Source: Streptomyces sp. CB02009 (GTDB taxonomy: Bacteria; Actinomycetota; Actinomycetes; Streptomycetales; Streptomycetaceae). From it: a stretch of DNA of 64,000 nucleotides. The first letter of the stretch is position 1, and each line of letters opens with the position of its first letter. Both the position numbers and the translations under genes were made by a program. The notes beneath the pieces were generated by a model. The model worked only from the letters and a program-made list of their open reading frames with translations, was not told the DNA's origin and ran no database searches. Where the stretch lies: NCBI RefSeq assembly GCF_001905825.1, contig NZ_LIVV01000005.1, forward strand, positions 512,594-576,593. The letters run 5' to 3'. Shown piece after piece: positions 1 to 64,000 of the stretch.

Positions 1-929
1 TGCACATGCCGTGGGCGGTGTTCTCGTTCTCCGTGACCGTGGCCTTCTGGACCTGGGGCTGGAGCCTCTTCACGTATCCGCTGTGGCAGTGGGTCTTCCC
101 GGCGTACGTCGGGCAGGACGGCATCCAGCTGTACGGCGACGGGACCCACAACCTCTACCTCGACTCCCCCTTCGAGATCGCCGTCACCAGTCTCGCCGGG
201 CTGCTCTTCGTGATGGCCGGCCCCTGGCTCCTGCGCGGTTTCGTCGCCGTCGACCGCTTCCTCGTCTCCGGTCTGCTCGGGCCCTCCCGGCTCGCCTCCC
301 GTGTCACCGAGCTGGAGTCGGACCGCGGTGTCGTCGTCGACACCGCTGCGGCGGACCTGCGGCGCATCGAACGCGATCTGCACGACGGGGCGCAGGCACG
401 GCTCGCCGCGCTCGCCATGGATCTCGGGCTCGCGAAGGAGAAGCTCGCGGAGGATCCGCAGGCCGCGGCGGTGCTGGTCGACGAGGCGCACGGCGAGGTG
501 AAGCTCGCGCTCCAGGAGCTGCGGGACCTCGCCCGGGGCATCCACCCGGCCGTCCTCACCGACCGGGGTCTGGACGCGGCGCTTTCGGCGGTGGCCTCGC
601 GGTGCGCGGTCCCGGTGTCGGTGGACGTCGACCTGCCGGCGCGGCCGGTGGCGGCGATCGAGGGCATCGCGTACTTCACCGTCTCGGAGCTGCTGCGGAA
701 CGTCACGGCCCATGCGCGGGCGCGGCGGGCCTGGGTGGACGTGTGGCGCACGGGCGACCGGCTGATGCTGCAGGTGCGGGACGACGGGGTGGGCGGGGCG
801 CACGTCGTGACCGGGCGGAGCCTGTCCTCGCTCACCGAGCGGGTGGGTGCGGTGGACGGGGTGCTCGCGGTGGATTCGCCGGAAGGCGGGCCCACGACGG
901 TGACGGTGGAGCTGCCCTGGCGGGCATGA
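1..929 (+). CDS. Sensor histidine kinase, C-terminal part (5' end outside window)
   Basis: Membrane histidine kinase of a two-component system, with its regulator encoded just downstream. The visible part has two hydrophobic stretches (about residues 5-28 and 58-80 counted from the ATG at base 6), then a HisKA_3 dimerisation domain with the phospho-acceptor His126 in ERDLHDGAQ. A HATPase_c domain follows, with N-box ELLRNVTAHA and G-box DDGVGG. Related kinases of this group are longer at the N terminus and the frame is open at the left edge, so I treat the gene as truncated by the window rather than starting at base 6. The signal sensed cannot be read from the sequence. Confidence 0.9.
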   Translation, partial: HMPWAVFSFSVTVAFWTWGWSLFTYPLWQWVFPAYVGQDGIQLYGDGTHNLYLDSPFEIAVTSLAGLLFVMAGPWLLRGFVAVDRFLVSGLLGPSRLASRVTELESDRGVVVDTAAADLRRIERDLHDGAQARLAALAMDLGLAKEKLAEDPQAAAVLVDEAHGEVKLALQELRDLARGIHPAVLTDRGLDAALSAVASRCAVPVSVDVDLPARPVAAIEGIAYFTVSELLRNVTAHARARRAWVDVWRTGDRLMLQVRDDGVGGAHVVTGRSLSSLTERVGAVDGVLAVDSPEGGPTTVTVELPWRA

Positions 930-975
930 GCGGGCGGGGCGGGCGGGACAGGTCGGCCCGCCCACCAGGCACGAC

Positions 976-1018
976 AGGGCCCGATCCCGCCGGATGCGAC
1001 CCGGCGGGATCGGGCCCT
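976..1018. terminator. Perfect 18-bp hairpin after the sensor kinase gene
   Basis: Bases 976-993 pair exactly with 1001-1018 around a 7-base loop; the stem core is GGGCCCGATCCCGCCGG. It lies 47 bases after the kinase stop. There is no T-run, which is usual for Streptomyces hairpins. It suggests that the kinase and regulator genes may be transcribed separately. Confidence 0.7.
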
Positions 1019-1225
1019 CACCCCGGGCACGGCAGGCCCCGCGCCCCCGCCGTGACCCGGCGCGACCGGACCCGCACCCGCGCACGGCAGAAAGTCCGTA
1101 GCGGGCACTCCTCCCGGGAATGAGCACAACGCGAGTCGATCCTGCGATGCTGGCCGAGTCGTGGGAAGTACTCGGGCAAGGCATGGGGGCTGTGGGGCGT
1201 GGCTGTGGATCAAGGGGTCGGGCGT

Positions 1226-1885
1226 GTGCGGGTGGTCATCGCGGAGGATTCCGTGCTGCTGCGGGAGGGACTGACCCGTCTTCTCACCGATCTCGGGCAT
1301 GACGTGGTCGCCGGGGTGGGGGACGGTGAGGCGCTCGTCGAGACCGTCGCCGGGCTCGCCACGCAGGGCGCGCTGCCGGACGTCGTCGTCGCCGACGTGC
1401 GGATGCCCCCGACGCACACGGACGAGGGGGTCCGCGCGGCCGTGCGGCTGCGCAAGGAGCATCCGGGTCTCGGTGTGCTCGTGCTGTCGCAGTACGTGGA
1501 GGAGCAGTACGCCACCGAACTCCTGGCCGGTTCGAGTCGCGGTGTGGGCTATCTGCTGAAGGACCGGGTCGCCGAGGTCCGGGAGTTCGTGGACGCCGTG
1601 GTGCGGGTCGCCGGCGGCGGTACCGCGCTGGACCCCGAGGTGGTGCAGCAGCTGCTGGGCCGGAGCCGTCAGCAGGACGTGCTGGCGAACCTCACACCGC
1701 GCGAGCGGGAGGTCCTCGGTCTGATGGCGGAGGGGCGGACGAACTCGGCGATCGCGAAGGCGCTGGTGGTGAGCGACGGCGCGGTGGAGAAGCACATCAG
1801 CAACATCTTCCTGAAGCTGGGGCTCTCGCCGAGTGACGGCGATCACCGTCGGGTACTGGCGGTGTTGACGTATCTGAAATCCTGA
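1226..1885 (+). CDS. LuxR/NarL-family response regulator
   Basis: Transcriptional regulator paired with the upstream kinase. The receiver domain has an acidic pocket in VIAEDSV and the phospho-acceptor Asp57 in VVADVRMP. A C-terminal LuxR-type HTH contains LTPREREVLGLMAEG and GAVEKHISNIFLKL. I chose the GTG at 1226 (219 aa) because AAGGGG lies 8 bases before it and the receiver then starts in the usual way. A GTG at 1199 would add nine residues and is the main alternative. The target genes are unknown. Confidence 0.9.
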   Translation: MRVVIAEDSVLLREGLTRLLTDLGHDVVAGVGDGEALVETVAGLATQGALPDVVVADVRMPPTHTDEGVRAAVRLRKEHPGLGVLVLSQYVEEQYATELLAGSSRGVGYLLKDRVAEVREFVDAVVRVAGGGTALDPEVVQQLLGRSRQQDVLANLTPREREVLGLMAEGRTNSAIAKALVVSDGAVEKHISNIFLKLGLSPSDGDHRRVLAVLTYLKS

Positions 1886-2233
1886 TCATCTGACACCCTG
1901 TCAGATATCGAGGGGAAGCCGTTTTCCCGGAGTCACCGAGGTCACCACCCGCGTGACCACCAGGAAGGCGGCCCTCCTAGGGCCCCCAGGGACCCTAGGT
2001 CCAAAGAATGAGGCGGAATCCGGCTTTCCGGAACACTCCGGGTGGCGACAGAACGTGACAATTCTAGGCAAGAGGGCATCTCAAAAAGAGGTCCATGATG
2101 CGAGAAGTCCCGGGAAGGCCCCCCTTACCGTCGTAGGGTGGGCCTCGGGACGGACGGTGATCAGCCGACCGCGTCCCGAGCCTTCTCCCGCCTCCGGCGG
2201 AGAGTCCCCTTGCCGCGAGGGAGGTCCAGTTCA
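1886..2233. other. Intergenic region between the response regulator and korA, with two small dyads
   Basis: This 348-base gap has no convincing gene. Two dyads are visible. ATCTGACA at 1888-1895 pairs with TGTCAGAT at 1899-1906, just after the regulator stop, and looks like a terminator. CCTAGGG at 1976-1982 pairs with CCCTAGG at 1993-1999, and could be an operator or a second terminator. A TAGGGT hexamer at 2134-2139 is a possible -10 for korAB, but no -35 is clear. Confidence 0.45.
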
Positions 2234-4163
2234 GTGACCAGCCAGGTCAGTAGCGAGGCCGGTGAGGCATTGCTCGGGGAGCAGCGCAGTGCCCCGGCGA
2301 AGCCGCACCACGGCACCGAGAAGGAAGTGCGCCGGCTCGATCGGGTGATCATCCGCTTCGCGGGTGACTCCGGTGACGGCATGCAGCTGACAGGTGACCG
2401 CTTCACCTCGGAGACGGCGTCCTTCGGGAACGACCTCTCCACGCTGCCGAACTTCCCGGCCGAGATCCGAGCACCCGCCGGAACCCTGCCGGGCGTCTCG
2501 TCCTTCCAGCTGCACTTCGCCGACCACGACATCCTGACCCCGGGCGACGCCCCGAACGTGCTGGTCGCGATGAACCCCGCCGCCCTCAGGGCCAACATCG
2601 GGGACGTGGCGCGCGGGGGCGAGATCATCGTCAACACCGACGAATTCGCCAAGCGGGCCATGGCCAAGGTCGGCTACGTGACCTCGCCGCTCGAGGACGG
2701 CTCACTGGACGGCTACCGGGTCCACCCCGTACCGCTGACCACGCTGACCGTCGAGGCGCTCAAGGAGTTCGGCCTGTCCCGGAAGGAGGCCGAGCGCTCC
2801 AAGAACATGTTCGCGCTCGGACTGCTCTCCTGGATGTACCACCGGCCGACCGAGGGCACCGAGACCTTCCTGCGGCAGAAGTTCGCGAAGAACCCGCAGA
2901 TCGCCGAGGCCAACGTCGCCGCCTTCCGGGCCGGCTGGAACTTCGGCGAGACCACCGAGGACTTCGCCGTCTCGTACGAGGTCGCCCCCGCGACCCGGGC
3001 CTTCCCGACCGGCACCTACCGGAACATCTCGGGAAACCTGGCCCTCTCGTACGGCCTGGTCGCCGCCTCGCGCCAGGCGGACCTGCCGCTGTACCTGGGC
3101 TCGTACCCCATCACCCCGGCCTCGGACATCCTCCACGAGCTCAGCAAGCACAAGAACTTCGGCGTCCGCACCTTCCAGGCCGAGGACGAGATCGCCGGCA
3201 TCGGGGCCGCCCTCGGGGCCGCCTTCGGCGGCGCGCTCGGCGTGACGACCACCTCCGGCCCCGGCGTGGCGCTCAAGTCGGAGACGATCGGGCTCGCGGT
3301 CTCCCTGGAGCTGCCGCTGCTGATCGTCGACATCCAGCGCGGCGGCCCGTCCACCGGCCTCCCCACCAAGACCGAGCAGGCCGACCTGCTCCAGGCGATG
3401 TACGGGCGCAACGGCGAGGCGCCGGTCCCGATCGTCGCCCCGAAGACGCCCGCCGACTGCTTCGACGCGGCGATCGAGGCGGCCCGGATCGCCCTCACGT
3501 ACCGCACGCCGGTCTTCCTGCTCTCCGACGGCTACCTCGCCAACGGCTCCGAGCCCTGGCGCATCCCGGACGTCGACGAACTCCCCGACCTTCGGACGCA
3601 GTTCGCCACCGGCCCGAACCAGGAGCTGGCCGACGGCACCGAGGTCTTCTGGCCGTACAAGCGCGACCCGGACACCCTGGCCCGCCCGTGGGCCGTGCCG
3701 GGCACCCCCGGCCTCGAACACCGCATCGGCGGCATCGAGAAGCAGGACGGCACCGGGAACATCTCGTACGACCCCGCCAACCACGAGTTCATGGTCCGCA
3801 CCCGGCAGGCCAAGGTCGACGGCATCGACGTCCCCGACATCGAGGTCGACGACCCGGACGGCGCACGGACCCTGGTCCTCGGCTGGGGCTCCACCTACGG
3901 GCCGATCACGGCGGCCGTCCGCCGCATCCGCCGGGAGAACGGCCACATCGCCCAGGCCCACCTGCGGCACCTCAACCCCTTCCCGAGGAACCTCGGCGAG
4001 GTCCTCAAGCGGTACGAGAAGGTCGTCGTTCCCGAGATGAACCTCGGCCAGCTCGCCACCCTCGTCCGGGCGAAGTACCTCGTCGACGCCCGCAGCCACA
4101 CCCAGGTCAACGGCATGCCGTTCAAGGCCGAGCAGCTCGCCGCGGCTCTCAAGGAGGCCATCG

Positions 4164-4171
<8 letters not shown>
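2234..4171 (+). CDS. korA: 2-oxoglutarate:ferredoxin oxidoreductase, fused gamma-alpha subunit
   Basis: Subunit of the CoA-dependent 2-oxoacid:ferredoxin oxidoreductase that converts 2-oxoglutarate to succinyl-CoA and reduces ferredoxin. The gamma domain comes first (IIRFAGDSGDGMQLTGDRF), followed by the alpha domain with LGSYPITPASDILHELS and the GPGVALKSE region, the usual actinobacterial fused layout (645 aa here). GTG 2234 is preferred because AGGGAGGT ends about 8 bases upstream; the open frame extends further but has no better ribosome site. The stop overlaps the korB start by 8 bases, so the two are translationally coupled. Assigning 2-oxoglutarate rather than pyruvate as substrate follows the family. 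Confidence 0.93.
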
Positions 4172-5216
<1,045 letters not shown>

Positions 5217-5234
5217 ACCGGACGCCACGACCTC

Positions 5235-5262
5235 GGGGGCACGGCCGCACGGCCGTGCCCCC
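5235..5262. terminator. Bidirectional terminator between korB and the receptor-kinase operon
   Basis: Twelve perfect base pairs: GGGGGCACGGCC at 5235-5246 with GGCCGTGCCCCC at 5251-5262, loop of four bases. It lies between two convergent genes (korB ends at 5216, the kinase gene at 5270). Confidence 0.85.
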
Positions 5263-5269
5263 TGTCACG

Positions 5270-7471
5270 TCATGTGCCCTGCGTCTGACGCTTCTTCCGG
5301 GCGGCGACGTCGTCCTCGGCGACCTTCTCGAAGACCCCGAGGAAGCGGGGCACCCCCCGCTGGATCCGGTGGATGAACACCTGGTCCATGTACCGGTAGG
5401 TCTTGGCGGTCTCGTAGCCGTACTGCTTCACCACACCCTGATACGTGCGCTCCCGCAGCCGCCGTGTCAGCGCGCTCCGCTCCATCGGCAGCCCGTCCTT
5501 CGCCAGGCTCCGCATCGCCTCCGCGACGGACAGCACCGCGTCGTACGCCTCGACCGCGTACCGGTCGACGGGCACCGCACCGGACAGGCCCCACCTCTTG
5601 CGGTACGCGGCGGTGAAGGCCTTCGCCCCGGGCATCAGGGCCGGGTCGACGTACGTGGTGCCGATGCGCCAGTCCTCGACAGCGGAGCCCGCGACCTTGA
5701 AGAACTCCGGTTCGAGCACGTACTCGACGCTTCCGCACAAGCCCTTGAATCCCTGCGCCCGCAGCTCCAGCGCGCACAGGGCGGCCCGGCGCGGTGACGT
5801 GCCCGCGTACATGACGCCCTCCGCACCCGCGGCCAGCGCGGCCCGGACAGCGGGCCCGAAGTCATCGCTGTCAGCGGCCACCTGGTGGCGGCTGAGCGTG
5901 ATCGAGGCCTGGCCCATGGCGTCCTGGGCGCTCTTGGCGAGGAACCAGGCAAAGGCGCCGGCCGCCCTGTCCTCGATCACGGCGACCCGGCGGTACTTCC
6001 GGGTGATGGAGACCGTCGAGAAACCGAGCGACAGGACGTCACGGACGGGGCGCATCTCGAAGTAGGCCGGATTGCTGCCGAGTTCACTGACGGTCTCGCT
6101 GGCCGTTCCTGCCGCCACGCTTGCGAACACCAGCTCGTTCCGCTGGTAGATGCCGAGCGCGGCAAGCACGACCTCCTCGTTCGTCGGCCCGACGACGGCG
6201 ATGACGGACCGGTCCTTGCCGAAGGCCTCGGCAGCGGTCACCGACCGACGCGGGTCACCGCCGTCGTCGCGGACCTTCACGGCCAGGTCGAACGGCCGGT
6301 CGGCGCGGGCGTTGAAGGTCTCCACGGCCAGCCGGACGCCCCGCTCCTGGCCCCGGCCGTCCGTCTTCCGGGCGCCGCTCAGATCGGTCTGGACGCCGAT
6401 CGTGTGGGTGGCGAGGGTGCGCGGCGGCCCGCCCGGACCACCGGCCGCCGGGCCCCGGTTCGCCAGATAGGCGGTGAGGCCGCCGGCGCCGACGACGGCC
6501 GCCGCGGCGCCGCCGATCAGCACGCGCCGGCGCGAAGGCCCCTTCTGCGGCGGGGCGTCGACCAGCATCGTCGGCTCGGGCACCGGCAGGTCCAAGACCC
6601 GCGAGGAGCGCTGGGCGATCAGCGCGGGCAGGCCCGGCGGCAGCCAGTCACCCGCCGGCCCGTCCGCCTCCCCCAGCGCGGCCCTCACCTCGAGCGCCGT
6701 CGGGCGGTCCGTCGGGTTCTTCGCCAGACAGGCTCTGACAAGGGGGAGGACCGTGTCCGGCACCTCGGTGAGGTCGGGCTCCTCGTGGACCGTCCGGTAG
6801 ACGACCGCCGCCACGGCGCCCGTGCCGAAGGGTCGCTCCCCCGTCAAGGCGTACGCGAGGACGCAGCCGAGCGAGAAGACGTCGCTCGCCGGTCCGACCT
6901 CGCCCGCCCCGGCGACTCTGGCCTGCTCGGGGGCGAGGAAGCCGGGGGTGCCGATCATCGCGCCGGTGGCCGTGAGCGCGGTCGCCCCGGCGGACCTCGC
7001 GATGCCGAAGTCGATGAGGCGCGGGCCGTCGAGGGCGAGGAGGACGTTCCCCGGCTTCACGTCCCGGTGCACGAGCCCCGCCTCGTGCATGTCGCCGAGC
7101 GCGGACGCCAGCCGGGCGCCCAGGGCCCGTACGGTCGGCTCGGGCAGCGCGCCGTGCAGGGCGACGGCCTCGGCCAGCGAGGGGCCCGGCACGAACTCGG
7201 TCGCCAGCCACGGCTCCCGGGCCTCCGGGTCGGCGCCGAGCACCCGTACGACCCAGCGCCCGGTGATCCGCTCGGCGGCCGCGGCCTCGCGGCGGAACCG
7301 CTCCCGGAAACCGGGGTCGGCGGCGTGCTCGGCCCGGATGAGCTTGAGCGCGGCGAGCGCCCCGCCGCCGGAGCGGGCGAGGTAGACCACGCCCATGCCT
7401 CCGGCGCCGAGACGGCCGAGCAGCCGGTATCCGGCGATGGCCGACGGGTCGGCCTTGCGCAGCGGCTGCAC
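5270..7471 (-). CDS. Receptor-type Ser/Thr kinase with extracellular solute-binding domain (1)
   Basis: Eukaryote-type protein kinase joined to an ABC-transporter-like branched-chain amino acid/amide binding domain (733 aa). The kinase is N-terminal and cytoplasmic: Gly loop GRLGAGGMGVVY (19-30), Lys43, HRDVKPGN (135-142), DFG (154-156) and APEQ (180-183). RRR followed by one membrane span lies at about 314-335. From about residue 356 to the end is a Peripla_BP_6-like fold starting TIGVQTDLSGA. All catalytic residues are present, so it should be active. GTG start, 3 bases after the stop of the paralogous kinase gene upstream. Inference: ligand binding outside the cell controls kinase activity inside. 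Ligand and substrates are unknown. Confidence 0.9.
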   Translation of the reverse strand: MQPLRKADPSAIAGYRLLGRLGAGGMGVVYLARSGGGALAALKLIRAEHAADPGFRERFRREAAAAERITGRWVVRVLGADPEAREPWLATEFVPGPSLAEAVALHGALPEPTVRALGARLASALGDMHEAGLVHRDVKPGNVLLALDGPRLIDFGIARSAGATALTATGAMIGTPGFLAPEQARVAGAGEVGPASDVFSLGCVLAYALTGERPFGTGAVAAVVYRTVHEEPDLTEVPDTVLPLVRACLAKNPTDRPTALEVRAALGEADGPAGDWLPPGLPALIAQRSSRVLDLPVPEPTMLVDAPPQKGPSRRRVLIGGAAAAVVGAGGLTAYLANRGPAAGGPGGPPRTLATHTIGVQTDLSGARKTDGRGQERGVRLAVETFNARADRPFDLAVKVRDDGGDPRRSVTAAEAFGKDRSVIAVVGPTNEEVVLAALGIYQRNELVFASVAAGTASETVSELGSNPAYFEMRPVRDVLSLGFSTVSITRKYRRVAVIEDRAAGAFAWFLAKSAQDAMGQASITLSRHQVAADSDDFGPAVRAALAAGAEGVMYAGTSPRRAALCALELRAQGFKGLCGSVEYVLEPEFFKVAGSAVEDWRIGTTYVDPALMPGAKAFTAAYRKRWGLSGAVPVDRYAVEAYDAVLSVAEAMRSLAKDGLPMERSALTRRLRERTYQGVVKQYGYETAKTYRYMDQVFIHRIQRGVPRFLGVFEKVAEDDVAARKKRQTQGT

Positions 7472-7474
7472 CGG

Positions 7475-10009
7475 TCAGTTCCCCCCGGCCTTGCGCGGGA
7501 GGCTGGGCGCGAACTCCAGTGGCTTGTACCGGCCGTTCTCCACGACGTACATGAAGGTGCCGACGCCGTTGAGGTTGCCGTCCTTGTCGAAGGAGTAACC
7601 ACCCATGGCGCCCTGGTACTTGGCCTTGCGGAGCTGAGGCGCGAGGGCGGTGCGGTCGGGTCGCTTCCCGCCCTTGGCGGCCTTCTCCACGTACTGGACG
7701 AGCAGGTTGGTGACGTCGTAGGCCTCGCCCGTGTAGAAGGCGGGGACCGTGCCGTACGCCTTGCGGTGGGCCGCCACGAGCTCGGTGGCCTCCTTCCTGG
7801 TGGTGGGGTCGACGACGGGAGCGCCCACGACCCACCCCTCGGCCGCCTTCCCGGCACCGTCGAGGAACTCCTGCCCGAAGACGTGCTGGCCGGTGATGCG
7901 CATGCCCGTGAAGCCGAGGGCGTCGAGTTCCTTCGCGGCCCGGACCGCACTCGGGGCGAGCCCGGCGTGGAGATAAGCGTCCATGCCCGCGTCGACCATC
8001 TCACCGAGGACCTGCTCCAGGCGCTTGGCGCCGCTCGGGATCACCCGGGGCCGCGGCACGATCCCGGCTTGCTTGAAGCCGAAGTTGGCCCCGACGACGT
8101 ACTGCCAGGAGTACGTGTCGTCGGTGCGCTCCTGGAGGAGGCCGGGCCGGACGCTCCGGGTCTTGGCCTGGACGTAGTAGGCGAGGCCCATGGCCCCGAA
8201 GGGGTGCATGGGGCAGGCCCGCACGATGCTCAGGCCCTGCGGCGTCGCGGGGTTGATCAGCAGGTTCAGTCCCGCGGAGACGGTCAGGACCGGGAGGCGG
8301 GCCTCGTCGTAGGCGGGCAGCGCCGTGAGCCCCGTGTAGTCGGAGGTGGGGCCGATGATCCCGAGGACGTCGCGGTCTCCGGTGAGGGCGCGGGCGGCGG
8401 CGAGCGCGCGGGTGCGGTCCCCGCCGTCGTCGGAGACCTTCACGTCGAGCGTGAACGGCTTGTCCTTACGGGCGTTGAACCGCTCGACGGCGAGCCGGAC
8501 GCCCCGCTCCTGGGCGCGGCCGAGGTCCTTGGCGGGACCGCTCAGATCTGCCTGGACTCCGATGGTCCACTTGCGGGGCTCCGGCGGCGGCAGCGCCTTG
8601 GCCTTCCCGTCGTCGCCGAACGCCGCCCACGCGGCCGCGCCCGCGCCCGCGACGAGCACGGCGCCGCCGGCGACGAGCGTCAGGAAGCGGCGTCTGCTCG
8701 GTGCCTCCTGGGCGGCCGGCGTCGTGCCGGCGGTGGTGGCGTCGATGTCGGGGAGGGCCAGCATCCGGGCCGAGCGCTCGGCGATGGTCCGGACGACGGG
8801 GGCGGGCAGCCAGTCGGCGTCTGCGCCCCGGGTGTCCTCGACGAGCGCAACGGCGACCTGTTGAGCGGCGGGCCGGGCGGCCGGGTCCTTGGCGAGACAG
8901 GCCCGCAGCACGTCGAGCAGGCCGCCCGGTACACCGTTGAGGTCGGGCTCGTCGTGGACGGTCCGGTACATCAGGGCGTCCACGGCGCCGGTGCCGAACG
9001 GCGGGCGGCCGGTGGCCGCGTAGACGAGGAGGCAGCCGAGAGCGAAGACGTCGGCGGCCGGGCCGATCGCGTCGACGCGGGCCTCGGCCTGCTCGGGGGC
9101 GAGGAAGCCGGGGGTGCCGACGACCATGTCGGTGGCGGTGAGCGCGGTCTCCCCGGTGGCACGGGCGATGCCGAAGTCGATGAGGCGCGGGCCGTCGACG
9201 GCGAGCAGGATGTTGCCGGGCTTGACGTCGCGGTGGACGAGCCCGGCCGCGTGCACGGCGGCCAGGGCGCGGGCGACGGACCAGCCGAGGAGGCGGACGC
9301 TCCGCTCGGGCAGCGGCCCGTGCGCGGTGACGGCCTCGCCGAGGGAGGGTCCGGCGACGAAGGCGGTGGCCATCCACGGTTCGGGGGCGTCCGGATCGGC
9401 GCCGGTGACGGGCACGGCCCAGGGACTGGAGACCCGGCGGGCGGCCTCGACCTCCCGGCGGAACCGGGCCCGGAAGTCGGGCTGTTCGGCCTGGTCGGCG
9501 TGGGTGACCTTGACGGCCGCGAGCTCGCCGTTCTCGGTACGGCCCAGGTAGACGACGCCCATGCCGCCCGCGCCGAGCCGTCCGAGAAGGCGGTAGCCGG
9601 CGATCAGGGAGGGGTCGGAGGGCAGGAGCGCCTGCAGCGCGCCGGGCGCGGGGGCCGGGGGGCTCGGGGGTGCCGGGGGGCCGACGGGCGGGGGTATGTG
9701 AGCAGCGGCGGGCGGGGGCGGGGACACGGGAGCAGCGGGGGGCAGGGACGGCGGCGGAACGGCGCCGCCGGCCGACGGGGGCAGGGGCTGGGGCGGGGGA
9801 GCGTCGGCCGGCTTCGGCGGGAGCCAGGGGGCGGCGGCCGGGTCGGGCGGGCTGCCGGCCGGGCTCCCGGACGACGGTCCGCCGGAGGCCGCGTCCGGAG
9901 TCTCGACCGGAGTGCCGTCCGGAGTCCCGTCCGGCGCTCCGGCCCGGGCTCTCGCCTCGTCCCCGGGCTCGTTCTCGGGGTGGTCTCCCGCGGGGGCGGC
10001 AGGGCTCAT
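7475..10009 (-). CDS. Receptor-type Ser/Thr kinase with extracellular solute-binding domain (2)
   Basis: Paralogue of the kinase encoded just downstream, with the same order of parts (844 aa). It differs by a disordered N-terminal extension of about 130 residues, very rich in Pro and Ala. The kinase domain follows: GRLGAGGMGVVY, Lys167, HRDVKPGN (259-266), DFG (278-280), APEQ. A single membrane span at about 442-463 comes next, then a Peripla_BP_6-like domain from about 482 (WTIGVQADLSG). The ATG start overlaps the stop of the lipoprotein gene upstream by 4 bases. The Pro-rich tail may be a protein docking segment (inference). The two binding domains have diverged and may bind different ligands. 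Confidence 0.9.
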   Translation of the reverse strand: MSPAAPAGDHPENEPGDEARARAGAPDGTPDGTPVETPDAASGGPSSGSPAGSPPDPAAAPWLPPKPADAPPPQPLPPSAGGAVPPPSLPPAAPVSPPPPAAAHIPPPVGPPAPPSPPAPAPGALQALLPSDPSLIAGYRLLGRLGAGGMGVVYLGRTENGELAAVKVTHADQAEQPDFRARFRREVEAARRVSSPWAVPVTGADPDAPEPWMATAFVAGPSLGEAVTAHGPLPERSVRLLGWSVARALAAVHAAGLVHRDVKPGNILLAVDGPRLIDFGIARATGETALTATDMVVGTPGFLAPEQAEARVDAIGPAADVFALGCLLVYAATGRPPFGTGAVDALMYRTVHDEPDLNGVPGGLLDVLRACLAKDPAARPAAQQVAVALVEDTRGADADWLPAPVVRTIAERSARMLALPDIDATTAGTTPAAQEAPSRRRFLTLVAGGAVLVAGAGAAAWAAFGDDGKAKALPPPEPRKWTIGVQADLSGPAKDLGRAQERGVRLAVERFNARKDKPFTLDVKVSDDGGDRTRALAAARALTGDRDVLGIIGPTSDYTGLTALPAYDEARLPVLTVSAGLNLLINPATPQGLSIVRACPMHPFGAMGLAYYVQAKTRSVRPGLLQERTDDTYSWQYVVGANFGFKQAGIVPRPRVIPSGAKRLEQVLGEMVDAGMDAYLHAGLAPSAVRAAKELDALGFTGMRITGQHVFGQEFLDGAGKAAEGWVVGAPVVDPTTRKEATELVAAHRKAYGTVPAFYTGEAYDVTNLLVQYVEKAAKGGKRPDRTALAPQLRKAKYQGAMGGYSFDKDGNLNGVGTFMYVVENGRYKPLEFAPSLPRKAGGN

Positions 10010-10860
10010 GACTGGACCTCCAACTCGGCCAGGACGCGGTTGAGCATGGCGACCAGGGCCTGCGCCATGGACGTGTTGAGTGCCTTGTCGGTGTGGCCGG
10101 GCCCGCCCTTGACGGACGCCGCGACCGTCACCTGGCCGATGCGGGACTGCGACCAGCCGTAGTAGTGCTCGCCCTTGACCGAGTCGTTGATGTACTTGCC
10201 GAGCTCGTTGATGGAGTCCTGCGCGGTGATGTTCGAGCCGATGCCGGGGTTGCCGAGCGACAGCAGACCGGAGATCCGCTCACCCTGCCTCAGCGTCTGG
10301 TCGGGGCAGCGCAGTGCCTCCTCCAGGGTCTCGGACATCTCCCAGTCGGCGTCGTCGGCCGAACGGTGGACGGTGACGGTGGCGGTGACCCGGGCGAGCC
10401 CCTTGCCGCCCGCTGCGGGGATCTCGCTGTGGGAGGTGACGGTGTAGAGGACGGTGGGCGGGAGGTCCGTGCTTTCCCAGCGACAGTCGGCGGGAAGGAC
10501 GGGCCAGGAGTCCTCGACGCTCAGGTACGGCTCGCGCTTGACGTAGTCCGGGCCCCAGGAGTCCGGGCCCGCGACGATGGCGAGCGCGAGGCGTTTGGCA
10601 TCGGCCCGGGTCTCCGGCGCCTTAGCCGGGTCGGGCGTGAAGGCGAAGCCGGTCGGGGTCGGGGGCGCGGCAGAGGTCGGGGGTTTCGCATCGCTCGTGG
10701 TCTTGGCGCCACCCGGTTTGCCGCCGTCTCCTCCCCCGCCCGAACAGCCCGCGAGGAACAGCCCCCCCGCGAGCAGCGCGCAGCAGGCGCGGCCGGCTCT
10801 GCCGTACGACTTTCCGTACGGCTTTCCGTAGGTCGTTCCGTACACATGTCCGTCTGCCAC
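10006..10860 (-). CDS. Putative lipoprotein, first gene of the receptor-kinase operon
   Basis: Exported lipid-anchored protein of unknown function (284 aa). Its signal region ends in lipobox LAGC with Cys39, followed by a Gly-, Thr- and Pro-rich linker and a soluble domain of about 220 residues that I do not recognise. Before the hydrophobic core is an odd YGKPYGKSYG repeat. GTG start 10860 is preceded by GAGGTGGGGG. The gene overlaps the next kinase gene by 4 bases (ATGA), so all three proteins are probably made together. Its location outside the membrane, like the binding domains of both kinases, makes it a candidate accessory or ligand-presenting partner; this is inference from context only. 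Confidence 0.8.
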   Translation of the reverse strand: MADGHVYGTTYGKPYGKSYGRAGRACCALLAGGLFLAGCSGGGGDGGKPGGAKTTSDAKPPTSAAPPTPTGFAFTPDPAKAPETRADAKRLALAIVAGPDSWGPDYVKREPYLSVEDSWPVLPADCRWESTDLPPTVLYTVTSHSEIPAAGGKGLARVTATVTVHRSADDADWEMSETLEEALRCPDQTLRQGERISGLLSLGNPGIGSNITAQDSINELGKYINDSVKGEHYYGWSQSRIGQVTVAASVKGGPGHTDKALNTSMAQALVAMLNRVLAELEVQS

Positions 10861-10943
10861 GAGTCCCCCACCTCATGTCCACAGAATCCCCGAAGTGAGG
10901 CAGATCGTACGGCCCGGCGGGGCAACTCGCCCTGGCTACAACA

Positions 10944-11348
10944 TCATTGAGACCAACCGGTAGCGCTCTCGCGACGAGCGTCGTCGTACCGCTCGCGCGC
11001 CCCCTCCACCGCGGCGACCTGTCGCTCCGACCAGCGGGCCAGTTCCCAGACCTGGCGGGCCGCGCCGGTGCCCAGTTCCGTGAGGCTGTAGTCGACGCGG
11101 GGCGGGATGACCGGCTTGGCGTCCCGGTGGACGAAGCCGTCGCGCTCCAGGGTCTGGAGGGTCTGGGCGAGCATCTTCTCGCTGACGCCGCCGATGTGCC
11201 GGCGCAGCTCGCTGAAGCGGTACGGGCGCTCCAGGAGGGCGGCCAGGACCAGGACGCCCCAGCGGCTGGTGACGTGCTCCAGGACGAGCCGCGAGGGGCA
11301 GATCGACTGGTTCACGTCGGGCTTCTCGGATCGCGCACTTACTCCCAT
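10944..11348 (-). CDS. HxlR-family transcriptional regulator
   Basis: Small winged-helix DNA-binding protein (134 aa). HxlR features are visible: CPSRLVLEHVTSRWGVLVL, RFSELRRHIGGVSEKMLAQTL and the wing region VIPPRVDYSLTELG. Cys17 sits where several HxlR regulators have a redox- or electrophile-sensing cysteine. It is divergent from an NmrA-type reductase gene, with 109 bases between the starts and a near-palindromic site next to its own start. It most likely controls itself and the reductase in response to quinone or electrophile stress (inference). Confidence 0.9.
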   Translation of the reverse strand: MGVSARSEKPDVNQSICPSRLVLEHVTSRWGVLVLAALLERPYRFSELRRHIGGVSEKMLAQTLQTLERDGFVHRDAKPVIPPRVDYSLTELGTGAARQVWELARWSERQVAAVEGARERYDDARRESATGWSQ

Positions 11349-11351
11349 GCC

Positions 11352-11376
11352 AGTACCTTACTTCAAAGTGGGTACT
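11352..11376. promoter_or_regulatory. Putative HxlR operator
   Basis: AGTACC at 11352-11357 and GGTACT at 11371-11376 flank TTACTTCAAAGTG, forming an imperfect dyad. It begins 4 bases upstream of the HxlR start codon and lies within the divergent promoter region. Size and position fit a shared operator for the regulator and the reductase gene. Not tested. Confidence 0.55.
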
Positions 11377-11457
11377 TTCGAATGGTTAGCGCCCGACGTA
11401 CGGTGAGTGCATCGCACACCGCACAGCCCCTCGCACACCACGGGAAAAGGACGCACC

Positions 11458-12330
11458 ATGAGCATCGTCGTCACCGGAGCCACCGGCCAGCTCGGCCGTC
11501 TCGTCATCGACTCCCTCCTCTCCAGCCCCACCGTCCCCGCCGCGTCCGTCGTCGCCGTCGTCCGCGACAAGGCGAAGGCCGCCGACCTCGCGGAGCGCGG
11601 TGTCGAGCTGCGGATCGCGGACTACAGCAAGCCGGAGACCCTGGCCGGAGCCTTCGCGGCCGGCGACCGGGTGCTCCTCGTCTCGGGCAGCGAGGTCGGG
11701 CAGCGCGTCGCCCAGCACGCCGCCGTGATCGACGCCGCCAAGGCCGCCGGCGTGGCCCAGCTCGCGTACACCGGCGTCCTCGGCGGCGACGAGGCCGACT
11801 TCGACCTGGCCGCCGAGCACAAGGCCACCGAGCGGCTGATCCTCGCGTCCGGGCTGCCCTACACCTTCCTCCGCAACGGCTGGTACACCGAGAACTACAC
11901 CGCGAACCTCGCCCCCGTCCTCGCCCACGGCGCCGTCGTCGCCAACGCCGGCGAGGGCCGGGTCGCCTCCGCCACCCGCGCCGACTACGCCGCCGCCGCG
12001 GCCGCCGTCCTGACCGGCCCCGCCGAGGAGCACCTGAACGCGGCGTACGAGCTGAGCGGCGACACCGCCTGGTCCTTCGCCGAGTACGCGGCCGAGGTCG
12101 CCGCCCAGTCCGGCCGGGAGATCACGTACAGCAACGTGCCCGCCGAGGCGCACCTCGCGATCCTCACCGGCGCCGGCGTCCCGGCCCCCTTCGCCGAGAT
12201 CCTGGTCGACGTCGACCGGGCCGTCGAGCACGGCGCGCTCGCCCGGCAGACCGGCGACCTGGCCCGCCTGATCGGCCGCCCGACCACCCCGATCGCCGTG
12301 ACGATCAAGGAAGCCCTCGCCGGCTCCTGA
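11458..12330 (+). CDS. NmrA/SDR-type NAD(P)H-dependent oxidoreductase
   Basis: Atypical short-chain dehydrogenase of the NmrA/quinone-oxidoreductase type (290 aa). The N terminus is a Rossmann nucleotide-binding motif (VVTGATGQLGRLV); the middle has LRNGWYTENY, typical of the QorB/azoreductase-like members. ATG 11458 is preceded by GGGAAAAGG. Divergent from an HxlR regulator, a pairing often seen for quinone or azo-dye reductases, so a role in quinone/electrophile detoxification is likely. The substrate is not shown by the sequence. Confidence 0.85.
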   Translation: MSIVVTGATGQLGRLVIDSLLSSPTVPAASVVAVVRDKAKAADLAERGVELRIADYSKPETLAGAFAAGDRVLLVSGSEVGQRVAQHAAVIDAAKAAGVAQLAYTGVLGGDEADFDLAAEHKATERLILASGLPYTFLRNGWYTENYTANLAPVLAHGAVVANAGEGRVASATRADYAAAAAAVLTGPAEEHLNAAYELSGDTAWSFAEYAAEVAAQSGREITYSNVPAEAHLAILTGAGVPAPFAEILVDVDRAVEHGALARQTGDLARLIGRPTTPIAVTIKEALAGS

Positions 12331-12433
12331 CCGCCGCCTCCACCGGTCATGACCGTATCGCGGTACGGGCATGACAACCTGCCCCGTCGGCGCTACCTTC
12401 GACAGGACAGCGCGGCACAGGGCAGGAGGTCCG

Positions 12434-13462
12434 GTGAAGACGGAGAACGAGGAACGAGCAGGATTGCTCTACGGGATCGGCGCCTACGGCATGTGGGGTC
12501 TGGTCCCGCTCTTCTGGCCCCTCCTCAAGCCCGCCGGATCGGTCGAGATCCTCGCCCACCGCATGGCGTGGTCCCTGGTCTTCGTCGGCGTCGCCCTGCT
12601 CGCGGTGCGCCGCTGGGGCTGGGTGCGCGAGCTCGTCCGCAGCCCGCGCAAGCTCGGCCTGATCACCGTCGCCGCCGCCGTCATCACGGTGAACTGGGGC
12701 CTCTACATCTGGTCCGTCAACACCGGCCACGTCGTCGAGGCCTCCCTCGGCTACTTCATCAACCCGCTCGTCACCATCGCCCTCGGCGTCCTCGTCCTCC
12801 AGGAACGGCTGCGCCCCGCGCAGTGGGCCGCGGTCGGCATCGGCTTCGCCGCCGTCCTCGTCCTGGCGATCGGATACGGGCAGCCGCCCTGGATCTCCCT
12901 GACCCTCGCCTTCTCCTTCGCCGTCTACGGCCTGGTGAAGAAGAAGGTCAACATCGGCGGCCTGGAGTCGCTCGCCGCCGAGACCGCCATCCAGTTCCTG
13001 CCGGCCCTCGCCTACCTCGTCTGGCTCGGGACCCAGGGCACCCTCGCCTTCGGCTCCCACGGCGCCGGCCACACGGCCCTGCTCGCCGCCACCGGCATCG
13101 TCACGGCGGTGCCGCTCGTCTGCTTCGGGGCGGCCGCGATCCGCGTACCGCTGTCGACGCTCGGCCTGCTCCAGTACCTGGCGCCGACCTTCCAGTTCCT
13201 GCTCGGCATCCTCTACTTCCACGAGGAGATGCCGCCGGAGCGCTGGGCGGGCTTCTCGCTCGTCTGGCTCGCCCTGACGATCCTCACCTGGGACGCCCTG
13301 CGGTCGGCCCGCCGGAGCCGGGCGGCGATGGAGGCGGCGAAGACGACGGCCGGGGCGGCGGTCGTGGCCGAGGGGGCGGCGGTCGTCGAGGCGGCGGTCG
13401 TGGCCACGGAGCCTTCCCGGGCAGCGGCGCCGGCGGCACCCCCCGCCCGGCAGGCGCCCTGA
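12434..13462 (+). CDS. rarD: EamA-family transporter, RarD type
   Basis: Inner-membrane protein of the drug/metabolite transporter superfamily (342 aa) with about ten hydrophobic segments. The opening GLLYGIGAYGMWGLVPLFWPLL and the HRMAWSLV segment are typical of RarD. GTG 12434 follows AGGAGGT, though the spacing is short (4 bases after GGAGG). The C-terminal 45 or so residues are a low-complexity Ala/Val/Glu tail. Substrate unknown; RarD proteins are named for chloramphenicol sensitivity, but transport has not been settled for the family. Confidence 0.85.
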   Translation: MKTENEERAGLLYGIGAYGMWGLVPLFWPLLKPAGSVEILAHRMAWSLVFVGVALLAVRRWGWVRELVRSPRKLGLITVAAAVITVNWGLYIWSVNTGHVVEASLGYFINPLVTIALGVLVLQERLRPAQWAAVGIGFAAVLVLAIGYGQPPWISLTLAFSFAVYGLVKKKVNIGGLESLAAETAIQFLPALAYLVWLGTQGTLAFGSHGAGHTALLAATGIVTAVPLVCFGAAAIRVPLSTLGLLQYLAPTFQFLLGILYFHEEMPPERWAGFSLVWLALTILTWDALRSARRSRAAMEAAKTTAGAAVVAEGAAVVEAAVVATEPSRAAAPAAPPARQAP

Positions 13463-13464
13463 CC

Positions 13465-13782
13465 TCAGGCGTCCAGCAGGTCGTACTCCCGGATCAGCCA
13501 GCAGACCGCCGTCAGGCGGAGGGTCGCGAAGTCGTGGCCGACGGGCTCGGTCCAGTCGGCCCCGGTCAGCCAGTCGGTGAACCCGAGGACGTAGTCGGCG
13601 AGCTCCTCCCGCCGGACGCTCCGGCCCCGCGGCCCCCGCTGGGCCGGGACCAGGGCGTCGCGCACGGCCGCGGCGTGCTGGTCGACGGCCGCCGCGAGCC
13701 CCGGCGCGGAGGTCGCCTCCGAGAGCCGGGGCATGTACGTGGCGGCGACGCCGATCAGCGGGCAGCCGGGCGAATCGTTCAT
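13465..13782 (-). CDS. Small conserved-looking protein of unknown function
   Basis: A 105-residue soluble protein with no signal or membrane segment. It has an Ala-rich helix ([16 protein letters not shown]) and a C-terminal part [15 protein letters not shown]...REYDLL. The composition looks like a real actinobacterial gene and it reminds me of small Streptomyces proteins such as DUF6401, but I cannot confirm that. It converges on the RarD gene with only 2 bases between stops. Confidence 0.65.
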
Positions 13783-13843
13783 CTCACCAGATTAGGGGCG
13801 CGCCGAGGCGCCGGGGCCGTGACCTTGGTCGCAGCAGCGGAGG

Positions 13844-13900
13844 CGGTTACCGACGCGAGGGTCGGTTACTGGCCAGAGGGGCAGTTCCCTCTTGTAACCG
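13844..13900. promoter_or_regulatory. Repeated CGGTTAC motifs upstream of an HxlR gene
   Basis: CGGTTAC occurs at 13844-13850 and 13863-13869, and its inverse GTAACCG at 13894-13900, all within 90 bases upstream of the HxlR start at 13929. The 19-base period of the first two and the inverted third copy suggest an operator array for autoregulation. Inference from spacing and position only. Confidence 0.45.
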
Positions 13901-13928
13901 GCGTTCTCCTGCGGAATCATCCTGTGCC

Positions 13929-14366
13929 ATGGAACTCACCGCGAAGGTGCCGAGTCACTGCACGGAAACGTACGGGGACGACGGCGACCCCGACCCCTTC
14001 CAGTGGGACACCCGTGAGGACTGCGAGGTGCGGCAGATCCTCGACCGGGTCGCCGACAAGTGGTCGCTCCTCGTCATCGCCCTCCTCGACCGCCGGGTGA
14101 TGCGCTTCACCGAGCTCAAGCGCGAGATCGACGGCGTCAGCCAGCGCATGCTGACCGTCACCCTGCGCCAGCTGGAGCGCGACGGCCTGGTGAAGCGCAC
14201 GGTCCACCCGGTCGTCCCGCCCCGCGTCGAGTACGAACTGACGCCCCTGGGCGGCACGTTGCACACCACGATCCGCTCCCTCGTCACCTGGACCGAGCAG
14301 CACCAGAACGAGATCGCGGCGGCCCGCGAGGAGTACGACGCACGGGAGGCGACGACGGCGGCCTGA
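13929..14366 (+). CDS. HxlR-family transcriptional regulator
   Basis: Winged-helix regulator (145 aa): CEVRQILDRVADKWSLLV, RFTELKREIDGVSQRML and the wing VVPPRVEYELTPLGGTL. Cys11 and Cys32 lie before the HTH; Cys32 is at the usual sensing position. It stands alone, with no divergent enzyme gene sharing its promoter, so its targets are unknown; the repeated GGTTAC sites upstream suggest self-control. Confidence 0.9.
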   Translation: MELTAKVPSHCTETYGDDGDPDPFQWDTREDCEVRQILDRVADKWSLLVIALLDRRVMRFTELKREIDGVSQRMLTVTLRQLERDGLVKRTVHPVVPPRVEYELTPLGGTLHTTIRSLVTWTEQHQNEIAAAREEYDAREATTAA

Positions 14367-14386
14367 CGGGCCCGCCCGCGCACGAC

Positions 14387-14419
14387 GCGCACTGGGCGCG
14401 CACTGGGCGCGGACTGGGC
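14387..14419. repeat. 11-bp tandem repeat, three copies
   Basis: GCGCACTGGGC, GCGCACTGGGC and GCGGACTGGGC follow one another exactly between two genes. Copy number is likely to vary between strains; no function is evident. Confidence 0.8.
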
Positions 14420-14472
14420 CCGGACACGACGCGGATAACCGGTGGCCCCCGCCCCCGACTTCACCCATCCTC

Positions 14473-15144
14473 ATGGCCATGGAAGAGAAGAAGCCGGCCA
14501 GCGACGAGCCGAAGTACCGCATCCGCGCGCTCCACACCGACCGTACGGTCACCGTCTACCAGGCGTACCGGCCCGGGATCGGCCTGCCCGCCGCCCGCGA
14601 AGGACGGTTTCCGGCCGCCTGGAAGCGGGACCGGATGACCTGGATCAAGCCGTCGTTCCTGTGGATGATGTACCGCTCGGGCTGGGGCGAGAAGGAGGGC
14701 CAGGAGACCGTCCTCGCCGTGGAGATCACCCGCGAGGGCTTCGAGTGGGCCCTGCGCAACGCCTGCCTCTCCCACTACAAGCGCGGGTTCCACCCCGACC
14801 AGGCCACCTGGAAGCGGGAGTTGAGGCAGGCTCCCGCGCGCGTCCAGTGGGACCCGGAGCGCGATCCGCAGCTCCGGGAACTCCCGTACCGCTCCCTCCA
14901 GCTCGGCCTCTCGGGCGAGGCCTCCCGCCGGTACGCGGACGAGTGGACGGTCTCCGTCCGCGACGTGACCCCGCTCGCGCGCCGGATCCACGGACTCGTC
15001 CGCTCGGGCGACCTGGAGGCGGCCCGGGCGCTGCTCCCGCGCGAGGAGCCGTACCCGGAGCCCGCGGGGCTCCTCGACCACCTGCGCGGTCAGGGACCGC
15101 AGGTGCTCAGGCGGCAGGCGCCGGCGCCGGCGTCGACCCCGTAA
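14473..15144 (+). CDS. DUF4291 family protein
   Basis: Soluble protein of 223 residues matching the DUF4291 family as I know it: YRIRALHTDRTVTVYQAY near the N terminus, then RDRMTWIKPSFLWMMYRSGW and VEITREGFEWAL. The function of the family is not established. No clear ribosome site precedes ATG 14473 (there is a second in-frame ATG at 14479). Its last 38 bases overlap the end of the convergent reductase gene. Confidence 0.88.
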   Translation: MAMEEKKPASDEPKYRIRALHTDRTVTVYQAYRPGIGLPAAREGRFPAAWKRDRMTWIKPSFLWMMYRSGWGEKEGQETVLAVEITREGFEWALRNACLSHYKRGFHPDQATWKRELRQAPARVQWDPERDPQLRELPYRSLQLGLSGEASRRYADEWTVSVRDVTPLARRIHGLVRSGDLEAARALLPREEPYPEPAGLLDHLRGQGPQVLRRQAPAPASTP

Positions 15145-15790
15145 CGACCGAGAAGTTGAAGTCGCCGGTGCCGAGCATCCCGTAGAGCCGCAGCCACAGC
15201 TGGACGAGCTGCTCGGTCGCGCGGGCGCTCGTCAGGTCACCGAGGTCGAGGATCCGGTCGGGGGCCCAGCCGAAGGAGCCGAGCAGGCCCGCGACGACGG
15301 CCTTCGCGTCCTCGTCGTCGCCGCTGAGGAAGACGTTGTGGTGCCCCGGGACGCGGCCGGGCTCGACCATGACCGTGTTGGTCATGGTGTTCAGCGACTT
15401 CACGATCCGGGCCTCAGGGAAGGCCCGCTGGAGCTGCTCGGCGACGCTGACGCCGTCGGGCGTGACGACCTTGGGCGGGAAGCCCTCGGAGAAGTCGAGC
15501 CCGTTCGACACGTCGAGGAGGACCTTGCCGCGCAGCCCGTCCGCGCCCACGGACCGCAGCACGGCGAGGGAGACGAGACCGCCGGTCGCGTTGACCACGA
15601 GCTCGGCGGGCCCTGCCACATCCGCGAAGGTCCCGTGCCCGCCGTGCTCGCCGCCGTACTCCTCGGCCCACTTGACGGCCTCGGCGTTGTCGGCGGTACG
15701 GGAGCCGATGGCGACCTCGTGCCCGAGGGAGGCGAGCTTGGTGGCGAACCGACGGCCGACTTCGCCGGTGCCGAGTACGGCGATCTTCAT
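15107..15790 (-). CDS. NADP-binding oxidoreductase, F420:NADP reductase-like
   Basis: A 227-residue protein with an N-terminal Rossmann motif (MKIAVLGTGEVGRRFATKL) and GSRT, which suggests NADP preference. The rest resembles the NpdG/F420-dependent NADP oxidoreductase family (VVNATGG, VKSLNTMTNTVM, DLGDLTSARATEQ). ATG 15790 is preceded by GAAGGAG; the long upstream open frame has no better start. Whether it truly uses F420 cannot be decided. Ends inside the tail of the DUF4291 gene (38-base convergent overlap). Confidence 0.82.
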   Translation of the reverse strand: MKIAVLGTGEVGRRFATKLASLGHEVAIGSRTADNAEAVKWAEEYGGEHGGHGTFADVAGPAELVVNATGGLVSLAVLRSVGADGLRGKVLLDVSNGLDFSEGFPPKVVTPDGVSVAEQLQRAFPEARIVKSLNTMTNTVMVEPGRVPGHHNVFLSGDDEDAKAVVAGLLGSFGWAPDRILDLGDLTSARATEQLVQLWLRLYGMLGTGDFNFSVVTGSTPAPAPAA

Positions 15791-15882
15791 GAGGTGCGCT
15801 CCTTCGGGGGAGACGGCGGCCGGGATGCCGACCCTACGCCGGACCCCCCGCGTCCGCCGCTCCATCCGCACACTCCGTGAGG

Positions 15883-16500
15883 TCAGCCGCCGGACGGGTC
15901 GCGGGGCGCGCGCCGCATGGCCCAGAGGGTGGGGCCGCCGCCGGGCAGGGAGGCCTCGCCGAGGACGACGAAGCCGAAGTGCTCGTAGACGGGGAGGTTG
16001 TCCGGCTTGGAGGACTCCAGGTAGACCGGCATGCCGGCGGCGTCGGCCTGGGCGAGACCGGAGCGCAGCAGCGCGGAGCCGTGGCCCTGACCGCGGGCGG
16101 CCGGGTCGGCGCCGATGACGGCGAGGTACCAGTGGGGCTCGGGGGGCGTGTGCTCGGCGGCCGCCTCCACGGCCCGGCGGAAGACATCGGCGCGGTCGCC
16201 GAGGATCTCCTGGAGCGCCTGGACGGTGACGGCGTCGGGGACGGCCTTGTCCTGACCTTCGGGCGCCACCCAGAAGGCGGCGGCCGATTCGGTGCGCTCG
16301 CACACGCCGTGCGGACCGTACTGCCGCGTGAAGAGGGTGGTGAAGTACCGCTCAAGCCCGGCCTCGCGCGAGGCGTCGTCGGGGAAGAACCAGCGCATCA
16401 TCGGGTCGTCGCCGAAGGCGCGCGCCAGGACGCCGCCGACCATCGGGGCGTCGTCGATTATTACCGTTTTCGGGGTGTTCGACTGAGGCATACGGCTCAT
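15883..16500 (-). CDS. GNAT-family N-acetyltransferase
   Basis: Acetyl-CoA-dependent acyltransferase (205 aa). The acetyl-CoA binding loop is ARGQGHGSALL, followed by the C-terminal VYLESSKPDNLPVYEHFGF typical of GNATs. Start at ATG 16500 is chosen because AAGGG lies about 7 bases before it; ATG 16491 is possible. The substrate is not recognisable. It sits downstream of the FG-GAP protein gene on the same strand, separated by a hairpin, so it is probably transcribed separately. Confidence 0.85.
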   Translation of the reverse strand: MSRMPQSNTPKTVIIDDAPMVGGVLARAFGDDPMMRWFFPDDASREAGLERYFTTLFTRQYGPHGVCERTESAAAFWVAPEGQDKAVPDAVTVQALQEILGDRADVFRRAVEAAAEHTPPEPHWYLAVIGADPAARGQGHGSALLRSGLAQADAAGMPVYLESSKPDNLPVYEHFGFVVLGEASLPGGGPTLWAMRRAPRDPSGG

Positions 16501-16565
16501 TCTGCACCCTTGATGATCTTGAAAGCCGAGGGGGGTACGCCCGCGGACGCACGTCCCCGGACGCA

Positions 16566-16602
16566 CGAAGCGGCCCCCGCCACAGGGACGGGGACCGCTT
16601 CG
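16566..16602 (-). terminator. Hairpin terminator of the FG-GAP protein gene
   Basis: CGAAGCGG at 16566-16573 pairs with CCGCTTCG at 16595-16602, and CCCCG with CGGGG inside, with one C-A mismatch between the two helices. It lies 34 bases past the stop of the FG-GAP gene. Confidence 0.75.
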
Positions 16603-16635
16603 CGTGCTGCTGCCGGGAGCGGCGCAGACGGGCGT

Positions 16636-18357
16636 CTAGAACAGCGTGTTGTACGTCTGCCAGCCGGCGCCGATCCTCGCGCGGGTGGCGTACGGCTGCG
16701 CCGCCCGGCCCGTGCCCTGGTAGTACCAGAGGACACCCGAGCCGTCGCGGGCCACGAGGTCCGCCTTGCCGTCGGAGTTCAGGTCGCCGGGCGCCACCAT
16801 GGAGTTGTAGACGTGCCAGCCGGTGCCGATCTGCGTCCGCCCGCCGAACGGACGGGCCGACACGCCCGTGCCCTGGTAGAGCCACTGCCGGCCCGCCGTG
16901 TCACGGGCGACCAGGTCGGCCTTGCCGTCACCGGTCACGTCGGTGCCGCCGACGAGCGAGTTGTACCCGCCCCAGCCGCCGCCGATCCGCACGCGCGCAC
17001 CGAACGGCGCCGCGGTGCTGCCCGTGCCCGGGTACAGCCACAGGACGCCCGCGGTGTCCCGCGCGAGGAGGTCCGCCTTCTTGTCGCCGGTCAGGTCCGA
17101 GGCACCGGCCAGGATGGTGAAGGAGTTCCAGCCGGCACCGACGCGCAGCCGGTCCTTGTAGATGCCGCCGTCCCCGGACATCCGGTAGAACCACAGCACG
17201 CCGCTCCTGTCCCGCGCGACCGCGCCGGGTCCGGTGCTCTGGACGGTCACCGGACCGAGCCGGGTGAGCGCCGAGTACTGGTTCCAGGTCGGGGTGCCGC
17301 CGACGAGTTCGGGCGAGCCGAACGGCCGCGAGGCCTTGCCCGTGCCCCGGTAGTCGTACAGGTCACCGCTCGCGGAACGGCCCACGAGCCGGTAGCGCTC
17401 GGTCACCGGGATCGGGCTGGAGACCGCGAAGTCCGAGACCTTCTCCGGGTTGCCCGTGCCGAAGGAGTACACCTCGTACGTCATGGTGTTCCGCAGCCGC
17501 CAGGCGGGCGCGGTGGCCCCGGCCTTCAGGCCGTAGGTGACGGTGTAGTCGCCAGGGGCCTTGATGTCGCAGCGGACGTCGCCGCCGTGGCCCAGCTCGC
17601 CGAGCGAGTGGTCGCACGCGGCGCCGGCGGCACCGCCCGCGGTGACACCGTCGACGCTGACCTTGAGCTCGCCGCCGTCCCAGTGACGGAAACCGGGCGC
17701 CGCGCCCAGGCTGATGACGATCCGGCCCTTGTCGGCGGCGTGAAGCTTCACCGTGTGCTTGACCGTGCCGCCGGCGGGCAGCGCGGGCGTGGACGGCGTC
17801 ATGGTGTTCTTGGCGACCTGGGCCTTGGTCTTGGCGACGATCGCCGCGTGAGCCCGGCGCGTGCCGATGGCCTTGGAGCCCGCGGTCTGGGCCTCCTTGA
17901 CGCCGGCGTCGAGGCTGGAGCCGCGGGGCACGTAGACGAGCCCGTAGTAGGCCTTGGTGCCGTTGGCGGCGGTGCTCGTGGCGGAGACCACGGGCCCCGG
18001 GTTGTTCCAGTCCTTCACGTCGCACAGGTAGACCCCGGCGGTCCCGGCCTTGGCCTTGCAGCCGTCCGCCCGGTCCACACGGAGCCCGGCGGGGAGACCG
18101 CCGCCGGACCAGGTGGCGTCGGTGAGCGGCTTCTTGCTCAGTGCGTAGACGTACGTGCCGTCCGGCCGGCCGTCGACCTGTCCGCTGGTGGACGACGGGG
18201 ACAGCTCGCCCCAGCCCTCACCCGGCATCAGGACGATGTCGTCGACGCCGTCGAACGAGAATGTCGGGTCCCCGGCCGCGACGGCCGTCCCCGCCCCCAT
18301 GATGCCGCCGGTGGCGAGAAGCACCGCCGCGACACCGGACCCCAGAAGCTTGCGCAA
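16636..18357 (-). CDS. Exported FG-GAP/VCBS-repeat protein
   Basis: Secreted protein of about 573 residues. A signal peptide (LRKLLGSGVAAVLLATGG... ending near AGTAVAAG) is followed by a beta-rich N-terminal half that I do not recognise. The C-terminal half has about five FG-GAP-like blades, each with a calcium-loop-like D-x-T/N-x-D-x-K-A-D (DLTGDKKADLLARD, DVTGDGKADLVARD, DLNSDGKADLVARD) then VLWLYPGTG. Such repeats usually form a beta-propeller. I place the start at TTG 18357 because CAGGGGG precedes it by 6 bases; a TTG at 18372 has no ribosome site. Function unknown; possibly adhesion or carbohydrate-related. Confidence 0.85.
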   Translation of the reverse strand: MRKLLGSGVAAVLLATGGIMGAGTAVAAGDPTFSFDGVDDIVLMPGEGWGELSPSSTSGQVDGRPDGTYVYALSKKPLTDATWSGGGLPAGLRVDRADGCKAKAGTAGVYLCDVKDWNNPGPVVSATSTAANGTKAYYGLVYVPRGSSLDAGVKEAQTAGSKAIGTRRAHAAIVAKTKAQVAKNTMTPSTPALPAGGTVKHTVKLHAADKGRIVISLGAAPGFRHWDGGELKVSVDGVTAGGAAGAACDHSLGELGHGGDVRCDIKAPGDYTVTYGLKAGATAPAWRLRNTMTYEVYSFGTGNPEKVSDFAVSSPIPVTERYRLVGRSASGDLYDYRGTGKASRPFGSPELVGGTPTWNQYSALTRLGPVTVQSTGPGAVARDRSGVLWFYRMSGDGGIYKDRLRVGAGWNSFTILAGASDLTGDKKADLLARDTAGVLWLYPGTGSTAAPFGARVRIGGGWGGYNSLVGGTDVTGDGKADLVARDTAGRQWLYQGTGVSARPFGGRTQIGTGWHVYNSMVAPGDLNSDGKADLVARDGSGVLWYYQGTGRAAQPYATRARIGAGWQTYNTLF

Positions 18358-18487
18358 AATAACCCCCTGCAATGAATCAACCGGCGGACGGTAACACGCG
18401 CGGTGGAGGGGGAAGGTGCAGGTGGGGGGCCCGGCGGGTGCCTCGGGTGGGGTCCTCAGAGTGGGCCGGGTGTGTGAGTGACGGGTG

Positions 18488-18623
18488 GGACCGCCCTCTT
18501 TCCGAGAGTCGCTCCTTCCGGCGGTGCGTCAAGGGCGCTCCTTCGTCGCGTCGCTGCGCGATGGCCTTCGGCCACCCTTGACCCACCACCTCCAGGAGCG
18601 AAAACACTCTCGGAGGGCGGTCC
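18488..18623 (+). repeat. Folded palindromic module, copy A
   Basis: A 136-base element that can fold into one long branched hairpin. The outer stem is GGACCGCCCT (18488-18497) with AGGGCGGTCC (18614-18623). After a CTTT bulge comes CCGAGAGT (18502-18509) with ACTCTCGG (18606-18613). Further in, GTCAAGGG (18528-18535) pairs with CCCTTGAC (18575-18582). This encloses two hairpins, TCGCG/CGCGA (18546-18561) and TGGCC-TTC-GGCCA (18562-18574). Copy B shows paired substitutions in three of these helices. Could be a DNA cruciform, a palindromic repeat family member or a structured RNA. Confidence 0.75.
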
Positions 18624-19120
18624 AGGGGACCGGGTCCACGCCGGGCCTCGGGCAGTGGCCGCCGTCGGCGGGCGTGTGCCGGCCGGTGGGTGGGTGCGCG
18701 GCAGTTGAATGGGGCAGCCGGGCCCGGCTCAGCGGCGGAAGGTCGTTCGCGGTGGGGCTTCAGGCCCCGCTGGTCACCCCCGGTGGGGTGTGAGTGGAGG
18801 AAACTGCGGGCTACTCCGAGTAACACACCCCGAAAGATGCCTCATTGGGTGCGAATCGCCCTTATCGGGCGGTGAAATGCGAGAAACTCACGCCGTTCGC
18901 TCCTCACCACCCACCGGGAGTGACCAGCGGGGCCTGAGTCCCAGCCGAACGACGACGGTCGGCCGCTAAGCGCCGCCGGGCCGCCCCATTCAACAACCGC
19001 GCACCCCGAACCCACGGAACAACGCCCACCGACCCCGGCCACAAACCAAGCCCCCACCCACCGGCCGACGCCCGCCCACCACGACCGGCCCCTACCCGGC
19101 ATCCGCGCGGCCCCGGCCCT

Positions 19121-19258
19121 CGGCCGCCCTCCGAGTGTGAAAAGGCGGCCTCCGCCGCCGGGTCAAGGGTGGGCGCAGCCCATCGCGCAGCGACGCGACC
19201 GCAGGGAGCGCCCTTGACGCGGCGGCGGAGGACGCCACACTCGGAAAGAGGGCGGCCG
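19121..19258 (-). repeat. Folded palindromic module, copy B (inverted)
   Basis: Inverted relative of copy A. Outer stem CGGCCGCCCT (19121-19130) with AGGGCGGCCG (19249-19258), CCGAGTGT (19131-19138) with ACACTCGG (19237-19244), the AAAG bulge, GTCAAGGG (19162-19169) with CCCTTGAC (19211-19218), and hairpin TGGGC-GCA-GCCCA (19170-19182). Compared with A, paired bases changed together in the outer stem, the second stem and the terminal hairpin, while loop-proximal TCGCG/CGCGA stayed identical. Confidence 0.75.
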
Positions 19259-19353
19259 CACCCGAGGCTCCCCAACCCGGCCCACCCCCGGAACCCCAAC
19301 AACCCGCCTCCCCCTCCCCCGAAACTCGCTCGAAGAGCACCCCCCGGGCCTCC

Positions 19354-19359
19354 TACGCT
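19354..19359 (+). promoter_or_regulatory. Possible -10 of a leaderless transcript
   Basis: TACGCT ends 7 bases before ATG 19367 and no Shine-Dalgarno sequence is present, the arrangement expected when transcription starts at or next to the start codon. No clear -35. Confidence 0.4.
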
Positions 19360-19366
19360 CCCGCCC

Positions 19367-20152
19367 ATGGCGACCTTCGTCCACCTCACCCCCGCCGTCC
19401 ACTCCGCCCGCGTCCGTCGTGCCGGTCTCAAGGCTGCCGGGCATGATCGGTGGCGCGGCGTGTTCCTCTTCCCCGTGCTCCCCTCGTACACCCTCACCCA
19501 CCAGTGGCTGCGCGAGCTCGCCCGTCGCCCCGGGCCTCGTGGGCTCGTCGCCGTCCACGTGCGGCTGCCCGACGACGAGCCCGTGACCGTCGGCCGGTAC
19601 AGCGACCACCGGCCCCCGCAGGTGTCGGCCGCCGAGGCCGTGCGGCGGGTCGCCGGCGCCGACGACTGCCGGGGCTGGGAGGTGTTCCTTCCGCGCTCCG
19701 TCGCCCCCTCCGAGGTCCGGCACATCCGGCCCGTGCGCCAGGTCAACGGGTGGCGCTACTTCCCCGGCGCCCACGGCAGGCCGCCCTGCCTCTGCTTCGG
19801 CTGCCGGGACCGCGGCGGTTACGGCGCCCGTCGGCTCCGTGAGCGGCGGCCCCATCCGCTCGACGGTCCGCCGCCCGCCCCCCGCGTCCTGCTCGCCCGG
19901 GTCGAGGCCGCCGAGGCGCGCGGCGACACGGCGGCGCTCCGTGAGGCGCTCCGCTGGTACGGGATGCGGCGGCGCGCCCCGCTGGCGCGGCTCTCCCGGC
20001 TCGCCCGGCACGACGACCCGGCCGTGCGGATCGCCCTCGTCGAGGCCGCCTCCTCCTGGTCGACGCCCGGAGTCGACGTGCTGCTCAGGGAGTTGGCGCA
20101 CGATCCCGACCCGGGGGTGCGGGAGGCCGTCGCCGACGCGCTTGTCCGATGA
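19367..20152 (+). CDS. HEAT-repeat-containing protein of unknown function
   Basis: Soluble 261-residue protein. The N-terminal part has a PCLCFGCRDRGGYGARRLR segment with three cysteines that could bind metal. The C-terminal part is a pair of HEAT-like helices (ARLSRLARHDDPAVRIALVEAA and LLRELAHDPDPGVREAVADAL). HEAT repeats usually mediate protein contacts. There is no ribosome site before ATG 19367 and a -10-like TACGCT sits 7 bases upstream, so it may be translated from a leaderless mRNA. Function unknown. Confidence 0.82.
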   Translation: MATFVHLTPAVHSARVRRAGLKAAGHDRWRGVFLFPVLPSYTLTHQWLRELARRPGPRGLVAVHVRLPDDEPVTVGRYSDHRPPQVSAAEAVRRVAGADDCRGWEVFLPRSVAPSEVRHIRPVRQVNGWRYFPGAHGRPPCLCFGCRDRGGYGARRLRERRPHPLDGPPPAPRVLLARVEAAEARGDTAALREALRWYGMRRRAPLARLSRLARHDDPAVRIALVEAASSWSTPGVDVLLRELAHDPDPGVREAVADALVR

Positions 20153-20202
20153 GCGAACAGGTCTGACCGGTTTCCGCTCTTGACGCGGAGTCAAAATCTC
20201 AC

Positions 20203-21668
<1,466 letters not shown>

Positions 21669-21719
21669 GGCCGCAGGCTCAGGAGCAAGCGCAGGCGCAG
21701 GCGCAGGCGCACACGAACG

Positions 21720-21759
21720 CCCGGGCGGGTCGGTGAACATCGCCCCCGACCCGCCCGGG
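21720..21759. terminator. Bidirectional hairpin between the aminopeptidase and LolA-like genes
   Basis: Fourteen perfect pairs: CCCGGGCGGGTCGG (21720-21733) with CCGACCCGCCCGGG (21746-21759), 12-base loop, between convergent genes. A short GCGCAG-type tandem repeat lies just before it, at about 21690-21712. Confidence 0.85.
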
Positions 21760-21799
21760 GTCCCAACTCTCTTCCCTGCGGAAGCAGAGCCGTACAGCT

Positions 21800-23014
21800 C
21801 TACTTGCCGGCGTTCGCCGCGGCCACCAGCGCGTCCTTCGTCACCGCGCCGACGTACACCTTGCCGTCGTCGGTGAGGAGCGCGTTCACGATCTTCGTCT
21901 TGAAGAGGGTGCCCGAGCCGAACGGTCCGGTGACCTTGTCGCCGAAGGAGTCCAGGAGCCCCTGGAACTCCTTCGGCGCCTCGTCCGTCGTGGGGACCGG
22001 CGCCCCGCTGTCGATCTTCGCGATGGTCGTCCAGCCCTCGCCGATGACGTTCACGCCGCCCTTGCCGGAGTCGAGGCCGGGGCCGAAGCCGCCGAACGCG
22101 TCCTCAAGGCCCTCCGGCAGCGGTCCGTCGAACGGGTCGCCCTTCTCGCCGGCCGCCTTCTCCGCCCCGCCCTCGGTCACCTTCGCGCCCTCCGGCGCCT
22201 TGAAGGTGAAGTCGGAGGCCGCCGGCCTCGAGAAGTCGATCTTCGTGAAGCCCGCGTCGACGACGGGCTTGCCGCCCTCGACCGAGGAGAGGGTGAACTT
22301 CAGCGGGGTGCCGTTCGTCGCGTCCACCGCGATCTTCACGGACTCGACCGTCGAACCGGACTGCTTCGGCTTGATCACCAGCTGGTACGCGTCCCGGCCG
22401 GCCACCTTCGCCGTGCCGTCGACGGTGATCGACGTGGTGTCGCCCGCCGCCTTCAGGACCTCGTCCGCGAGCTGCTTGGGCGTGCCCGGCAGCTCCTGGT
22501 CCTTCGGTCCCTCGTGGGCGCCGGGGGCGTCCGCGTCCGCCGGGGCCTTCTCGTGGAAGACCTCCTTGGACTTGCTGTCGTAGGCCCAGACGTCGTCGCC
22601 GTTGTGGATCAGGCTGTACTCGTCGGAGCCGTCGAGCAGGGTCAGCTTCTGGCGCTCGGGGCCGTCCGCCGCCACCCGCAGGGTGTGGCTGCCGGAGACG
22701 AGCTGGGTCAGCCGCTCCGAGGGGTCGGCCGACGAGCCGCCGCCGGCGCCGCCGCCCATGCCGCCGGCGAGGCCGCCGAGGCCGGACGTCAGGCCCTCCA
22801 GGGGCAGCCCCAGGTCAGTGGAGATCCGGAACGTGCCGGACAGGGTCTGGGTGTCGGAAGCGGCGATCTTCTCGATGAGCTGCTGAGCGGTGATCTCCGG
22901 CAGATCGGGGTCGCCGGACGCCGCCAGCGCCGGGACGAGGCCGATGGTCGCCGCGGCAACTCCTGCCACCGCGACCGGGACGATGTACCGGCTCGCCTTA
23001 CGGGACTCTGCCAT
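21800..23014 (-). CDS. LolA-like / DUF2092-type exported lipid-binding protein
   Basis: Exported protein of about 404 residues. Signal/anchor: MAESRKASRYIVPVAVAGVAAATIGLVPALAASG. The body resembles the outer-membrane-lipoprotein carrier (LolA/DUF2092) fold found in actinobacteria, including LSGTFRISTDLGLP and the AYQLVIKPKQSGSTVESVKIAVD segment, with a Gly-rich insert near residue 90. ATG 23014 is favoured by AGGGGAG just upstream; the open frame continues 17 codons further without a better site. Actinobacterial relatives are thought to bind lipids in the cell envelope; the ligand here is unknown. Confidence 0.82.
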   Translation of the reverse strand: MAESRKASRYIVPVAVAGVAAATIGLVPALAASGDPDLPEITAQQLIEKIAASDTQTLSGTFRISTDLGLPLEGLTSGLGGLAGGMGGGAGGGSSADPSERLTQLVSGSHTLRVAADGPERQKLTLLDGSDEYSLIHNGDDVWAYDSKSKEVFHEKAPADADAPGAHEGPKDQELPGTPKQLADEVLKAAGDTTSITVDGTAKVAGRDAYQLVIKPKQSGSTVESVKIAVDATNGTPLKFTLSSVEGGKPVVDAGFTKIDFSRPAASDFTFKAPEGAKVTEGGAEKAAGEKGDPFDGPLPEGLEDAFGGFGPGLDSGKGGVNVIGEGWTTIAKIDSGAPVPTTDEAPKEFQGLLDSFGDKVTGPFGSGTLFKTKIVNALLTDDGKVYVGAVTKDALVAAANAGK

Positions 23015-23214
23015 GGTCTCCCCTACCTCCGTGCCCTCACGGGCCCTCGTGGTCGATGTCTCCATCTCACCAAAAGGGAGGGGCGGAAACGTCAGCCCCG
23101 GGGATCAACCTCGCGTACTGCTTCGGGATGACCCGACCCTGAGACGGGCCGCCCGTGCGGCGGACGGCGGAGGACAGCGACGGACGGCGTCGACCCCGCC
23201 CGCGGGACGTCCTC

Positions 23215-23250
23215 GGGGCGTCCACGGGGCGTCCGCAGGGCGTCCGCGGG
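23215..23250. repeat. GGGCGTCCRC-type short tandem repeat
   Basis: Three consecutive degenerate copies of GGGGCGTCCAC / GGGGCGTCCGC lie in the intergenic stretch. No gene or hairpin of note is seen between 23066 and 23268. Confidence 0.6.
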
Positions 23251-23268
23251 CAGCCGCCCCCGGGGGCG

Positions 23269-23339
23269 GTACGCCGCTTCCCGGAGGCCGTCGGCCCCGT
23301 CCGTGCGCAGTTCCCGTACGCCGCTTCCCGGAGGCCGTC
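23269..23339. repeat. 24-bp direct repeat at the 3' end of the polyprenyl synthase gene
   Basis: A 24-base sequence beginning GTACGCCGCTTCCCGG occurs identically at 23269-23292 and 23316-23339. The second copy runs into the synthase stop codon. The 47-base unit period suggests a recent local duplication. Confidence 0.8.
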
Positions 23340-24348
23340 AGCCCGCCCGGTGCACCACCGCGTCGCACATCTCCGCGAGGGCCGCCTTCGCGTATCCGTC
23401 CGGCAGCGGCGCGAGCATCGCGCGCGCCTCCTCGGCGTACCGCACGGTGTCGCGGCGGGCCTGCTCCAGGGCCGGGTGGGCGCGGAGCCTGCGCAGGACC
23501 TCGGCGTGCCGGGCGTCGTCGGTCAGGTCGCCGTCGACGAGCTCGACGAGCTCCAGGTCCTCGGGGCGCCCGTGCGCGGCGGCCGCGGCCCGCAGGTGCA
23601 GGACGGGCAGGGTCGGGATGCCCTCGCGGAGGTCGGTGCCGGGGGTCTTGCCGGACTCGTGGGAGTCGGAGGCGATGTCGAGGACGTCGTCGGCGAGCTG
23701 GAAGGCGACGCCGAGCCGTTCGCCGTACTGGGTGAGGATGTCGACGACGCTCTCGTCGGCGCCGGACATCATGGCGCCGAAGCGGCAGGAGACGGCCACG
23801 AGGGAGCCGGTCTTGCCACCGAGGACGTCGAGGTAGTGGTCGACCGGGTCGCGGTCCTCCTGCGGGCCGGCGGTCTCCAGGATCTGGCCGGTGACGAGGC
23901 GTTCGAACGCCTCGGACTGGATGCGTACGGCCTCGGGACCGAGGTCCGCGAGCGTGTGCGAGGCGCGGGCGAAGAGGAAGTCACCCGTGAGGACGGCGAT
24001 CGAGTTGCCCCAGCGGGTGTTGGCGCTGTCGACACCGCGGCGGACGTCGGCCTCGTCCATGACGTCGTCGTGGTACAGGGTGGCCAGGTGGGTGAGTTCG
24101 ACGACGACGGCGGAGGGGACGACGCCGGGCGCGTAGGGGTCGCCGAACTGGGCGGCGAGCATCACGAGCAGGGGGCGGAACCGCTTGCCGCCGGCCAGGA
24201 CGAGGTGCTGGGCGGCCTCCGTGATGAAGGGGACATCGCTCTTGGTGGCGTCGAGGAGGCCCGCCTCCACTGCCGCCAAACCGGTCTGGACATCGGCCTC
24301 AAGAGCCTGGTCCCGCACGCTAAGACCGAACGGCCCGACGACGGTCAC
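23338..24348 (-). CDS. Polyprenyl diphosphate synthase (probable menaquinone side-chain synthase)
   Basis: Trans-prenyltransferase that chains isopentenyl units onto an allylic diphosphate (336 aa). Both Asp-rich motifs are present: DDVMD in the first and DDVLD in the second, with GGKRFRPLLV before the first. GTG 24348 is preceded by AGGAG at 8 bases. Length and the location near nuo and menaquinone genes favour a long-chain (hepta- to nonaprenyl) synthase for the menaquinone tail, although geranylgeranyl synthases look similar. Chain length cannot be read reliably without modelling the residues upstream of the first motif. Confidence 0.88.
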   Translation of the reverse strand: MTVVGPFGLSVRDQALEADVQTGLAAVEAGLLDATKSDVPFITEAAQHLVLAGGKRFRPLLVMLAAQFGDPYAPGVVPSAVVVELTHLATLYHDDVMDEADVRRGVDSANTRWGNSIAVLTGDFLFARASHTLADLGPEAVRIQSEAFERLVTGQILETAGPQEDRDPVDHYLDVLGGKTGSLVAVSCRFGAMMSGADESVVDILTQYGERLGVAFQLADDVLDIASDSHESGKTPGTDLREGIPTLPVLHLRAAAAAHGRPEDLELVELVDGDLTDDARHAEVLRRLRAHPALEQARRDTVRYAEEARAMLAPLPDGYAKAALAEMCDAVVHRAG

Positions 24349-24558
24349 GAGGGGGTCTCCTGTCTGCTGACGCCTGCTGATGTTCCCACGAATCGTTCAC
24401 ACGGATTGCGGGCGATCACGCTGACGATCACATGGATTGTCGATGTGTCGCTCGATTCACTCAAGCCAGCGTATCCGGTCACCTTTCGATCACCGTGGGC
24501 GCCTTCCCGTCACCCCCGGTATGTTCGGGATCAGCTCATACGACCAGGAGTATGCCCT

Positions 24559-26064
24559 TTGTCCCGAACAACGATCGACACCGATCCGAACAGCGAGCAG
24601 CCTCCCCCCGAGGACGACCACGCCTTCCTCGGGCACCCCCGGGGTCTGCTGACCCTCTCGGGCCTGGAGGTCTGGGAGCGGTTCTCCTTCCTCGGCATGC
24701 AGGCGATCCTCGTCCTCTACTTCGCCGCGGCCGTCTCCGACGGCGGTCTCGGCATGGCGTCGGGCACCGCGGCCTCGGTCGCCGCGGCGTACGGCACGCT
24801 CGTCTACCTGGTCTCCGTGGCCGGCGGCTGGCTCGCGGACCGCATCCTCGGCTCGTACCGGGCGGTCCTGTGGGGCGGCATCCTGATCGCCTGCGGCCAC
24901 TACGCGATGGCCGTGCCCACGGCCGCCATGACCTGGGTGGGCCTCGGTCTGATCAGCGCGGGCACCGGACTGCTCAAGCCGAACGTGGCGACCATGGTCG
25001 GCAAGCTGTACCGGACGGACGACGACCGCCGGGACGCCGGTTTCGCGCTCTACTACATGGCGATCAACATCGGCGCGTTCGCCGGCCCGCTGATCACCGG
25101 CTGGCTCGCCGACCACCAGGGCTACCACTGGGGCTTCTCGGCCGCCGCGCTCGGCATGACGCTCGGCCTGATCCAGTACGTCGCGGGCCGCCGTCACCTG
25201 GCCGGGCGCAAGCACTCCGCCGAGTTCGCGCTGGCCCCCGAGGCCCTGCGGCGGGCGGTCAAGCTCATGATCGCCGGGGCCGTGGTCGTGGCCGCCGCCG
25301 GCACCGCCCTCGCGCTCGCGGGCTGGCTGACCATGGACCGCTTCGTGGACGTGCTGACCGTGATCTCGGTGATCGCGCCGGTCGTCTACTTCTGGGTGAT
25401 GTTCACGAGCCCCCGCGTCACCGCGGAGGAGCGCGGCCGCCTCAGGCCGTACGTCGTGCTGTTCCTGGCCTCGGTCGCCTTCAACTTCATCCTCTTCCAG
25501 GCGTACTCGACGATGATCCTGCTCGCGTCGACCAACGCCCGTACGACCATCCTCGGCTTCGACTTCCCGGCGAGCTGGTACGCCTCCGCCCTCGGCGCCT
25601 TCGAGGTGGCCCTGGCGCCCGTCGTGGCCGCCGTCTGGGCCCGGATGGGACACCGGCAGCCGCACGCCTCCAACAAGATCGCATTCGGCGTGATCCTCGG
25701 CGGTCTGTCGTTCCTCCTGATGGTCCTGCCCACCTCCGGGCACGCCGACGACACGTACCGGATGGCCGCCTGGTGGATCGTCGGCTCGTACCTGCTGCTC
25801 GGCCTCGGCGACGTGCTCCTGGAGACCTCCGGGATGTCGGCCACCAGCAAGCTCGCCCCGAAGGCCTTCTCCAGCCAGACCATGTCGCTCTGGTTCCTCT
25901 CGCTCGCGCTCGCCAACGGCATCCAGGCGCAGACCGTGAAGCTCTACGACGACGTCTCCAAGCCCGTCTACTTCGGTGTGAACGGCGCCATCGCCGTGGC
26001 CGTCGGCCTCGTCGTGATCGCCCTGGCGCCCTGGCTGCGCCGCACCATGCACCCCGTCCACTGA
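24559..26064 (+). CDS. POT-family proton-coupled oligopeptide transporter
   Basis: Membrane transporter of the MFS/POT (PTR2) family (501 aa) with 12-14 hydrophobic segments. Signatures: GLEVWERFSFLGMQAILVLYF with the E-x-x-E-R-F-like proton-coupling motif, and LYYMAINIGAFAGPLITGWL. It imports di- and tripeptides with protons. The start is a TTG at 24559: AGGAG at 24546-24550 is spaced 8 bases from it, and the nearby ATG 24552 is in a different frame. Divergent from the prenyl synthase gene. A secreted aminopeptidase is encoded about 4 kb away and could feed it peptides. Confidence 0.92.
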   Translation: MSRTTIDTDPNSEQPPPEDDHAFLGHPRGLLTLSGLEVWERFSFLGMQAILVLYFAAAVSDGGLGMASGTAASVAAAYGTLVYLVSVAGGWLADRILGSYRAVLWGGILIACGHYAMAVPTAAMTWVGLGLISAGTGLLKPNVATMVGKLYRTDDDRRDAGFALYYMAINIGAFAGPLITGWLADHQGYHWGFSAAALGMTLGLIQYVAGRRHLAGRKHSAEFALAPEALRRAVKLMIAGAVVVAAAGTALALAGWLTMDRFVDVLTVISVIAPVVYFWVMFTSPRVTAEERGRLRPYVVLFLASVAFNFILFQAYSTMILLASTNARTTILGFDFPASWYASALGAFEVALAPVVAAVWARMGHRQPHASNKIAFGVILGGLSFLLMVLPTSGHADDTYRMAAWWIVGSYLLLGLGDVLLETSGMSATSKLAPKAFSSQTMSLWFLSLALANGIQAQTVKLYDDVSKPVYFGVNGAIAVAVGLVVIALAPWLRRTMHPVH

Positions 26065-26095
26065 GGACCGCCCACCCGTCCCTTGAGGTGACGTG

Positions 26096-28096
26096 ATGAC
26101 GAAGATCCGTACCGACTTCCCGTACGAGACCCGCCACGAGGACCTCCGCATCCCGCTGCCGGACGGGACGCGGCTGTACGCGCGCGTGTGGCGGCCGCTC
26201 ACGGACGAACCCGTGCCGGCGCTCCTGGAGTACCTGCCGTACCGGCTCACCGACTGGACGGCGCCCCGGGACTGGCAGCGCCACCCCTGGTACGCGGGCC
26301 ACGGCTACGCCTCCGTACGCGTCGACGTCCGCGGCCACGGCAACAGCGAGGGCCTGCCCGGCGACGAGTACGACCCGGTCGAGCTGGCCGACGGCGTGGC
26401 CGTCGTGAACTGGCTCGCCGAGCAGCCCTGGTGCACCGGCAAGGTCGGCATGTTCGGGATCTCCTGGGGCGGCTTCAACTCGCTCCAGATCGCCGCGCTC
26501 GCCCCCGAGCCGCTGAAGGCGATCGTCACCGTCTGCTCCACCGACGACCGCTACGACAACGACGTCCACTACATGGGCGGCTCGGTCCTCGCCGTCGACA
26601 TGCACGCCTGGGCCGCCACCATGCTCGCCTTCGTCTGCCGCCCGCCCGACCCGCAGCACGTGGGCGAGGAGTGGCGCGCGATGTGGCTGAAGCGCCTGGA
26701 GGCCGTCGAACCGTTCCTGCACACCTGGCTCTCCCACCAGACCCGCGACGCGTACTGGCGGCACGGCAGCGTCTGCGAGGACTACGGCGCGATCCGGGCC
26801 GCCGTCCTCGCCGTCGGCGGCTGGCACGACCCGTACCGCGACACCGTCCTGCGGCTCGCCCAGCACCTCCCCCAGGACCGGGTGCGCGGCATCATCGGCC
26901 CCTGGTCGCACCAGTACCCGGACCGCGGCCTGCCGCCCGGCCCGGCCATCGGCTTCCTCCAGGAGACCCTGCGCTGGTGGGACCACCACCTCAAGGACGC
27001 CGACAACGACGTGATGGCCGAGCCGCTGCTCCGCTCCTGGATCAGCGACTCGCACCTGCCGGCGACGGTGTACGACGAGCTGCCGGGGCGCTGGGTCGCC
27101 GACCCCGCCTGGCCCTCCCCGAACGTCACCCCCGTGACGTACGCCTTCCAGGGCGTGCCGGTCGTGGTCGACTCGCCCCAGCAGACCGGGCTCGACGCGG
27201 GCCGCTTCTTCCCCTTCGGCAACGACGCCGACCTGCCACCCGACCAGCGCGACGAGGACGCCCACTCCGCCTGCTTCGACTTCCCCGTCCCGGAGGACGG
27301 CGGGCCCGTGGAGATCCTCGGCCGCCCGTCGGTGAGCCTCGCGCTGCGCTCGGCCGCCCCGACCGGGCAGGTCGTCGCCCGCCTCTGCGACATCGCCCCC
27401 GACGGCTCGTCCACCCTGGTCACCCGGGGGGTGCTGAACTTCTCCGCCCGCTACGGCCGCGACCGGGCCGTGGAGGCGCAGATCGGCGAGACGGAGAGCT
27501 TCGTCTTCGAGCTGAACGGCATCGGCCACGCCTTCGCGCCCGGCCACCGGGTGCGCCTCGCGGTCTCTTCCACGTACTGGCCGTGGATCTGGCCGCAGCC
27601 GGACGCGGCGGGCTTCACCCTGGACCCGGCGGGCTCCTCCCTGACCCTGCCGGTCCGCCGCCCCACCCAGGACGCCGTCACGTGGGAGGAGCCGGAGCAG
27701 TCGGAGCCGCTCGGCGTCGTGTTCCCGCGCACCCTGGAGGAACCGCGCCCGGAGCGGGTGGTGGTCAGGGACGTGGCGAAGGGCGAGTGGACCCTGGAGG
27801 TCGACCCGAAGTACGGCGGCACGCGCGTGTACCCCGACGGCCTGGAGTTCACCGAAGACGCGGTGGAGACGTACGCGATCGACGAGAGCGGGCCGCTGTC
27901 CGCCCGTACGCGCTCGGAGTGGTCGATCCGGCTCCACCGTCCGGAGCTGGCCTGGGACGTCACGGTCGACACCCGCTCGGAGATCACCTGCGACGCGGAC
28001 GCGTTCTTCACGGTGAACGAGGTGGTGTGCAAGGAGGGCGGGGAGGTCGTCTTCCACCGGACGTGGGAGAAGACGATCCCCCGTACGGCGGGCTGA
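26096..28096 (+). CDS. CocE/NonD-family alpha/beta hydrolase
   Basis: Serine hydrolase of the cocaine-esterase / X-Pro dipeptidyl-peptidase (S15) type (666 aa). The nucleophile is Ser123 in GISWGGF, with DVRGHGNSEG ahead of it and a C-terminal X-Pro dipeptidase non-catalytic jelly-roll domain (VEILGRPSVSLALRS onwards). No signal peptide, so probably cytoplasmic. ATG 26096 is chosen over GTG 26093 because GAGG is then spaced 7 bases. It lies 31 bases after the POT transporter gene on the same strand and may be co-transcribed, which hints at peptide or acyl-amide cleavage after uptake (inference). Confidence 0.9.
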   Translation: MTKIRTDFPYETRHEDLRIPLPDGTRLYARVWRPLTDEPVPALLEYLPYRLTDWTAPRDWQRHPWYAGHGYASVRVDVRGHGNSEGLPGDEYDPVELADGVAVVNWLAEQPWCTGKVGMFGISWGGFNSLQIAALAPEPLKAIVTVCSTDDRYDNDVHYMGGSVLAVDMHAWAATMLAFVCRPPDPQHVGEEWRAMWLKRLEAVEPFLHTWLSHQTRDAYWRHGSVCEDYGAIRAAVLAVGGWHDPYRDTVLRLAQHLPQDRVRGIIGPWSHQYPDRGLPPGPAIGFLQETLRWWDHHLKDADNDVMAEPLLRSWISDSHLPATVYDELPGRWVADPAWPSPNVTPVTYAFQGVPVVVDSPQQTGLDAGRFFPFGNDADLPPDQRDEDAHSACFDFPVPEDGGPVEILGRPSVSLALRSAAPTGQVVARLCDIAPDGSSTLVTRGVLNFSARYGRDRAVEAQIGETESFVFELNGIGHAFAPGHRVRLAVSSTYWPWIWPQPDAAGFTLDPAGSSLTLPVRRPTQDAVTWEEPEQSEPLGVVFPRTLEEPRPERVVVRDVAKGEWTLEVDPKYGGTRVYPDGLEFTEDAVETYAIDESGPLSARTRSEWSIRLHRPELAWDVTVDTRSEITCDADAFFTVNEVVCKEGGEVVFHRTWEKTIPRTAG

Positions 28097-28115
28097 GAGC
28101 GCGCCGTACGGGGGA
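28077..28115. terminator. Bidirectional terminator at the end of the hydrolase gene
   Basis: Fourteen perfect pairs: 28077-28090 (TCCCCCGTACGGCG) with 28102-28115, loop of 11. The left arm includes the last codons of the hydrolase gene; the convergent LAXTG gene ends at 28136. Confidence 0.85.
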
Positions 28116-28135
28116 CCGGGTGGAGCGGGTGCCGG

Positions 28136-29476
28136 TTACGCGTCCGCGCCGGCCTTGCGGCGGCGGCCGATCACCAGGGCGCCGGCGCCCAGGGCGACGG
28201 TCGCGGCGGCCGCGAGGCCGAGCTGGGTGAGGTTCTCGTTCGCGCCGGTGGCGGCCAGGGTGCCCTTCACCGCGGTGGTCGAGGAGCCGCCCTGCTGGCT
28301 GGTGTTGCTGTTGCCACCGCTGGTGGGCGCCGGGGTGGGCGTCGCGGTGGTCTCCGACGGGGTCGGCTCGGGCGTCGGCTTGCCGGTCTCGGCCGCGAGG
28401 ATGTCGAAGTCGGTCTGGGCGAACTGCTCGTCGCCGCCGCAGTCACCGTCGAACTTGTCGTACGAGCCGAAGCTGAAGATCGTGCCCTCGCCCGCGGGGG
28501 CGTCGGCGGGGAGCGTGAGGCGGAGCTTCACGTCGTACTGGCCGCCCTTGACGAGCTTGCCGACCTCGATGGAGTCGAACTTCTCGGTGAATGGGGTCCA
28601 CTCCAGGTTGTCGGCGGAGGACCACTCGACGGGGATGACGTGCTTGCTGAAGTCCGTCTCGTCGTCGATGACCTCGCCGGGCTCGGGGAGGCGCATGGCG
28701 TTGACGGCGACCTTGACGTCCTCCAGCGTCCGCTCGGCGTCGTTGGTCACGCGCAGCGAGAAGGAGGCGCTCTGGCCGGCGGTGACCTTCTTCGGGCCGC
28801 TCAGCGTGACCTTGAGGGACTTGAGGTCCTCGACCTCGCACTCGCCGATCTCCTCGAAGAACTCCAGCTCGTCCTTCGCCTCGGCAAGCTTCTCGTCGGC
28901 GGACTTCTTCACCTTCTGGGCGAGGTCGACCACCGTGGAGGCGGCGTCCCGGGCCTCCGCGAGGTCCTTCGAGGCCTTGGCCAGCTTCTCGTCGGCGGCG
29001 GTCTTGGCCGTGGCGGCCGTGGTGGCGGCGGTCTGCGCGGCGGTGACGGCATCGGCGGCGGCCGTCTTCTGCTCCTCGGTGGCGTCGGCGGGCAGCTCGG
29101 ACAGGGCCTTCTGGGCCTTCGTGAGCTCCTCGTCGGCGGCCGTCTTCGCCGTGGCGGCCGCGTCGGCGGCGGTCTTGGCGTCGGTGACGGCGACCTGGAG
29201 CGGGTGGTCGGGCTTGTCGTAGGCCTTCAGGGCCTTCACGGCCGTGTCGAGGCCCACGACGGCCTCGTCGTACTCCTTCTGCGCCAGCGCGACGGCCGCC
29301 CTCAGCTCGTCGAGCGACGGCATGTCCTCGTCGGGGTCTTCGTCACCCGCCGCGGGCTTCTGCGTCGACGCGGGCGCCGGCTTCGTGTCGGCGAACGCGG
29401 GCGCGGCGGAGAGGAAGACGACCGGGGTGGTCACGGCGGCGGCCACGGCGGTCGCGAGGATGCGACGAATCTTCAC
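28136..29476 (-). CDS. LAXTG-anchored cell-wall protein with long coiled coil
   Basis: Exported surface protein (446 aa). A signal peptide ends near APAFADT. An Ala/Lys/Glu/Thr-rich heptad-like coiled coil spans about residues 55-205, followed by an Ig-like/DUF11-type beta domain (LSGPKKVTAGQSASFSLRVTNDAE). After a Thr/Pro/Ser-rich stalk comes a sorting signal LAATG, 40 residues from the end, with a hydrophobic stretch and RRRK tail. LAXTG is the class E sortase motif used by Streptomyces. GTG 29476 follows AAGGG; the longer open frame has no better site. No sortase gene is in the window. It may span or brace the cell wall (inference). Confidence 0.88.
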   Translation of the reverse strand: MKIRRILATAVAAAVTTPVVFLSAAPAFADTKPAPASTQKPAAGDEDPDEDMPSLDELRAAVALAQKEYDEAVVGLDTAVKALKAYDKPDHPLQVAVTDAKTAADAAATAKTAADEELTKAQKALSELPADATEEQKTAAADAVTAAQTAATTAATAKTAADEKLAKASKDLAEARDAASTVVDLAQKVKKSADEKLAEAKDELEFFEEIGECEVEDLKSLKVTLSGPKKVTAGQSASFSLRVTNDAERTLEDVKVAVNAMRLPEPGEVIDDETDFSKHVIPVEWSSADNLEWTPFTEKFDSIEVGKLVKGGQYDVKLRLTLPADAPAGEGTIFSFGSYDKFDGDCGGDEQFAQTDFDILAAETGKPTPEPTPSETTATPTPAPTSGGNSNTSQQGGSSTTAVKGTLAATGANENLTQLGLAAAATVALGAGALVIGRRRKAGADA

Positions 29477-29765
29477 AGTGCGGGACCCTTTTTCCTGGTC
29501 AGGGAAGGATGAGACGTGCGGGGCGCGCGCCCGCGGCAACCTCACGCGGCGCGATACCACCGTGATCGTATGGCGAGGAACGACTGTCCGGGAGGGGTCT
29601 TTCCGCAGCTCGCGGCGGGGTCCCGCACCCACTTGGCGGGCAAAGGACGCAAAGCCCGACAGTTGCCCGCGGAGGCCGCACTTTCTGTGTGATCCATGTC
29701 ATCCACGCCCGACAGCGCGACCCGTAACGTGTCCCCCACACCCGTGGAAAGCGAGGCACGTACCG

Positions 29766-30992
29766 ATGTCCGAGCACAGCCCGCTCGACCTGGCCGAGGG
29801 CGATCCCTTCGGCCCGCACAACCTCCCGTACGGCGTCTTCTCCACCGCCGACGAGCCCGACCGGCGCCGGCTCGGCGTCCGGATCGGCGGGCACGTGCTG
29901 GACGCGGGTGCCGCGGCGCACGCGCTCGGCTCCCCGTACGCGGCGCTGCTCGACCGGCCGAGTCTGAACCCGCTCCTCGCGGCCGGGCGGACCGCCTGGC
30001 GCGATGTCCGCCGGGCGCTCACCGCCTGGGTCACGGTGCCCGCGCACCGGGCGGACATCGAGCCGCTGCTGCGTCCGCTGGGCGAGGTGACCCTGCACCT
30101 GCCGTACGAGGTCGCGGACTACGTCGACTTCTACGCGAGCGAGCACCACGCGACGAACGTGGGCAGGATCTTCCGCCCCGACGGCGACGCGCTCACACCC
30201 AACTGGAAGCACCTGCCGATCGGTTACCACGGCCGCGCGGGAACGGTCGTGGTCTCCGGCACCGACGTCGTACGCCCTTCGGGGCAGCGCAAGGCCCCGA
30301 CGGACCCGGCGCCGGTCTTCGGCCCCTCCGTCAAGCTGGACATCGAGGCGGAGGTCGGCTTCCTGGTCGGCACGCCGTCGGAGCTCGGCACGCCGGTGGC
30401 GCTCGCCGACTTCCGTGAGCACGTCTTCGGTCTGACGCTGCTCAACGACTGGTCGGCGCGGGACGTGCAGGCCTGGGAGTACGTGCCGCTCGGCCCGTTC
30501 CTGGGGAAGTCGTTCCAGACCTCGGTGGCCGCGTGGGTGACGCCCCTGGAGGCGCTGGACGCCGCCAGGACCGCCCCGCCCGCGCGGGACTTCCCGCTCC
30601 TTCCGTACCTGGACGACGCGGGTGAGGAGGAGCCGGGCGGCTTCGACGTGCGGATCACCGTGGAGATCAACGGCGAGGCGGTGGCCGAGCCGCCGTTCTC
30701 CACCATGTACTGGACGGCCGCGCAGCAGCTCGCCCACATGACGGTGAACGGCGCCTCGCTGCGCACGGGTGACCTGTACGGCTCCGGGACGGTGTCCGGG
30801 CCCGAGGTGAACCAGCGCGGTTCGCTCCTCGAACTCACCTGGAACGGCCGGGACGCGATCGAACTCGCGGGTGGCAAGCGGACGTTCCTGGAGGACGGCG
30901 ACGAGGTCGTGATGACGGCCTGGGCGCCGGGCCCGGACGGCACGCGGGTGGGGCTCGGCGAGGTCCGGGGCCGGATCCTCCCCTCCGCCTGA
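29766..30992 (+). CDS. fahA: Fumarylacetoacetase
   Basis: Cleaves 4-fumarylacetoacetate to fumarate and acetoacetate, the last step of tyrosine/homogentisate breakdown (408 aa). The FAH fold and metal-site region are clear: VADYVDFYASEHHATN, KLDIEAEVGFLVG, LLNDWSARDVQAWEYVPLGPFLGKSF and GSGTVSGPE. ATG 29766 begins the N-terminal domain typical of full-length FAH. The other homogentisate-pathway genes are not in the window, so it is a stand-alone gene here. It converges on the intradiol dioxygenase gene with 9 bases between. Confidence 0.94.
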   Translation: MSEHSPLDLAEGDPFGPHNLPYGVFSTADEPDRRRLGVRIGGHVLDAGAAAHALGSPYAALLDRPSLNPLLAAGRTAWRDVRRALTAWVTVPAHRADIEPLLRPLGEVTLHLPYEVADYVDFYASEHHATNVGRIFRPDGDALTPNWKHLPIGYHGRAGTVVVSGTDVVRPSGQRKAPTDPAPVFGPSVKLDIEAEVGFLVGTPSELGTPVALADFREHVFGLTLLNDWSARDVQAWEYVPLGPFLGKSFQTSVAAWVTPLEALDAARTAPPARDFPLLPYLDDAGEEEPGGFDVRITVEINGEAVAEPPFSTMYWTAAQQLAHMTVNGASLRTGDLYGSGTVSGPEVNQRGSLLELTWNGRDAIELAGGKRTFLEDGDEVVMTAWAPGPDGTRVGLGEVRGRILPSA

Positions 30993-31001
30993 CCGTCCCG
31001 C

Positions 31002-31826
31002 CTAGACGGCCCGCCAGAGTGCGGGCACGTTCGGCGGCTCCCACCCGGCCTGGCCCGTGTGTGCCTGCAGGCACACATAGGCCGGGCCGCCGTAGGTGAC
31101 CCGGTCCCCCGCCCGGTAGGCGGTGCCGGCGGCCCAACTGCCGCCGGGGGGCTGGGTGGTCGCGGTGGCCGTCGGGCTCGGGCCGGGGTTCTGCGGCACG
31201 TTCAGGACGAAGTCGAAGGCCGCTTCCCTGGCCCCGCCGGCGTCCCGCACGCTCATCAGGAGCCGGGCGTCGAAGATGGTGTCGGTGTTGTTGCGGGGCT
31301 CGCCCGGGAAGTACAGCTGCGAGGTGAGCACCGGGCGCCCGGGCGCCTGCACCTTGACGTGGAGGTGCCGGGTGCGGCCCGGGTAGAGGCCGGGCACGAT
31401 CGTGGTGAGCTTGAACGCGCCCTGGGCGTCGGTGAACTGGTGGCCGCGGAACCGGAAGCCGGTGTTGTCGTAGGCGCCGTTGGTGTCGGCCTGCCAGAAG
31501 TCGAGCAGGGCTCCGGCTATCGGCCGGCAGGCGAGCCCGAAGACGTAGCCGCTCACCGTCAGCCGGACGCCGGTCGTGCCCGATTCCAGCAGGCTGTTCC
31601 GCAGGGGCGAGTTGGGCTTGAAGTACGGGCCCTCGGTCTGCGGCACCGTGGGGTCGTCGCCGTCGTCGCACTCCGGCGTGAGCGAGGGCGCGGCCTCGCC
31701 CGCCGTGAGCGTACGGGCGAGCGCCGGTACGCCCATGAGGACCGTGGGCGCCGCGATGCCGGCCGCGAGCGCGGCCCGCAGCACCGCCTTGCGGGTGACG
31801 TGCCCGGTACTGGTCTCGTTGTCCAT
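31002..31826 (-). CDS. Exported intradiol dioxygenase-like protein with C-terminal chitin-binding-like domain
   Basis: Protein of 274 residues. The N terminus is a twin-arginine-free signal region (RKAVLRAALAAGIAAPTVLMGVPALARTL). It is followed by an intradiol ring-cleavage dioxygenase domain with the iron ligands expected for catechol/protocatechuate enzymes: Tyr in EGPYFK, Tyr in LYPGRTRHLHV and both His of HLH. The last 45 residues (WAAGTAYRAGDRVTYGGPAYVCLQAHTGQAGWEP) look like a CBM5/12-type carbohydrate-binding module. ATG 31826 is preceded by GAGGAG. Probably acts outside the cell on aromatic compounds bound near polysaccharide (inference). Encoded just after an AraC regulator gene on the same strand. 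Confidence 0.85.
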   Translation of the reverse strand: MDNETSTGHVTRKAVLRAALAAGIAAPTVLMGVPALARTLTAGEAAPSLTPECDDGDDPTVPQTEGPYFKPNSPLRNSLLESGTTGVRLTVSGYVFGLACRPIAGALLDFWQADTNGAYDNTGFRFRGHQFTDAQGAFKLTTIVPGLYPGRTRHLHVKVQAPGRPVLTSQLYFPGEPRNNTDTIFDARLLMSVRDAGGAREAAFDFVLNVPQNPGPSPTATATTQPPGGSWAAGTAYRAGDRVTYGGPAYVCLQAHTGQAGWEPPNVPALWRAV

Positions 31827-31872
31827 GCCTGCCTGCTCCTCGCGTGGGGGCTGAGGGGGGTCGGCATCGAAC

Positions 31873-32832
31873 CTAGGCGGGCGGGGCGCCGCCTTCGATG
31901 GACGGATCACGGCGGTCGTGGTGTTTCCGACCGCGGTGCCGCCGCTCGTGGGACCTCCGGAAGTCGCCGGGGCTGAGTCCCGTCTCGCGGCGGAAGAAGC
32001 GGCAGAAGTACGCGGGGTCGTCGAACCCGACGCGGGCCGCGACCTGGCGTATGGACAGCCCGGTGCCGACGAGCAGGCGCTGGGCCTCGCGGGAGCGCGA
32101 CTCGCGGAGCAGGGCGCCGGGGGTGCGGCCGGTGGCGGCCCTGACGGCTTCGGCGAGGTAGCCCGGGGTGACGCCGATCAGCTCGGCGCACTCGCGTACG
32201 GTCACCCCTTCCGTTCCGGTACGGGCGAGCAGGCGGGCGAACTCCTCGGCGACGGCGGCGGGTCGGCCCGGTGGGGGCGCGTGGGTGCCGGGGCCGCGCA
32301 GTCTCGCCGTACGGACCAGGAGGACGTGGAGCAGGGAGCGCAGGACGGTGGCGAAGCCGTCGGCGCCGTGCCCGTACTCCTCGACGAGTTCGCCCATCAG
32401 GCGGCCGGTGCGGGCGTGCGCGGGTCCGTCGAGGGTGAGCCAGGGCCGTTCGCCGAGGCGGCGCAGGAGGTCCCGGTCGCCGGGGTGGTCGAGGAGGAAG
32501 TCCTCGGTGAAGAGGACGACGGTGCCGTCCAGTCCCCGGGCGTCCTCCCAGTGGTGGAGCTGTCCGGGCAGGATGAGGCCCAGGTGGGGCGGGTGGAGCT
32601 CCCAGCGCGCGAGGTCCACGACATGGGTGCCGGTCCCGGCGGTGACGTGGACGATCTCGTAGAAGGTGTGCCGGTGCGGGAAGGCGGCCCGGGACATCGG
32701 GCCGATGGTGTCGAAGGTCCCGACGGCGAAGGGGACCTGGTCGGGCAGCCGGACCTCCAGGCGGTGCATGGGCGGGTCGCCGGCCCTGGGGGTGGTGCAG
32801 GGTGTCCCGGGTAAGGCGGTCGTGCCGCTCAT
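31873..32832 (-). CDS. AraC-family transcriptional regulator
   Basis: Regulator of 319 residues with an N-terminal cupin-like effector domain (AFPHRHTFYEIVHVTAGTGTHVVD) and a C-terminal double HTH (VRECAELIGVTPGYLAEAVRAATG and IRQVAARVGFDDPAYFCRFFRRETG). ATG 32832 follows AGGGGAG at 8 bases. It ends 46 bases upstream of the exported intradiol dioxygenase gene on the same strand, which is its most likely target and operon partner. Confidence 0.9.
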   Translation of the reverse strand: MSGTTALPGTPCTTPRAGDPPMHRLEVRLPDQVPFAVGTFDTIGPMSRAAFPHRHTFYEIVHVTAGTGTHVVDLARWELHPPHLGLILPGQLHHWEDARGLDGTVVLFTEDFLLDHPGDRDLLRRLGERPWLTLDGPAHARTGRLMGELVEEYGHGADGFATVLRSLLHVLLVRTARLRGPGTHAPPPGRPAAVAEEFARLLARTGTEGVTVRECAELIGVTPGYLAEAVRAATGRTPGALLRESRSREAQRLLVGTGLSIRQVAARVGFDDPAYFCRFFRRETGLSPGDFRRSHERRHRGRKHHDRRDPSIEGGAPPA

Positions 32833-32922
32833 GGCGCGGCTCCCCTCTCCTCTACTGGTACAGACCACTGGGGCGGTTCCACGATGGCACGGACGCCTCC
32901 CCGGGTCACCCCCGCGTACGAC

Positions 32923-32956
32923 GAAGGGCCCGGCTCGCCCCCGAGCCGGGCCCTTC
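32923..32956. terminator. Terminator at the end of the nuo operon
   Basis: Fifteen perfect pairs: GAAGGGCCCGGCTCG (32923-32937) with CGAGCCGGGCCCTTC (32942-32956), loop CCCC. It lies 17 bases past the nuoN stop and would also shield the AraC gene downstream from nuo read-through. Confidence 0.88.
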
Positions 32957-32972
32957 ACGTGTACGGCCGGAG

Positions 32973-34634
32973 CTACCGGACGAACACGCTCGCCTGGTTC
33001 GCGAGGTCCAGGAAGTACTGCGGCGCGAAGCCGAGCACGAGCGTGACCGCCACACCCGCCGCGATCGTGACCGTCGTCAGGGCCGAGGGCACGGCGACCG
33101 TGGGGCCGTCCGCCTTGGGCTCGCTGAAGAACATGAGCACGATGACCCTGATGTAGAAGAACGCGGCGATCGCCGAGGAGATCACACCGACCACGACGAG
33201 CGCGCCCGCGCCGCCGTCCGCCGCCGCCTTGAAGACCGCGAACTTCCCGGAGAAGCCGGAGGTCAGCGGGATGCCGGCGAAGGCGAGCAGGAACACCGCG
33301 AAGACCGCCGCGACGAGAGGCGAACGACGCCCGAGACCGGCCCACTTGGAGAGGTGGGTGGCCTCGCCGCCCGCGTCCCTGACCAGCGTGACGACGGCGA
33401 AGGCGCCGATGGTCACGAAGGAGTACGCCCCCAGGTAGAAGAGGACGGACGAGATGCCGCTGGGCGTGGCCGCGATGACACCGGCGAGCAGGAAGCCCGC
33501 GTGCGCGATCGACGAGTACGCGAGGAGCCGCTTGATGTCGGTCTGGGTGATGGCGACGATCGCGCCGCCCAGCATGGTGACGATGGCGACGCCCCACATG
33601 ACCGGCCGCCAGTCCCAGGTGAGGCCCGGCAGCACGACGTACAGCAGGCGGAGCAGCGCGCCGAAGGCGGCGACCTTGGTCGCGGCGGCCATGAAGCCGG
33701 TGACCGGGGTCGGGGCGCCCTGGTAGACGTCCGGGGTCCACATGTGGAACGGCACGGCGCCGACCTTGAAGAGGAGCCCGGTGAGGACCATCGCGAAGCC
33801 GATGAGCAGCAGCGCGTCGTTGCCCATGGTGTCGGCGAGCGCCGGGTTGACGGTGGCGATCGAGCCGTCGACGACCTGGGCGATGGTGGCGTACGAGACG
33901 GAGCCCGCGTAGCCGTAGAGCAGGGCGATCCCGAAGAGCAGGAAGGCCGAGGAGAAGGCGCCGAGCAGGAAGTACTTGACGGCCGCCTCCTGCGACATCA
34001 GCCGCTTGCGGCGGGCGACGGCGCAGAGCAGGTACAGCGGGAGGGAGAAGACCTCCAGGGCGATGAAGAGCGTCAGGAGGTCGTTGGCGGCCGGGAAGAC
34101 GAGCATGCCGGCGATGGCGAAGAGGGCGAGCGGGAACACCTCGGTGGTGGTGAACCCGGCCTTGACGGCGGCCTTCTCGTGGTCGCTGCCGGGGACGGCG
34201 GCGGCCTCGGCGGCGAAGGAGTCGACCCTGTGGCCGTGGTCGGCCGGGTCGAGCCTGCGCTCGGCGAAGGTGAAGATCGCGACGACGGAGGCGAGGAGGA
34301 TGGTGCCCTGGAGGAAGAGGGCGGGCCCGTCGACGGCGATGGCTCCCATGGCCGCGATGTGGGCCTTGGTGGAGCCGTACCCGCCGGCCGCGAGGCCGAC
34401 GATGGCGGCGAAGGAGGCGACGAGCGCCACCACGCTGAGAAAGAGCTGGCTGTGGTAGCGGCCCTTGCGGGGCACGAAGGCCTCGACGAGGACGCTGACG
34501 ATCGCGGCGCCGAGCACGATGAGTACGGGTGAGAGCTGGACGTACTCGATGTGGGGTGCCGGGATCTTGTCCAGCGGTTCGGCAGCGGTCGTCCACAGGC
34601 TGTGGACAGAGGACGCGACGGCGGATGCAGTCAC
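32973..34634 (-). CDS. nuoN: NADH-quinone oxidoreductase subunit N
   Basis: Antiporter-like proton-pumping membrane subunit of complex I (553 aa, about 14 hydrophobic segments), with VGAVPFHMWTPDVYQGAPTPVTGFMA, the conserved core of NuoN. Last gene of the operon. GTG start overlaps the nuoM stop by 4 bases (GTGA). Confidence 0.96.
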   Translation of the reverse strand: MTASAVASSVHSLWTTAAEPLDKIPAPHIEYVQLSPVLIVLGAAIVSVLVEAFVPRKGRYHSQLFLSVVALVASFAAIVGLAAGGYGSTKAHIAAMGAIAVDGPALFLQGTILLASVVAIFTFAERRLDPADHGHRVDSFAAEAAAVPGSDHEKAAVKAGFTTTEVFPLALFAIAGMLVFPAANDLLTLFIALEVFSLPLYLLCAVARRKRLMSQEAAVKYFLLGAFSSAFLLFGIALLYGYAGSVSYATIAQVVDGSIATVNPALADTMGNDALLLIGFAMVLTGLLFKVGAVPFHMWTPDVYQGAPTPVTGFMAAATKVAAFGALLRLLYVVLPGLTWDWRPVMWGVAIVTMLGGAIVAITQTDIKRLLAYSSIAHAGFLLAGVIAATPSGISSVLFYLGAYSFVTIGAFAVVTLVRDAGGEATHLSKWAGLGRRSPLVAAVFAVFLLAFAGIPLTSGFSGKFAVFKAAADGGAGALVVVGVISSAIAAFFYIRVIVLMFFSEPKADGPTVAVPSALTTVTIAAGVAVTLVLGFAPQYFLDLANQASVFVR

Positions 34635-36202
34635 TTGGCCGCCTCCACTTCTGGCTGGGGGTCCTTCTGCTGGACGTCGGACATGGTGTGCTGCACGGCC
34701 GGGTTGACGACGTCCGTCAGCGGCTTCGGGAAGACCCCGAGGAAGATCAGGACGGCGATCAGCGGGACGACGACCGCGAGTTCACGCACCCGCAGGTCGG
34801 GCAGCTCCCGCACCTCCTCCTTCACCGGCCCGGTCATCGTCCGCTGGTACAGGACGAGGGTGTAGAGCGCGGCGAGGACGATGCCGGTGGTGGCGATGAC
34901 ACCGGCCACCGGGTAGCGGGCGTACGTGCCGACCAGGACGAGGAACTCGCTGACGAACGGGGCGAGTCCGGGCAGCGACAGGGTCGCGAGACCGCCGATG
35001 AGGAAGGTGCCGGCGAGCACCGGGGCGACCTTCTGCACACCGCCGTAGTCGGCGATGAGCCGCGAGCCGCGCCGGGAGATCAGGAAGCCGGCGACGAGCA
35101 TCAGGGCGGCCGTCGAGATGCCGTGGTTGACCATGTAGAGCGTGGCACCGGACTGGCCCTGGGTGGTCATCGCGAAGATGCCCAGGATGATGAAGCCGAA
35201 GTGCGAGATCGACGCGTAGGCGACCAGGCGCTTGATGTCGCGCTGGCCGACGGCGAGCAGCGCCCCGTACACGATGCTGATGAGGGCGAGGACGATGATC
35301 GCCGGGGTGGCCCACTTGCTCGCCTCGGGGAAGAGCCCGAGGCAGAAGCGGAGCATCGCGAAGGTGCCGACCTTGTCGACGACGGCGGTGATGAGGACGG
35401 AGACCGGGGCGGTCGCCTCCCCCATCGCGTTCGGCAGCCAGGTGTGCAGCGGCCAGAGCGGGGCCTTCACCGCGAAGGCGAAGAAGAAGCCGAGGAACAG
35501 CCAGCGTTCCGTGCTGGTCGCCATCTCCAGCGAGCCGTTGGCGCGGGCCTCGGCGATCTCGGTGAGCGAGAAGTTCCCCGCGACCACGTAGAGCCCGATG
35601 ACGGCGGCCAGCATGATGAGGCCGCCGACCAGGTTGTAGAGGAGGAACTTGACGGCCGCGTACGAGCGCTGGGCCGCCGCGTTCTCGTCGGAGCCCGCGT
35701 GGGCGCGGTCGCCGAAGCCGCCGATGAGGAAGTACATCGGGATGAGCATGGCTTCGAACAGGATGTAGAAGAGGAAGACGTCGGTGGCCTCGAAGGAGAG
35801 GATCACCATCGCCTCGACCATGAGGATCAGGGCGAAGAAGCCCTGGGTCGGGCGCCACCGCTTGGAGGAGGTCTCCAGCGGGTCGGCGTCGTGCCAGCCG
35901 GCCAGGATGATGAACGGGATCAGCAGCGCGGTCAGCGCGATGAGCGCGACCCCGATGCCGTCGACCCCGAGCTCGTAGCGGACGCCGAAGTCCTTGATCC
36001 AGGAGTGCGACTCGGTCAGCTGGTACCGCTCGCCGCCGGGCTCGAACCGTACGAAGACGACGGCGGCGAGCGCGAGCGTGGCGAGCGAGACGAGCAGCGC
36101 CAGCCACTTGGCGGCGGTGCGGCGGGCGGCGGGGACGGCGGCGGTGAGGATCGCACCGACCGCCGGAACCGCTGCCGTCACCGTAAGGAGCGGGAAGGAC
36201 AT
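34631..36202 (-). CDS. nuoM: NADH-quinone oxidoreductase subunit M
   Basis: Antiporter-like membrane subunit (523 aa) that contributes a proton channel to complex I. Diagnostic segments: KAPLWPLHTWLPNAMGEATAP and RDIKRLVAYASISHFGFI. ATG 36202 lies 5 bases after the nuoL stop; the longer open frame upstream belongs to nuoL in another frame. Confidence 0.96.
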   Translation of the reverse strand: MSFPLLTVTAAVPAVGAILTAAVPAARRTAAKWLALLVSLATLALAAVVFVRFEPGGERYQLTESHSWIKDFGVRYELGVDGIGVALIALTALLIPFIILAGWHDADPLETSSKRWRPTQGFFALILMVEAMVILSFEATDVFLFYILFEAMLIPMYFLIGGFGDRAHAGSDENAAAQRSYAAVKFLLYNLVGGLIMLAAVIGLYVVAGNFSLTEIAEARANGSLEMATSTERWLFLGFFFAFAVKAPLWPLHTWLPNAMGEATAPVSVLITAVVDKVGTFAMLRFCLGLFPEASKWATPAIIVLALISIVYGALLAVGQRDIKRLVAYASISHFGFIILGIFAMTTQGQSGATLYMVNHGISTAALMLVAGFLISRRGSRLIADYGGVQKVAPVLAGTFLIGGLATLSLPGLAPFVSEFLVLVGTYARYPVAGVIATTGIVLAALYTLVLYQRTMTGPVKEEVRELPDLRVRELAVVVPLIAVLIFLGVFPKPLTDVVNPAVQHTMSDVQQKDPQPEVEAAK

Positions 36203-36207
36203 GGGAG

Positions 36208-38100
36208 TTACACCGCCCTCATCAGCAGGGTCGCGGCGATCAGCACCGCCGTACCTCCGAACATGGAGACCGCGTACGAGCGGGCGTAGCCGTTCTGGAG
36301 CTTGCGCAGCCGGCCGGAGAGTCCTCCGACGGAGGCCGCGGTGCCGTTGACCACGCCGTCGACCAGGGTGTGGTCGACGTAGACGAGCGAGCGGGTCAGG
36401 TGGGTGCCGCCGCGGACGAAGACGGCGTGGTTGAGGTCGTCCTGGAGGAGGTCGCGGCGGGCGGCCCGGGTGAGGAGCGAGCCGCGCGGGGCGACGACCG
36501 GGACGGGCTTGCGACCGTACTGGACGTACGCGAGGCCGACACCGATCACCATGACGGCGACGGTGGCGGTGGTGACGGCGGCGGCGCTGAGCGGCGAGTG
36601 GCCGTGCTCGAAGCCGGTGACCGGCTCCAGCCATTCGACGAACCCGGCGAACTCGAAGAACGCGCCCGCGGCGACGGAGCCGACGGCGAGCAGGACCATG
36701 GGGATGACCATGGACTTGGGCGACTCGTGCGGGTGCGGCGGGTTGCCGTTCTCGTCGTTCTCCCAGCGCTTCTCGCCGAAGAAGGTCATCAGCATCACGC
36801 GGGTCATGTAGTACGCGGTGATGGCCGCGCCGAGCAGGGTGACCGCGCCGAGGATCCAGCCCTCGGTGCCGCCCTTGGCGAAGGCCGCCTCGATGATCTT
36901 GTCCTTGGAGAAGAAGCCGGACAGGCCGGGGAAGCCGATGATCGCGAGGTAGCCGAGGCCGAAGGTGACGAAGGTGACCGGCATGTACTTCCGCAAGCCG
37001 CCGTACTTCCGCATGTCGACCTCGTCGTTCATGCCGTGCATGACCGAACCGGCGCCGAGGAACAGACCGGCCTTGAAGAAGCCGTGGGTCACCAGGTGCA
37101 TGATCGCGAAGACGTAGCCGATGGGGCCGAGGCCGGCGGCCAGGATCATGTAGCCGATCTGGGACATCGTCGAGCCGGCGAGGGCCTTCTTGATGTCGTC
37201 CTTCGCGCAACCGACGATCGCACCGAAGAGGAGCGTGACCGCACCGACGATGGTGACGACGAGCTGGGCGTCGGGCGCGGCGTTGAAGATGTCGGCGGAG
37301 CGGACGATCAGATAGACACCGGCGGTCACCATCGTGGCCGCGTGGATGAGGGCCGAGACCGGGGTCGGGCCCTCCATCGCGTCCCCGAGCCAGGACTGCA
37401 GCGGCACCTGGGCCGACTTGCCGCAGGCGGCGAGGAGCAGCATCAGGCCGATCGCGGTCAGCGTGCCCTGGCTCGCCTCCCCGGTCGACTCGAGCACCGG
37501 GCCGAAGGCGAAGGTGCCGAAGGTGGTGAACATGATCATGATGGCGATGGAGAGGCCCATGTCGCCGACCCGGTTGACCAGGAACGCCTTCTTCGCGGCG
37601 GTGGCCGCGCTGGGCTTGTGCTGCCAGAATCCGATCAGGAGGTACGAGGCGAGACCGACGCCCTCCCAGCCGAAGTACAGGAGCAGGTAGTTGTCGGCGA
37701 GGACGAGCAGGAGCATCGCCGCGACGAACAGGTTGAGGTAGCCGAAGAAGCGGCGGCGGCGCTCGTCGTGCTCCATGTACCCGATGGAGTACACGTGGAT
37801 GAGCGTGCCGACGCCGCTGATCAGCAGGACGAAGGTCATCGACAGCTGGTCGAGCTGGAAGGCCATGTCCGCCTGGAAGCCCTCGACGGGGATCCAGGTG
37901 TAGAGCCGCTGGTGCAGGGCCCGGTCGTCGGCGCTCCTGCCGAGCATGTCGGCGAAGAGCGCGAGGCCGATGGCGAAGGAGGCGCCCGCGAGGAGCGTGC
38001 CGATCCAGTGCCCGACCTTGTCGAGCCGCCGTCCGCCCAGGAGCAGGACGGCCGCGCCGAGCAGGGGTGCCCCGATGAGCAGCGCAATGAGATTTTCCAC
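36208..38100 (-). CDS. nuoL: NADH-quinone oxidoreductase subunit L
   Basis: Largest antiporter-like subunit, carrying the long lateral helix of complex I (630 aa). [51 protein letters not shown]-type core and [18 protein letters not shown] are present. GTG 38100 follows GAGGGG; 10 bases separate it from nuoK. Confidence 0.96.
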
Positions 38101-38110
38101 GGTCAGCCCC

Positions 38111-38410
38111 TCACAGCTTCATCAGGCTGGCGTCGTCGACCGAGGCCGAGTGGCGGGCACGGAAGACGGACACGATGATCGCGAGCCCGACGACGACCTC
38201 CGCGGCGGCCACGACCATCGTGAAGAACGCGATGATCTGGCCGTCGAGGTTTCCGTGCATGCGGGAGAAGGTGACGAACGCGAGGTTGCAGGCGTTGAGC
38301 ATGAGCTCCACGCACATGAAGACCACGATCGCGTTGCGCCGGATCAGGACCCCGGCCGCACCGATGGTGAACAGCAGCGCGGCGAGGTACAGGTAGTTGA
38401 CGGGATTCAC
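38111..38410 (-). CDS. nuoK: NADH-quinone oxidoreductase subunit K
   Basis: Small three-helix membrane subunit (99 aa) with the conserved acidic [17 protein letters not shown] and [11 protein letters not shown] helices that take part in proton transfer. GTG start overlaps nuoJ by 4 bases. Confidence 0.96.
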
Positions 38411-39231
38411 CGGGTGGCCTCCTCTTCGTCCCGGTCCCGGCCGAGCCGCTCCTCGGAGCGCTGCTCCAGGGCCTTGAGGTCGGCGAGGGCCTCGGTGGAC
38501 ACGTCCCGGATCTGGCCCCGCTTGCGCAGGGTCTGCATGACGGTGAGCTCCGCGGGCGTGCCGTCGGGCAGCAGACCGGCGATGTCCACGGCGTTGTGCC
38601 GGGCGTAGACGCCGGGCGCGGGCAGCGGCGGCACGTGCGTGCCCTCGCGTACGCGCTGCTCGGAGAGTTCGCGCTGGGTGGCGGCCCGCTCGGTGCGCTC
38701 GCGGTGGGTGAGCACCATCGCGCCGACGGCGGCGGTGATGAGGAGCGCGCCGGTGATCTCGAAGGCGAAGACGTACTTGGTGAAGATGAGGGCGGCGAGG
38801 CCCTCGACGTTCCCGCCGCGGGCGCTGTTGGCGGCGCCCAGTCCGGCGAACTCCTTCAGCGAGGCGTTGCCGATGCCGGCGGCGAGCAGGATGCCGAAGC
38901 CGAGGCCGCAGGCGACGGCCCACCAGCGCTGGCCCTTGATGGTCTCCTTCAGCGAGTCCGCGGCCGTGACACCGACCAGCATGACGACGAAGAGGAAGAG
39001 CATCATGATCGCGCCGGTGTAGACGACGATCTGGACGATGCCGAGGAAGTACGCCCCGTTGGCCAGGTAGAAGACCGCCAGGATGATCATGGTTCCGGCG
39101 AGGCAGAGCGCCGAGTGCACGGCCCGCCGCATCAGGATCGTGCAGAGGGCGCCGACGACGGCGACGGTGCCGAGGACCCAGAACTGGACGGCCTCACCGG
39201 ACGAGGTGGTGTAGGCGGCGAGGTTGCTCAT
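38407..39231 (-). CDS. nuoJ: NADH-quinone oxidoreductase subunit J, long form
   Basis: Five-helix membrane subunit of complex I with [20 protein letters not shown]. At 274 residues it is about 100 longer than the E. coli subunit: residues from about 175 form a charged cytoplasmic tail rich in Arg and Glu ([17 protein letters not shown]), a form seen in actinobacteria. ATG 39231 overlaps the nuoI stop by 4 bases. Confidence 0.95.
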
Positions 39232-39806
39232 GCGTCCGCCCCCTCCGGCTCGTCCTTCTCGCCCTTGGACACGGCGACCTGGCGGACGGTGCCGGGCGCG
39301 GCCCCTTCGACGAGGCCCAGGTAGTAGTCCTGCTCCGTCATGCCGGGGAAGATCGCGTGCGGCGAGTCGACCATGGTGTCCTCGAGGCCCGCGAGCAGCT
39401 GCTCCTTGGTGTAGATCAGGTTCTCGCGGGAGGAGTCGGCCAGTTCGAACTCGTTGGTCATCGTCAGCGCCCGGGTGGGGCAGGCCTCGATGCAGAGTCC
39501 GCAGAGGATGCAGCGGGCGTAGTTGATCTGGTAGACGCGGCCGTACCGCTCGCCCGGGGAGTAGCGCTCCTCTTCCGTGTTGTCCGCGCCCTCGACGTAG
39601 ATCGCGTCGGCGGGACAGGCCCAGGCGCACAGCTCGCAGCCGACGCACTTCTCCAGACCGTCGGGGTGACGGTTGAGCTGGTGCCGGCCGTGGAAGCGGG
39701 GCGCCGTCGTCTTCGGCTGCTCCGGGTACTGCTCGGTCAGCCGCTTCTTGAACATGGCCTTGAAGGTCACGCCGAAGCCGGCCACCGGATTCTGGAAATC
39801 AGACAC
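39228..39806 (-). CDS. nuoI: NADH-quinone oxidoreductase subunit I
   Basis: Peripheral-arm subunit (192 aa) carrying two 4Fe-4S clusters (N6a/N6b): [16 protein letters not shown] and [19 protein letters not shown] 39806 is favoured by AAGGAG at 8 bases, with an 8-base overlap with nuoH; an in-frame ATG at 39827 has no ribosome site. Confidence 0.95.
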
Positions 39807-41160
39807 CGTCCGTCTCCTTTCCCTCACTCGCAGGAGCTGTATCGGGGGCGCCGCTGGCCACGAGGTCCCGGTCCTGCCGCGGCCTGCGCCGGGGCACGGG
39901 CGGCAGGGACTGTCCGGGCTTGGGCGGTACGGGGAAGCCTCCGGCCATCGGGTCGAAGGAGCGGGTGCCCTCCGGTGCGGGAGCCGCGGCCTTCGCCTTC
40001 CGGTCGCGGAACACGTCGACCACGAAGGAGAGCAGCAGCAGTCCGAGGACGGCTCCGGCCACGTACAGGACGATGTTGCCGAAGGCGATGTTCTCGTTCC
40101 GCAGCGCCCGGACGGTGGCGACCAGCATCAGCCAGACCACGGAGACCGGGATGAGGACCTTCCAGCCGAGCTTCATCAGCTGGTCGTAGCGGACGCGGGG
40201 CAGCGTGCCGCGGAGCCAGATGAAGAAGAAGAGCAGCAGCTGCACCTTGATGACGAACCAGAGCATCGGCCACCAGCCGTGGTTCGCGCCCTCCCAGAAG
40301 GTGGAGACCGGGTACGGGGCCCGCCAGCCGCCCAGGAAGAGCGTCACCGACACGGCCGAGACCGTCACCATGTTCACGTACTCGGCGAGCATGAACAGCG
40401 CGAACTTGATGGACGAGTACTCGGTGTTGAAGCCGCCGACGAGGTCGCCCTCGGACTCCGGCATGTCGAACGGGGCGCGGTTCGTCTCACCGACCATCGT
40501 GACGATGTAGATGATGAACGAGACCGGCAGCAGGATCACGAACCAGCGGTCCGCCTGCGCCTCGACGATCGCCGAGGTCGACATCGACCCCGAGTAGAGG
40601 AAGACGGAGGCGAAGGCCGCGCCCATGGCGATCTCGTACGAGATCATCTGCGCGCAGGAGCGCAGACCGCCGAGCAGCGGGTACGTGGAGCCGGACGACC
40701 AGCCGGCGAGGACGATGCCGTAGATGCCGACGGAGGCGACCGCGAGGACGTACAGCATCGCGATCGGCAGGTCGGTGAGCTGCATCGAGGTGCGCTGGCC
40801 GAAGATCGACACCTCGTTGCCGGCCGGGCCGAAGGGGATCACGGCGATCGCCATGAACGCCGGGATGGCGGCGATGATCGGGGCGAGGACGTAGACGACC
40901 TTGTCGGCCTTCTTGACGATCACGTCCTCCTTGAGCATCAGCTTGACGCCGTCCGCGAGGGACTGGAGGAGGCCCCAGGGGCCGTGCCGGTTGGGGCCGA
41001 TGCGCAGCTGCATCCAGGCGACGACCTTGCGTTCCCACACGATGGAGAACAGCACGGTGACCATCAGGAAGGCGAAGCAGAAGACGGCCTTGATCAGGAC
41101 GAGCCACCAGGGGTCCGTACCGAACATGGACAGGTCTTCGGCGGCGAGCGGCGTGGTCAT
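39799..41160 (-). CDS. nuoH: NADH-quinone oxidoreductase subunit H
   Basis: Membrane subunit next to the quinone site (453 aa). [23 protein letters not shown] and [23 protein letters not shown] form the conserved loops. A hydrophilic C-terminal tail of about 50 residues extends beyond the usual length. ATG start overlaps nuoG by 4 bases. Confidence 0.96.
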
Positions 41161-43651
41161 GCCTGCACCTCCGTGGCATCGACGGGGCTCGGGGTCGCCG
41201 GGCCGATGCGGACCAGGTCGCCGGGGTGGGCGCCGGTGTCGGAGAGGACACCGCGCCCGGCCGAGTTCAGCGGGAGCCAGACGACGCGGTCGGGCATCTC
41301 GGTGACCTGGAGCGGGAAGGCGACGGAGCCCGCGGGGCCGGTGACTTCGAGGGTGTCGCCGTCCTTGACGCCGGTGTCGGCGGCGGTGGCGGCGGAGAGC
41401 CGGGCGACGGCCGCGTGCCGGGTGCCCGCGAGGGCGGTGTCGCCCTCCTGGAGCCGGCCGAGGTCGAGGAGCATCCGGTGTCCGGCGAGGACGGCCTCGC
41501 CGTCGCCGGGCCGGGGTGCCGCCTGGCCGGGTTCGACGGGCTCGGAGGCCCGCTCCTCCGTCCAGCCGCCGAGCCGGTCGAGTTCCCGGCGTACGGCCCT
41601 GAGGTCGGGCAGCGCCAGGTGGGCGTCGAGGGCGTCGGCGAGCATGTGGAGCACGCGCGCGTCGGCCGGGGCCAGCGGCCGGGTCATCTGCTCGGGCTTC
41701 AGCGCGGCCTCGAACATCCGGGCCCTGCCTTCCCAGTTGAGGAAGGTGCCGGGCTTCTCGGCGACGGCGGCGACCGGGAGGACGACGTCGGCGCGTGCGG
41801 TGACCTCGCTGGGCCGCAGCTCCAGGGAGACGACGAAGGCCGCGTCGAGTGCCTCGCGCGCGCGGGCCGGGTCCGGGAGGTCGGAGACCTCGACGGCGCC
41901 GACGAGCAGGGCGGCGAGTTCACCGGTGGCGGCGGCCTCGACGATCTGGCCGGTGTCGCGGCCGTAGCCGTGCGGGAGTTCGCGGACGCCCCAGGCGGCG
42001 GCGACCTCCTCACGCGCGCGCGGGTGGGTGGCGGGCCGGCCGCCGGGCAGCAGCGCGGGGAGCGCTCCGGCCTCGACGGCTCCGCGTTCGCCGGAGCGGC
42101 GCGGGATCCACACGAGCCGGGCGCCGGTGGCGGCGGAGGCGCGCAGGGCGGCGGTCAGGGCGCCGGGGACGCCGGCGAGGCGTTCGCCGACGACGAGGAC
42201 CGCGCCGTCCTGGCGGAGGGCCTCGGCGGCGGCGGGTCCGTCGCCTTCGAGGCCGACCCGGGAGGTGAGCGCGTCGAGCCACTCGGTCTCGGTGCCGGGG
42301 GCGGCGGGCAGCAGCGTGCCGCCCGCCTTCTCCAGGCCGCGGGTGGCGAAGGCGGCGACCGCGTAGGTCTTCTGGCCGTGCTTGCGCCAGGCCTTGCGGA
42401 GCCGCAGGAAGACGCCGGGGGCTTCCTCCTCGGCCTCCAGGCCGACGAGGAGGACGGCCGGGGCGGCTTCGAGCGAGGTGTACGTGACGCCCGTGCCGTC
42501 CAGGTCCCGGCCGCGTCCGGCGACGGCGGAGGCCAGGAAGTCGGCCTCCTCGCCGGAGTGGATCCGGGCCCGGAAGTCGATGTCGTTGGTGTCGAGGGCG
42601 ACCCGGGCGAACTTGGCGTACGCGTAGGAGTCCTCGACGGTCAGCCTGCCGCCGGCCAGGACGCCGGTGCGGCCGCGGACGAGTCCGCGGGCGGCCGCCT
42701 CCAGGGCCTCGGGCCAGGACGCGGGCTCCAGTTCACCGGTGTCGGCGTCGCGGACCAGCGGGGTGGTGAGCCGGTCGCGCTGCTGGGCGTAGCGGAAGCC
42801 GAAGCGGCCCTTGTCGCAGATCCACTCCTCGTTGACCTCCGGGTCGTCGGCGGCGAGCCGCCGCATGACCTTGCCGCGCCGGTGATCGGTGCGGGTGGCG
42901 CAGCCGCCGGCGCACTGCTCGCACACGGACGGCGAGGAGACGAGGTCGAAGGGGCGGGAGCGGAAGCGGTAGGCGGCCGAGGTGAGGGCGCCGACCGGGC
43001 AGATCTGGATGGTGTTGCCGGAGAAGTACGACTCGAAGGGGTCGCCCTCGCCGGTGCCGACCTGCTGGAGGGCGCCACGCTCGATGAGTTCGATCATCGG
43101 GTCGCCGGCGACCTGGTTGGAGAAGCGGGTGCAGCGGGCGCACAGGACGCAGCGCTCGCGGTCGAGCAGCACCTGGGTGGAGATCGGGACCGGCTTCTCG
43201 TAGGTGCGCTTGACGCCCTCGAAGCGGGACTCGGACTGCCCGTGGGACATGGCCTGGTTCTGCAGGGGGCACTCGCCGCCCTTGTCGCAGACCGGGCAGT
43301 CCAGCGGGTGGTTGACGAGCAGCAGCTCCATCACACCGTGCTGGGCCTTCTCGGCGACGGGGCTGGTCAGCTGCGACTTCACCACCATGCCGTCGGTGCA
43401 GGTGATGGTGCAGGACGCCATCGGCTTGCGCTGGCCCTCGACCTCGACGATGCACTGGCGGCAGGCGCCGGCGGGGTCGAGGAGCGGGTGGTCGCAGAAG
43501 CGCGGGATCTCGATGCCGAGCTGTTCGGCGGCGCGGATCACCAGGGTCCCCTTGGGGACGGAGATCTCGACGCCGTCGATCGTCAGCGAGACGAGATCTT
43601 CCGGTGGTACGGCCGGGCTGCCGCCGCCGGCGGGCTGGGGCGTGGTGACGG

Positions 43652-43655
<4 letters not shown>
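41157..43655 (-). CDS. nuoG: NADH-quinone oxidoreductase subunit G
   Basis: Large iron-sulfur subunit (832 aa). N-terminal 2Fe-2S ligands lie in [16 protein letters not shown], then the His/Cys cluster [17 protein letters not shown] and the 4Fe-4S motifs [13 protein letters not shown] with CPVGALTS. After these, CEQCAGGC followed by a fourth Cys in WICDKG fits the extra N7 cluster found in some bacteria. The C-terminal molybdopterin-oxidoreductase-like region is degenerate, as in all complex I. ATG overlaps nuoF by 4 bases. Confidence 0.95.
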
Positions 43656-45000
<1,345 letters not shown>

Positions 45001-45001
<1 letters not shown>

Positions 45002-45741
45002 CACTCCCCCTCCTGACCGGAGGTCTCACCACGCGGGTGGACGATTCGGTGGTGCGGCTGCTCACCCTTGGCGAGCCGGAGTCCCACGAGCGAGGCGGGG
45101 CCGGCGCCGCCGGTGGCCTCGACGGCGCCGGGGCGCTCGTCGGGGAACCCGGCGAGGATGCGGGCGGTCTCCTTGAACGTGCAGATCGGGGCGCCGCGGG
45201 TGGGTTCGACGGTCCGGCCGGCCCGCAGGTCGTCGACCATGCGCTTGGCGGACTCGGGGGTCTGGTTGTCGAAGAACTCCCAGTTGACCATCACCACGGG
45301 GGCGAAGTCGCAGGCCGCGTTGCACTCGATGTGCTCAAGTGTGATCTTGCCGTCGTCGGTGGTCTCGTTGTTGCCGACGGCGAGGTGCTCCTTGAGCTCC
45401 TCGAAGATGGCGTCGCCGCCCATGACCGCGCAGAGCGTGTTCGTACAGACGCCGACCTGGTAGTCACCGGAGGGCTTGCGCCGGTACATCGTGTAGAAGG
45501 TGGCGACCGCGGTGACCTCGGCGGTGGTCAGGCCGAGGGTCTCGGCGCAGAACGCCATGCCGGTGCGGGTGACATGGCCCTCCTCCGCCTGCACGAGGTG
45601 CAGCAACGGCAGGAGCGCGGAGCGGGAGTCCGGGTAGCGGTCGACGATCGCCCGCGCGTCCTCGGTCAGACGGGCGTGGACCTCGGCCGGGTACGCGGGG
45701 GCGGGGAGCTGGGGCATGCCCAGACTGATCTGGTCGGTCAT
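45001..45741 (-). CDS. nuoE: NADH-quinone oxidoreductase subunit E
   Basis: Thioredoxin-like subunit with a 2Fe-2S cluster: [14 protein letters not shown] and [15 protein letters not shown] supply the four Cys ligands. At 246 residues it has an extra C-terminal tail of about 50 residues (after GFPDERPG) beyond the family core. ATG 45741 overlaps the nuoD stop by 4 bases. Confidence 0.95.
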
Positions 45742-47060
45742 CGGTCGACGCCTCCCATCACGGGGTCGATGGAGGCGACGGCGACGATGACGTCGGCGAC
45801 CTGGCCGCCCTCGCACATCGCGGCCATGGCCTGGAGGTTGGTGAAGGACGGGTCGCGGAAGTGGACCCGGAAGGGGCGGGTGCCGCCGTCGGAGACGACG
45901 TGCACGCCGAGCTCGCCCTTGGGCGACTCGACGGCCGCGTAGGCCTGCCCGGCCGGGACCCGGAAGCCTTCGGTGACCAGCTTGAAGTGGTGGATCAGGG
46001 CCTCCATGGAGGTGCCCATGATCTTCGCGATGTGGTCCATCGAGTTGCCGAGGCCGTCGACGCCGAGCGCGAGCTGCGCGGGCCAGGCGATCTTCTTGTC
46101 GCCGACCATGACGGGACCCGGCTCCAGCCGGTCGAGGCACTGCTCGACGATCCGGAGGGACTGCCGCATCTCCTCCAGGCGGACGAGGAAGCGTCCGTAG
46201 GAGTCGCAGGTGTCGGCGGTGGGGACCTCGAAGTCGTAGTCCTCGTAGCCGCAGTACGGGTCGGTCTTGCGCAGGTCGTGCGGGAGGCCCGCCGAGCGCA
46301 GGATCGGTCCGGTGGCGCCGAGCGCCATGCAGCCGGTGAGGTCGAGGTAACCGACGTCCTGCATGCGGGCCTTGAAGATGGGGTTGCCGGTGGCGAGCTT
46401 GTCGTACTCCGGCAGGTTCTTCTTCATGGTCTTCACGAACTCGCGCACGGCGTCGACGGCGCCGGGCGGCAGGTCCTGGGCGAGGCCGCCGGGGCGGATG
46501 AACGCGTGGTTCATGCGCAGGCCGGTGATCAGCTCGTAGAGGTCCAGGATCATCTCGCGGTCCCGGAAGCCGTAGATCATGATCGTGGTGGCGCCGAGCT
46601 CCATGCCGCCGGTGGCGATGCACACCAGGTGGGAGGAGAGCCGGTTGAGCTCCATCAGCAGGACGCGGATGACGCTGGCCCGGTCCGGGATCTGGTCGGT
46701 GATGCCGAGCAGCTTCTCCACGCCGAGGCAGTACGCCGTCTCGTTGTAGAACGAGGTGAGGTAGTCCATGCGCGTGACGAAGGTGGTGCCCTGCGTCCAG
46801 GTCCGGAACTCGAGGTTCTTCTCGATGCCGGTGTGGAGGTAGCCGATGCCGCAGCGGGCCTCGGTGACGGTCTCGCCGTCGATCTCCAGGATGAGCCGCA
46901 GCACGCCGTGGGTGGACGGGTGCTGGGGGCCCATGTTGACGATGATGCGCTCGTCGTCGGCCTTGGCGGCGGACTGGACGACCTCTTCCCAGTCGCCACC
47001 GGTCACCGTGTAGACGGCGCCTTCTGTCGTCTCTCGGGGAGACGCGTGGGAAGTGCTCAC
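45738..47060 (-). CDS. nuoD: NADH-quinone oxidoreductase subunit D
   Basis: 49-kDa-type subunit that forms the quinone pocket with NuoB (440 aa). [23 protein letters not shown] near the N terminus carries the quinone-site His; [21 protein letters not shown] is near the end. GTG 47060 overlaps the nuoC stop by 4 bases; the longer open frame upstream is a shadow of nuoC. Confidence 0.96.
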
Positions 47061-47788
47061 GAGTACGACCTCCGCTGGTCCGGAGCCGGGATCTGGGCGC
47101 CCTTGTACTCGATGGCGATGCCGCCGAGCGGGTAGTCCTTGCGCTGCGGGTGACCCTGCCAGTCGTCCGGCATCATGATCCGGGTGAGGGCGGGGTGGCC
47201 GTCGAAGACGATGCCGAAGAAGTCGTACGTCTCGCGCTCGTGCCAGTCGTTCGTCGGGTAGACCGCGACGAGCGACGGCAGGTGCGGGTCGGTGTCCGGG
47301 GCGGACGTCTCCACGCGGATCAGCCGGCCGTGGGTGAGCGAGCGCAGGTGGTAGACGGCGTGCAGCTCGCGGCCCTTGTCCCCCGGGTAGTGGACGCCCG
47401 AGACGCCGGTGCAGAGCTCGAAGCGGAGCGCCGGGTCGTCGCGGAGCGTCCGGGCGACACGGACGAGGTGCTCCCGCTCGATGTGGAAGGTGAGCTCGCC
47501 GCGGTCGACGACGGTCTTCTCGATGGCGTTCTCCGGGAGCAGCCCCTGCTCCTCCAGCGCGCCTTCCAGTTCGTCCGCGACCTCGTCGAACCAGCCGCCG
47601 TAGGGACGGGAGGCCGGTCCGGGGAGCCGGATCGAGCGGACGAGTCCGCCGTAGCCGGAGGTGTCGCCGCCGTTGTTCGCGCCGAACATGCCGCGCTGGA
47701 CGCGGACCTCCTCGCCGTGGTCCCCGCGCTGCCCCGGCAGGTTCTGCGCGCTGAGGTCCTTCTCGGGATTGGGTGTCTCGTCGCTCAC
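47057..47788 (-). CDS. nuoC: NADH-quinone oxidoreductase subunit C
   Basis: 30-kDa-type peripheral subunit (243 aa): [23 protein letters not shown] and [21 protein letters not shown] are diagnostic. A 50-residue hydrophilic N-terminal extension precedes the core. GTG 47788 lies 88 bases after nuoB, the largest gap in the operon. Confidence 0.95.
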
Positions 47789-47876
47789 TGTGCTGAACCG
47801 TTCCCTTCTCCGCCCGCACGGCGCAGAGGTGCCGGCTTCGTCGCTGTCTGCGGCCCGGCGGCCGCGCGTGCGTCGG

Positions 47877-48431
47877 TCACCTCAGCAGACCCTTCAGTTC
47901 AATGGTCGGCAGCGCCTTGAGCGCCGCCTCCTCCGCCTCCCGGGCCGCCTCCTCGGCGTTCACGCCGAGCTTGGAGTCCTGGATCTTCTGGTGGAGCTTG
48001 AGGATCGCGTCGAGCAGCATCTCCGGGCGCGGCGGGCAGCCGGGCAGGTAGATGTCGACCGGCACGATGTGGTCGACGCCCTGGACGATCGCGTAGTTGT
48101 TGAACATGCCGCCCGAGGAGGCGCAGACGCCCATGGAGATCACCCACTTGGGGTTGGGCATCTGGTCGTAGACCTGCCTCAGGACCGGCGCCATCTTCTG
48201 GCTGACCCGGCCGGCCACGATCATCAGGTCGGCCTGCCGCGGCGAGCCGCGGAAGACCTCCATGCCGAAGCGGGCCAGGTCGTACCGGCCGGCTCCGGTG
48301 GTCATCATCTCGATGGCGCAGCAGGCGAGGCCGAAGGTCGCGGGGAACACGGACGCCTTGCGCACCCAGCCCGCGGCCTGTTCGACCGTCGTCAGCAGAA
48401 AGCCGCTCGGGAGTTTCTCTTCGAGTCCCAT
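47877..48431 (-). CDS. nuoB: NADH-quinone oxidoreductase subunit B
   Basis: Carries the terminal 4Fe-4S cluster N2 that reduces the quinone (184 aa). Ligands: the paired Cys in [10 protein letters not shown], Cys in [10 protein letters not shown] and Cys in [10 protein letters not shown]. The last 40 residues are an Ala/Glu-rich helix. ATG 48431, 17 bases after nuoA. Confidence 0.96.
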
Positions 48432-48448
48432 AGGTGCCCCTCAGCCCC

Positions 48449-48808
48449 TCAGTCCCATTCCAGGCCGCCGCGACGCCACACATACGCGTAGGCGACGAAG
48501 ACGGTGAGCACGAAGAGCAGCATCTCCACGAGCCCGAAAAGCCCCAGGGCGTCGAAGGTGACCGCCCAGGGGTAGAGGAAGACGATCTCGATGTCGAAGA
48601 CGATGAAGAGCATCGCCGTCAGGTAGTACTTGATCGGGAAGCGGCCGCCGCCGGCGGGAGTGGGTGTCGGCTCGATGCCGCACTCGTACGCCTCAAGCTT
48701 TGCCCTGTTGTACCGCTTTGGGCCGATAAGCGTGGCCATGACCACGGAGAAGATCGCAAACCCCGCACCCAGGGCACCGAGCACGAGGACGGGCGCGTAC
48801 GCATTCAC
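48449..48808 (-). CDS. nuoA: NADH-quinone oxidoreductase subunit A
   Basis: Three-helix membrane subunit (119 aa), first gene of the operon. YECGIEP, RFPIKYYLTAMLFIVFDIEIVFLYPWA and the C-terminal RRGGLEW are typical. GTG 48808 is preceded by AGGAGCGAGGAG; the open frame upstream runs into the leader and lacks a ribosome site. Confidence 0.95.
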   Translation of the reverse strand: MNAYAPVLVLGALGAGFAIFSVVMATLIGPKRYNRAKLEAYECGIEPTPTPAGGGRFPIKYYLTAMLFIVFDIEIVFLYPWAVTFDALGLFGLVEMLLFVLTVFVAYAYVWRRGGLEWD

Positions 48809-49478
48809 GCTCCTCGCTCCTTCCAGTCGTCCTTGACCGTTGGACCGCACGGCCGGACCGTGAAAGATCGCCCCCATGTGAGGCAGTTCACAAGCCCGGC
48901 TGCCCCGCATCTTATGCCCGCCCCTCTGTGATCTGCGACACGGGGTACACCAACGACTTTGTGATCTCCACCACCTGACGAAGGATCATGAAGTCGGATG
49001 AGCGGTGATCTTGTTGCGCGAAGCGCCCAGGTGATCACCAGATGTGACATCCGGACCGGAAATCGCTGATCGGAGGGGGTGTCGCACTATCAAGTGATGG
49101 TCACTACAGGCAAATTGGCGATGGACGCATCCGGGTGATAAAGGAACCGCCCGTCGCCCGGTCGAGGGGCCCCGCGTACCGCGGTGGACGCGTGCGCCCG
49201 TTCACGAGCGTTCGCGAGACGGAAGTGTGACCTGTGACACACCTCGAAGGGTCGAAAAACAGGGGGCTTGGCCACATGCGTCAAGAGATGGTAAGCGTCG
49301 GGCAATTCGGACGTTTCCTTGAAAACCCGTGATCAAGGGCCAGATGGGCTGTGCCCGATTTGCCCGTTACGGCGTCAATAAGGGCGCCACAGAAGCGGAT
49401 TATGAGATTCCGAACGTAACTGTGGCGCAACCCACGTTTCTTGAAGGGAACCGTGAAGCCCTGATAGCGGTTGTTCTC
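48809..49478. other. 670-base divergent leader region between nuoA and the NlpC/P60 gene
   Basis: No gene is convincing here. It holds the promoters for nuo (leftward) and for the NlpC/P60 gene (rightward), and parts of it are less GC-rich than the flanks. It contains several short dyads (for example GTGATCACCA near 49029-49038). I looked for the c-di-AMP riboswitch found before some actinobacterial cell-wall hydrolase genes and did not find its conserved blocks. The length upstream of the hydrolase start still suggests a long 5' leader. Confidence 0.5.
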
Positions 49479-50381
49479 ATGTCCCACACCGCTCACATAC
49501 CCAGCCACCGGAAGCCCCGCCGCAGCGCCTCGAAGCTCGCGCTGCGAGCCGGAGTTGCCGGTGGCGTCCTCGGCACCATCGCGGTGGCCGGTGCTGCCGG
49601 GCCGGCGAATGCCGAGCCGGTGACCGAGACCATCGAAATGCCCACCCTGGGCTCGCTCGAGACCGGCTCCGGTCTCGCCTCCGCCGTCGCCGCCTCCGCC
49701 GAGGCCTCCCAGCAGGAGGCCCTCGACCAGAGCCTCCAGACGCAGGAGAACCTGGCGCTGCAGAAGGCCGCGAAGGAGGCCAAGAAGGCCAGGGCCGAGG
49801 CCGACCGCAAGGCCGCCGCCGAGAAGGCCGAGAGGGCCCGCCTCAAGGCCGAGGCCGAGGCCGAGGCCAAGGCCGAGCAGGAGCGCAAGGAGGCGCAGGA
49901 GCGCGCCTCCCGCACCAGCGAGCGCACCCAGCTCACCTCCACGTCGGGGAGCGGCAGCTCCTCGGACTCCGGCTCCTCCAGCGGTTCCTCCGCCGGTTCG
50001 AACGAGAGCCAGACGCAGGCCCCCTCCGGCTCCGCCGCCGCGATCGTGGCCTTCGCCCGTGCCCAGGTCGGCGACTCGTACGTCACCGGCGGCACCGGCC
50101 CCAACTCCTGGGACTGCTCCGGCCTCGTCCAGGCCGCCTACCGCGAGGCCGGCATCGACCTGCCCCGCATCTCCTACCAGCAGTCGAGCATGGGCACCTC
50201 CGTCTCCCTGGACAACCTGCAGCCGGGCGACATCCTGTACTGGGGCAGCCGCAGCGGCTCGTACCACGTCGCGATCTACGTGGGCGGCGGCAACTACGTC
50301 GGCGCGCAGAACTCGTCGACCGGTGTCGTCGAGCGCTCCCTCGACTGGGACATGCCCTCCGGCGCGGTCCGTCTCCTCTGA
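49479..50381 (+). CDS. Secreted NlpC/P60 peptidoglycan hydrolase
   Basis: Cell-wall hydrolase of 300 residues that probably cuts the stem peptide. An N-terminal export signal (about residues 20-45) is followed by a charged coiled coil (about 70-145, repeated K/A/E) and a Ser-rich linker. The C-terminal NlpC/P60 domain has catalytic Cys in NSWDCSGLVQAAY and His in SGSYHVAIYVGGG. This coiled coil plus NlpC/P60 plan is common in actinobacterial wall hydrolases, where the coil holds or inhibits the enzyme. It ends at a classic terminator. Confidence 0.92.
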   Translation: MSHTAHIPSHRKPRRSASKLALRAGVAGGVLGTIAVAGAAGPANAEPVTETIEMPTLGSLETGSGLASAVAASAEASQQEALDQSLQTQENLALQKAAKEAKKARAEADRKAAAEKAERARLKAEAEAEAKAEQERKEAQERASRTSERTQLTSTSGSGSSSDSGSSSGSSAGSNESQTQAPSGSAAAIVAFARAQVGDSYVTGGTGPNSWDCSGLVQAAYREAGIDLPRISYQQSSMGTSVSLDNLQPGDILYWGSRSGSYHVAIYVGGGNYVGAQNSSTGVVERSLDWDMPSGAVRLL

Positions 50382-50405
50382 CCGACCCGCACCCACGGCA
50401 CACGG

Positions 50406-50440
50406 AAAGCCGTCACTCCTCGGGGGAGTGACGGCTTTTC
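50406..50440 (+). terminator. Rho-independent terminator of the NlpC/P60 gene
   Basis: AAAGCCGTCACTCC (50406-50419) pairs perfectly with GGAGTGACGGCTTT (50425-50438), loop of five, followed by TCCCTTT. It can also serve the convergent dehydrogenase gene ending at 50470. Confidence 0.92.
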
Positions 50441-50469
50441 CCTTTAACGCCTACTCGGCGACGTACACC

Positions 50470-51438
50470 CTACTTGCGGAAATTCTCGATGATCCGGGCG
50501 TAACTGTCCCCTCCGTGGCCCGCCGCGACCGCCGCGCGCATCAGCTCCAGGTGCAGCTCCGGCAGCCGGTTGTCGACCCCCCTCGCCTCCGCCGCGTGCA
50601 GCAGGTGCCCGATCGTCGCGACCTGGACGTCGATGGTGGCGTCGTCGCCGGGGTACTTCCCCTCGTCGATCTGCTCGGCGTACGTCGTCATGAACCAGGA
50701 GACCGTCTTCAGCCAGCGGGTGGCCACCGCCGTGAAGTCACGGGCCGGCACCCCGTCCGCGCCCGCCAGGGCGGTCGCGTGCAGCCAGCCGCCGAAGACG
50801 GACCACATGAGGCCGAGCAGCCCCGCGTCGTAGAGCGAGGCGAGCCCCGCGTCCGGGCCGAGGTCCACCGGGTCGCCGAGGACGCCGAGCGTCGCGCGGT
50901 GCGCGGCGAGCAGTTCGGGCGAGCCCGACCAGAGGAACATGTTGGCGCTGTCGCCGACCCCCGGCGGGGTCGTCATGACGGCTCCGTCGAGGTAGCCGAC
51001 GCCGTGCTCCGCGGCCCACTCCGCCTCGGCGCGGGCCTGCTCCGGCGAACCGGAGGTGAGGTTGACCAGGACCCGGCCCCGCAGCGACCCGGCGACGGGG
51101 GCGAGGAGCCCGCGGACGGCCGGGTAGTCGAGGACGCAGACCACGACGAGCCCGCTCGCCTCGACGGCCTCGGCGACGGAGGCGGCGCGGAGGGCTCCCC
51201 GGGCGACGAGGGAGTCGGCCTTCCCGGGGGTGCGGTTCCAGACGGTCGTGCGGTGGCCGGCGGTGAGGAAGGCATCGGCGAGGGCGGAGCCCATCTGGCC
51301 GAGACCGATGACCGTGATGCCCGGTGCGTCGGGGTTCTGGGCGTCGGCGTGCTGGGCGTCGGGATTCCGGGTGCCGACGTGCTGTGCGTCGGTGTTCCGG
51401 GTGCCCGAGTCGGGTGCGGGGACGTTCTGTGCGCTCAT
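50470..51438 (-). CDS. Imine reductase-like NAD(P)-dependent dehydrogenase
   Basis: Member of the 6-phosphogluconate dehydrogenase/3-hydroxyisobutyrate dehydrogenase superfamily (322 aa). Rossmann motif ITVIGLGQMGSALADAF and WNRT (suggesting NADPH), then a helical domain with YDAGLLGLMWSVFGGWLHATAL. This resembles Streptomyces imine reductases. The first 38 residues are a repetitive Ala/Asp/Asn/Gln stretch encoded by degenerate tandem repeats and are probably disordered. ATG 51438 has only a weak ribosome site; a start beyond the repeat cannot be excluded. It is divergent from a GlxA-type regulator gene, which may control it. Confidence 0.82.
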   Translation of the reverse strand: MSAQNVPAPDSGTRNTDAQHVGTRNPDAQHADAQNPDAPGITVIGLGQMGSALADAFLTAGHRTTVWNRTPGKADSLVARGALRAASVAEAVEASGLVVVCVLDYPAVRGLLAPVAGSLRGRVLVNLTSGSPEQARAEAEWAAEHGVGYLDGAVMTTPPGVGDSANMFLWSGSPELLAAHRATLGVLGDPVDLGPDAGLASLYDAGLLGLMWSVFGGWLHATALAGADGVPARDFTAVATRWLKTVSWFMTTYAEQIDEGKYPGDDATIDVQVATIGHLLHAAEARGVDNRLPELHLELMRAAVAAGHGGDSYARIIENFRK

Positions 51439-51510
51439 GGGATCCACGCTCTCAACGGCGGAATCCGGACGACAGTGGCAGGACCGACGACGACCGCACG
51501 ATTCCTGCCG

Positions 51511-51516
51511 TACGGT
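51511..51516 (+). promoter_or_regulatory. Possible -10 of a leaderless transcript (GlxA-type regulator)
   Basis: TACGGT ends 7 bases before ATG 51524, with no Shine-Dalgarno sequence between. No clear -35 element. Confidence 0.4.
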
Positions 51517-51523
51517 CGGGATC

Positions 51524-52519
51524 ATGAACGCAGGGACCGTCGCCATCGCCGTCGTACCGGACCGGCGGACCGGAACGTCGTTGTGGGAGCTGTACGAACT
51601 CTCCCTGGCACTGGGGGTCTTCGGCATCCCGCATCCGGACCTGGCCGACCCCTGGTACCGGCTGAGGCTGTGCGGGGACCCCGGCGAGGGCGGCGTCTTC
51701 TCCGTGCGGACCGACCACGGTCTCGACGGACTCGTGGGCGCGGACACCGTCATCGTACCGTCCGTGCCCGACGCGGTCGTGGAGGACGGCGAGGAGGTGC
51801 CGGCCGAGCTGGTCGAGGCGCTGCGCGCGGCCGCCGCGTCCGGCTCCCGGATGGTGTCGCTGTGCACCGGCGCGTTCGCGCTCGCCGCCGCCGGCGTCCT
51901 CGACGGCCGCCGGGCCACCGCGCACTGGCAGCACAGCGCGCAACTGGCCGCCCGCCACCCCGAGGTGATCGTGGACGACTCGGTCCTCTACACGGACGAG
52001 GGGTCCGTCCTGACCAGCGCAGGGGCCACCGCCGCGCTCGACCTCTGCCTGCACCTGGTGCGCACCGACCTCGGGGCGACGGTCGCCGGGCAGCTCGCCC
52101 GGCGCCTCGTCGTGCCGGCCCACCGACCGGGCGGTCAGGCCCAGTTCATCGAGGCGCCGCTGCCGCCGAGCGACGACGACAGCCTGGGGCCCGTCCTGCA
52201 GTGGGCGACCGAGCACCTGGCCGAGCCGCTGACCGTGGAGGAGCTGGCCCGGCGGGCCCGGATGAGCCCGCGCACCTTCCACCGGCGGGTGCGCGAGGAG
52301 TACGGGACCACCCCGCTGCAGTGGCTGCTCCAGCAGCGGGTGGCCCGGGCCCAGACCCTCCTGGAATCCACCGACCTGCCCGTGGAGCTGGTCGGCGACC
52401 ACAGCGGTCTGGGCTCGGCGGCCAATCTGCGCCGCCACTTCACCCGCGCCGTCGGGGTGTCCCCGTCCGGCTACCGGCGGGCGTTCAGGCCTTCGGGGCC
52501 ACCTTCGAGAGTCCGTTGA
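51524..52519 (+). CDS. GlxA/AraC-type transcriptional regulator with DJ-1/PfpI-like domain
   Basis: Regulator of 331 residues. The N-terminal class I glutamine amidotransferase/DJ-1-like domain keeps a nucleophile-elbow Cys (SLCTGAFALAAAG). The C-terminal AraC HTH pair includes VEELARRARMSPRTFHRRVREEYG and the second helix pair near GLGSAANLRRHFTRAVG. It is divergent from the imine-reductase-like gene, its likely target. Its last 35 bases overlap the tail of the convergent reductase gene. Confidence 0.9.
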   Translation: MNAGTVAIAVVPDRRTGTSLWELYELSLALGVFGIPHPDLADPWYRLRLCGDPGEGGVFSVRTDHGLDGLVGADTVIVPSVPDAVVEDGEEVPAELVEALRAAAASGSRMVSLCTGAFALAAAGVLDGRRATAHWQHSAQLAARHPEVIVDDSVLYTDEGSVLTSAGATAALDLCLHLVRTDLGATVAGQLARRLVVPAHRPGGQAQFIEAPLPPSDDDSLGPVLQWATEHLAEPLTVEELARRARMSPRTFHRRVREEYGTTPLQWLLQQRVARAQTLLESTDLPVELVGDHSGLGSAANLRRHFTRAVGVSPSGYRRAFRPSGPPSRVR

Positions 52520-53771
52520 TGATGCGGTCCATGGCGTCGCCGCCCGACGGGTCGGTCAGGTTCGCCAGCATCTTCAGCGTGAACTTCATGAGCATCGGGT
52601 GGGTGAGGCCGCGCTGGGTCGCGATCTTCATGACCTTGGGGTTGCCGATGAGCTTCACGAAGGCGCGGCCGAGCGTGTAGTAGCCGCCGTAGGTGTCCTT
52701 GAGGACCTGCGGGTAGTTCCGCAGGGCGAGTTCGCGCTGGGCGGGGGTCGTGCGGGCGTGGGCCTGGACGATGACGTCGGCCGCGATCTGGCCGGACTCC
52801 ATGGCGTACGCGATGCCCTCGCCGTTGAACGGGTTGACGAGGCCGCCGGCGTCACCGACGAGCAGCAGGCCCTTGGTGTAGTGCGGCTGGCGGTTGAAGG
52901 CCATCGGGAGGGCGGCGCCGCGGATCGGCGTCGTCATGTTGTCCGGGGTGAAGCCCCAGTCCTCCGGCATCGAGGCGCACCAGGCCTTGAGGACCTCGCG
53001 CCAGTCCAGCTCGCGGAAGGCCTTGGAGGAGTTGAGGATGCCGAGGCCGACGTTGGAGGTGCCGTCGCCCATGCCGAAGACCCAGCCGTAGCCGGGGAGG
53101 AGGCGGTCCTCGGCGCCGCGGCGGTCCCACAGCTCCAGCCAGGACTCCAGGTAGTCGTCGTCGTGCCGGGGCGAGGTGAAGTACGTGCGGACGGCGACGC
53201 CCATCGGGCGGTCCTCGCGCCGGTGCAGGCCCATCGCCAGGGAGATGCGGGTGGAGTTGCCGTCGGCGGCGACGACGAGCGGGGCGTGGAAGGTGACCTC
53301 GCGCTTGTCCTCGCCGAGCTTGGCGTGGACGCCGGTGATCCGGCCCGTGCGGTCGTCGATGATCGGGGCGCCCACGTTGCAGCGCTCGTAGAGGCGCGCG
53401 CCGGCCTTCTGGGCCTGGCGGGCGAGCTGCTCGTCGAAGTCGTCGCGCTTGCGGACGAGTCCGTAGTCCGGGTACGAGGCGAGTTCCGGCCAGTCGAGTT
53501 CCAGGCGGACGCCGCCGCCGATGATCCGCAGGCCCTTGTTCCGCAGCCAGCCGGCCTCTTCGGAGATGTCGATGCCCATGGAGACGAGCTGCTTGGTGGC
53601 GCGGGGGGTGAGGCCGTCGCCGCAGACCTTCTCGCGGGGGAACGCGGTCTTCTCCAGGAGGAGGACGTCCAGTCCCGCCTTGGCGAGGTAGTACGCCGTG
53701 GTCGAGCCGGCCGGGCCCGCCCCGACGACGATCACATCTGCGCTGTGCTCGGAGAGGGGCTGCTCGGTCAC
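52485..53771 (-). CDS. Geranylgeranyl reductase-family flavoprotein (MenJ-like)
   Basis: FAD-dependent reductase that saturates isoprenoid chains (428 aa). FAD site VIVVGAGPAGSTTAYYLAKAG, then FPREKVCGDGLTPRA and the second FAD contact GDAGGLVNPFNGEGIAYAMESG. GTG 53771 has GGGAG at 8 bases; the longer open frame lacks a ribosome site. Its neighbours nuo and menG and the prenyl synthase 29 kb away favour menaquinone tail hydrogenation, as for mycobacterial MenJ. Archaeal-lipid-type or chlorophyll-type activity is unlikely here. Substrate by inference. Confidence 0.85.
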   Translation of the reverse strand: MTEQPLSEHSADVIVVGAGPAGSTTAYYLAKAGLDVLLLEKTAFPREKVCGDGLTPRATKQLVSMGIDISEEAGWLRNKGLRIIGGGVRLELDWPELASYPDYGLVRKRDDFDEQLARQAQKAGARLYERCNVGAPIIDDRTGRITGVHAKLGEDKREVTFHAPLVVAADGNSTRISLAMGLHRREDRPMGVAVRTYFTSPRHDDDYLESWLELWDRRGAEDRLLPGYGWVFGMGDGTSNVGLGILNSSKAFRELDWREVLKAWCASMPEDWGFTPDNMTTPIRGAALPMAFNRQPHYTKGLLLVGDAGGLVNPFNGEGIAYAMESGQIAADVIVQAHARTTPAQRELALRNYPQVLKDTYGGYYTLGRAFVKLIGNPKVMKIATQRGLTHPMLMKFTLKMLANLTDPSGGDAMDRIINGLSKVAPKA

Positions 53772-53948
53772 GGCGGATTCTCCCGGAGACTCGACGGTAG
53801 GAGGCGGTACGGACGTACCGGGGCAGTCTATGGGGGCGGGTCGCGGGCCGTCCGGAGGGCCACCCGAAGGACATGCGCAGGTCCACCCCGTGAGAGGGAA
53901 CCCCGACGGAATTCGCACGTCCGTACGACGATGTCATGATCACCGGTC

Positions 53949-54689
53949 GTGACCACCCTACGTACGACCGACCTACGACGGGGCGCGCTGATCACAGCCG
54001 TCCTCGCCCTCCTCTGCTCGGCGTTCCTCGTCCTGCCCGCGAACGCCGACCCCGCCCCGTACGACGACTGCCCGGCCGCCACGTTCTGCCTCTACTCCGG
54101 GGCCGACGGGACTGGCGAGCGACGGGACTTCACCGACCGGCAGGCCCTGCAGGGCTACGACGCGGCCTGGGACGGCACGAGCCTCTCGGCGAAGAACAAC
54201 ACCGCCCTGTGGGCCTGCGTCTACGGCGCCCCCGGCTACGGAGGGCTCCTGGAGACCGTCAAGCCGGGCAACAAGGACGCGTACGCCCCCGGCGCCGTCC
54301 GCGCCCACAAGCTGGTCCCGACCCGCGCCCTCTGCTTCACCGGCTACGAGCGCTGCCCCGACAACCGGGTCTGCACCTTCACCGAGCCCAACGGCCGCGG
54401 CCCGATCACCGTCCACCTCCCGTCGACCGACCCCGCCACCAAGAACTACGGCAACTCCTACGGCACCGAGGCCGCCCCCAGGTCGGCCTGGAACCGCACG
54501 CAGAAGCACGTCTGCTTCTACCCCGAGGCCGCCTTCACCGGCAGCTGGGCCGACCCGGCCGACCCCTCCGGCCGCAAGAGGTTCGGCGCGTACGTCGTCC
54601 TGCGCGGCGACAGCACCACCGTCCCGGCGCCCTTCGCCGGCACCTTCCGCTCGCACGAGCTCGTCAACGGAACGGCGGACTGCCAGTGA
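53949..54689 (+). CDS. Exported protein with two peptidase-inhibitor I36-like domains
   Basis: Secreted Cys-containing protein (246 aa). Signal peptide to about ANADPAP, then two similar beta-rich units: CPAATFCLYSGADGTGERRDF...SAKNNTALWACVYGAPGYGG and CPDNRVCTFTEPNGRG...RSAWNRTQKHVCFYPEAAFTG. This pattern matches the I36/SMI metalloprotease-inhibitor (crystallin-like) family of Streptomyces, normally present once per protein. GTG 53949. It overlaps the next gene by 4 bases (GTGA), so the two are co-translated. Confidence 0.82.
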   Translation: MTTLRTTDLRRGALITAVLALLCSAFLVLPANADPAPYDDCPAATFCLYSGADGTGERRDFTDRQALQGYDAAWDGTSLSAKNNTALWACVYGAPGYGGLLETVKPGNKDAYAPGAVRAHKLVPTRALCFTGYERCPDNRVCTFTEPNGRGPITVHLPSTDPATKNYGNSYGTEAAPRSAWNRTQKHVCFYPEAAFTGSWADPADPSGRKRFGAYVVLRGDSTTVPAPFAGTFRSHELVNGTADCQ

Positions 54690-56065
54690 CCCGCAACCGA
54701 CGCACCTGGGCGGCCGCGACCGCCGCCCTCGGCGCCGCCCTCGCCCTCACCTCGCCCGCCTCCGGCGCCGGCGAACCCGCCCCGAGCCCGCTCGCCGCCC
54801 GCTGGACCGCCGGCACCCCCGTCACGGTCACGACCGGCGTCACCCGCACCACCTGGACCGAGACGACGCTCGACAACCGCACGAAGGCCCGCGTCCTCCA
54901 GATCGTCGAGATCGACCCCACCGCCGGAGCCCTCACCCTGGAAGGCGCCCTCGGCACCGACGACTCCACCGCGGAGACGCTCACCGAGCAGCTCGCCCGG
55001 GTCACAACGGTCCCGACCCGCCACCCGTACGCGGGCGTCAACGGCGGCCTGTTCCAGCGGGAGCCCGCGGGCGCGGGCGCGGAGAAGACCATCGTGCACA
55101 CCGGCGTCTCCGCCACCGACGGCACCCTGCACAGCTCCAGCTGCTGGAGCGCCGGCAAGGGCAGCACCGGCGCGGTGATCCAGTACGGCATCCCGCACAT
55201 CACCAAGCTCCGCACGGACATGAAGCTGACCGCGCCCACCGGCGAGACCGTACGGATCGACGACGTCAACCGGGCCCCCGGCCGCGCCCCGCACTGCGCG
55301 CGCGACGCCGAGGACGTCCAGGTCAGCACCAGCCCGCCGGTCTACACCGACCCGGACGAGATCGTCGTCTTCACCGACGACTACGGGGCGCCCGTCCCCC
55401 GGCCCGGCACCGACCCGGCCGTCCCCGCGACCGGCGACCCCGGCTTCGAGGTCGTCGTCGACGCGCACGGGGCCGTCACCGAGGCCCGCGAGGGACGCGG
55501 CGGCACCGTCGTCCCCGCCGGCGGCCGGATCATCCAGGGCATCGGCACCGGCGCCCAGTGGCTCCGCACCCGACTCGTCCGCGACGACACGGTGACCGTC
55601 GACCAGAAGCTCCACGACATGACCACGGACCGGGACATCCCCCTGGACGACTCGGTCGACGTCGTCAGCTCCTTCCACCACCTGCTGCGCTCCGGCGACA
55701 TCCCCGCCGAACTGCCCGACTCCTGCAGCGGCAAGGAGAAGGGCGCCGACGGTACGACCCTGATCTGCACCGACTCGCGCACGGCCCTCGGCACCAACAC
55801 CCGCGGCCGCCCGGTGCTCATCACCCTCACCGGGCAGGACAACGAGGACGGCGACTACCTCCGGAGCTTCGCCGCGCTGCTGGACTCCCCCGAGCTCGGC
55901 ATCATCGACGCCCTCAACCTCGACGGCGGCGGTTCCACGACCCTGCAGACGGGCACGCAGGTGCACACCCCGCCGACGGACCTGGTGAACGGAACGCCCG
56001 TGCACCGGGACGTGGCGGACGCGGTGTACACGGGCGTCGGCGGCTACGGGCTCTACGTGAAGTAG
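54686..56065 (+). CDS. Exported phosphodiester glycosidase (NAGPA) family protein
   Basis: Secreted protein of 459 residues with a signal peptide (WAAATAALGAALALTSPASGA). The C-terminal phosphodiester N-acetylglucosaminidase domain carries the hallmark ALNLDGGGSTTL; YAGVNGGLF and RTALGTNTRGRPVLITL are further family segments. Such enzymes remove GlcNAc joined through a phosphodiester, and bacterial members are thought to act on cell-wall or capsule polymers. GTG 54686 overlaps the upstream I36-type gene by 4 bases. Confidence 0.85.
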   Translation: MTRNRRTWAAATAALGAALALTSPASGAGEPAPSPLAARWTAGTPVTVTTGVTRTTWTETTLDNRTKARVLQIVEIDPTAGALTLEGALGTDDSTAETLTEQLARVTTVPTRHPYAGVNGGLFQREPAGAGAEKTIVHTGVSATDGTLHSSSCWSAGKGSTGAVIQYGIPHITKLRTDMKLTAPTGETVRIDDVNRAPGRAPHCARDAEDVQVSTSPPVYTDPDEIVVFTDDYGAPVPRPGTDPAVPATGDPGFEVVVDAHGAVTEAREGRGGTVVPAGGRIIQGIGTGAQWLRTRLVRDDTVTVDQKLHDMTTDRDIPLDDSVDVVSSFHHLLRSGDIPAELPDSCSGKEKGADGTTLICTDSRTALGTNTRGRPVLITLTGQDNEDGDYLRSFAALLDSPELGIIDALNLDGGGSTTLQTGTQVHTPPTDLVNGTPVHRDVADAVYTGVGGYGLYVK

Positions 56066-56113
56066 GGGCCCGGCCGAGGGCGAAGGAGGAACCCGCCCGA
56101 CGAGCGGAACGGG

Positions 56114-56818
56114 TCAGGCGGGCTTGAAGCCCCGGTGGAGGGCGACGATGCCACCGGTCAGGTTCCGCCACGCCACCTGCGACCAGCCGGCCTTCTGGAG
56201 CAGACCCGCCAGGGCCGGCTGGTCGGGCCAGGAGCGGATCGACTCGGCCAGGTACACGTACGCGTCCGGGTTCGAGGAGACCGCGCGGGCCACCGGCGGC
56301 AGCGCGCGCATCAGGTACTCCTCGTACACCGTGCGGAACGGCGCCCAGGTGGCGTGCGAGAACTCGCTGATGACGACCCGGCCACCGGGCTTCGTCACGC
56401 GGTACATCTCGCGCAGCGCCTGCTCGGTGTCCTGGATGTTCCGCAGGCCGAAGGAGATGGTGACCGCGTCGAACACGTCGTCGCGGAACGGCAGCTTCGT
56501 GCCGTCGCCGGCCGTGAACGGCATCCACGGGTGGTTCTTCTTGCCGACCCGGAGCATCCCGAGCGAGAAGTCGCAGGGCACGACGTACGCGCCCGCGCGG
56601 GCGAAGGGCTGCGAGGAGGTGGCCGTGCCGGCCGCCAGGTCGAGGACCTTCTGCGCGGGGCGTGCGTCGACCGCCTTCGCGACCTCCTTGCGCCAGCGCC
56701 GGTCCTGGCCCAGGGAGAGCACGTCGTTGGTGAGGTCGTAGTTCGCCGCCACGTCGTCGAACATCGAGGCGACTTCGTGCGGCTTTTTGTCCAGGTTGGC
56801 TCGGGTCACGGGACCCAT
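56114..56818 (-). CDS. menG: Demethylmenaquinone methyltransferase
   Basis: SAM-dependent C-methyltransferase (UbiE/MenG) that makes the final ring methylation of menaquinone (234 aa). [27 protein letters not shown] motif [12 protein letters not shown] and [30 protein letters not shown] are diagnostic. Start set at ATG 56818; GTG 56809 would give [10 protein letters not shown], the beginning usual in relatives, and neither has a strong ribosome site. It completes the quinone used by the neighbouring nuo complex. Confidence 0.95.
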
Positions 56819-56938
56819 TCAAGCAGCCGCCCGAATCTCCTCCCGTACCGCTTCAACCTTTCGGGCCCGGGAGTGCTCAAGGACGGTCGGAAGCGCGCTG
56901 CGTCAGCGCTGTCCGGGACCGAGGGGAGCAGGGGTGGG

Positions 56939-57553
56939 ATGGCAGTGTCGACCGAGATGAGACCCGTGGGAGCGGATGTGGGGGTGAACGTGGAACCGGG
57001 GGCCGAACCGGAAGTGGGGCCGGGCGCCGGGACGGAGGCCGGCACGGACGTGGGGACGGACATCGGGTTCGAGGCGTTCGCCCGGGCCGCCCAGCAGCGG
57101 CTGTACCGCACGGCGTACCTGCTCTGCGGCGAGCCCGAGACCGCCCGCGACCTGACCCAGACCACGCTCGCCAAGGTGTACCAGCACTGGCGGCGCGCGG
57201 GGGCCGCCGACCATCCGCACGCCTACGCCAAGACGGTCCTGACCCGGACCTTCCTGTCCGAACGGCGGCGCCGGCTGCGCGATCTGCTCGCCCTCACCCG
57301 GACCGGGGGTACGGACCCGGCGCCGGTCGCCGACCACACCGACCTGCGGGTGACACTGCTCGCCGCCCTCGCCGAACTCCCGCCCCGGGCACGGGCGATG
57401 GTCGTCCTGCGCTACTGGGAGGACCAGAGCGTGGCCTCCGTGGCGGCCCAGCTGCGGTGCAGCGAGGCCACCGTCAAGAGCCAGTGTTCCCGTTCGCTCG
57501 CCCGCCTTCGCGCCCGCCTGGCGGACGCCGGGCTCTCGCTCACGGAAAGCTGA
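56939..57553 (+). CDS. SigE-type ECF RNA polymerase sigma factor
   Basis: ECF sigma factor (204 aa) with region 2 (FEAFARAAQQRLYRTAYLLCGEPETARDLTQTTLAKVYQHW) and region 4 (LAELPPRARAMVVLRYWEDQSVASVAAQLRCSEATVKSQCSRSLARLR). The first 40 residues are an acidic Gly/Glu/Thr repeat. ATG 56939 is preceded by AGGGGTGGG; an internal GTG could be used instead. The next gene, 8 bases on, encodes a single-span membrane protein that may be its regulator. Confidence 0.9.
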   Translation: MAVSTEMRPVGADVGVNVEPGAEPEVGPGAGTEAGTDVGTDIGFEAFARAAQQRLYRTAYLLCGEPETARDLTQTTLAKVYQHWRRAGAADHPHAYAKTVLTRTFLSERRRRLRDLLALTRTGGTDPAPVADHTDLRVTLLAALAELPPRARAMVVLRYWEDQSVASVAAQLRCSEATVKSQCSRSLARLRARLADAGLSLTES

Positions 57554-57561
57554 GGTCCACC

Positions 57562-58314
57562 GTGGAGAACGACAAAGACATCACCCTGCTGCGCGACGCC
57601 ATGGACCGGACGACGGACGGCCTGCCGCCCCTCCCCGACCTCGCCCCGATCGCCGTGCGCGAGGGCCGCAGACGGCGCGCCCGGTCCCGGCTCGCGGCCG
57701 GCGCTGCGGCCTTCGCCGTGGTCACGGCGGGTGTCCTCGGCGTGACGGTGCTGCCGCGTCCGGGGGCGGACGCCACCGGAGTGTCGACGGGCGTCGGCGG
57801 TGAGGCCGAGCGCCGCGCGGACTACCAGCGGAGGATGGCCGCGCTGCTGGACGAGCTGCTGCCGGCGAAGGTCACCTCCGTCCGGCCGGTGAAGGACGAG
57901 ACGGGCCAGTACCGCATCACCGTGGGCGGCAGGACCTTCCCGATGGTCGCGTCGGTGCGGCCGGCCGCCGAGGGGCGGGGGGCCTGCACGTGGAACCCGA
58001 AGAGTGCCGCCTGTGCGGGGAAGGAACTGCAGTCCGGGGGGATCAGCGGGTTGTGCGGGGCCTACGTGCAGTACTCGTTGGGCAGGACTGAGATCACCCT
58101 GAGGGTGAGATCCGGGACATCGTCGGGGCCGTTGGCGGTGGAGGATCTGCTCGCCGTCGGCCAGGAACCGCGCTTCGTGAACCTGGTGAAGGAGGCCGAC
58201 GCACGCCCTGTACAGCCTCAGGAGAAGAGCCTCCTTGAGACCCTCCCCCTCACCCTCACCCCGGAGGAACAACGGCAGCTGGCGAACTGCGAGCCGATTC
58301 AGCGGGCCCGGTAG
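57562..58314 (+). CDS. Single-span membrane protein, possible anti-sigma factor
   Basis: Protein of 250 residues with a cytoplasmic N-terminal 45 residues, one membrane span (SRLAAGAAAFAVVTAGVLGVTVLP) and an extracellular domain with three cysteines. I do not recognise a ZAS or other anti-sigma motif. Its place 8 bases after an ECF sigma gene and the topology suggest it controls that sigma factor (inference). GTG 57562 with GAGG at 7 bases. Its 3' end overlaps the convergent amidohydrolase-like gene by 16 bases. Confidence 0.75.
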   Translation: MENDKDITLLRDAMDRTTDGLPPLPDLAPIAVREGRRRRARSRLAAGAAAFAVVTAGVLGVTVLPRPGADATGVSTGVGGEAERRADYQRRMAALLDELLPAKVTSVRPVKDETGQYRITVGGRTFPMVASVRPAAEGRGACTWNPKSAACAGKELQSGGISGLCGAYVQYSLGRTEITLRVRSGTSSGPLAVEDLLAVGQEPRFVNLVKEADARPVQPQEKSLLETLPLTLTPEEQRQLANCEPIQRAR

Positions 58315-58898
58315 ACCAGCCGTCCGCCGATCACGGTCACGACGCAGGTCGACGGGCCGAGGCGGACCAGGGCGGCCCGGTCCGGCACGTCGAAGACGGC
58401 GAAGCGGGCCGGGCCGCCCGGTGCCAGGCCGGGCAGCAGGATCAGCGGAGCCGGTGAGAAAGACGGGGCGCCCGGGAGCTTCTCGGGGCGCCGGCCCACC
58501 GCCATGCCCGCCCGGCGCACGGCGTCCGCCGCCGCCTGGCCGCGGAGCTCGCCCGCCACGGCGACGGTCCCGTGGGCGAGGAGCCGCTGCACGCCGCGGC
58601 GCGCGGAGGCGCCGCGGCGGGAGGCGTCCATGCGGAAGATCCGCTGCGCCCGCTCGCCGGTGATCGGTTCGGTGCCGAAGCCCTCGGCCTCCCGGGGGTC
58701 CGGGTGGTACATGCCTTCGAGGAGCTCGGGCGCGAAGGGGTTGAGCAGCCCCGGGGTGAGGACGCCGGGCCACCGGCGCACCCGGGCCTCGGGCCGGACG
58801 GCGACCAGGTCGTCGAACGGGCCGACGGCGGCGATCCGGTCGCCGTCGACCAGGACCGCCGTCTCGGGCGTCGCCTCGGCGACGTGGATGGTCAGCAC
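58299..58898 (-). CDS. Degenerate amidohydrolase-like protein
   Basis: A 199-residue protein with the edge sheets of an amidohydrolase: VLVDGDRIAAVGPFDDL and a C-terminal DRAALVRLGPSTCVVTVIGGRLVY, similar to the ends of imidazolonepropionase/TRZ-ATZ enzymes. The usual HxH metal motif after PGL is missing (PGLLNPFAPELLEG) and the barrel is much shortened, so hydrolase activity is doubtful. It follows mqnC by 7 bases and is probably in its operon. It might be a decayed or repurposed relative of the futalosine-route deaminase MqnX (inference). Confidence 0.75.
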   Translation of the reverse strand: MLTIHVAEATPETAVLVDGDRIAAVGPFDDLVAVRPEARVRRWPGVLTPGLLNPFAPELLEGMYHPDPREAEGFGTEPITGERAQRIFRMDASRRGASARRGVQRLLAHGTVAVAGELRGQAAADAVRRAGMAVGRRPEKLPGAPSFSPAPLILLPGLAPGGPARFAVFDVPDRAALVRLGPSTCVVTVIGGRLVYRAR

Positions 58899-58905
58899 GG
58901 GCGCG

Positions 58906-60105
58906 TCAGTGGGCGTCGAGGAGCTTCAGCTCGGGGTGCGCCGTGCCGCCCTCGATCGCCGTCGACGAGATGTGGGAGGCGACGCGCTCGTCGACCGGGT
59001 CGTTCGCCGGGTCGTCGTGGACGACGATGTGCTCGTACGTCGTGGTGCGCTGCGCCGGGACGCGGTCGGCCGTACGGATCATGTCGATCATCTCGCGCAG
59101 GTTGGAGCGGTGCTTGGCACCGGCCGAGGAGACGACGTTCTCCTCCAGCATGATCGAGCCGAGGTCGTCCGCGCCGTAGTGCAGGGTGAGCTGGCCGATC
59201 TCCTTGCCCGTGGTGAGCCACGAGCCCTGGATGTGGGCGACGTTGTCGAGGAACAGCCGGCCGATGGCGATCATGCGCAGGTACTCGAGGAGCGTGGCCT
59301 GCGTGCGGCCCTTGAGGTGGTTGTTCTCGGGCTGGTACGTGTAGGGGATGAAGGCCCGGAAGCCGCCCGTCCGGTCCTGCACGTCACGGATCATCCGCAG
59401 GTGCTCGATCCGCTCGGCGTTGGTCTCGCCGGTGCCCATCAGCATGGTGGACGTCGACTCGACCCCGAGGCCGTGCGCGATCTCCATGATCTCCAGCCAG
59501 CGCTCGCCGCTCTCCTTGAGCGGGGCGATGGCCTTGCGCGGCCGCTCCGGCAGGAGCTCGGCGCCGGCGCCCGCGAAGGAGTCGAGGCCGGCCGCGTGGA
59601 TGCGGGTGATGGCCTCCTCGACGGAGACCCCGCTGATCCGGGCCATGTGCTCGACCTCGGACGCGCCGAGGGAGTGGATGACCAGCTGCGGGTACTCGGC
59701 CTTGATGGCGGCGAAGTGCTTCTCGTAGTACTCGACGCCGTAGTCCGGGTGGTGGCCGCCCTGGAACATGATCTGGGTGCCGCCGAGCTCCACGGTCTCC
59801 GCGCAGCGGCGCAGGATGTCGTCGAGGTCGCGGCTCCACCCCTTCTTCGTGTCCTTGGGGGCGGCGTAGAAGGCGCAGAACTTGCACGCCGTCACGCAGA
59901 CGTTCGTGTAGTTGATGTTCCGCTCGATGATGTACGTCGCGATGTGCTCGGTCCCCGCGTACCGGCGGCGGCGCACGGCGTCGGCGGCGGAGCCGAGGGC
60001 GTGCAGGGGCGCCGAGCGGTAGAGGTCGAGCGCCTCCTCGGGGGTGATCCGGCCACCCGCGGCAGCGCGGTCGAGAACAGACTGGAGTTCGGCCTTCTCG
60101 GTCAC
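58906..60105 (-). CDS. mqnC: Cyclic dehypoxanthinyl futalosine synthase
   Basis: Radical SAM enzyme of the futalosine route to menaquinone (399 aa); it closes the ring of dehypoxanthine futalosine. The cluster motif is CVTACKFC. IATYIIERNINYTNVC before it, and IMFQGGHHPDYGVEYYE, SLGASEVEHMARISG and FIPYTYQPENNHLKG after it, are typical of MqnC. GTG 60105 with AAAGGG at 9 bases. Separated from mqnA by 199 bases without visible features. Confidence 0.94.
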   Translation of the reverse strand: MTEKAELQSVLDRAAAGGRITPEEALDLYRSAPLHALGSAADAVRRRRYAGTEHIATYIIERNINYTNVCVTACKFCAFYAAPKDTKKGWSRDLDDILRRCAETVELGGTQIMFQGGHHPDYGVEYYEKHFAAIKAEYPQLVIHSLGASEVEHMARISGVSVEEAITRIHAAGLDSFAGAGAELLPERPRKAIAPLKESGERWLEIMEIAHGLGVESTSTMLMGTGETNAERIEHLRMIRDVQDRTGGFRAFIPYTYQPENNHLKGRTQATLLEYLRMIAIGRLFLDNVAHIQGSWLTTGKEIGQLTLHYGADDLGSIMLEENVVSSAGAKHRSNLREMIDMIRTADRVPAQRTTTYEHIVVHDDPANDPVDERVASHISSTAIEGGTAHPELKLLDAH

Positions 60106-60304
60106 CGGGTGTGTCCCTTTCGGAGGGGTTCTGTCGACCGAACCAGCGTACGCCAGCGCTCCTCACCGCTTCCGTCGGGTCGCGCGCGGGGGCGGGGCGG
60201 TAATGCGGACGGTCCGGACATGGATATGAGGGTGAATTACCGAACGGAGACGCGACGGCGAATTCCGGGAAGCCGAATCGGGAACCCGGAACGCGCCCGA
60301 ACCG

Positions 60305-61186
<882 letters not shown>

Positions 61187-61301
61187 CTAGACCCGTCTCG
61201 TACCGTGGGCATCGCCGGGGCACACGCGTCAGCACACGGAGCGAGATCAAACATGCGAGTGACGTGATCTTTCCCTCTACCGTCCCGGGTGGGCTGCGTG
61301 C

Positions 61302-61307
61302 TACGCT
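61302..61307 (+). promoter_or_regulatory. Possible -10 of the cold-shock gene
   Basis: TACGCT lies about 130 bases upstream of the csp start and precedes its structured leader. The -35 is unclear. Low certainty. Confidence 0.35.
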
Positions 61308-61344
61308 CAACGCAAGTTGCAGTTTGGTTTCCCTTGCAGTACAG

Positions 61345-61372
61345 AGCCTGCGGAGCATGTGACCCGCAGGCT
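61345..61372 (+). promoter_or_regulatory. Terminator-like hairpin in the leader of the cold-shock gene
   Basis: AGCCTGCGG (61345-61353) pairs with CCGCAGGCT (61364-61372), loop of 10, directly followed by TTTGTAGTTTT. It has the form of an intrinsic terminator but sits between the putative promoter and the csp start. TTGCAG occurs at about 61315, 61334 and 61391, around the hairpin. Confidence 0.6.
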
Positions 61373-61438
61373 TTTGTAGTTTTCAGACTTGTTTGCAGGT
61401 TCTGGAGCAGGGCGACCCTTTGGCCCATAGGAGGGCTC

Positions 61439-61642
61439 ATGGCTACCGGAACCGTGAAGTGGTTCAACGCTGAAAAGGGCTTCGGCTTCATCGCCCAGGA
61501 CGGCGGCGGCCCGGATGTCTTCGTCCACTACTCCGCGATCAACGCGAACGGCTTCCGTTCGCTCGAGGAGAACCAGCTCGTGACCTTCGACGTCACGCAG
61601 GGCCCGAAGGGCCCGCAGGCGGAGAACGTCTCCCCGGCCTAA
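61439..61642 (+). CDS. Cold-shock protein
   Basis: Single-stranded nucleic-acid binding OB-fold protein (67 aa) with RNP1 KGFGFIAQ and RNP2 [11 protein letters not shown] 61439 is preceded by GGAGG. Streptomyces carry several such genes; this one lies next to mqnA, as in S. coelicolor. A leader of more than 100 bases with a hairpin precedes it, so translation or elongation may respond to temperature (inference). Confidence 0.95.
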
Positions 61643-61683
61643 GGGCCAGGGTCGGCGAACACGCACGACTAGAGCAGTACCCA

Positions 61684-61724
61684 AGGAGCCCCGCTCCGTG
61701 CCTTCGGGCACGAGCGGGGCTCCT
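61684..61724 (+). terminator. Terminator of the cold-shock gene
   Basis: AGGAGCCCCGCT (61684-61695) pairs with AGCGGGGCTCCT (61713-61724). After a bulged C, CGTGCC pairs with GGCACG around a TTCG tetraloop. Also positioned to stop the convergent M23 gene. Confidence 0.9.
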
Positions 61725-61749
61725 GCCCTTTGGGGACCTTTGCGGGCGC

Positions 61750-62586
61750 TCAGCAGTTCGGGATCACGGTTCCGCTGTTGTCGCGGGCCTCGTCGTTGCC
61801 CCAGCGGGACAGGTAGTAGGCGGAGACGTACGCCCCGCGCCCGTTCTTCCCCGCGTACACGGTGTCGAGGTCGGTCCTGAGCCACCAGTGGTTGTAGTTC
61901 CCCGCGCCGTCCCGGATCTCCTGGCCCCAGACCTTGCAGTAGACGTAGTTCGTGCCCTGGTTCAGGACGCCCTGGGCGTCGTTGGTGTTGGCCTGCGCGT
62001 AGCCGGTGGCGTGGGCGAAGGTGTCGACCCAGTACTTCCCGCCTCCCCCGCCCGAGCAGCCGTTGTCACTGGTCAGGGACTTGGATCCGTACGAGCCGGG
62101 GTAGGGCGCGAGCGAGGAGCCGTTGATCACGATCGACTGGCCCACGCCGTTGAGGAGCTGCTCGTAGTGGATGTGGGCGCCGGAGCTGTTGCCGGTGCTG
62201 CCGGTGGTGCCGATCTGCTGGCCCTGGGAGACCGCGGCGCCGTTGGCCACCGAGTAGGCGTTCAGGTGGAAGTAGTACGTCTTCCAGCCGCCCCCGTGGT
62301 CGACCACGATGTAGTTGCCCGCGCCGGACGGCTGGGAGTAGCGGTACGCGGTGCCGGACGCCGAGGCCAGGACCGGGGTGCCGGCGGTCGTACCGCCGTC
62401 GGACCGCACGAAGTCGAGGGCCTGGCGGACCTCGGCCGAGTGATGGCTGTACGTCCAGGTCTGGCCGCAGGGGAAGGGCGCCTTGAAGAGCGGCGCGGCC
62501 TGGGCGGGGGTGGTGGTGACGAGCGCGGTCAGCAGGCCCGCGACGAGCGCGAGCAGGGTGCCGAGGGGGGTGATCCGGGCACGCAT
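61750..62586 (-). CDS. Secreted M23-family peptidoglycan endopeptidase
   Basis: Exported zinc endopeptidase (278 aa) that cuts peptidoglycan cross-bridges, or a lysostaphin-like relative. Signal peptide up to PAQAAPLF. The M23 domain follows: His/Asp ligands near HHSAEVRQALDF, active-site YIVVDHGGGWKTYYFHL, and HxH in SGAHIHYEQ. The C-terminal 90 residues after a Gly linker are a separate domain (YWVDTFAHATGYAQ...), possibly wall binding. ATG 62586 is 4 bases after GGAGG. Confidence 0.92.
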   Translation of the reverse strand: MRARITPLGTLLALVAGLLTALVTTTPAQAAPLFKAPFPCGQTWTYSHHSAEVRQALDFVRSDGGTTAGTPVLASASGTAYRYSQPSGAGNYIVVDHGGGWKTYYFHLNAYSVANGAAVSQGQQIGTTGSTGNSSGAHIHYEQLLNGVGQSIVINGSSLAPYPGSYGSKSLTSDNGCSGGGGGKYWVDTFAHATGYAQANTNDAQGVLNQGTNYVYCKVWGQEIRDGAGNYNHWWLRTDLDTVYAGKNGRGAYVSAYYLSRWGNDEARDNSGTVIPNC

Positions 62587-62726
62587 GCGTCCTCCGGTAC
62601 GTGGGGGTCGGTGGCCTGGGGACCGGGGTCGACGCGCGTTGACCCCGGGGGAACGGACCACAGCGTGCCGGAAGACCGCGTCCCGCAGTAGACCGCGAAG
62701 ACCACACCCGTACCTCGGGGCTTACG

Positions 62727-62732
62727 TAGTCT
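62727..62732 (+). promoter_or_regulatory. Possible -10 of a leaderless transcript (DUF1992 gene)
   Basis: TAGTCT ends 6 bases before ATG 62739 and no ribosome site is present. Confidence 0.4.
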
Positions 62733-62738
62733 GGACAC

Positions 62739-63140
62739 ATGACCGAACGCAAACCGCCCGGAGTCAGCTTCGAGTCGTTCGTGGACAAGCAGATCCGCGA
62801 GGCGTCGGAGCGTGGTGAGTTCAGCAGCCTGTCGGGGTTCGGGAAGCCGCTCCCCGACGACACGGCCCCGTACGACGAGCTGTGGTGGATCAAGGGGAAG
62901 ATGCACCGCGAGGGCGCGTCCGTGCTCCCGCCCTCACTGGCCCTGCGCAAGGCCGCGGAGGACGCGGAGGAGGCGGTGGCCGCTGCCGTCTCGGAGAGCC
63001 AGGTCCGCCGGATCCTCGGCGAGATCAACACCAGGATCGCCGAGGCGCTGCTCCGCCCGCCGGCCGGTCCGCCGCTGAACCTCAAGCCCTTCGACGTCGA
63101 GGCGACGGTCGAGCGGTGGCGGGCGCAGCGGAGCTCGTAA
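62739..63140 (+). CDS. DUF1992 (DnaJ homologue C28-like) protein
   Basis: Small soluble protein (133 aa) of the DUF1992 family: FVDKQIREASERGEFSSLSGFGKPLP, then ALRKAAEDAEEAVAAAV and a C-terminal NLKPFDVEATVERWRAQR. Family function is not settled; eukaryotic relatives carry this domain with a J domain. Lack of a ribosome site and a -10-like TAGTCT close to ATG suggest leaderless translation. Confidence 0.88.
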   Translation: MTERKPPGVSFESFVDKQIREASERGEFSSLSGFGKPLPDDTAPYDELWWIKGKMHREGASVLPPSLALRKAAEDAEEAVAAAVSESQVRRILGEINTRIAEALLRPPAGPPLNLKPFDVEATVERWRAQRSS

Positions 63141-63173
63141 CCCCTGCTCACGCGTCGTCGAGAGGAGCCCCTC

Positions 63174-63689
63174 ATGTCCGCCACGAACAGCGCCGGTCTG
63201 CTGGTCGACTCGTTCGGCCGGGTCCGTGAGGCCGTCCACGAGGCCGTCGAGGGCCTCACCGAGGACGAGCTCGCCGCCCGGGTCGATCCGGACGCCAACT
63301 CGATCGCCTGGCTCGTCTGGCACCTCACCCGGATCCAGGACGACCACCTCGCGGGCGCCTTCGGCACCGACCAGTTGTGGGACGCGGACGGCTGGCGGGA
63401 CCGGTTCGGGCTGCCCTTCGGGAAGGGGGCGACCGGTTACGGCCAGACGAGCGCCCAGGTGGGCAAGGTGCGGGCTCCGGCCGACCTGCTGCTCGGCTAC
63501 CACGACGCGGTGCACGCGCGGACCCTCGACCTGGTGCGGTCGGTGACGAACGCGGACCTGGACCGGGTCGTCGACGCCGCCTGGGACCCGCCGGTCACGC
63601 TCGGCGTGCGCCTGGTGTCGGTGATCGCGGACGCCCTTCAGCACGCGGGACAGGCGGCCTACGTACGGGGTGTGGTGGAGCGGCGGTAG
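63174..63689 (+). CDS. DinB/DUF664-family protein
   Basis: Four-helix-bundle protein (171 aa) of the DinB-like superfamily. WLVWHLTRIQDDHLAG and DALQHAGQAAYVRG hold His residues at the metal-site positions; members in actinobacteria include mycothiol- or bacillithiol-dependent transferases. The role here is unknown. ATG 63174 is preceded by GAGAGGAG; it follows the DUF1992 gene by 33 bases and may be co-transcribed. Confidence 0.85.
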   Translation: MSATNSAGLLVDSFGRVREAVHEAVEGLTEDELAARVDPDANSIAWLVWHLTRIQDDHLAGAFGTDQLWDADGWRDRFGLPFGKGATGYGQTSAQVGKVRAPADLLLGYHDAVHARTLDLVRSVTNADLDRVVDAAWDPPVTLGVRLVSVIADALQHAGQAAYVRGVVERR

Positions 63690-63760
63690 CGCCCCGGCGG
63701 TCGGGGAACCGGCGCACTTGTTCGATGCGCTCGTACAACCACCGCAGTCGATCATGAGTC

Positions 63761-63792
63761 CAACCGGGCGTGGCCTTCGCCACGTCCGGTTG
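63761..63792 (+). terminator. Terminator after the DinB-like gene
   Basis: CAACCGG (63761-63767) pairs with CCGGTTG (63786-63792), G-T, then CGTGGC with GCCACG around CTTC; followed by TTCTT. It ends 19 bases before the next start codon. Confidence 0.85.
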
Positions 63793-63811
63793 TTCTTGGG
63801 GGTAAATCGCT

Positions 63812-64000
63812 GTGCCGCATCGTTCGTCCCTTCACCGCCGCCGACTCACCGCCGCCGTGACCGCCGTCCTCGCGATCACCGCCGGTACGGCCCTGGCCTC
63901 CGGCCCGGCCGCGCTCGCCGCACCGGCGGGCCCGAGCGCCACCGCGGGCCCGAGCGCCACCGTGGACCCCTCCGCCGCCGCACCCGCCCCCGCGCCCGCT
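63812..64000 (+). CDS. Exported protein, N-terminal fragment (cut by window end)
   Basis: The frame from GTG 63812 stays open to the window edge and encodes PHRSSLHRRRLTAAVTAVLA, continuing as a hydrophobic core and an Ala-Ala cleavage-like site (ALAAPAG). A Pro/Ala/Ser-rich linker with the repeat GPSATAGPSAT follows. GGGGGT lies about 9 bases upstream. It is clearly a secreted protein; the functional part is beyond the window. Confidence 0.75.
   Translation, partial: MPHRSSLHRRRLTAAVTAVLAITAGTALASGPAALAAPAGPSATAGPSATVDPSAAAPAPAPA

Follow-up and report, generated by a model that had tools for sequence, protein, structure and literature searches.

A family of GNA-capped DNA hairpins in actinobacteria, apparently undescribed, with features of single-stranded-DNA promoters

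A palindromic element with two hairpin modules

We looked at a stretch of 64,000 nucleotides from Streptomyces sp. CB02009 (the window), in which a non-coding, imperfect palindromic element occupies positions 18440..19310. The element, delimited from inverted repeats, DNA fold and a six-copy alignment, is assigned to neither strand. Genes for an FG-GAP protein (minus strand) and a HEAT-repeat protein (plus strand) flank it and both diverge from it, and no transposase gene was found within it. Its two arms of about 430 nt each meet at an apex (18795..18902, unstranded) with a GGAAACTGCGGGCTACTCCGAGTAACAC stretch, which is identical in the five copies sequenced through. Within this stretch lies a small palindrome, TACTCCGAGTA, where a protein might bind.

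Each arm carries one hairpin module: module A (136 nt, 18488..18623), whose folded strand is the minus strand, and module B (138 nt, 19121..19258), whose folded strand is the plus strand. The preliminary description had placed two copies of a branched hairpin here, kept by paired base changes, and both are present. Inverted-repeat pairs I1-I5 and I9 show them to belong to the arms of a single imperfect palindrome of about 870 bp, which as a whole gave a DNA fold z of -21.6 against 20 shuffles. The modules by themselves reached z values of -8.4 to -10.1 against dinucleotide shuffles, and for each module none of 200 shuffles folded as well. To compare the two, A (minus) and B (plus) were folded with DNA parameters and then aligned. 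Among the 52 pairs of A, 39 were identical in B and 10 had changed on both sides and were still paired, one showed a one-sided change and two were broken. The branched fold is thus common to both modules, and the four compensatory changes named initially are all real and are included in these counts. All 10 double changes preserved the local hairpin and all of them lost arm-to-arm pairing, indicating that conservation acts on the local fold. A family model (R1) gave the same strand assignment, scoring 77 bits for A and 73 bits for B on the folded strands against 38 and 37 bits on the opposite strands.

Six copies of the whole element were found in the host genome (9.2 Mb in 35 contigs), one of them interrupted by an assembly gap; the copy in the window is internal on its contig (C31, 531079-531851 of 908521). 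All 12 core copies in the genome lie within these six elements and none was found elsewhere, so the earlier term "dispersed palindromic DNA repeat" is apt as a description. Between copies, module A varies little and module B likewise, which indicates that the unit was inherited or copied whole; A and B differ from each other in sequence and have the same fold. Dispersed imperfect palindromes in inverted pairs are also seen in the REP/BIME palindromes with RAYT transposases. Unlike those, which measure 20-40 nt, the modules reach 136-138 nt, and the ORFs flanking them encode the FG-GAP and HEAT-repeat proteins rather than a transposase. A link to rRNA, which the number of six copies had suggested by way of six rRNA operons, was rejected, as an Rfam scan found no rRNA in the window.

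Core fold and promoter-like signature

On the folded strand, the centre of each module is a core made of GTCAAGGG, three hairpins (H1, H2 and H3) and CCCTTGAC, forming a four-way junction with few if any unpaired bases at the junction. In core A (18528..18582, minus) the three loops are GAA, GCA and GAA, and in core B (19162..19218, plus) all three are GCA. Other family members carry, for example, TGGCC-GAA-GGCCA, TCGGC-GTA-GCCGA or TGATC-GAA-GATCA as H1, TCGC-GCA-GCGA, TCAC-GAA-GTGA or TCGGC-GAA-GCCGA as H2, and CGC-GAA-GCG, CGCC-GAA-GGCG or CGCGAC-GAA-GGAGCG as H3. We parsed 142 cores, in which 335 of 426 hairpins had a GNA loop and 370 of 426 a C-G closing pair; as the members are related by ancestry, such counts are not independent tests. 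GNA mini-hairpins, d(GCGAAGC) included, are extraordinarily stable in DNA, GCGAAGC melting near 78 C, and CGCGAAGCG is a sequence used for stabilising DNA aptamers (PMC4686876). This same CGCGAAGCG is the H3 of 13 family members.

Stem positions outside the constraint of the search pattern showed strong covariation. At pair 12-18 of H1, for instance, we counted CG 16, GC 7, AT 3 and TA 2, that is Watson-Crick pairing in 28 of 28 members (shuffle mean 11.4, max 20). The earlier suggestion that the fold itself is selected is therefore borne out by covariation across an independent family, beyond the two copies. Mismatches in the 142 cores were strongly asymmetric, with more than 200 G-A and A-G against about 10 C-T and T-C, and with 43 G-T and T-G against 16 A-C and C-A. 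This asymmetry indicates that one of the two strands is the structured and selected one. A protein-binding cruciform, as first proposed, came close, but a single strand is selected, and the likeliest candidate for a bound protein is RNA polymerase.

The outer stem's 3' strand, CCCTTGAC, contains a -35-like TTGAC, found at 18528..18532 (minus) in module A and at 19214..19218 (plus) in module B. TTGAC was kept in most covariance-model matches outside Streptomyces, and in one locus (L105) it was kept despite two-sided changes in other outer-stem pairs (GTCAACGC/GCGTTGAC). The exact-pattern search had fixed the outer stem, TTGAC included, and nothing downstream of TTGAC was part of the pattern. 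In 57 members with downstream flanks at least about 25% different, position 19 after TTGAC was A in 36 and position 23 was most commonly T. Among 56 diverged members, 37 carried the motif xAxxxT at a distance of 15-17 nt downstream of TTGAC; the members are related, so that the counts are not independent. Shuffled flanks gave a mean of 3.2 and a maximum of 10 such motifs at this distance (2000 trials), and other offsets in the real flanks gave 0-4 each. By alignment with the family, the putative -10 of module A is GACTCT (18505..18510, minus), an xAxxxT, and that of module B, also placed by the A/B fold, is CACACT (19236..19241, plus), each with a 16-nt spacer. Both hexamers are weak compared with TATAAT, and a simple consensus scan of the window modules found no promoter.

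When upstream flank, core and downstream flank were folded together, pairing with the upstream flank was seen in 64-95% of members at positions 2-17 after TTGAC, against 27-55% with shuffled flanks. It fell to 27-41% at positions 19-27 and rose again to about 70-75% at positions 31-40; overall, shuffled upstream flanks gave about 20-55%. Across the family, this profile indicates that the -35 and the spacer are double-stranded within one strand, with the -10 in a bubble. In Streptomyces modules, those of the window included, the -10 is for the most part paired and has adjacent bulges instead of an open bubble. The CTTT bulge pointed out in the preliminary description is one of these: on the folded strand it reads GAAA and lies just downstream of the putative -10, in module B at 19244-19247 (plus) according to the A/B fold.

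These observations bear on whether the modules act as RNA. The folded strand might be expressed as a structured non-coding RNA. A non-coding RNA had been among the first proposals and would agree with the covariation, with the excess of G-T over A-C, with tandem G-A pairs and with the AGTA/GAA-like internal loops of some deep members. However, the loops are DNA-stable GNA triloops and not GNRA or UNCG, and the position of the module relative to genes is inconsistent. In addition, the -35 and -10 lie in the 3' half, so that transcripts would begin after the core. A non-coding RNA is thus less likely than a folded single-stranded DNA, and we consider it improbable. A riboswitch or other known RNA was rejected, as no Rfam family matched above gathering or relaxed thresholds, in agreement with the initial statement that no known riboswitch explains the fold.

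Equally improbable, in our opinion, is that the modules are ordinary double-stranded promoters of the flanking genes, with an operator or an extruding cruciform upstream. In favour of this are the -35 and -10 themselves and, in the window, the divergence of both flanking genes. Nevertheless, such a promoter would need neither a spacer paired with upstream DNA nor strand-specific G-A mismatches, and across the family the nearest downstream gene was convergent in 41 cases and co-directional in 28 (approximate counts from a simple ORF picker). This predominance of convergent genes makes priming likelier than gene expression as the use of the promoter-like sequences. A role as 5' leader of the flanking genes was rejected, since it holds in the window and not across the family.

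Finally, the modules might be a neutral dispersed palindromic repeat, or a bidirectional terminator, kept by its own spread. The six similar copies in one genome and the frequent position between convergent genes would fit, but the outer palindrome leaves the conserved -35 and -10 unexplained, and a neutral repeat would not account for compensatory change across Actinomycetota families. Neither a terminator nor a T-run was found in the window element, and a terminator was rejected for this reason. We regard this explanation as very improbable.

The family across Actinomycetota

The modules appear to represent a previously undescribed DNA hairpin family, widespread in actinobacteria; a literature search, which covered few subscription papers, found no published description of these sequences. 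With the whole element as query, 75 of 296 Streptomyces genomes gave a match. The core alone matched 32 plasmid records, mostly from Actinomycetota. With a covariance model of the core, matches at E <= 0.001 came from 26 of 296 Actinomycetota genomes, mostly with 1-3 copies, and about a third of these genomes gave a weak match only. An exact-pattern scan of GTDB genomes yielded 117 stretches from genera that include Jiangella, Actinomadura, Nocardia, Mycobacterium, Kocuria, Leifsonia, Frankia, Amycolatopsis and Streptomyces. Several matches outside the actinobacteria are probably due to chance. In Neobacillus pocheonensis (L174:2104-2182, L194:1071-1149), AT-rich repeats with GTCAAGGG...GCGCCCTTGAC ends were seen that are probably unrelated. 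Most copies examined were chromosomal and many plasmids carried a single module; mobilizable plasmids with a module include Micromonospora pVMKU and Gulosibacter pARLON1. Where modules neighboured each other, 8 of the 9 pairs examined were outward-facing.

Several variants were observed alongside the main family. A second type of giant palindrome in Streptomyces (0.8-1.6 kb; L032, L036, L041, L042, L049) shares the core, differs in its arms and has internal repeats with CGCTAAGCCGAG-like motifs. In deep-branching members (L085, L089, L106, L107), H3 is long and contains repeated tandem G-A pairs together with AGTA/GAA internal loops that resemble the bulged-G (loop E) motif. The Curtobacterium plasmid NZ_CP126277.1 (L050), of 1579 bp, carries one module and a single annotated CopG-type gene and may be a minimal replicon. 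IMG/VR contigs (L257, L261, L265, L266, L270) contain a related but distinct four-way junction with a minimal GCGAAGC hairpin, AGCCCTGA-type arms and a common downstream GAGGTCGACG, and show no clear -10 at promoter spacing. A phage origin of the family was rejected, as no phage record matched and the viral-contig matches were of a different junction type or due to chance.

Alternatively, the folded single strand could be recognised by a nuclease, a transposase or a replication protein (an HUH enzyme or a terminal-protein system), marking mobile or telomere-like ends, with the resemblance to a promoter being secondary. At Streptomyces telomeres, single-stranded DNA forms GNA loops that have sheared G-A pairs and are bound by Tap (PMC4513846), and the modules resemble these palindromes in their GNA-loop hairpins. 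Unlike telomeres, they are internal, come in inverted pairs and carry a -35 and -10, and do not lie at replicon ends. The exception is the linear Streptomyces plasmid NZ_CP109028.1 (L078:580-640, L079), in which an inward-pointing module lies about 580-650 nt from each end and adjoins telomere-type GNA hairpins.

Recognition of this kind would also fit the occurrence of modules as outward-facing inverted pairs that terminate dispersed elements. In Actinomadura (L153:2460-4941, L181:116-2405), inverted modules of about 200 nt flank a DUF222 gene of about 410 aa, 13E12-repeat-like. These modules are extended by a further GNA hairpin, C-GGA-G, outside the core, and copies differ from each other by paired changes in the outermost stem. 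A general role as ends of a DUF222-HNH mobile gene was rejected, since among the loci examined this arrangement occurred only in Actinomadura.

Against recognition by such proteins, TTGAC and xAxxxT at promoter spacing would not be predicted, the window element has no transposase and many plasmids have just one module. Moreover, the locus beside the HEAT-repeat gene is common to another Streptomyces species and no recent jump was seen. In that species (G004, L245, C2:3522500-3530500), which has the same neighbouring genes, a decayed palindrome lies upstream of the HEAT-repeat gene and is interrupted by acetyltransferase-like genes. The decay of this syntenic copy indicates age at the window locus and not recent transposition. 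The module B hairpin is precisely absent from it, leaving a single GGCCGC, and slippage loss between GGCCGC repeats explains this difference as well as insertion does. An empty-site test for mobility yielded no demonstrated insertion, as the nearest syntenic species holds a decayed copy. Overall, recognition of the folded strand by a nuclease, transposase or replication protein seems unlikely to us, though less so than the explanations discussed above.

A proposed role on single-stranded DNA

We propose that the two modules act as hairpin promoters on single-stranded DNA, arranged as an inverted pair facing outward and most likely used for primer RNA synthesis, and we put the probability of this reading at roughly 0.6. 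Once exposed as single-stranded DNA, the strand that carries a module would fold into a long hairpin capped by the compact four-way junction of three GNA mini-hairpins. Pairing within the same strand would make the -35 (TTGAC with GTCAA) and the spacer double-stranded, and would leave the -10 in a bubble or flanked by a bubble or bulge. This would allow RNA polymerase to initiate transcription on DNA lacking a partner strand. The likeliest use would be a primer RNA for second-strand synthesis, as at a single-strand origin, and an alternative would be transcription of an incoming strand. As the two modules are inverted, the pair could serve either strand.

Comparable systems are known. Frpo folds into a stem-loop that rebuilds the -10 and -35 boxes (PMC9849209, PMC11541004). 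In our computational folds, the modules resemble the Frpo and ssi sequences of the F plasmid and ColIb-P9, since pairing within a single strand restores a -35 and a -10. They differ from them in the cap, a four-way junction of GNA mini-hairpins, in their high-GC actinobacterial hosts, in being mostly chromosomal inverted pairs in Streptomyces, and in having downstream genes that are not consistently co-directional. A word search of the text of a 2024 survey of single-stranded-DNA promoters (PMC11541004) found no mention of actinobacteria. Many single-strand origins (sso) consist of a folded promoter, the transcript of which serves as a primer for DNA synthesis; structure counts for more than sequence in them, and RNA polymerase makes the primer (PMC4595007). 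By analogy, the modules may be compared, as folded single strands, with the RNA-polymerase-dependent sso of rolling-circle plasmids and ICEBs1. Unlike for these, no tie to a rolling-circle replicon emerged here; the core is present in 32 plasmid records, and most examined copies are chromosomal.

More tentatively, actinobacteria may possess widespread chromosomal and plasmid single-strand origins or promoters built on a GNA-capped four-way junction; we hold this broader possibility to be doubtful at present, and it would imply an undescribed, regular single-stranded DNA phase, in transfer or in replication. A few conjugative plasmids have supplied most of the known single-stranded-DNA promoters, and rolling-circle replicons of Firmicutes most of the known sso; conjugation in Streptomyces is thought to move double-stranded DNA. 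To our knowledge, the GNA mini-hairpin has so far been known as a laboratory aptamer stabiliser and from telomeres. If our reading is true, this structurally defined actinobacterial class would provide a search model for sites of single-stranded DNA use, Streptomyces included, and would give the GNA mini-hairpin a natural use.
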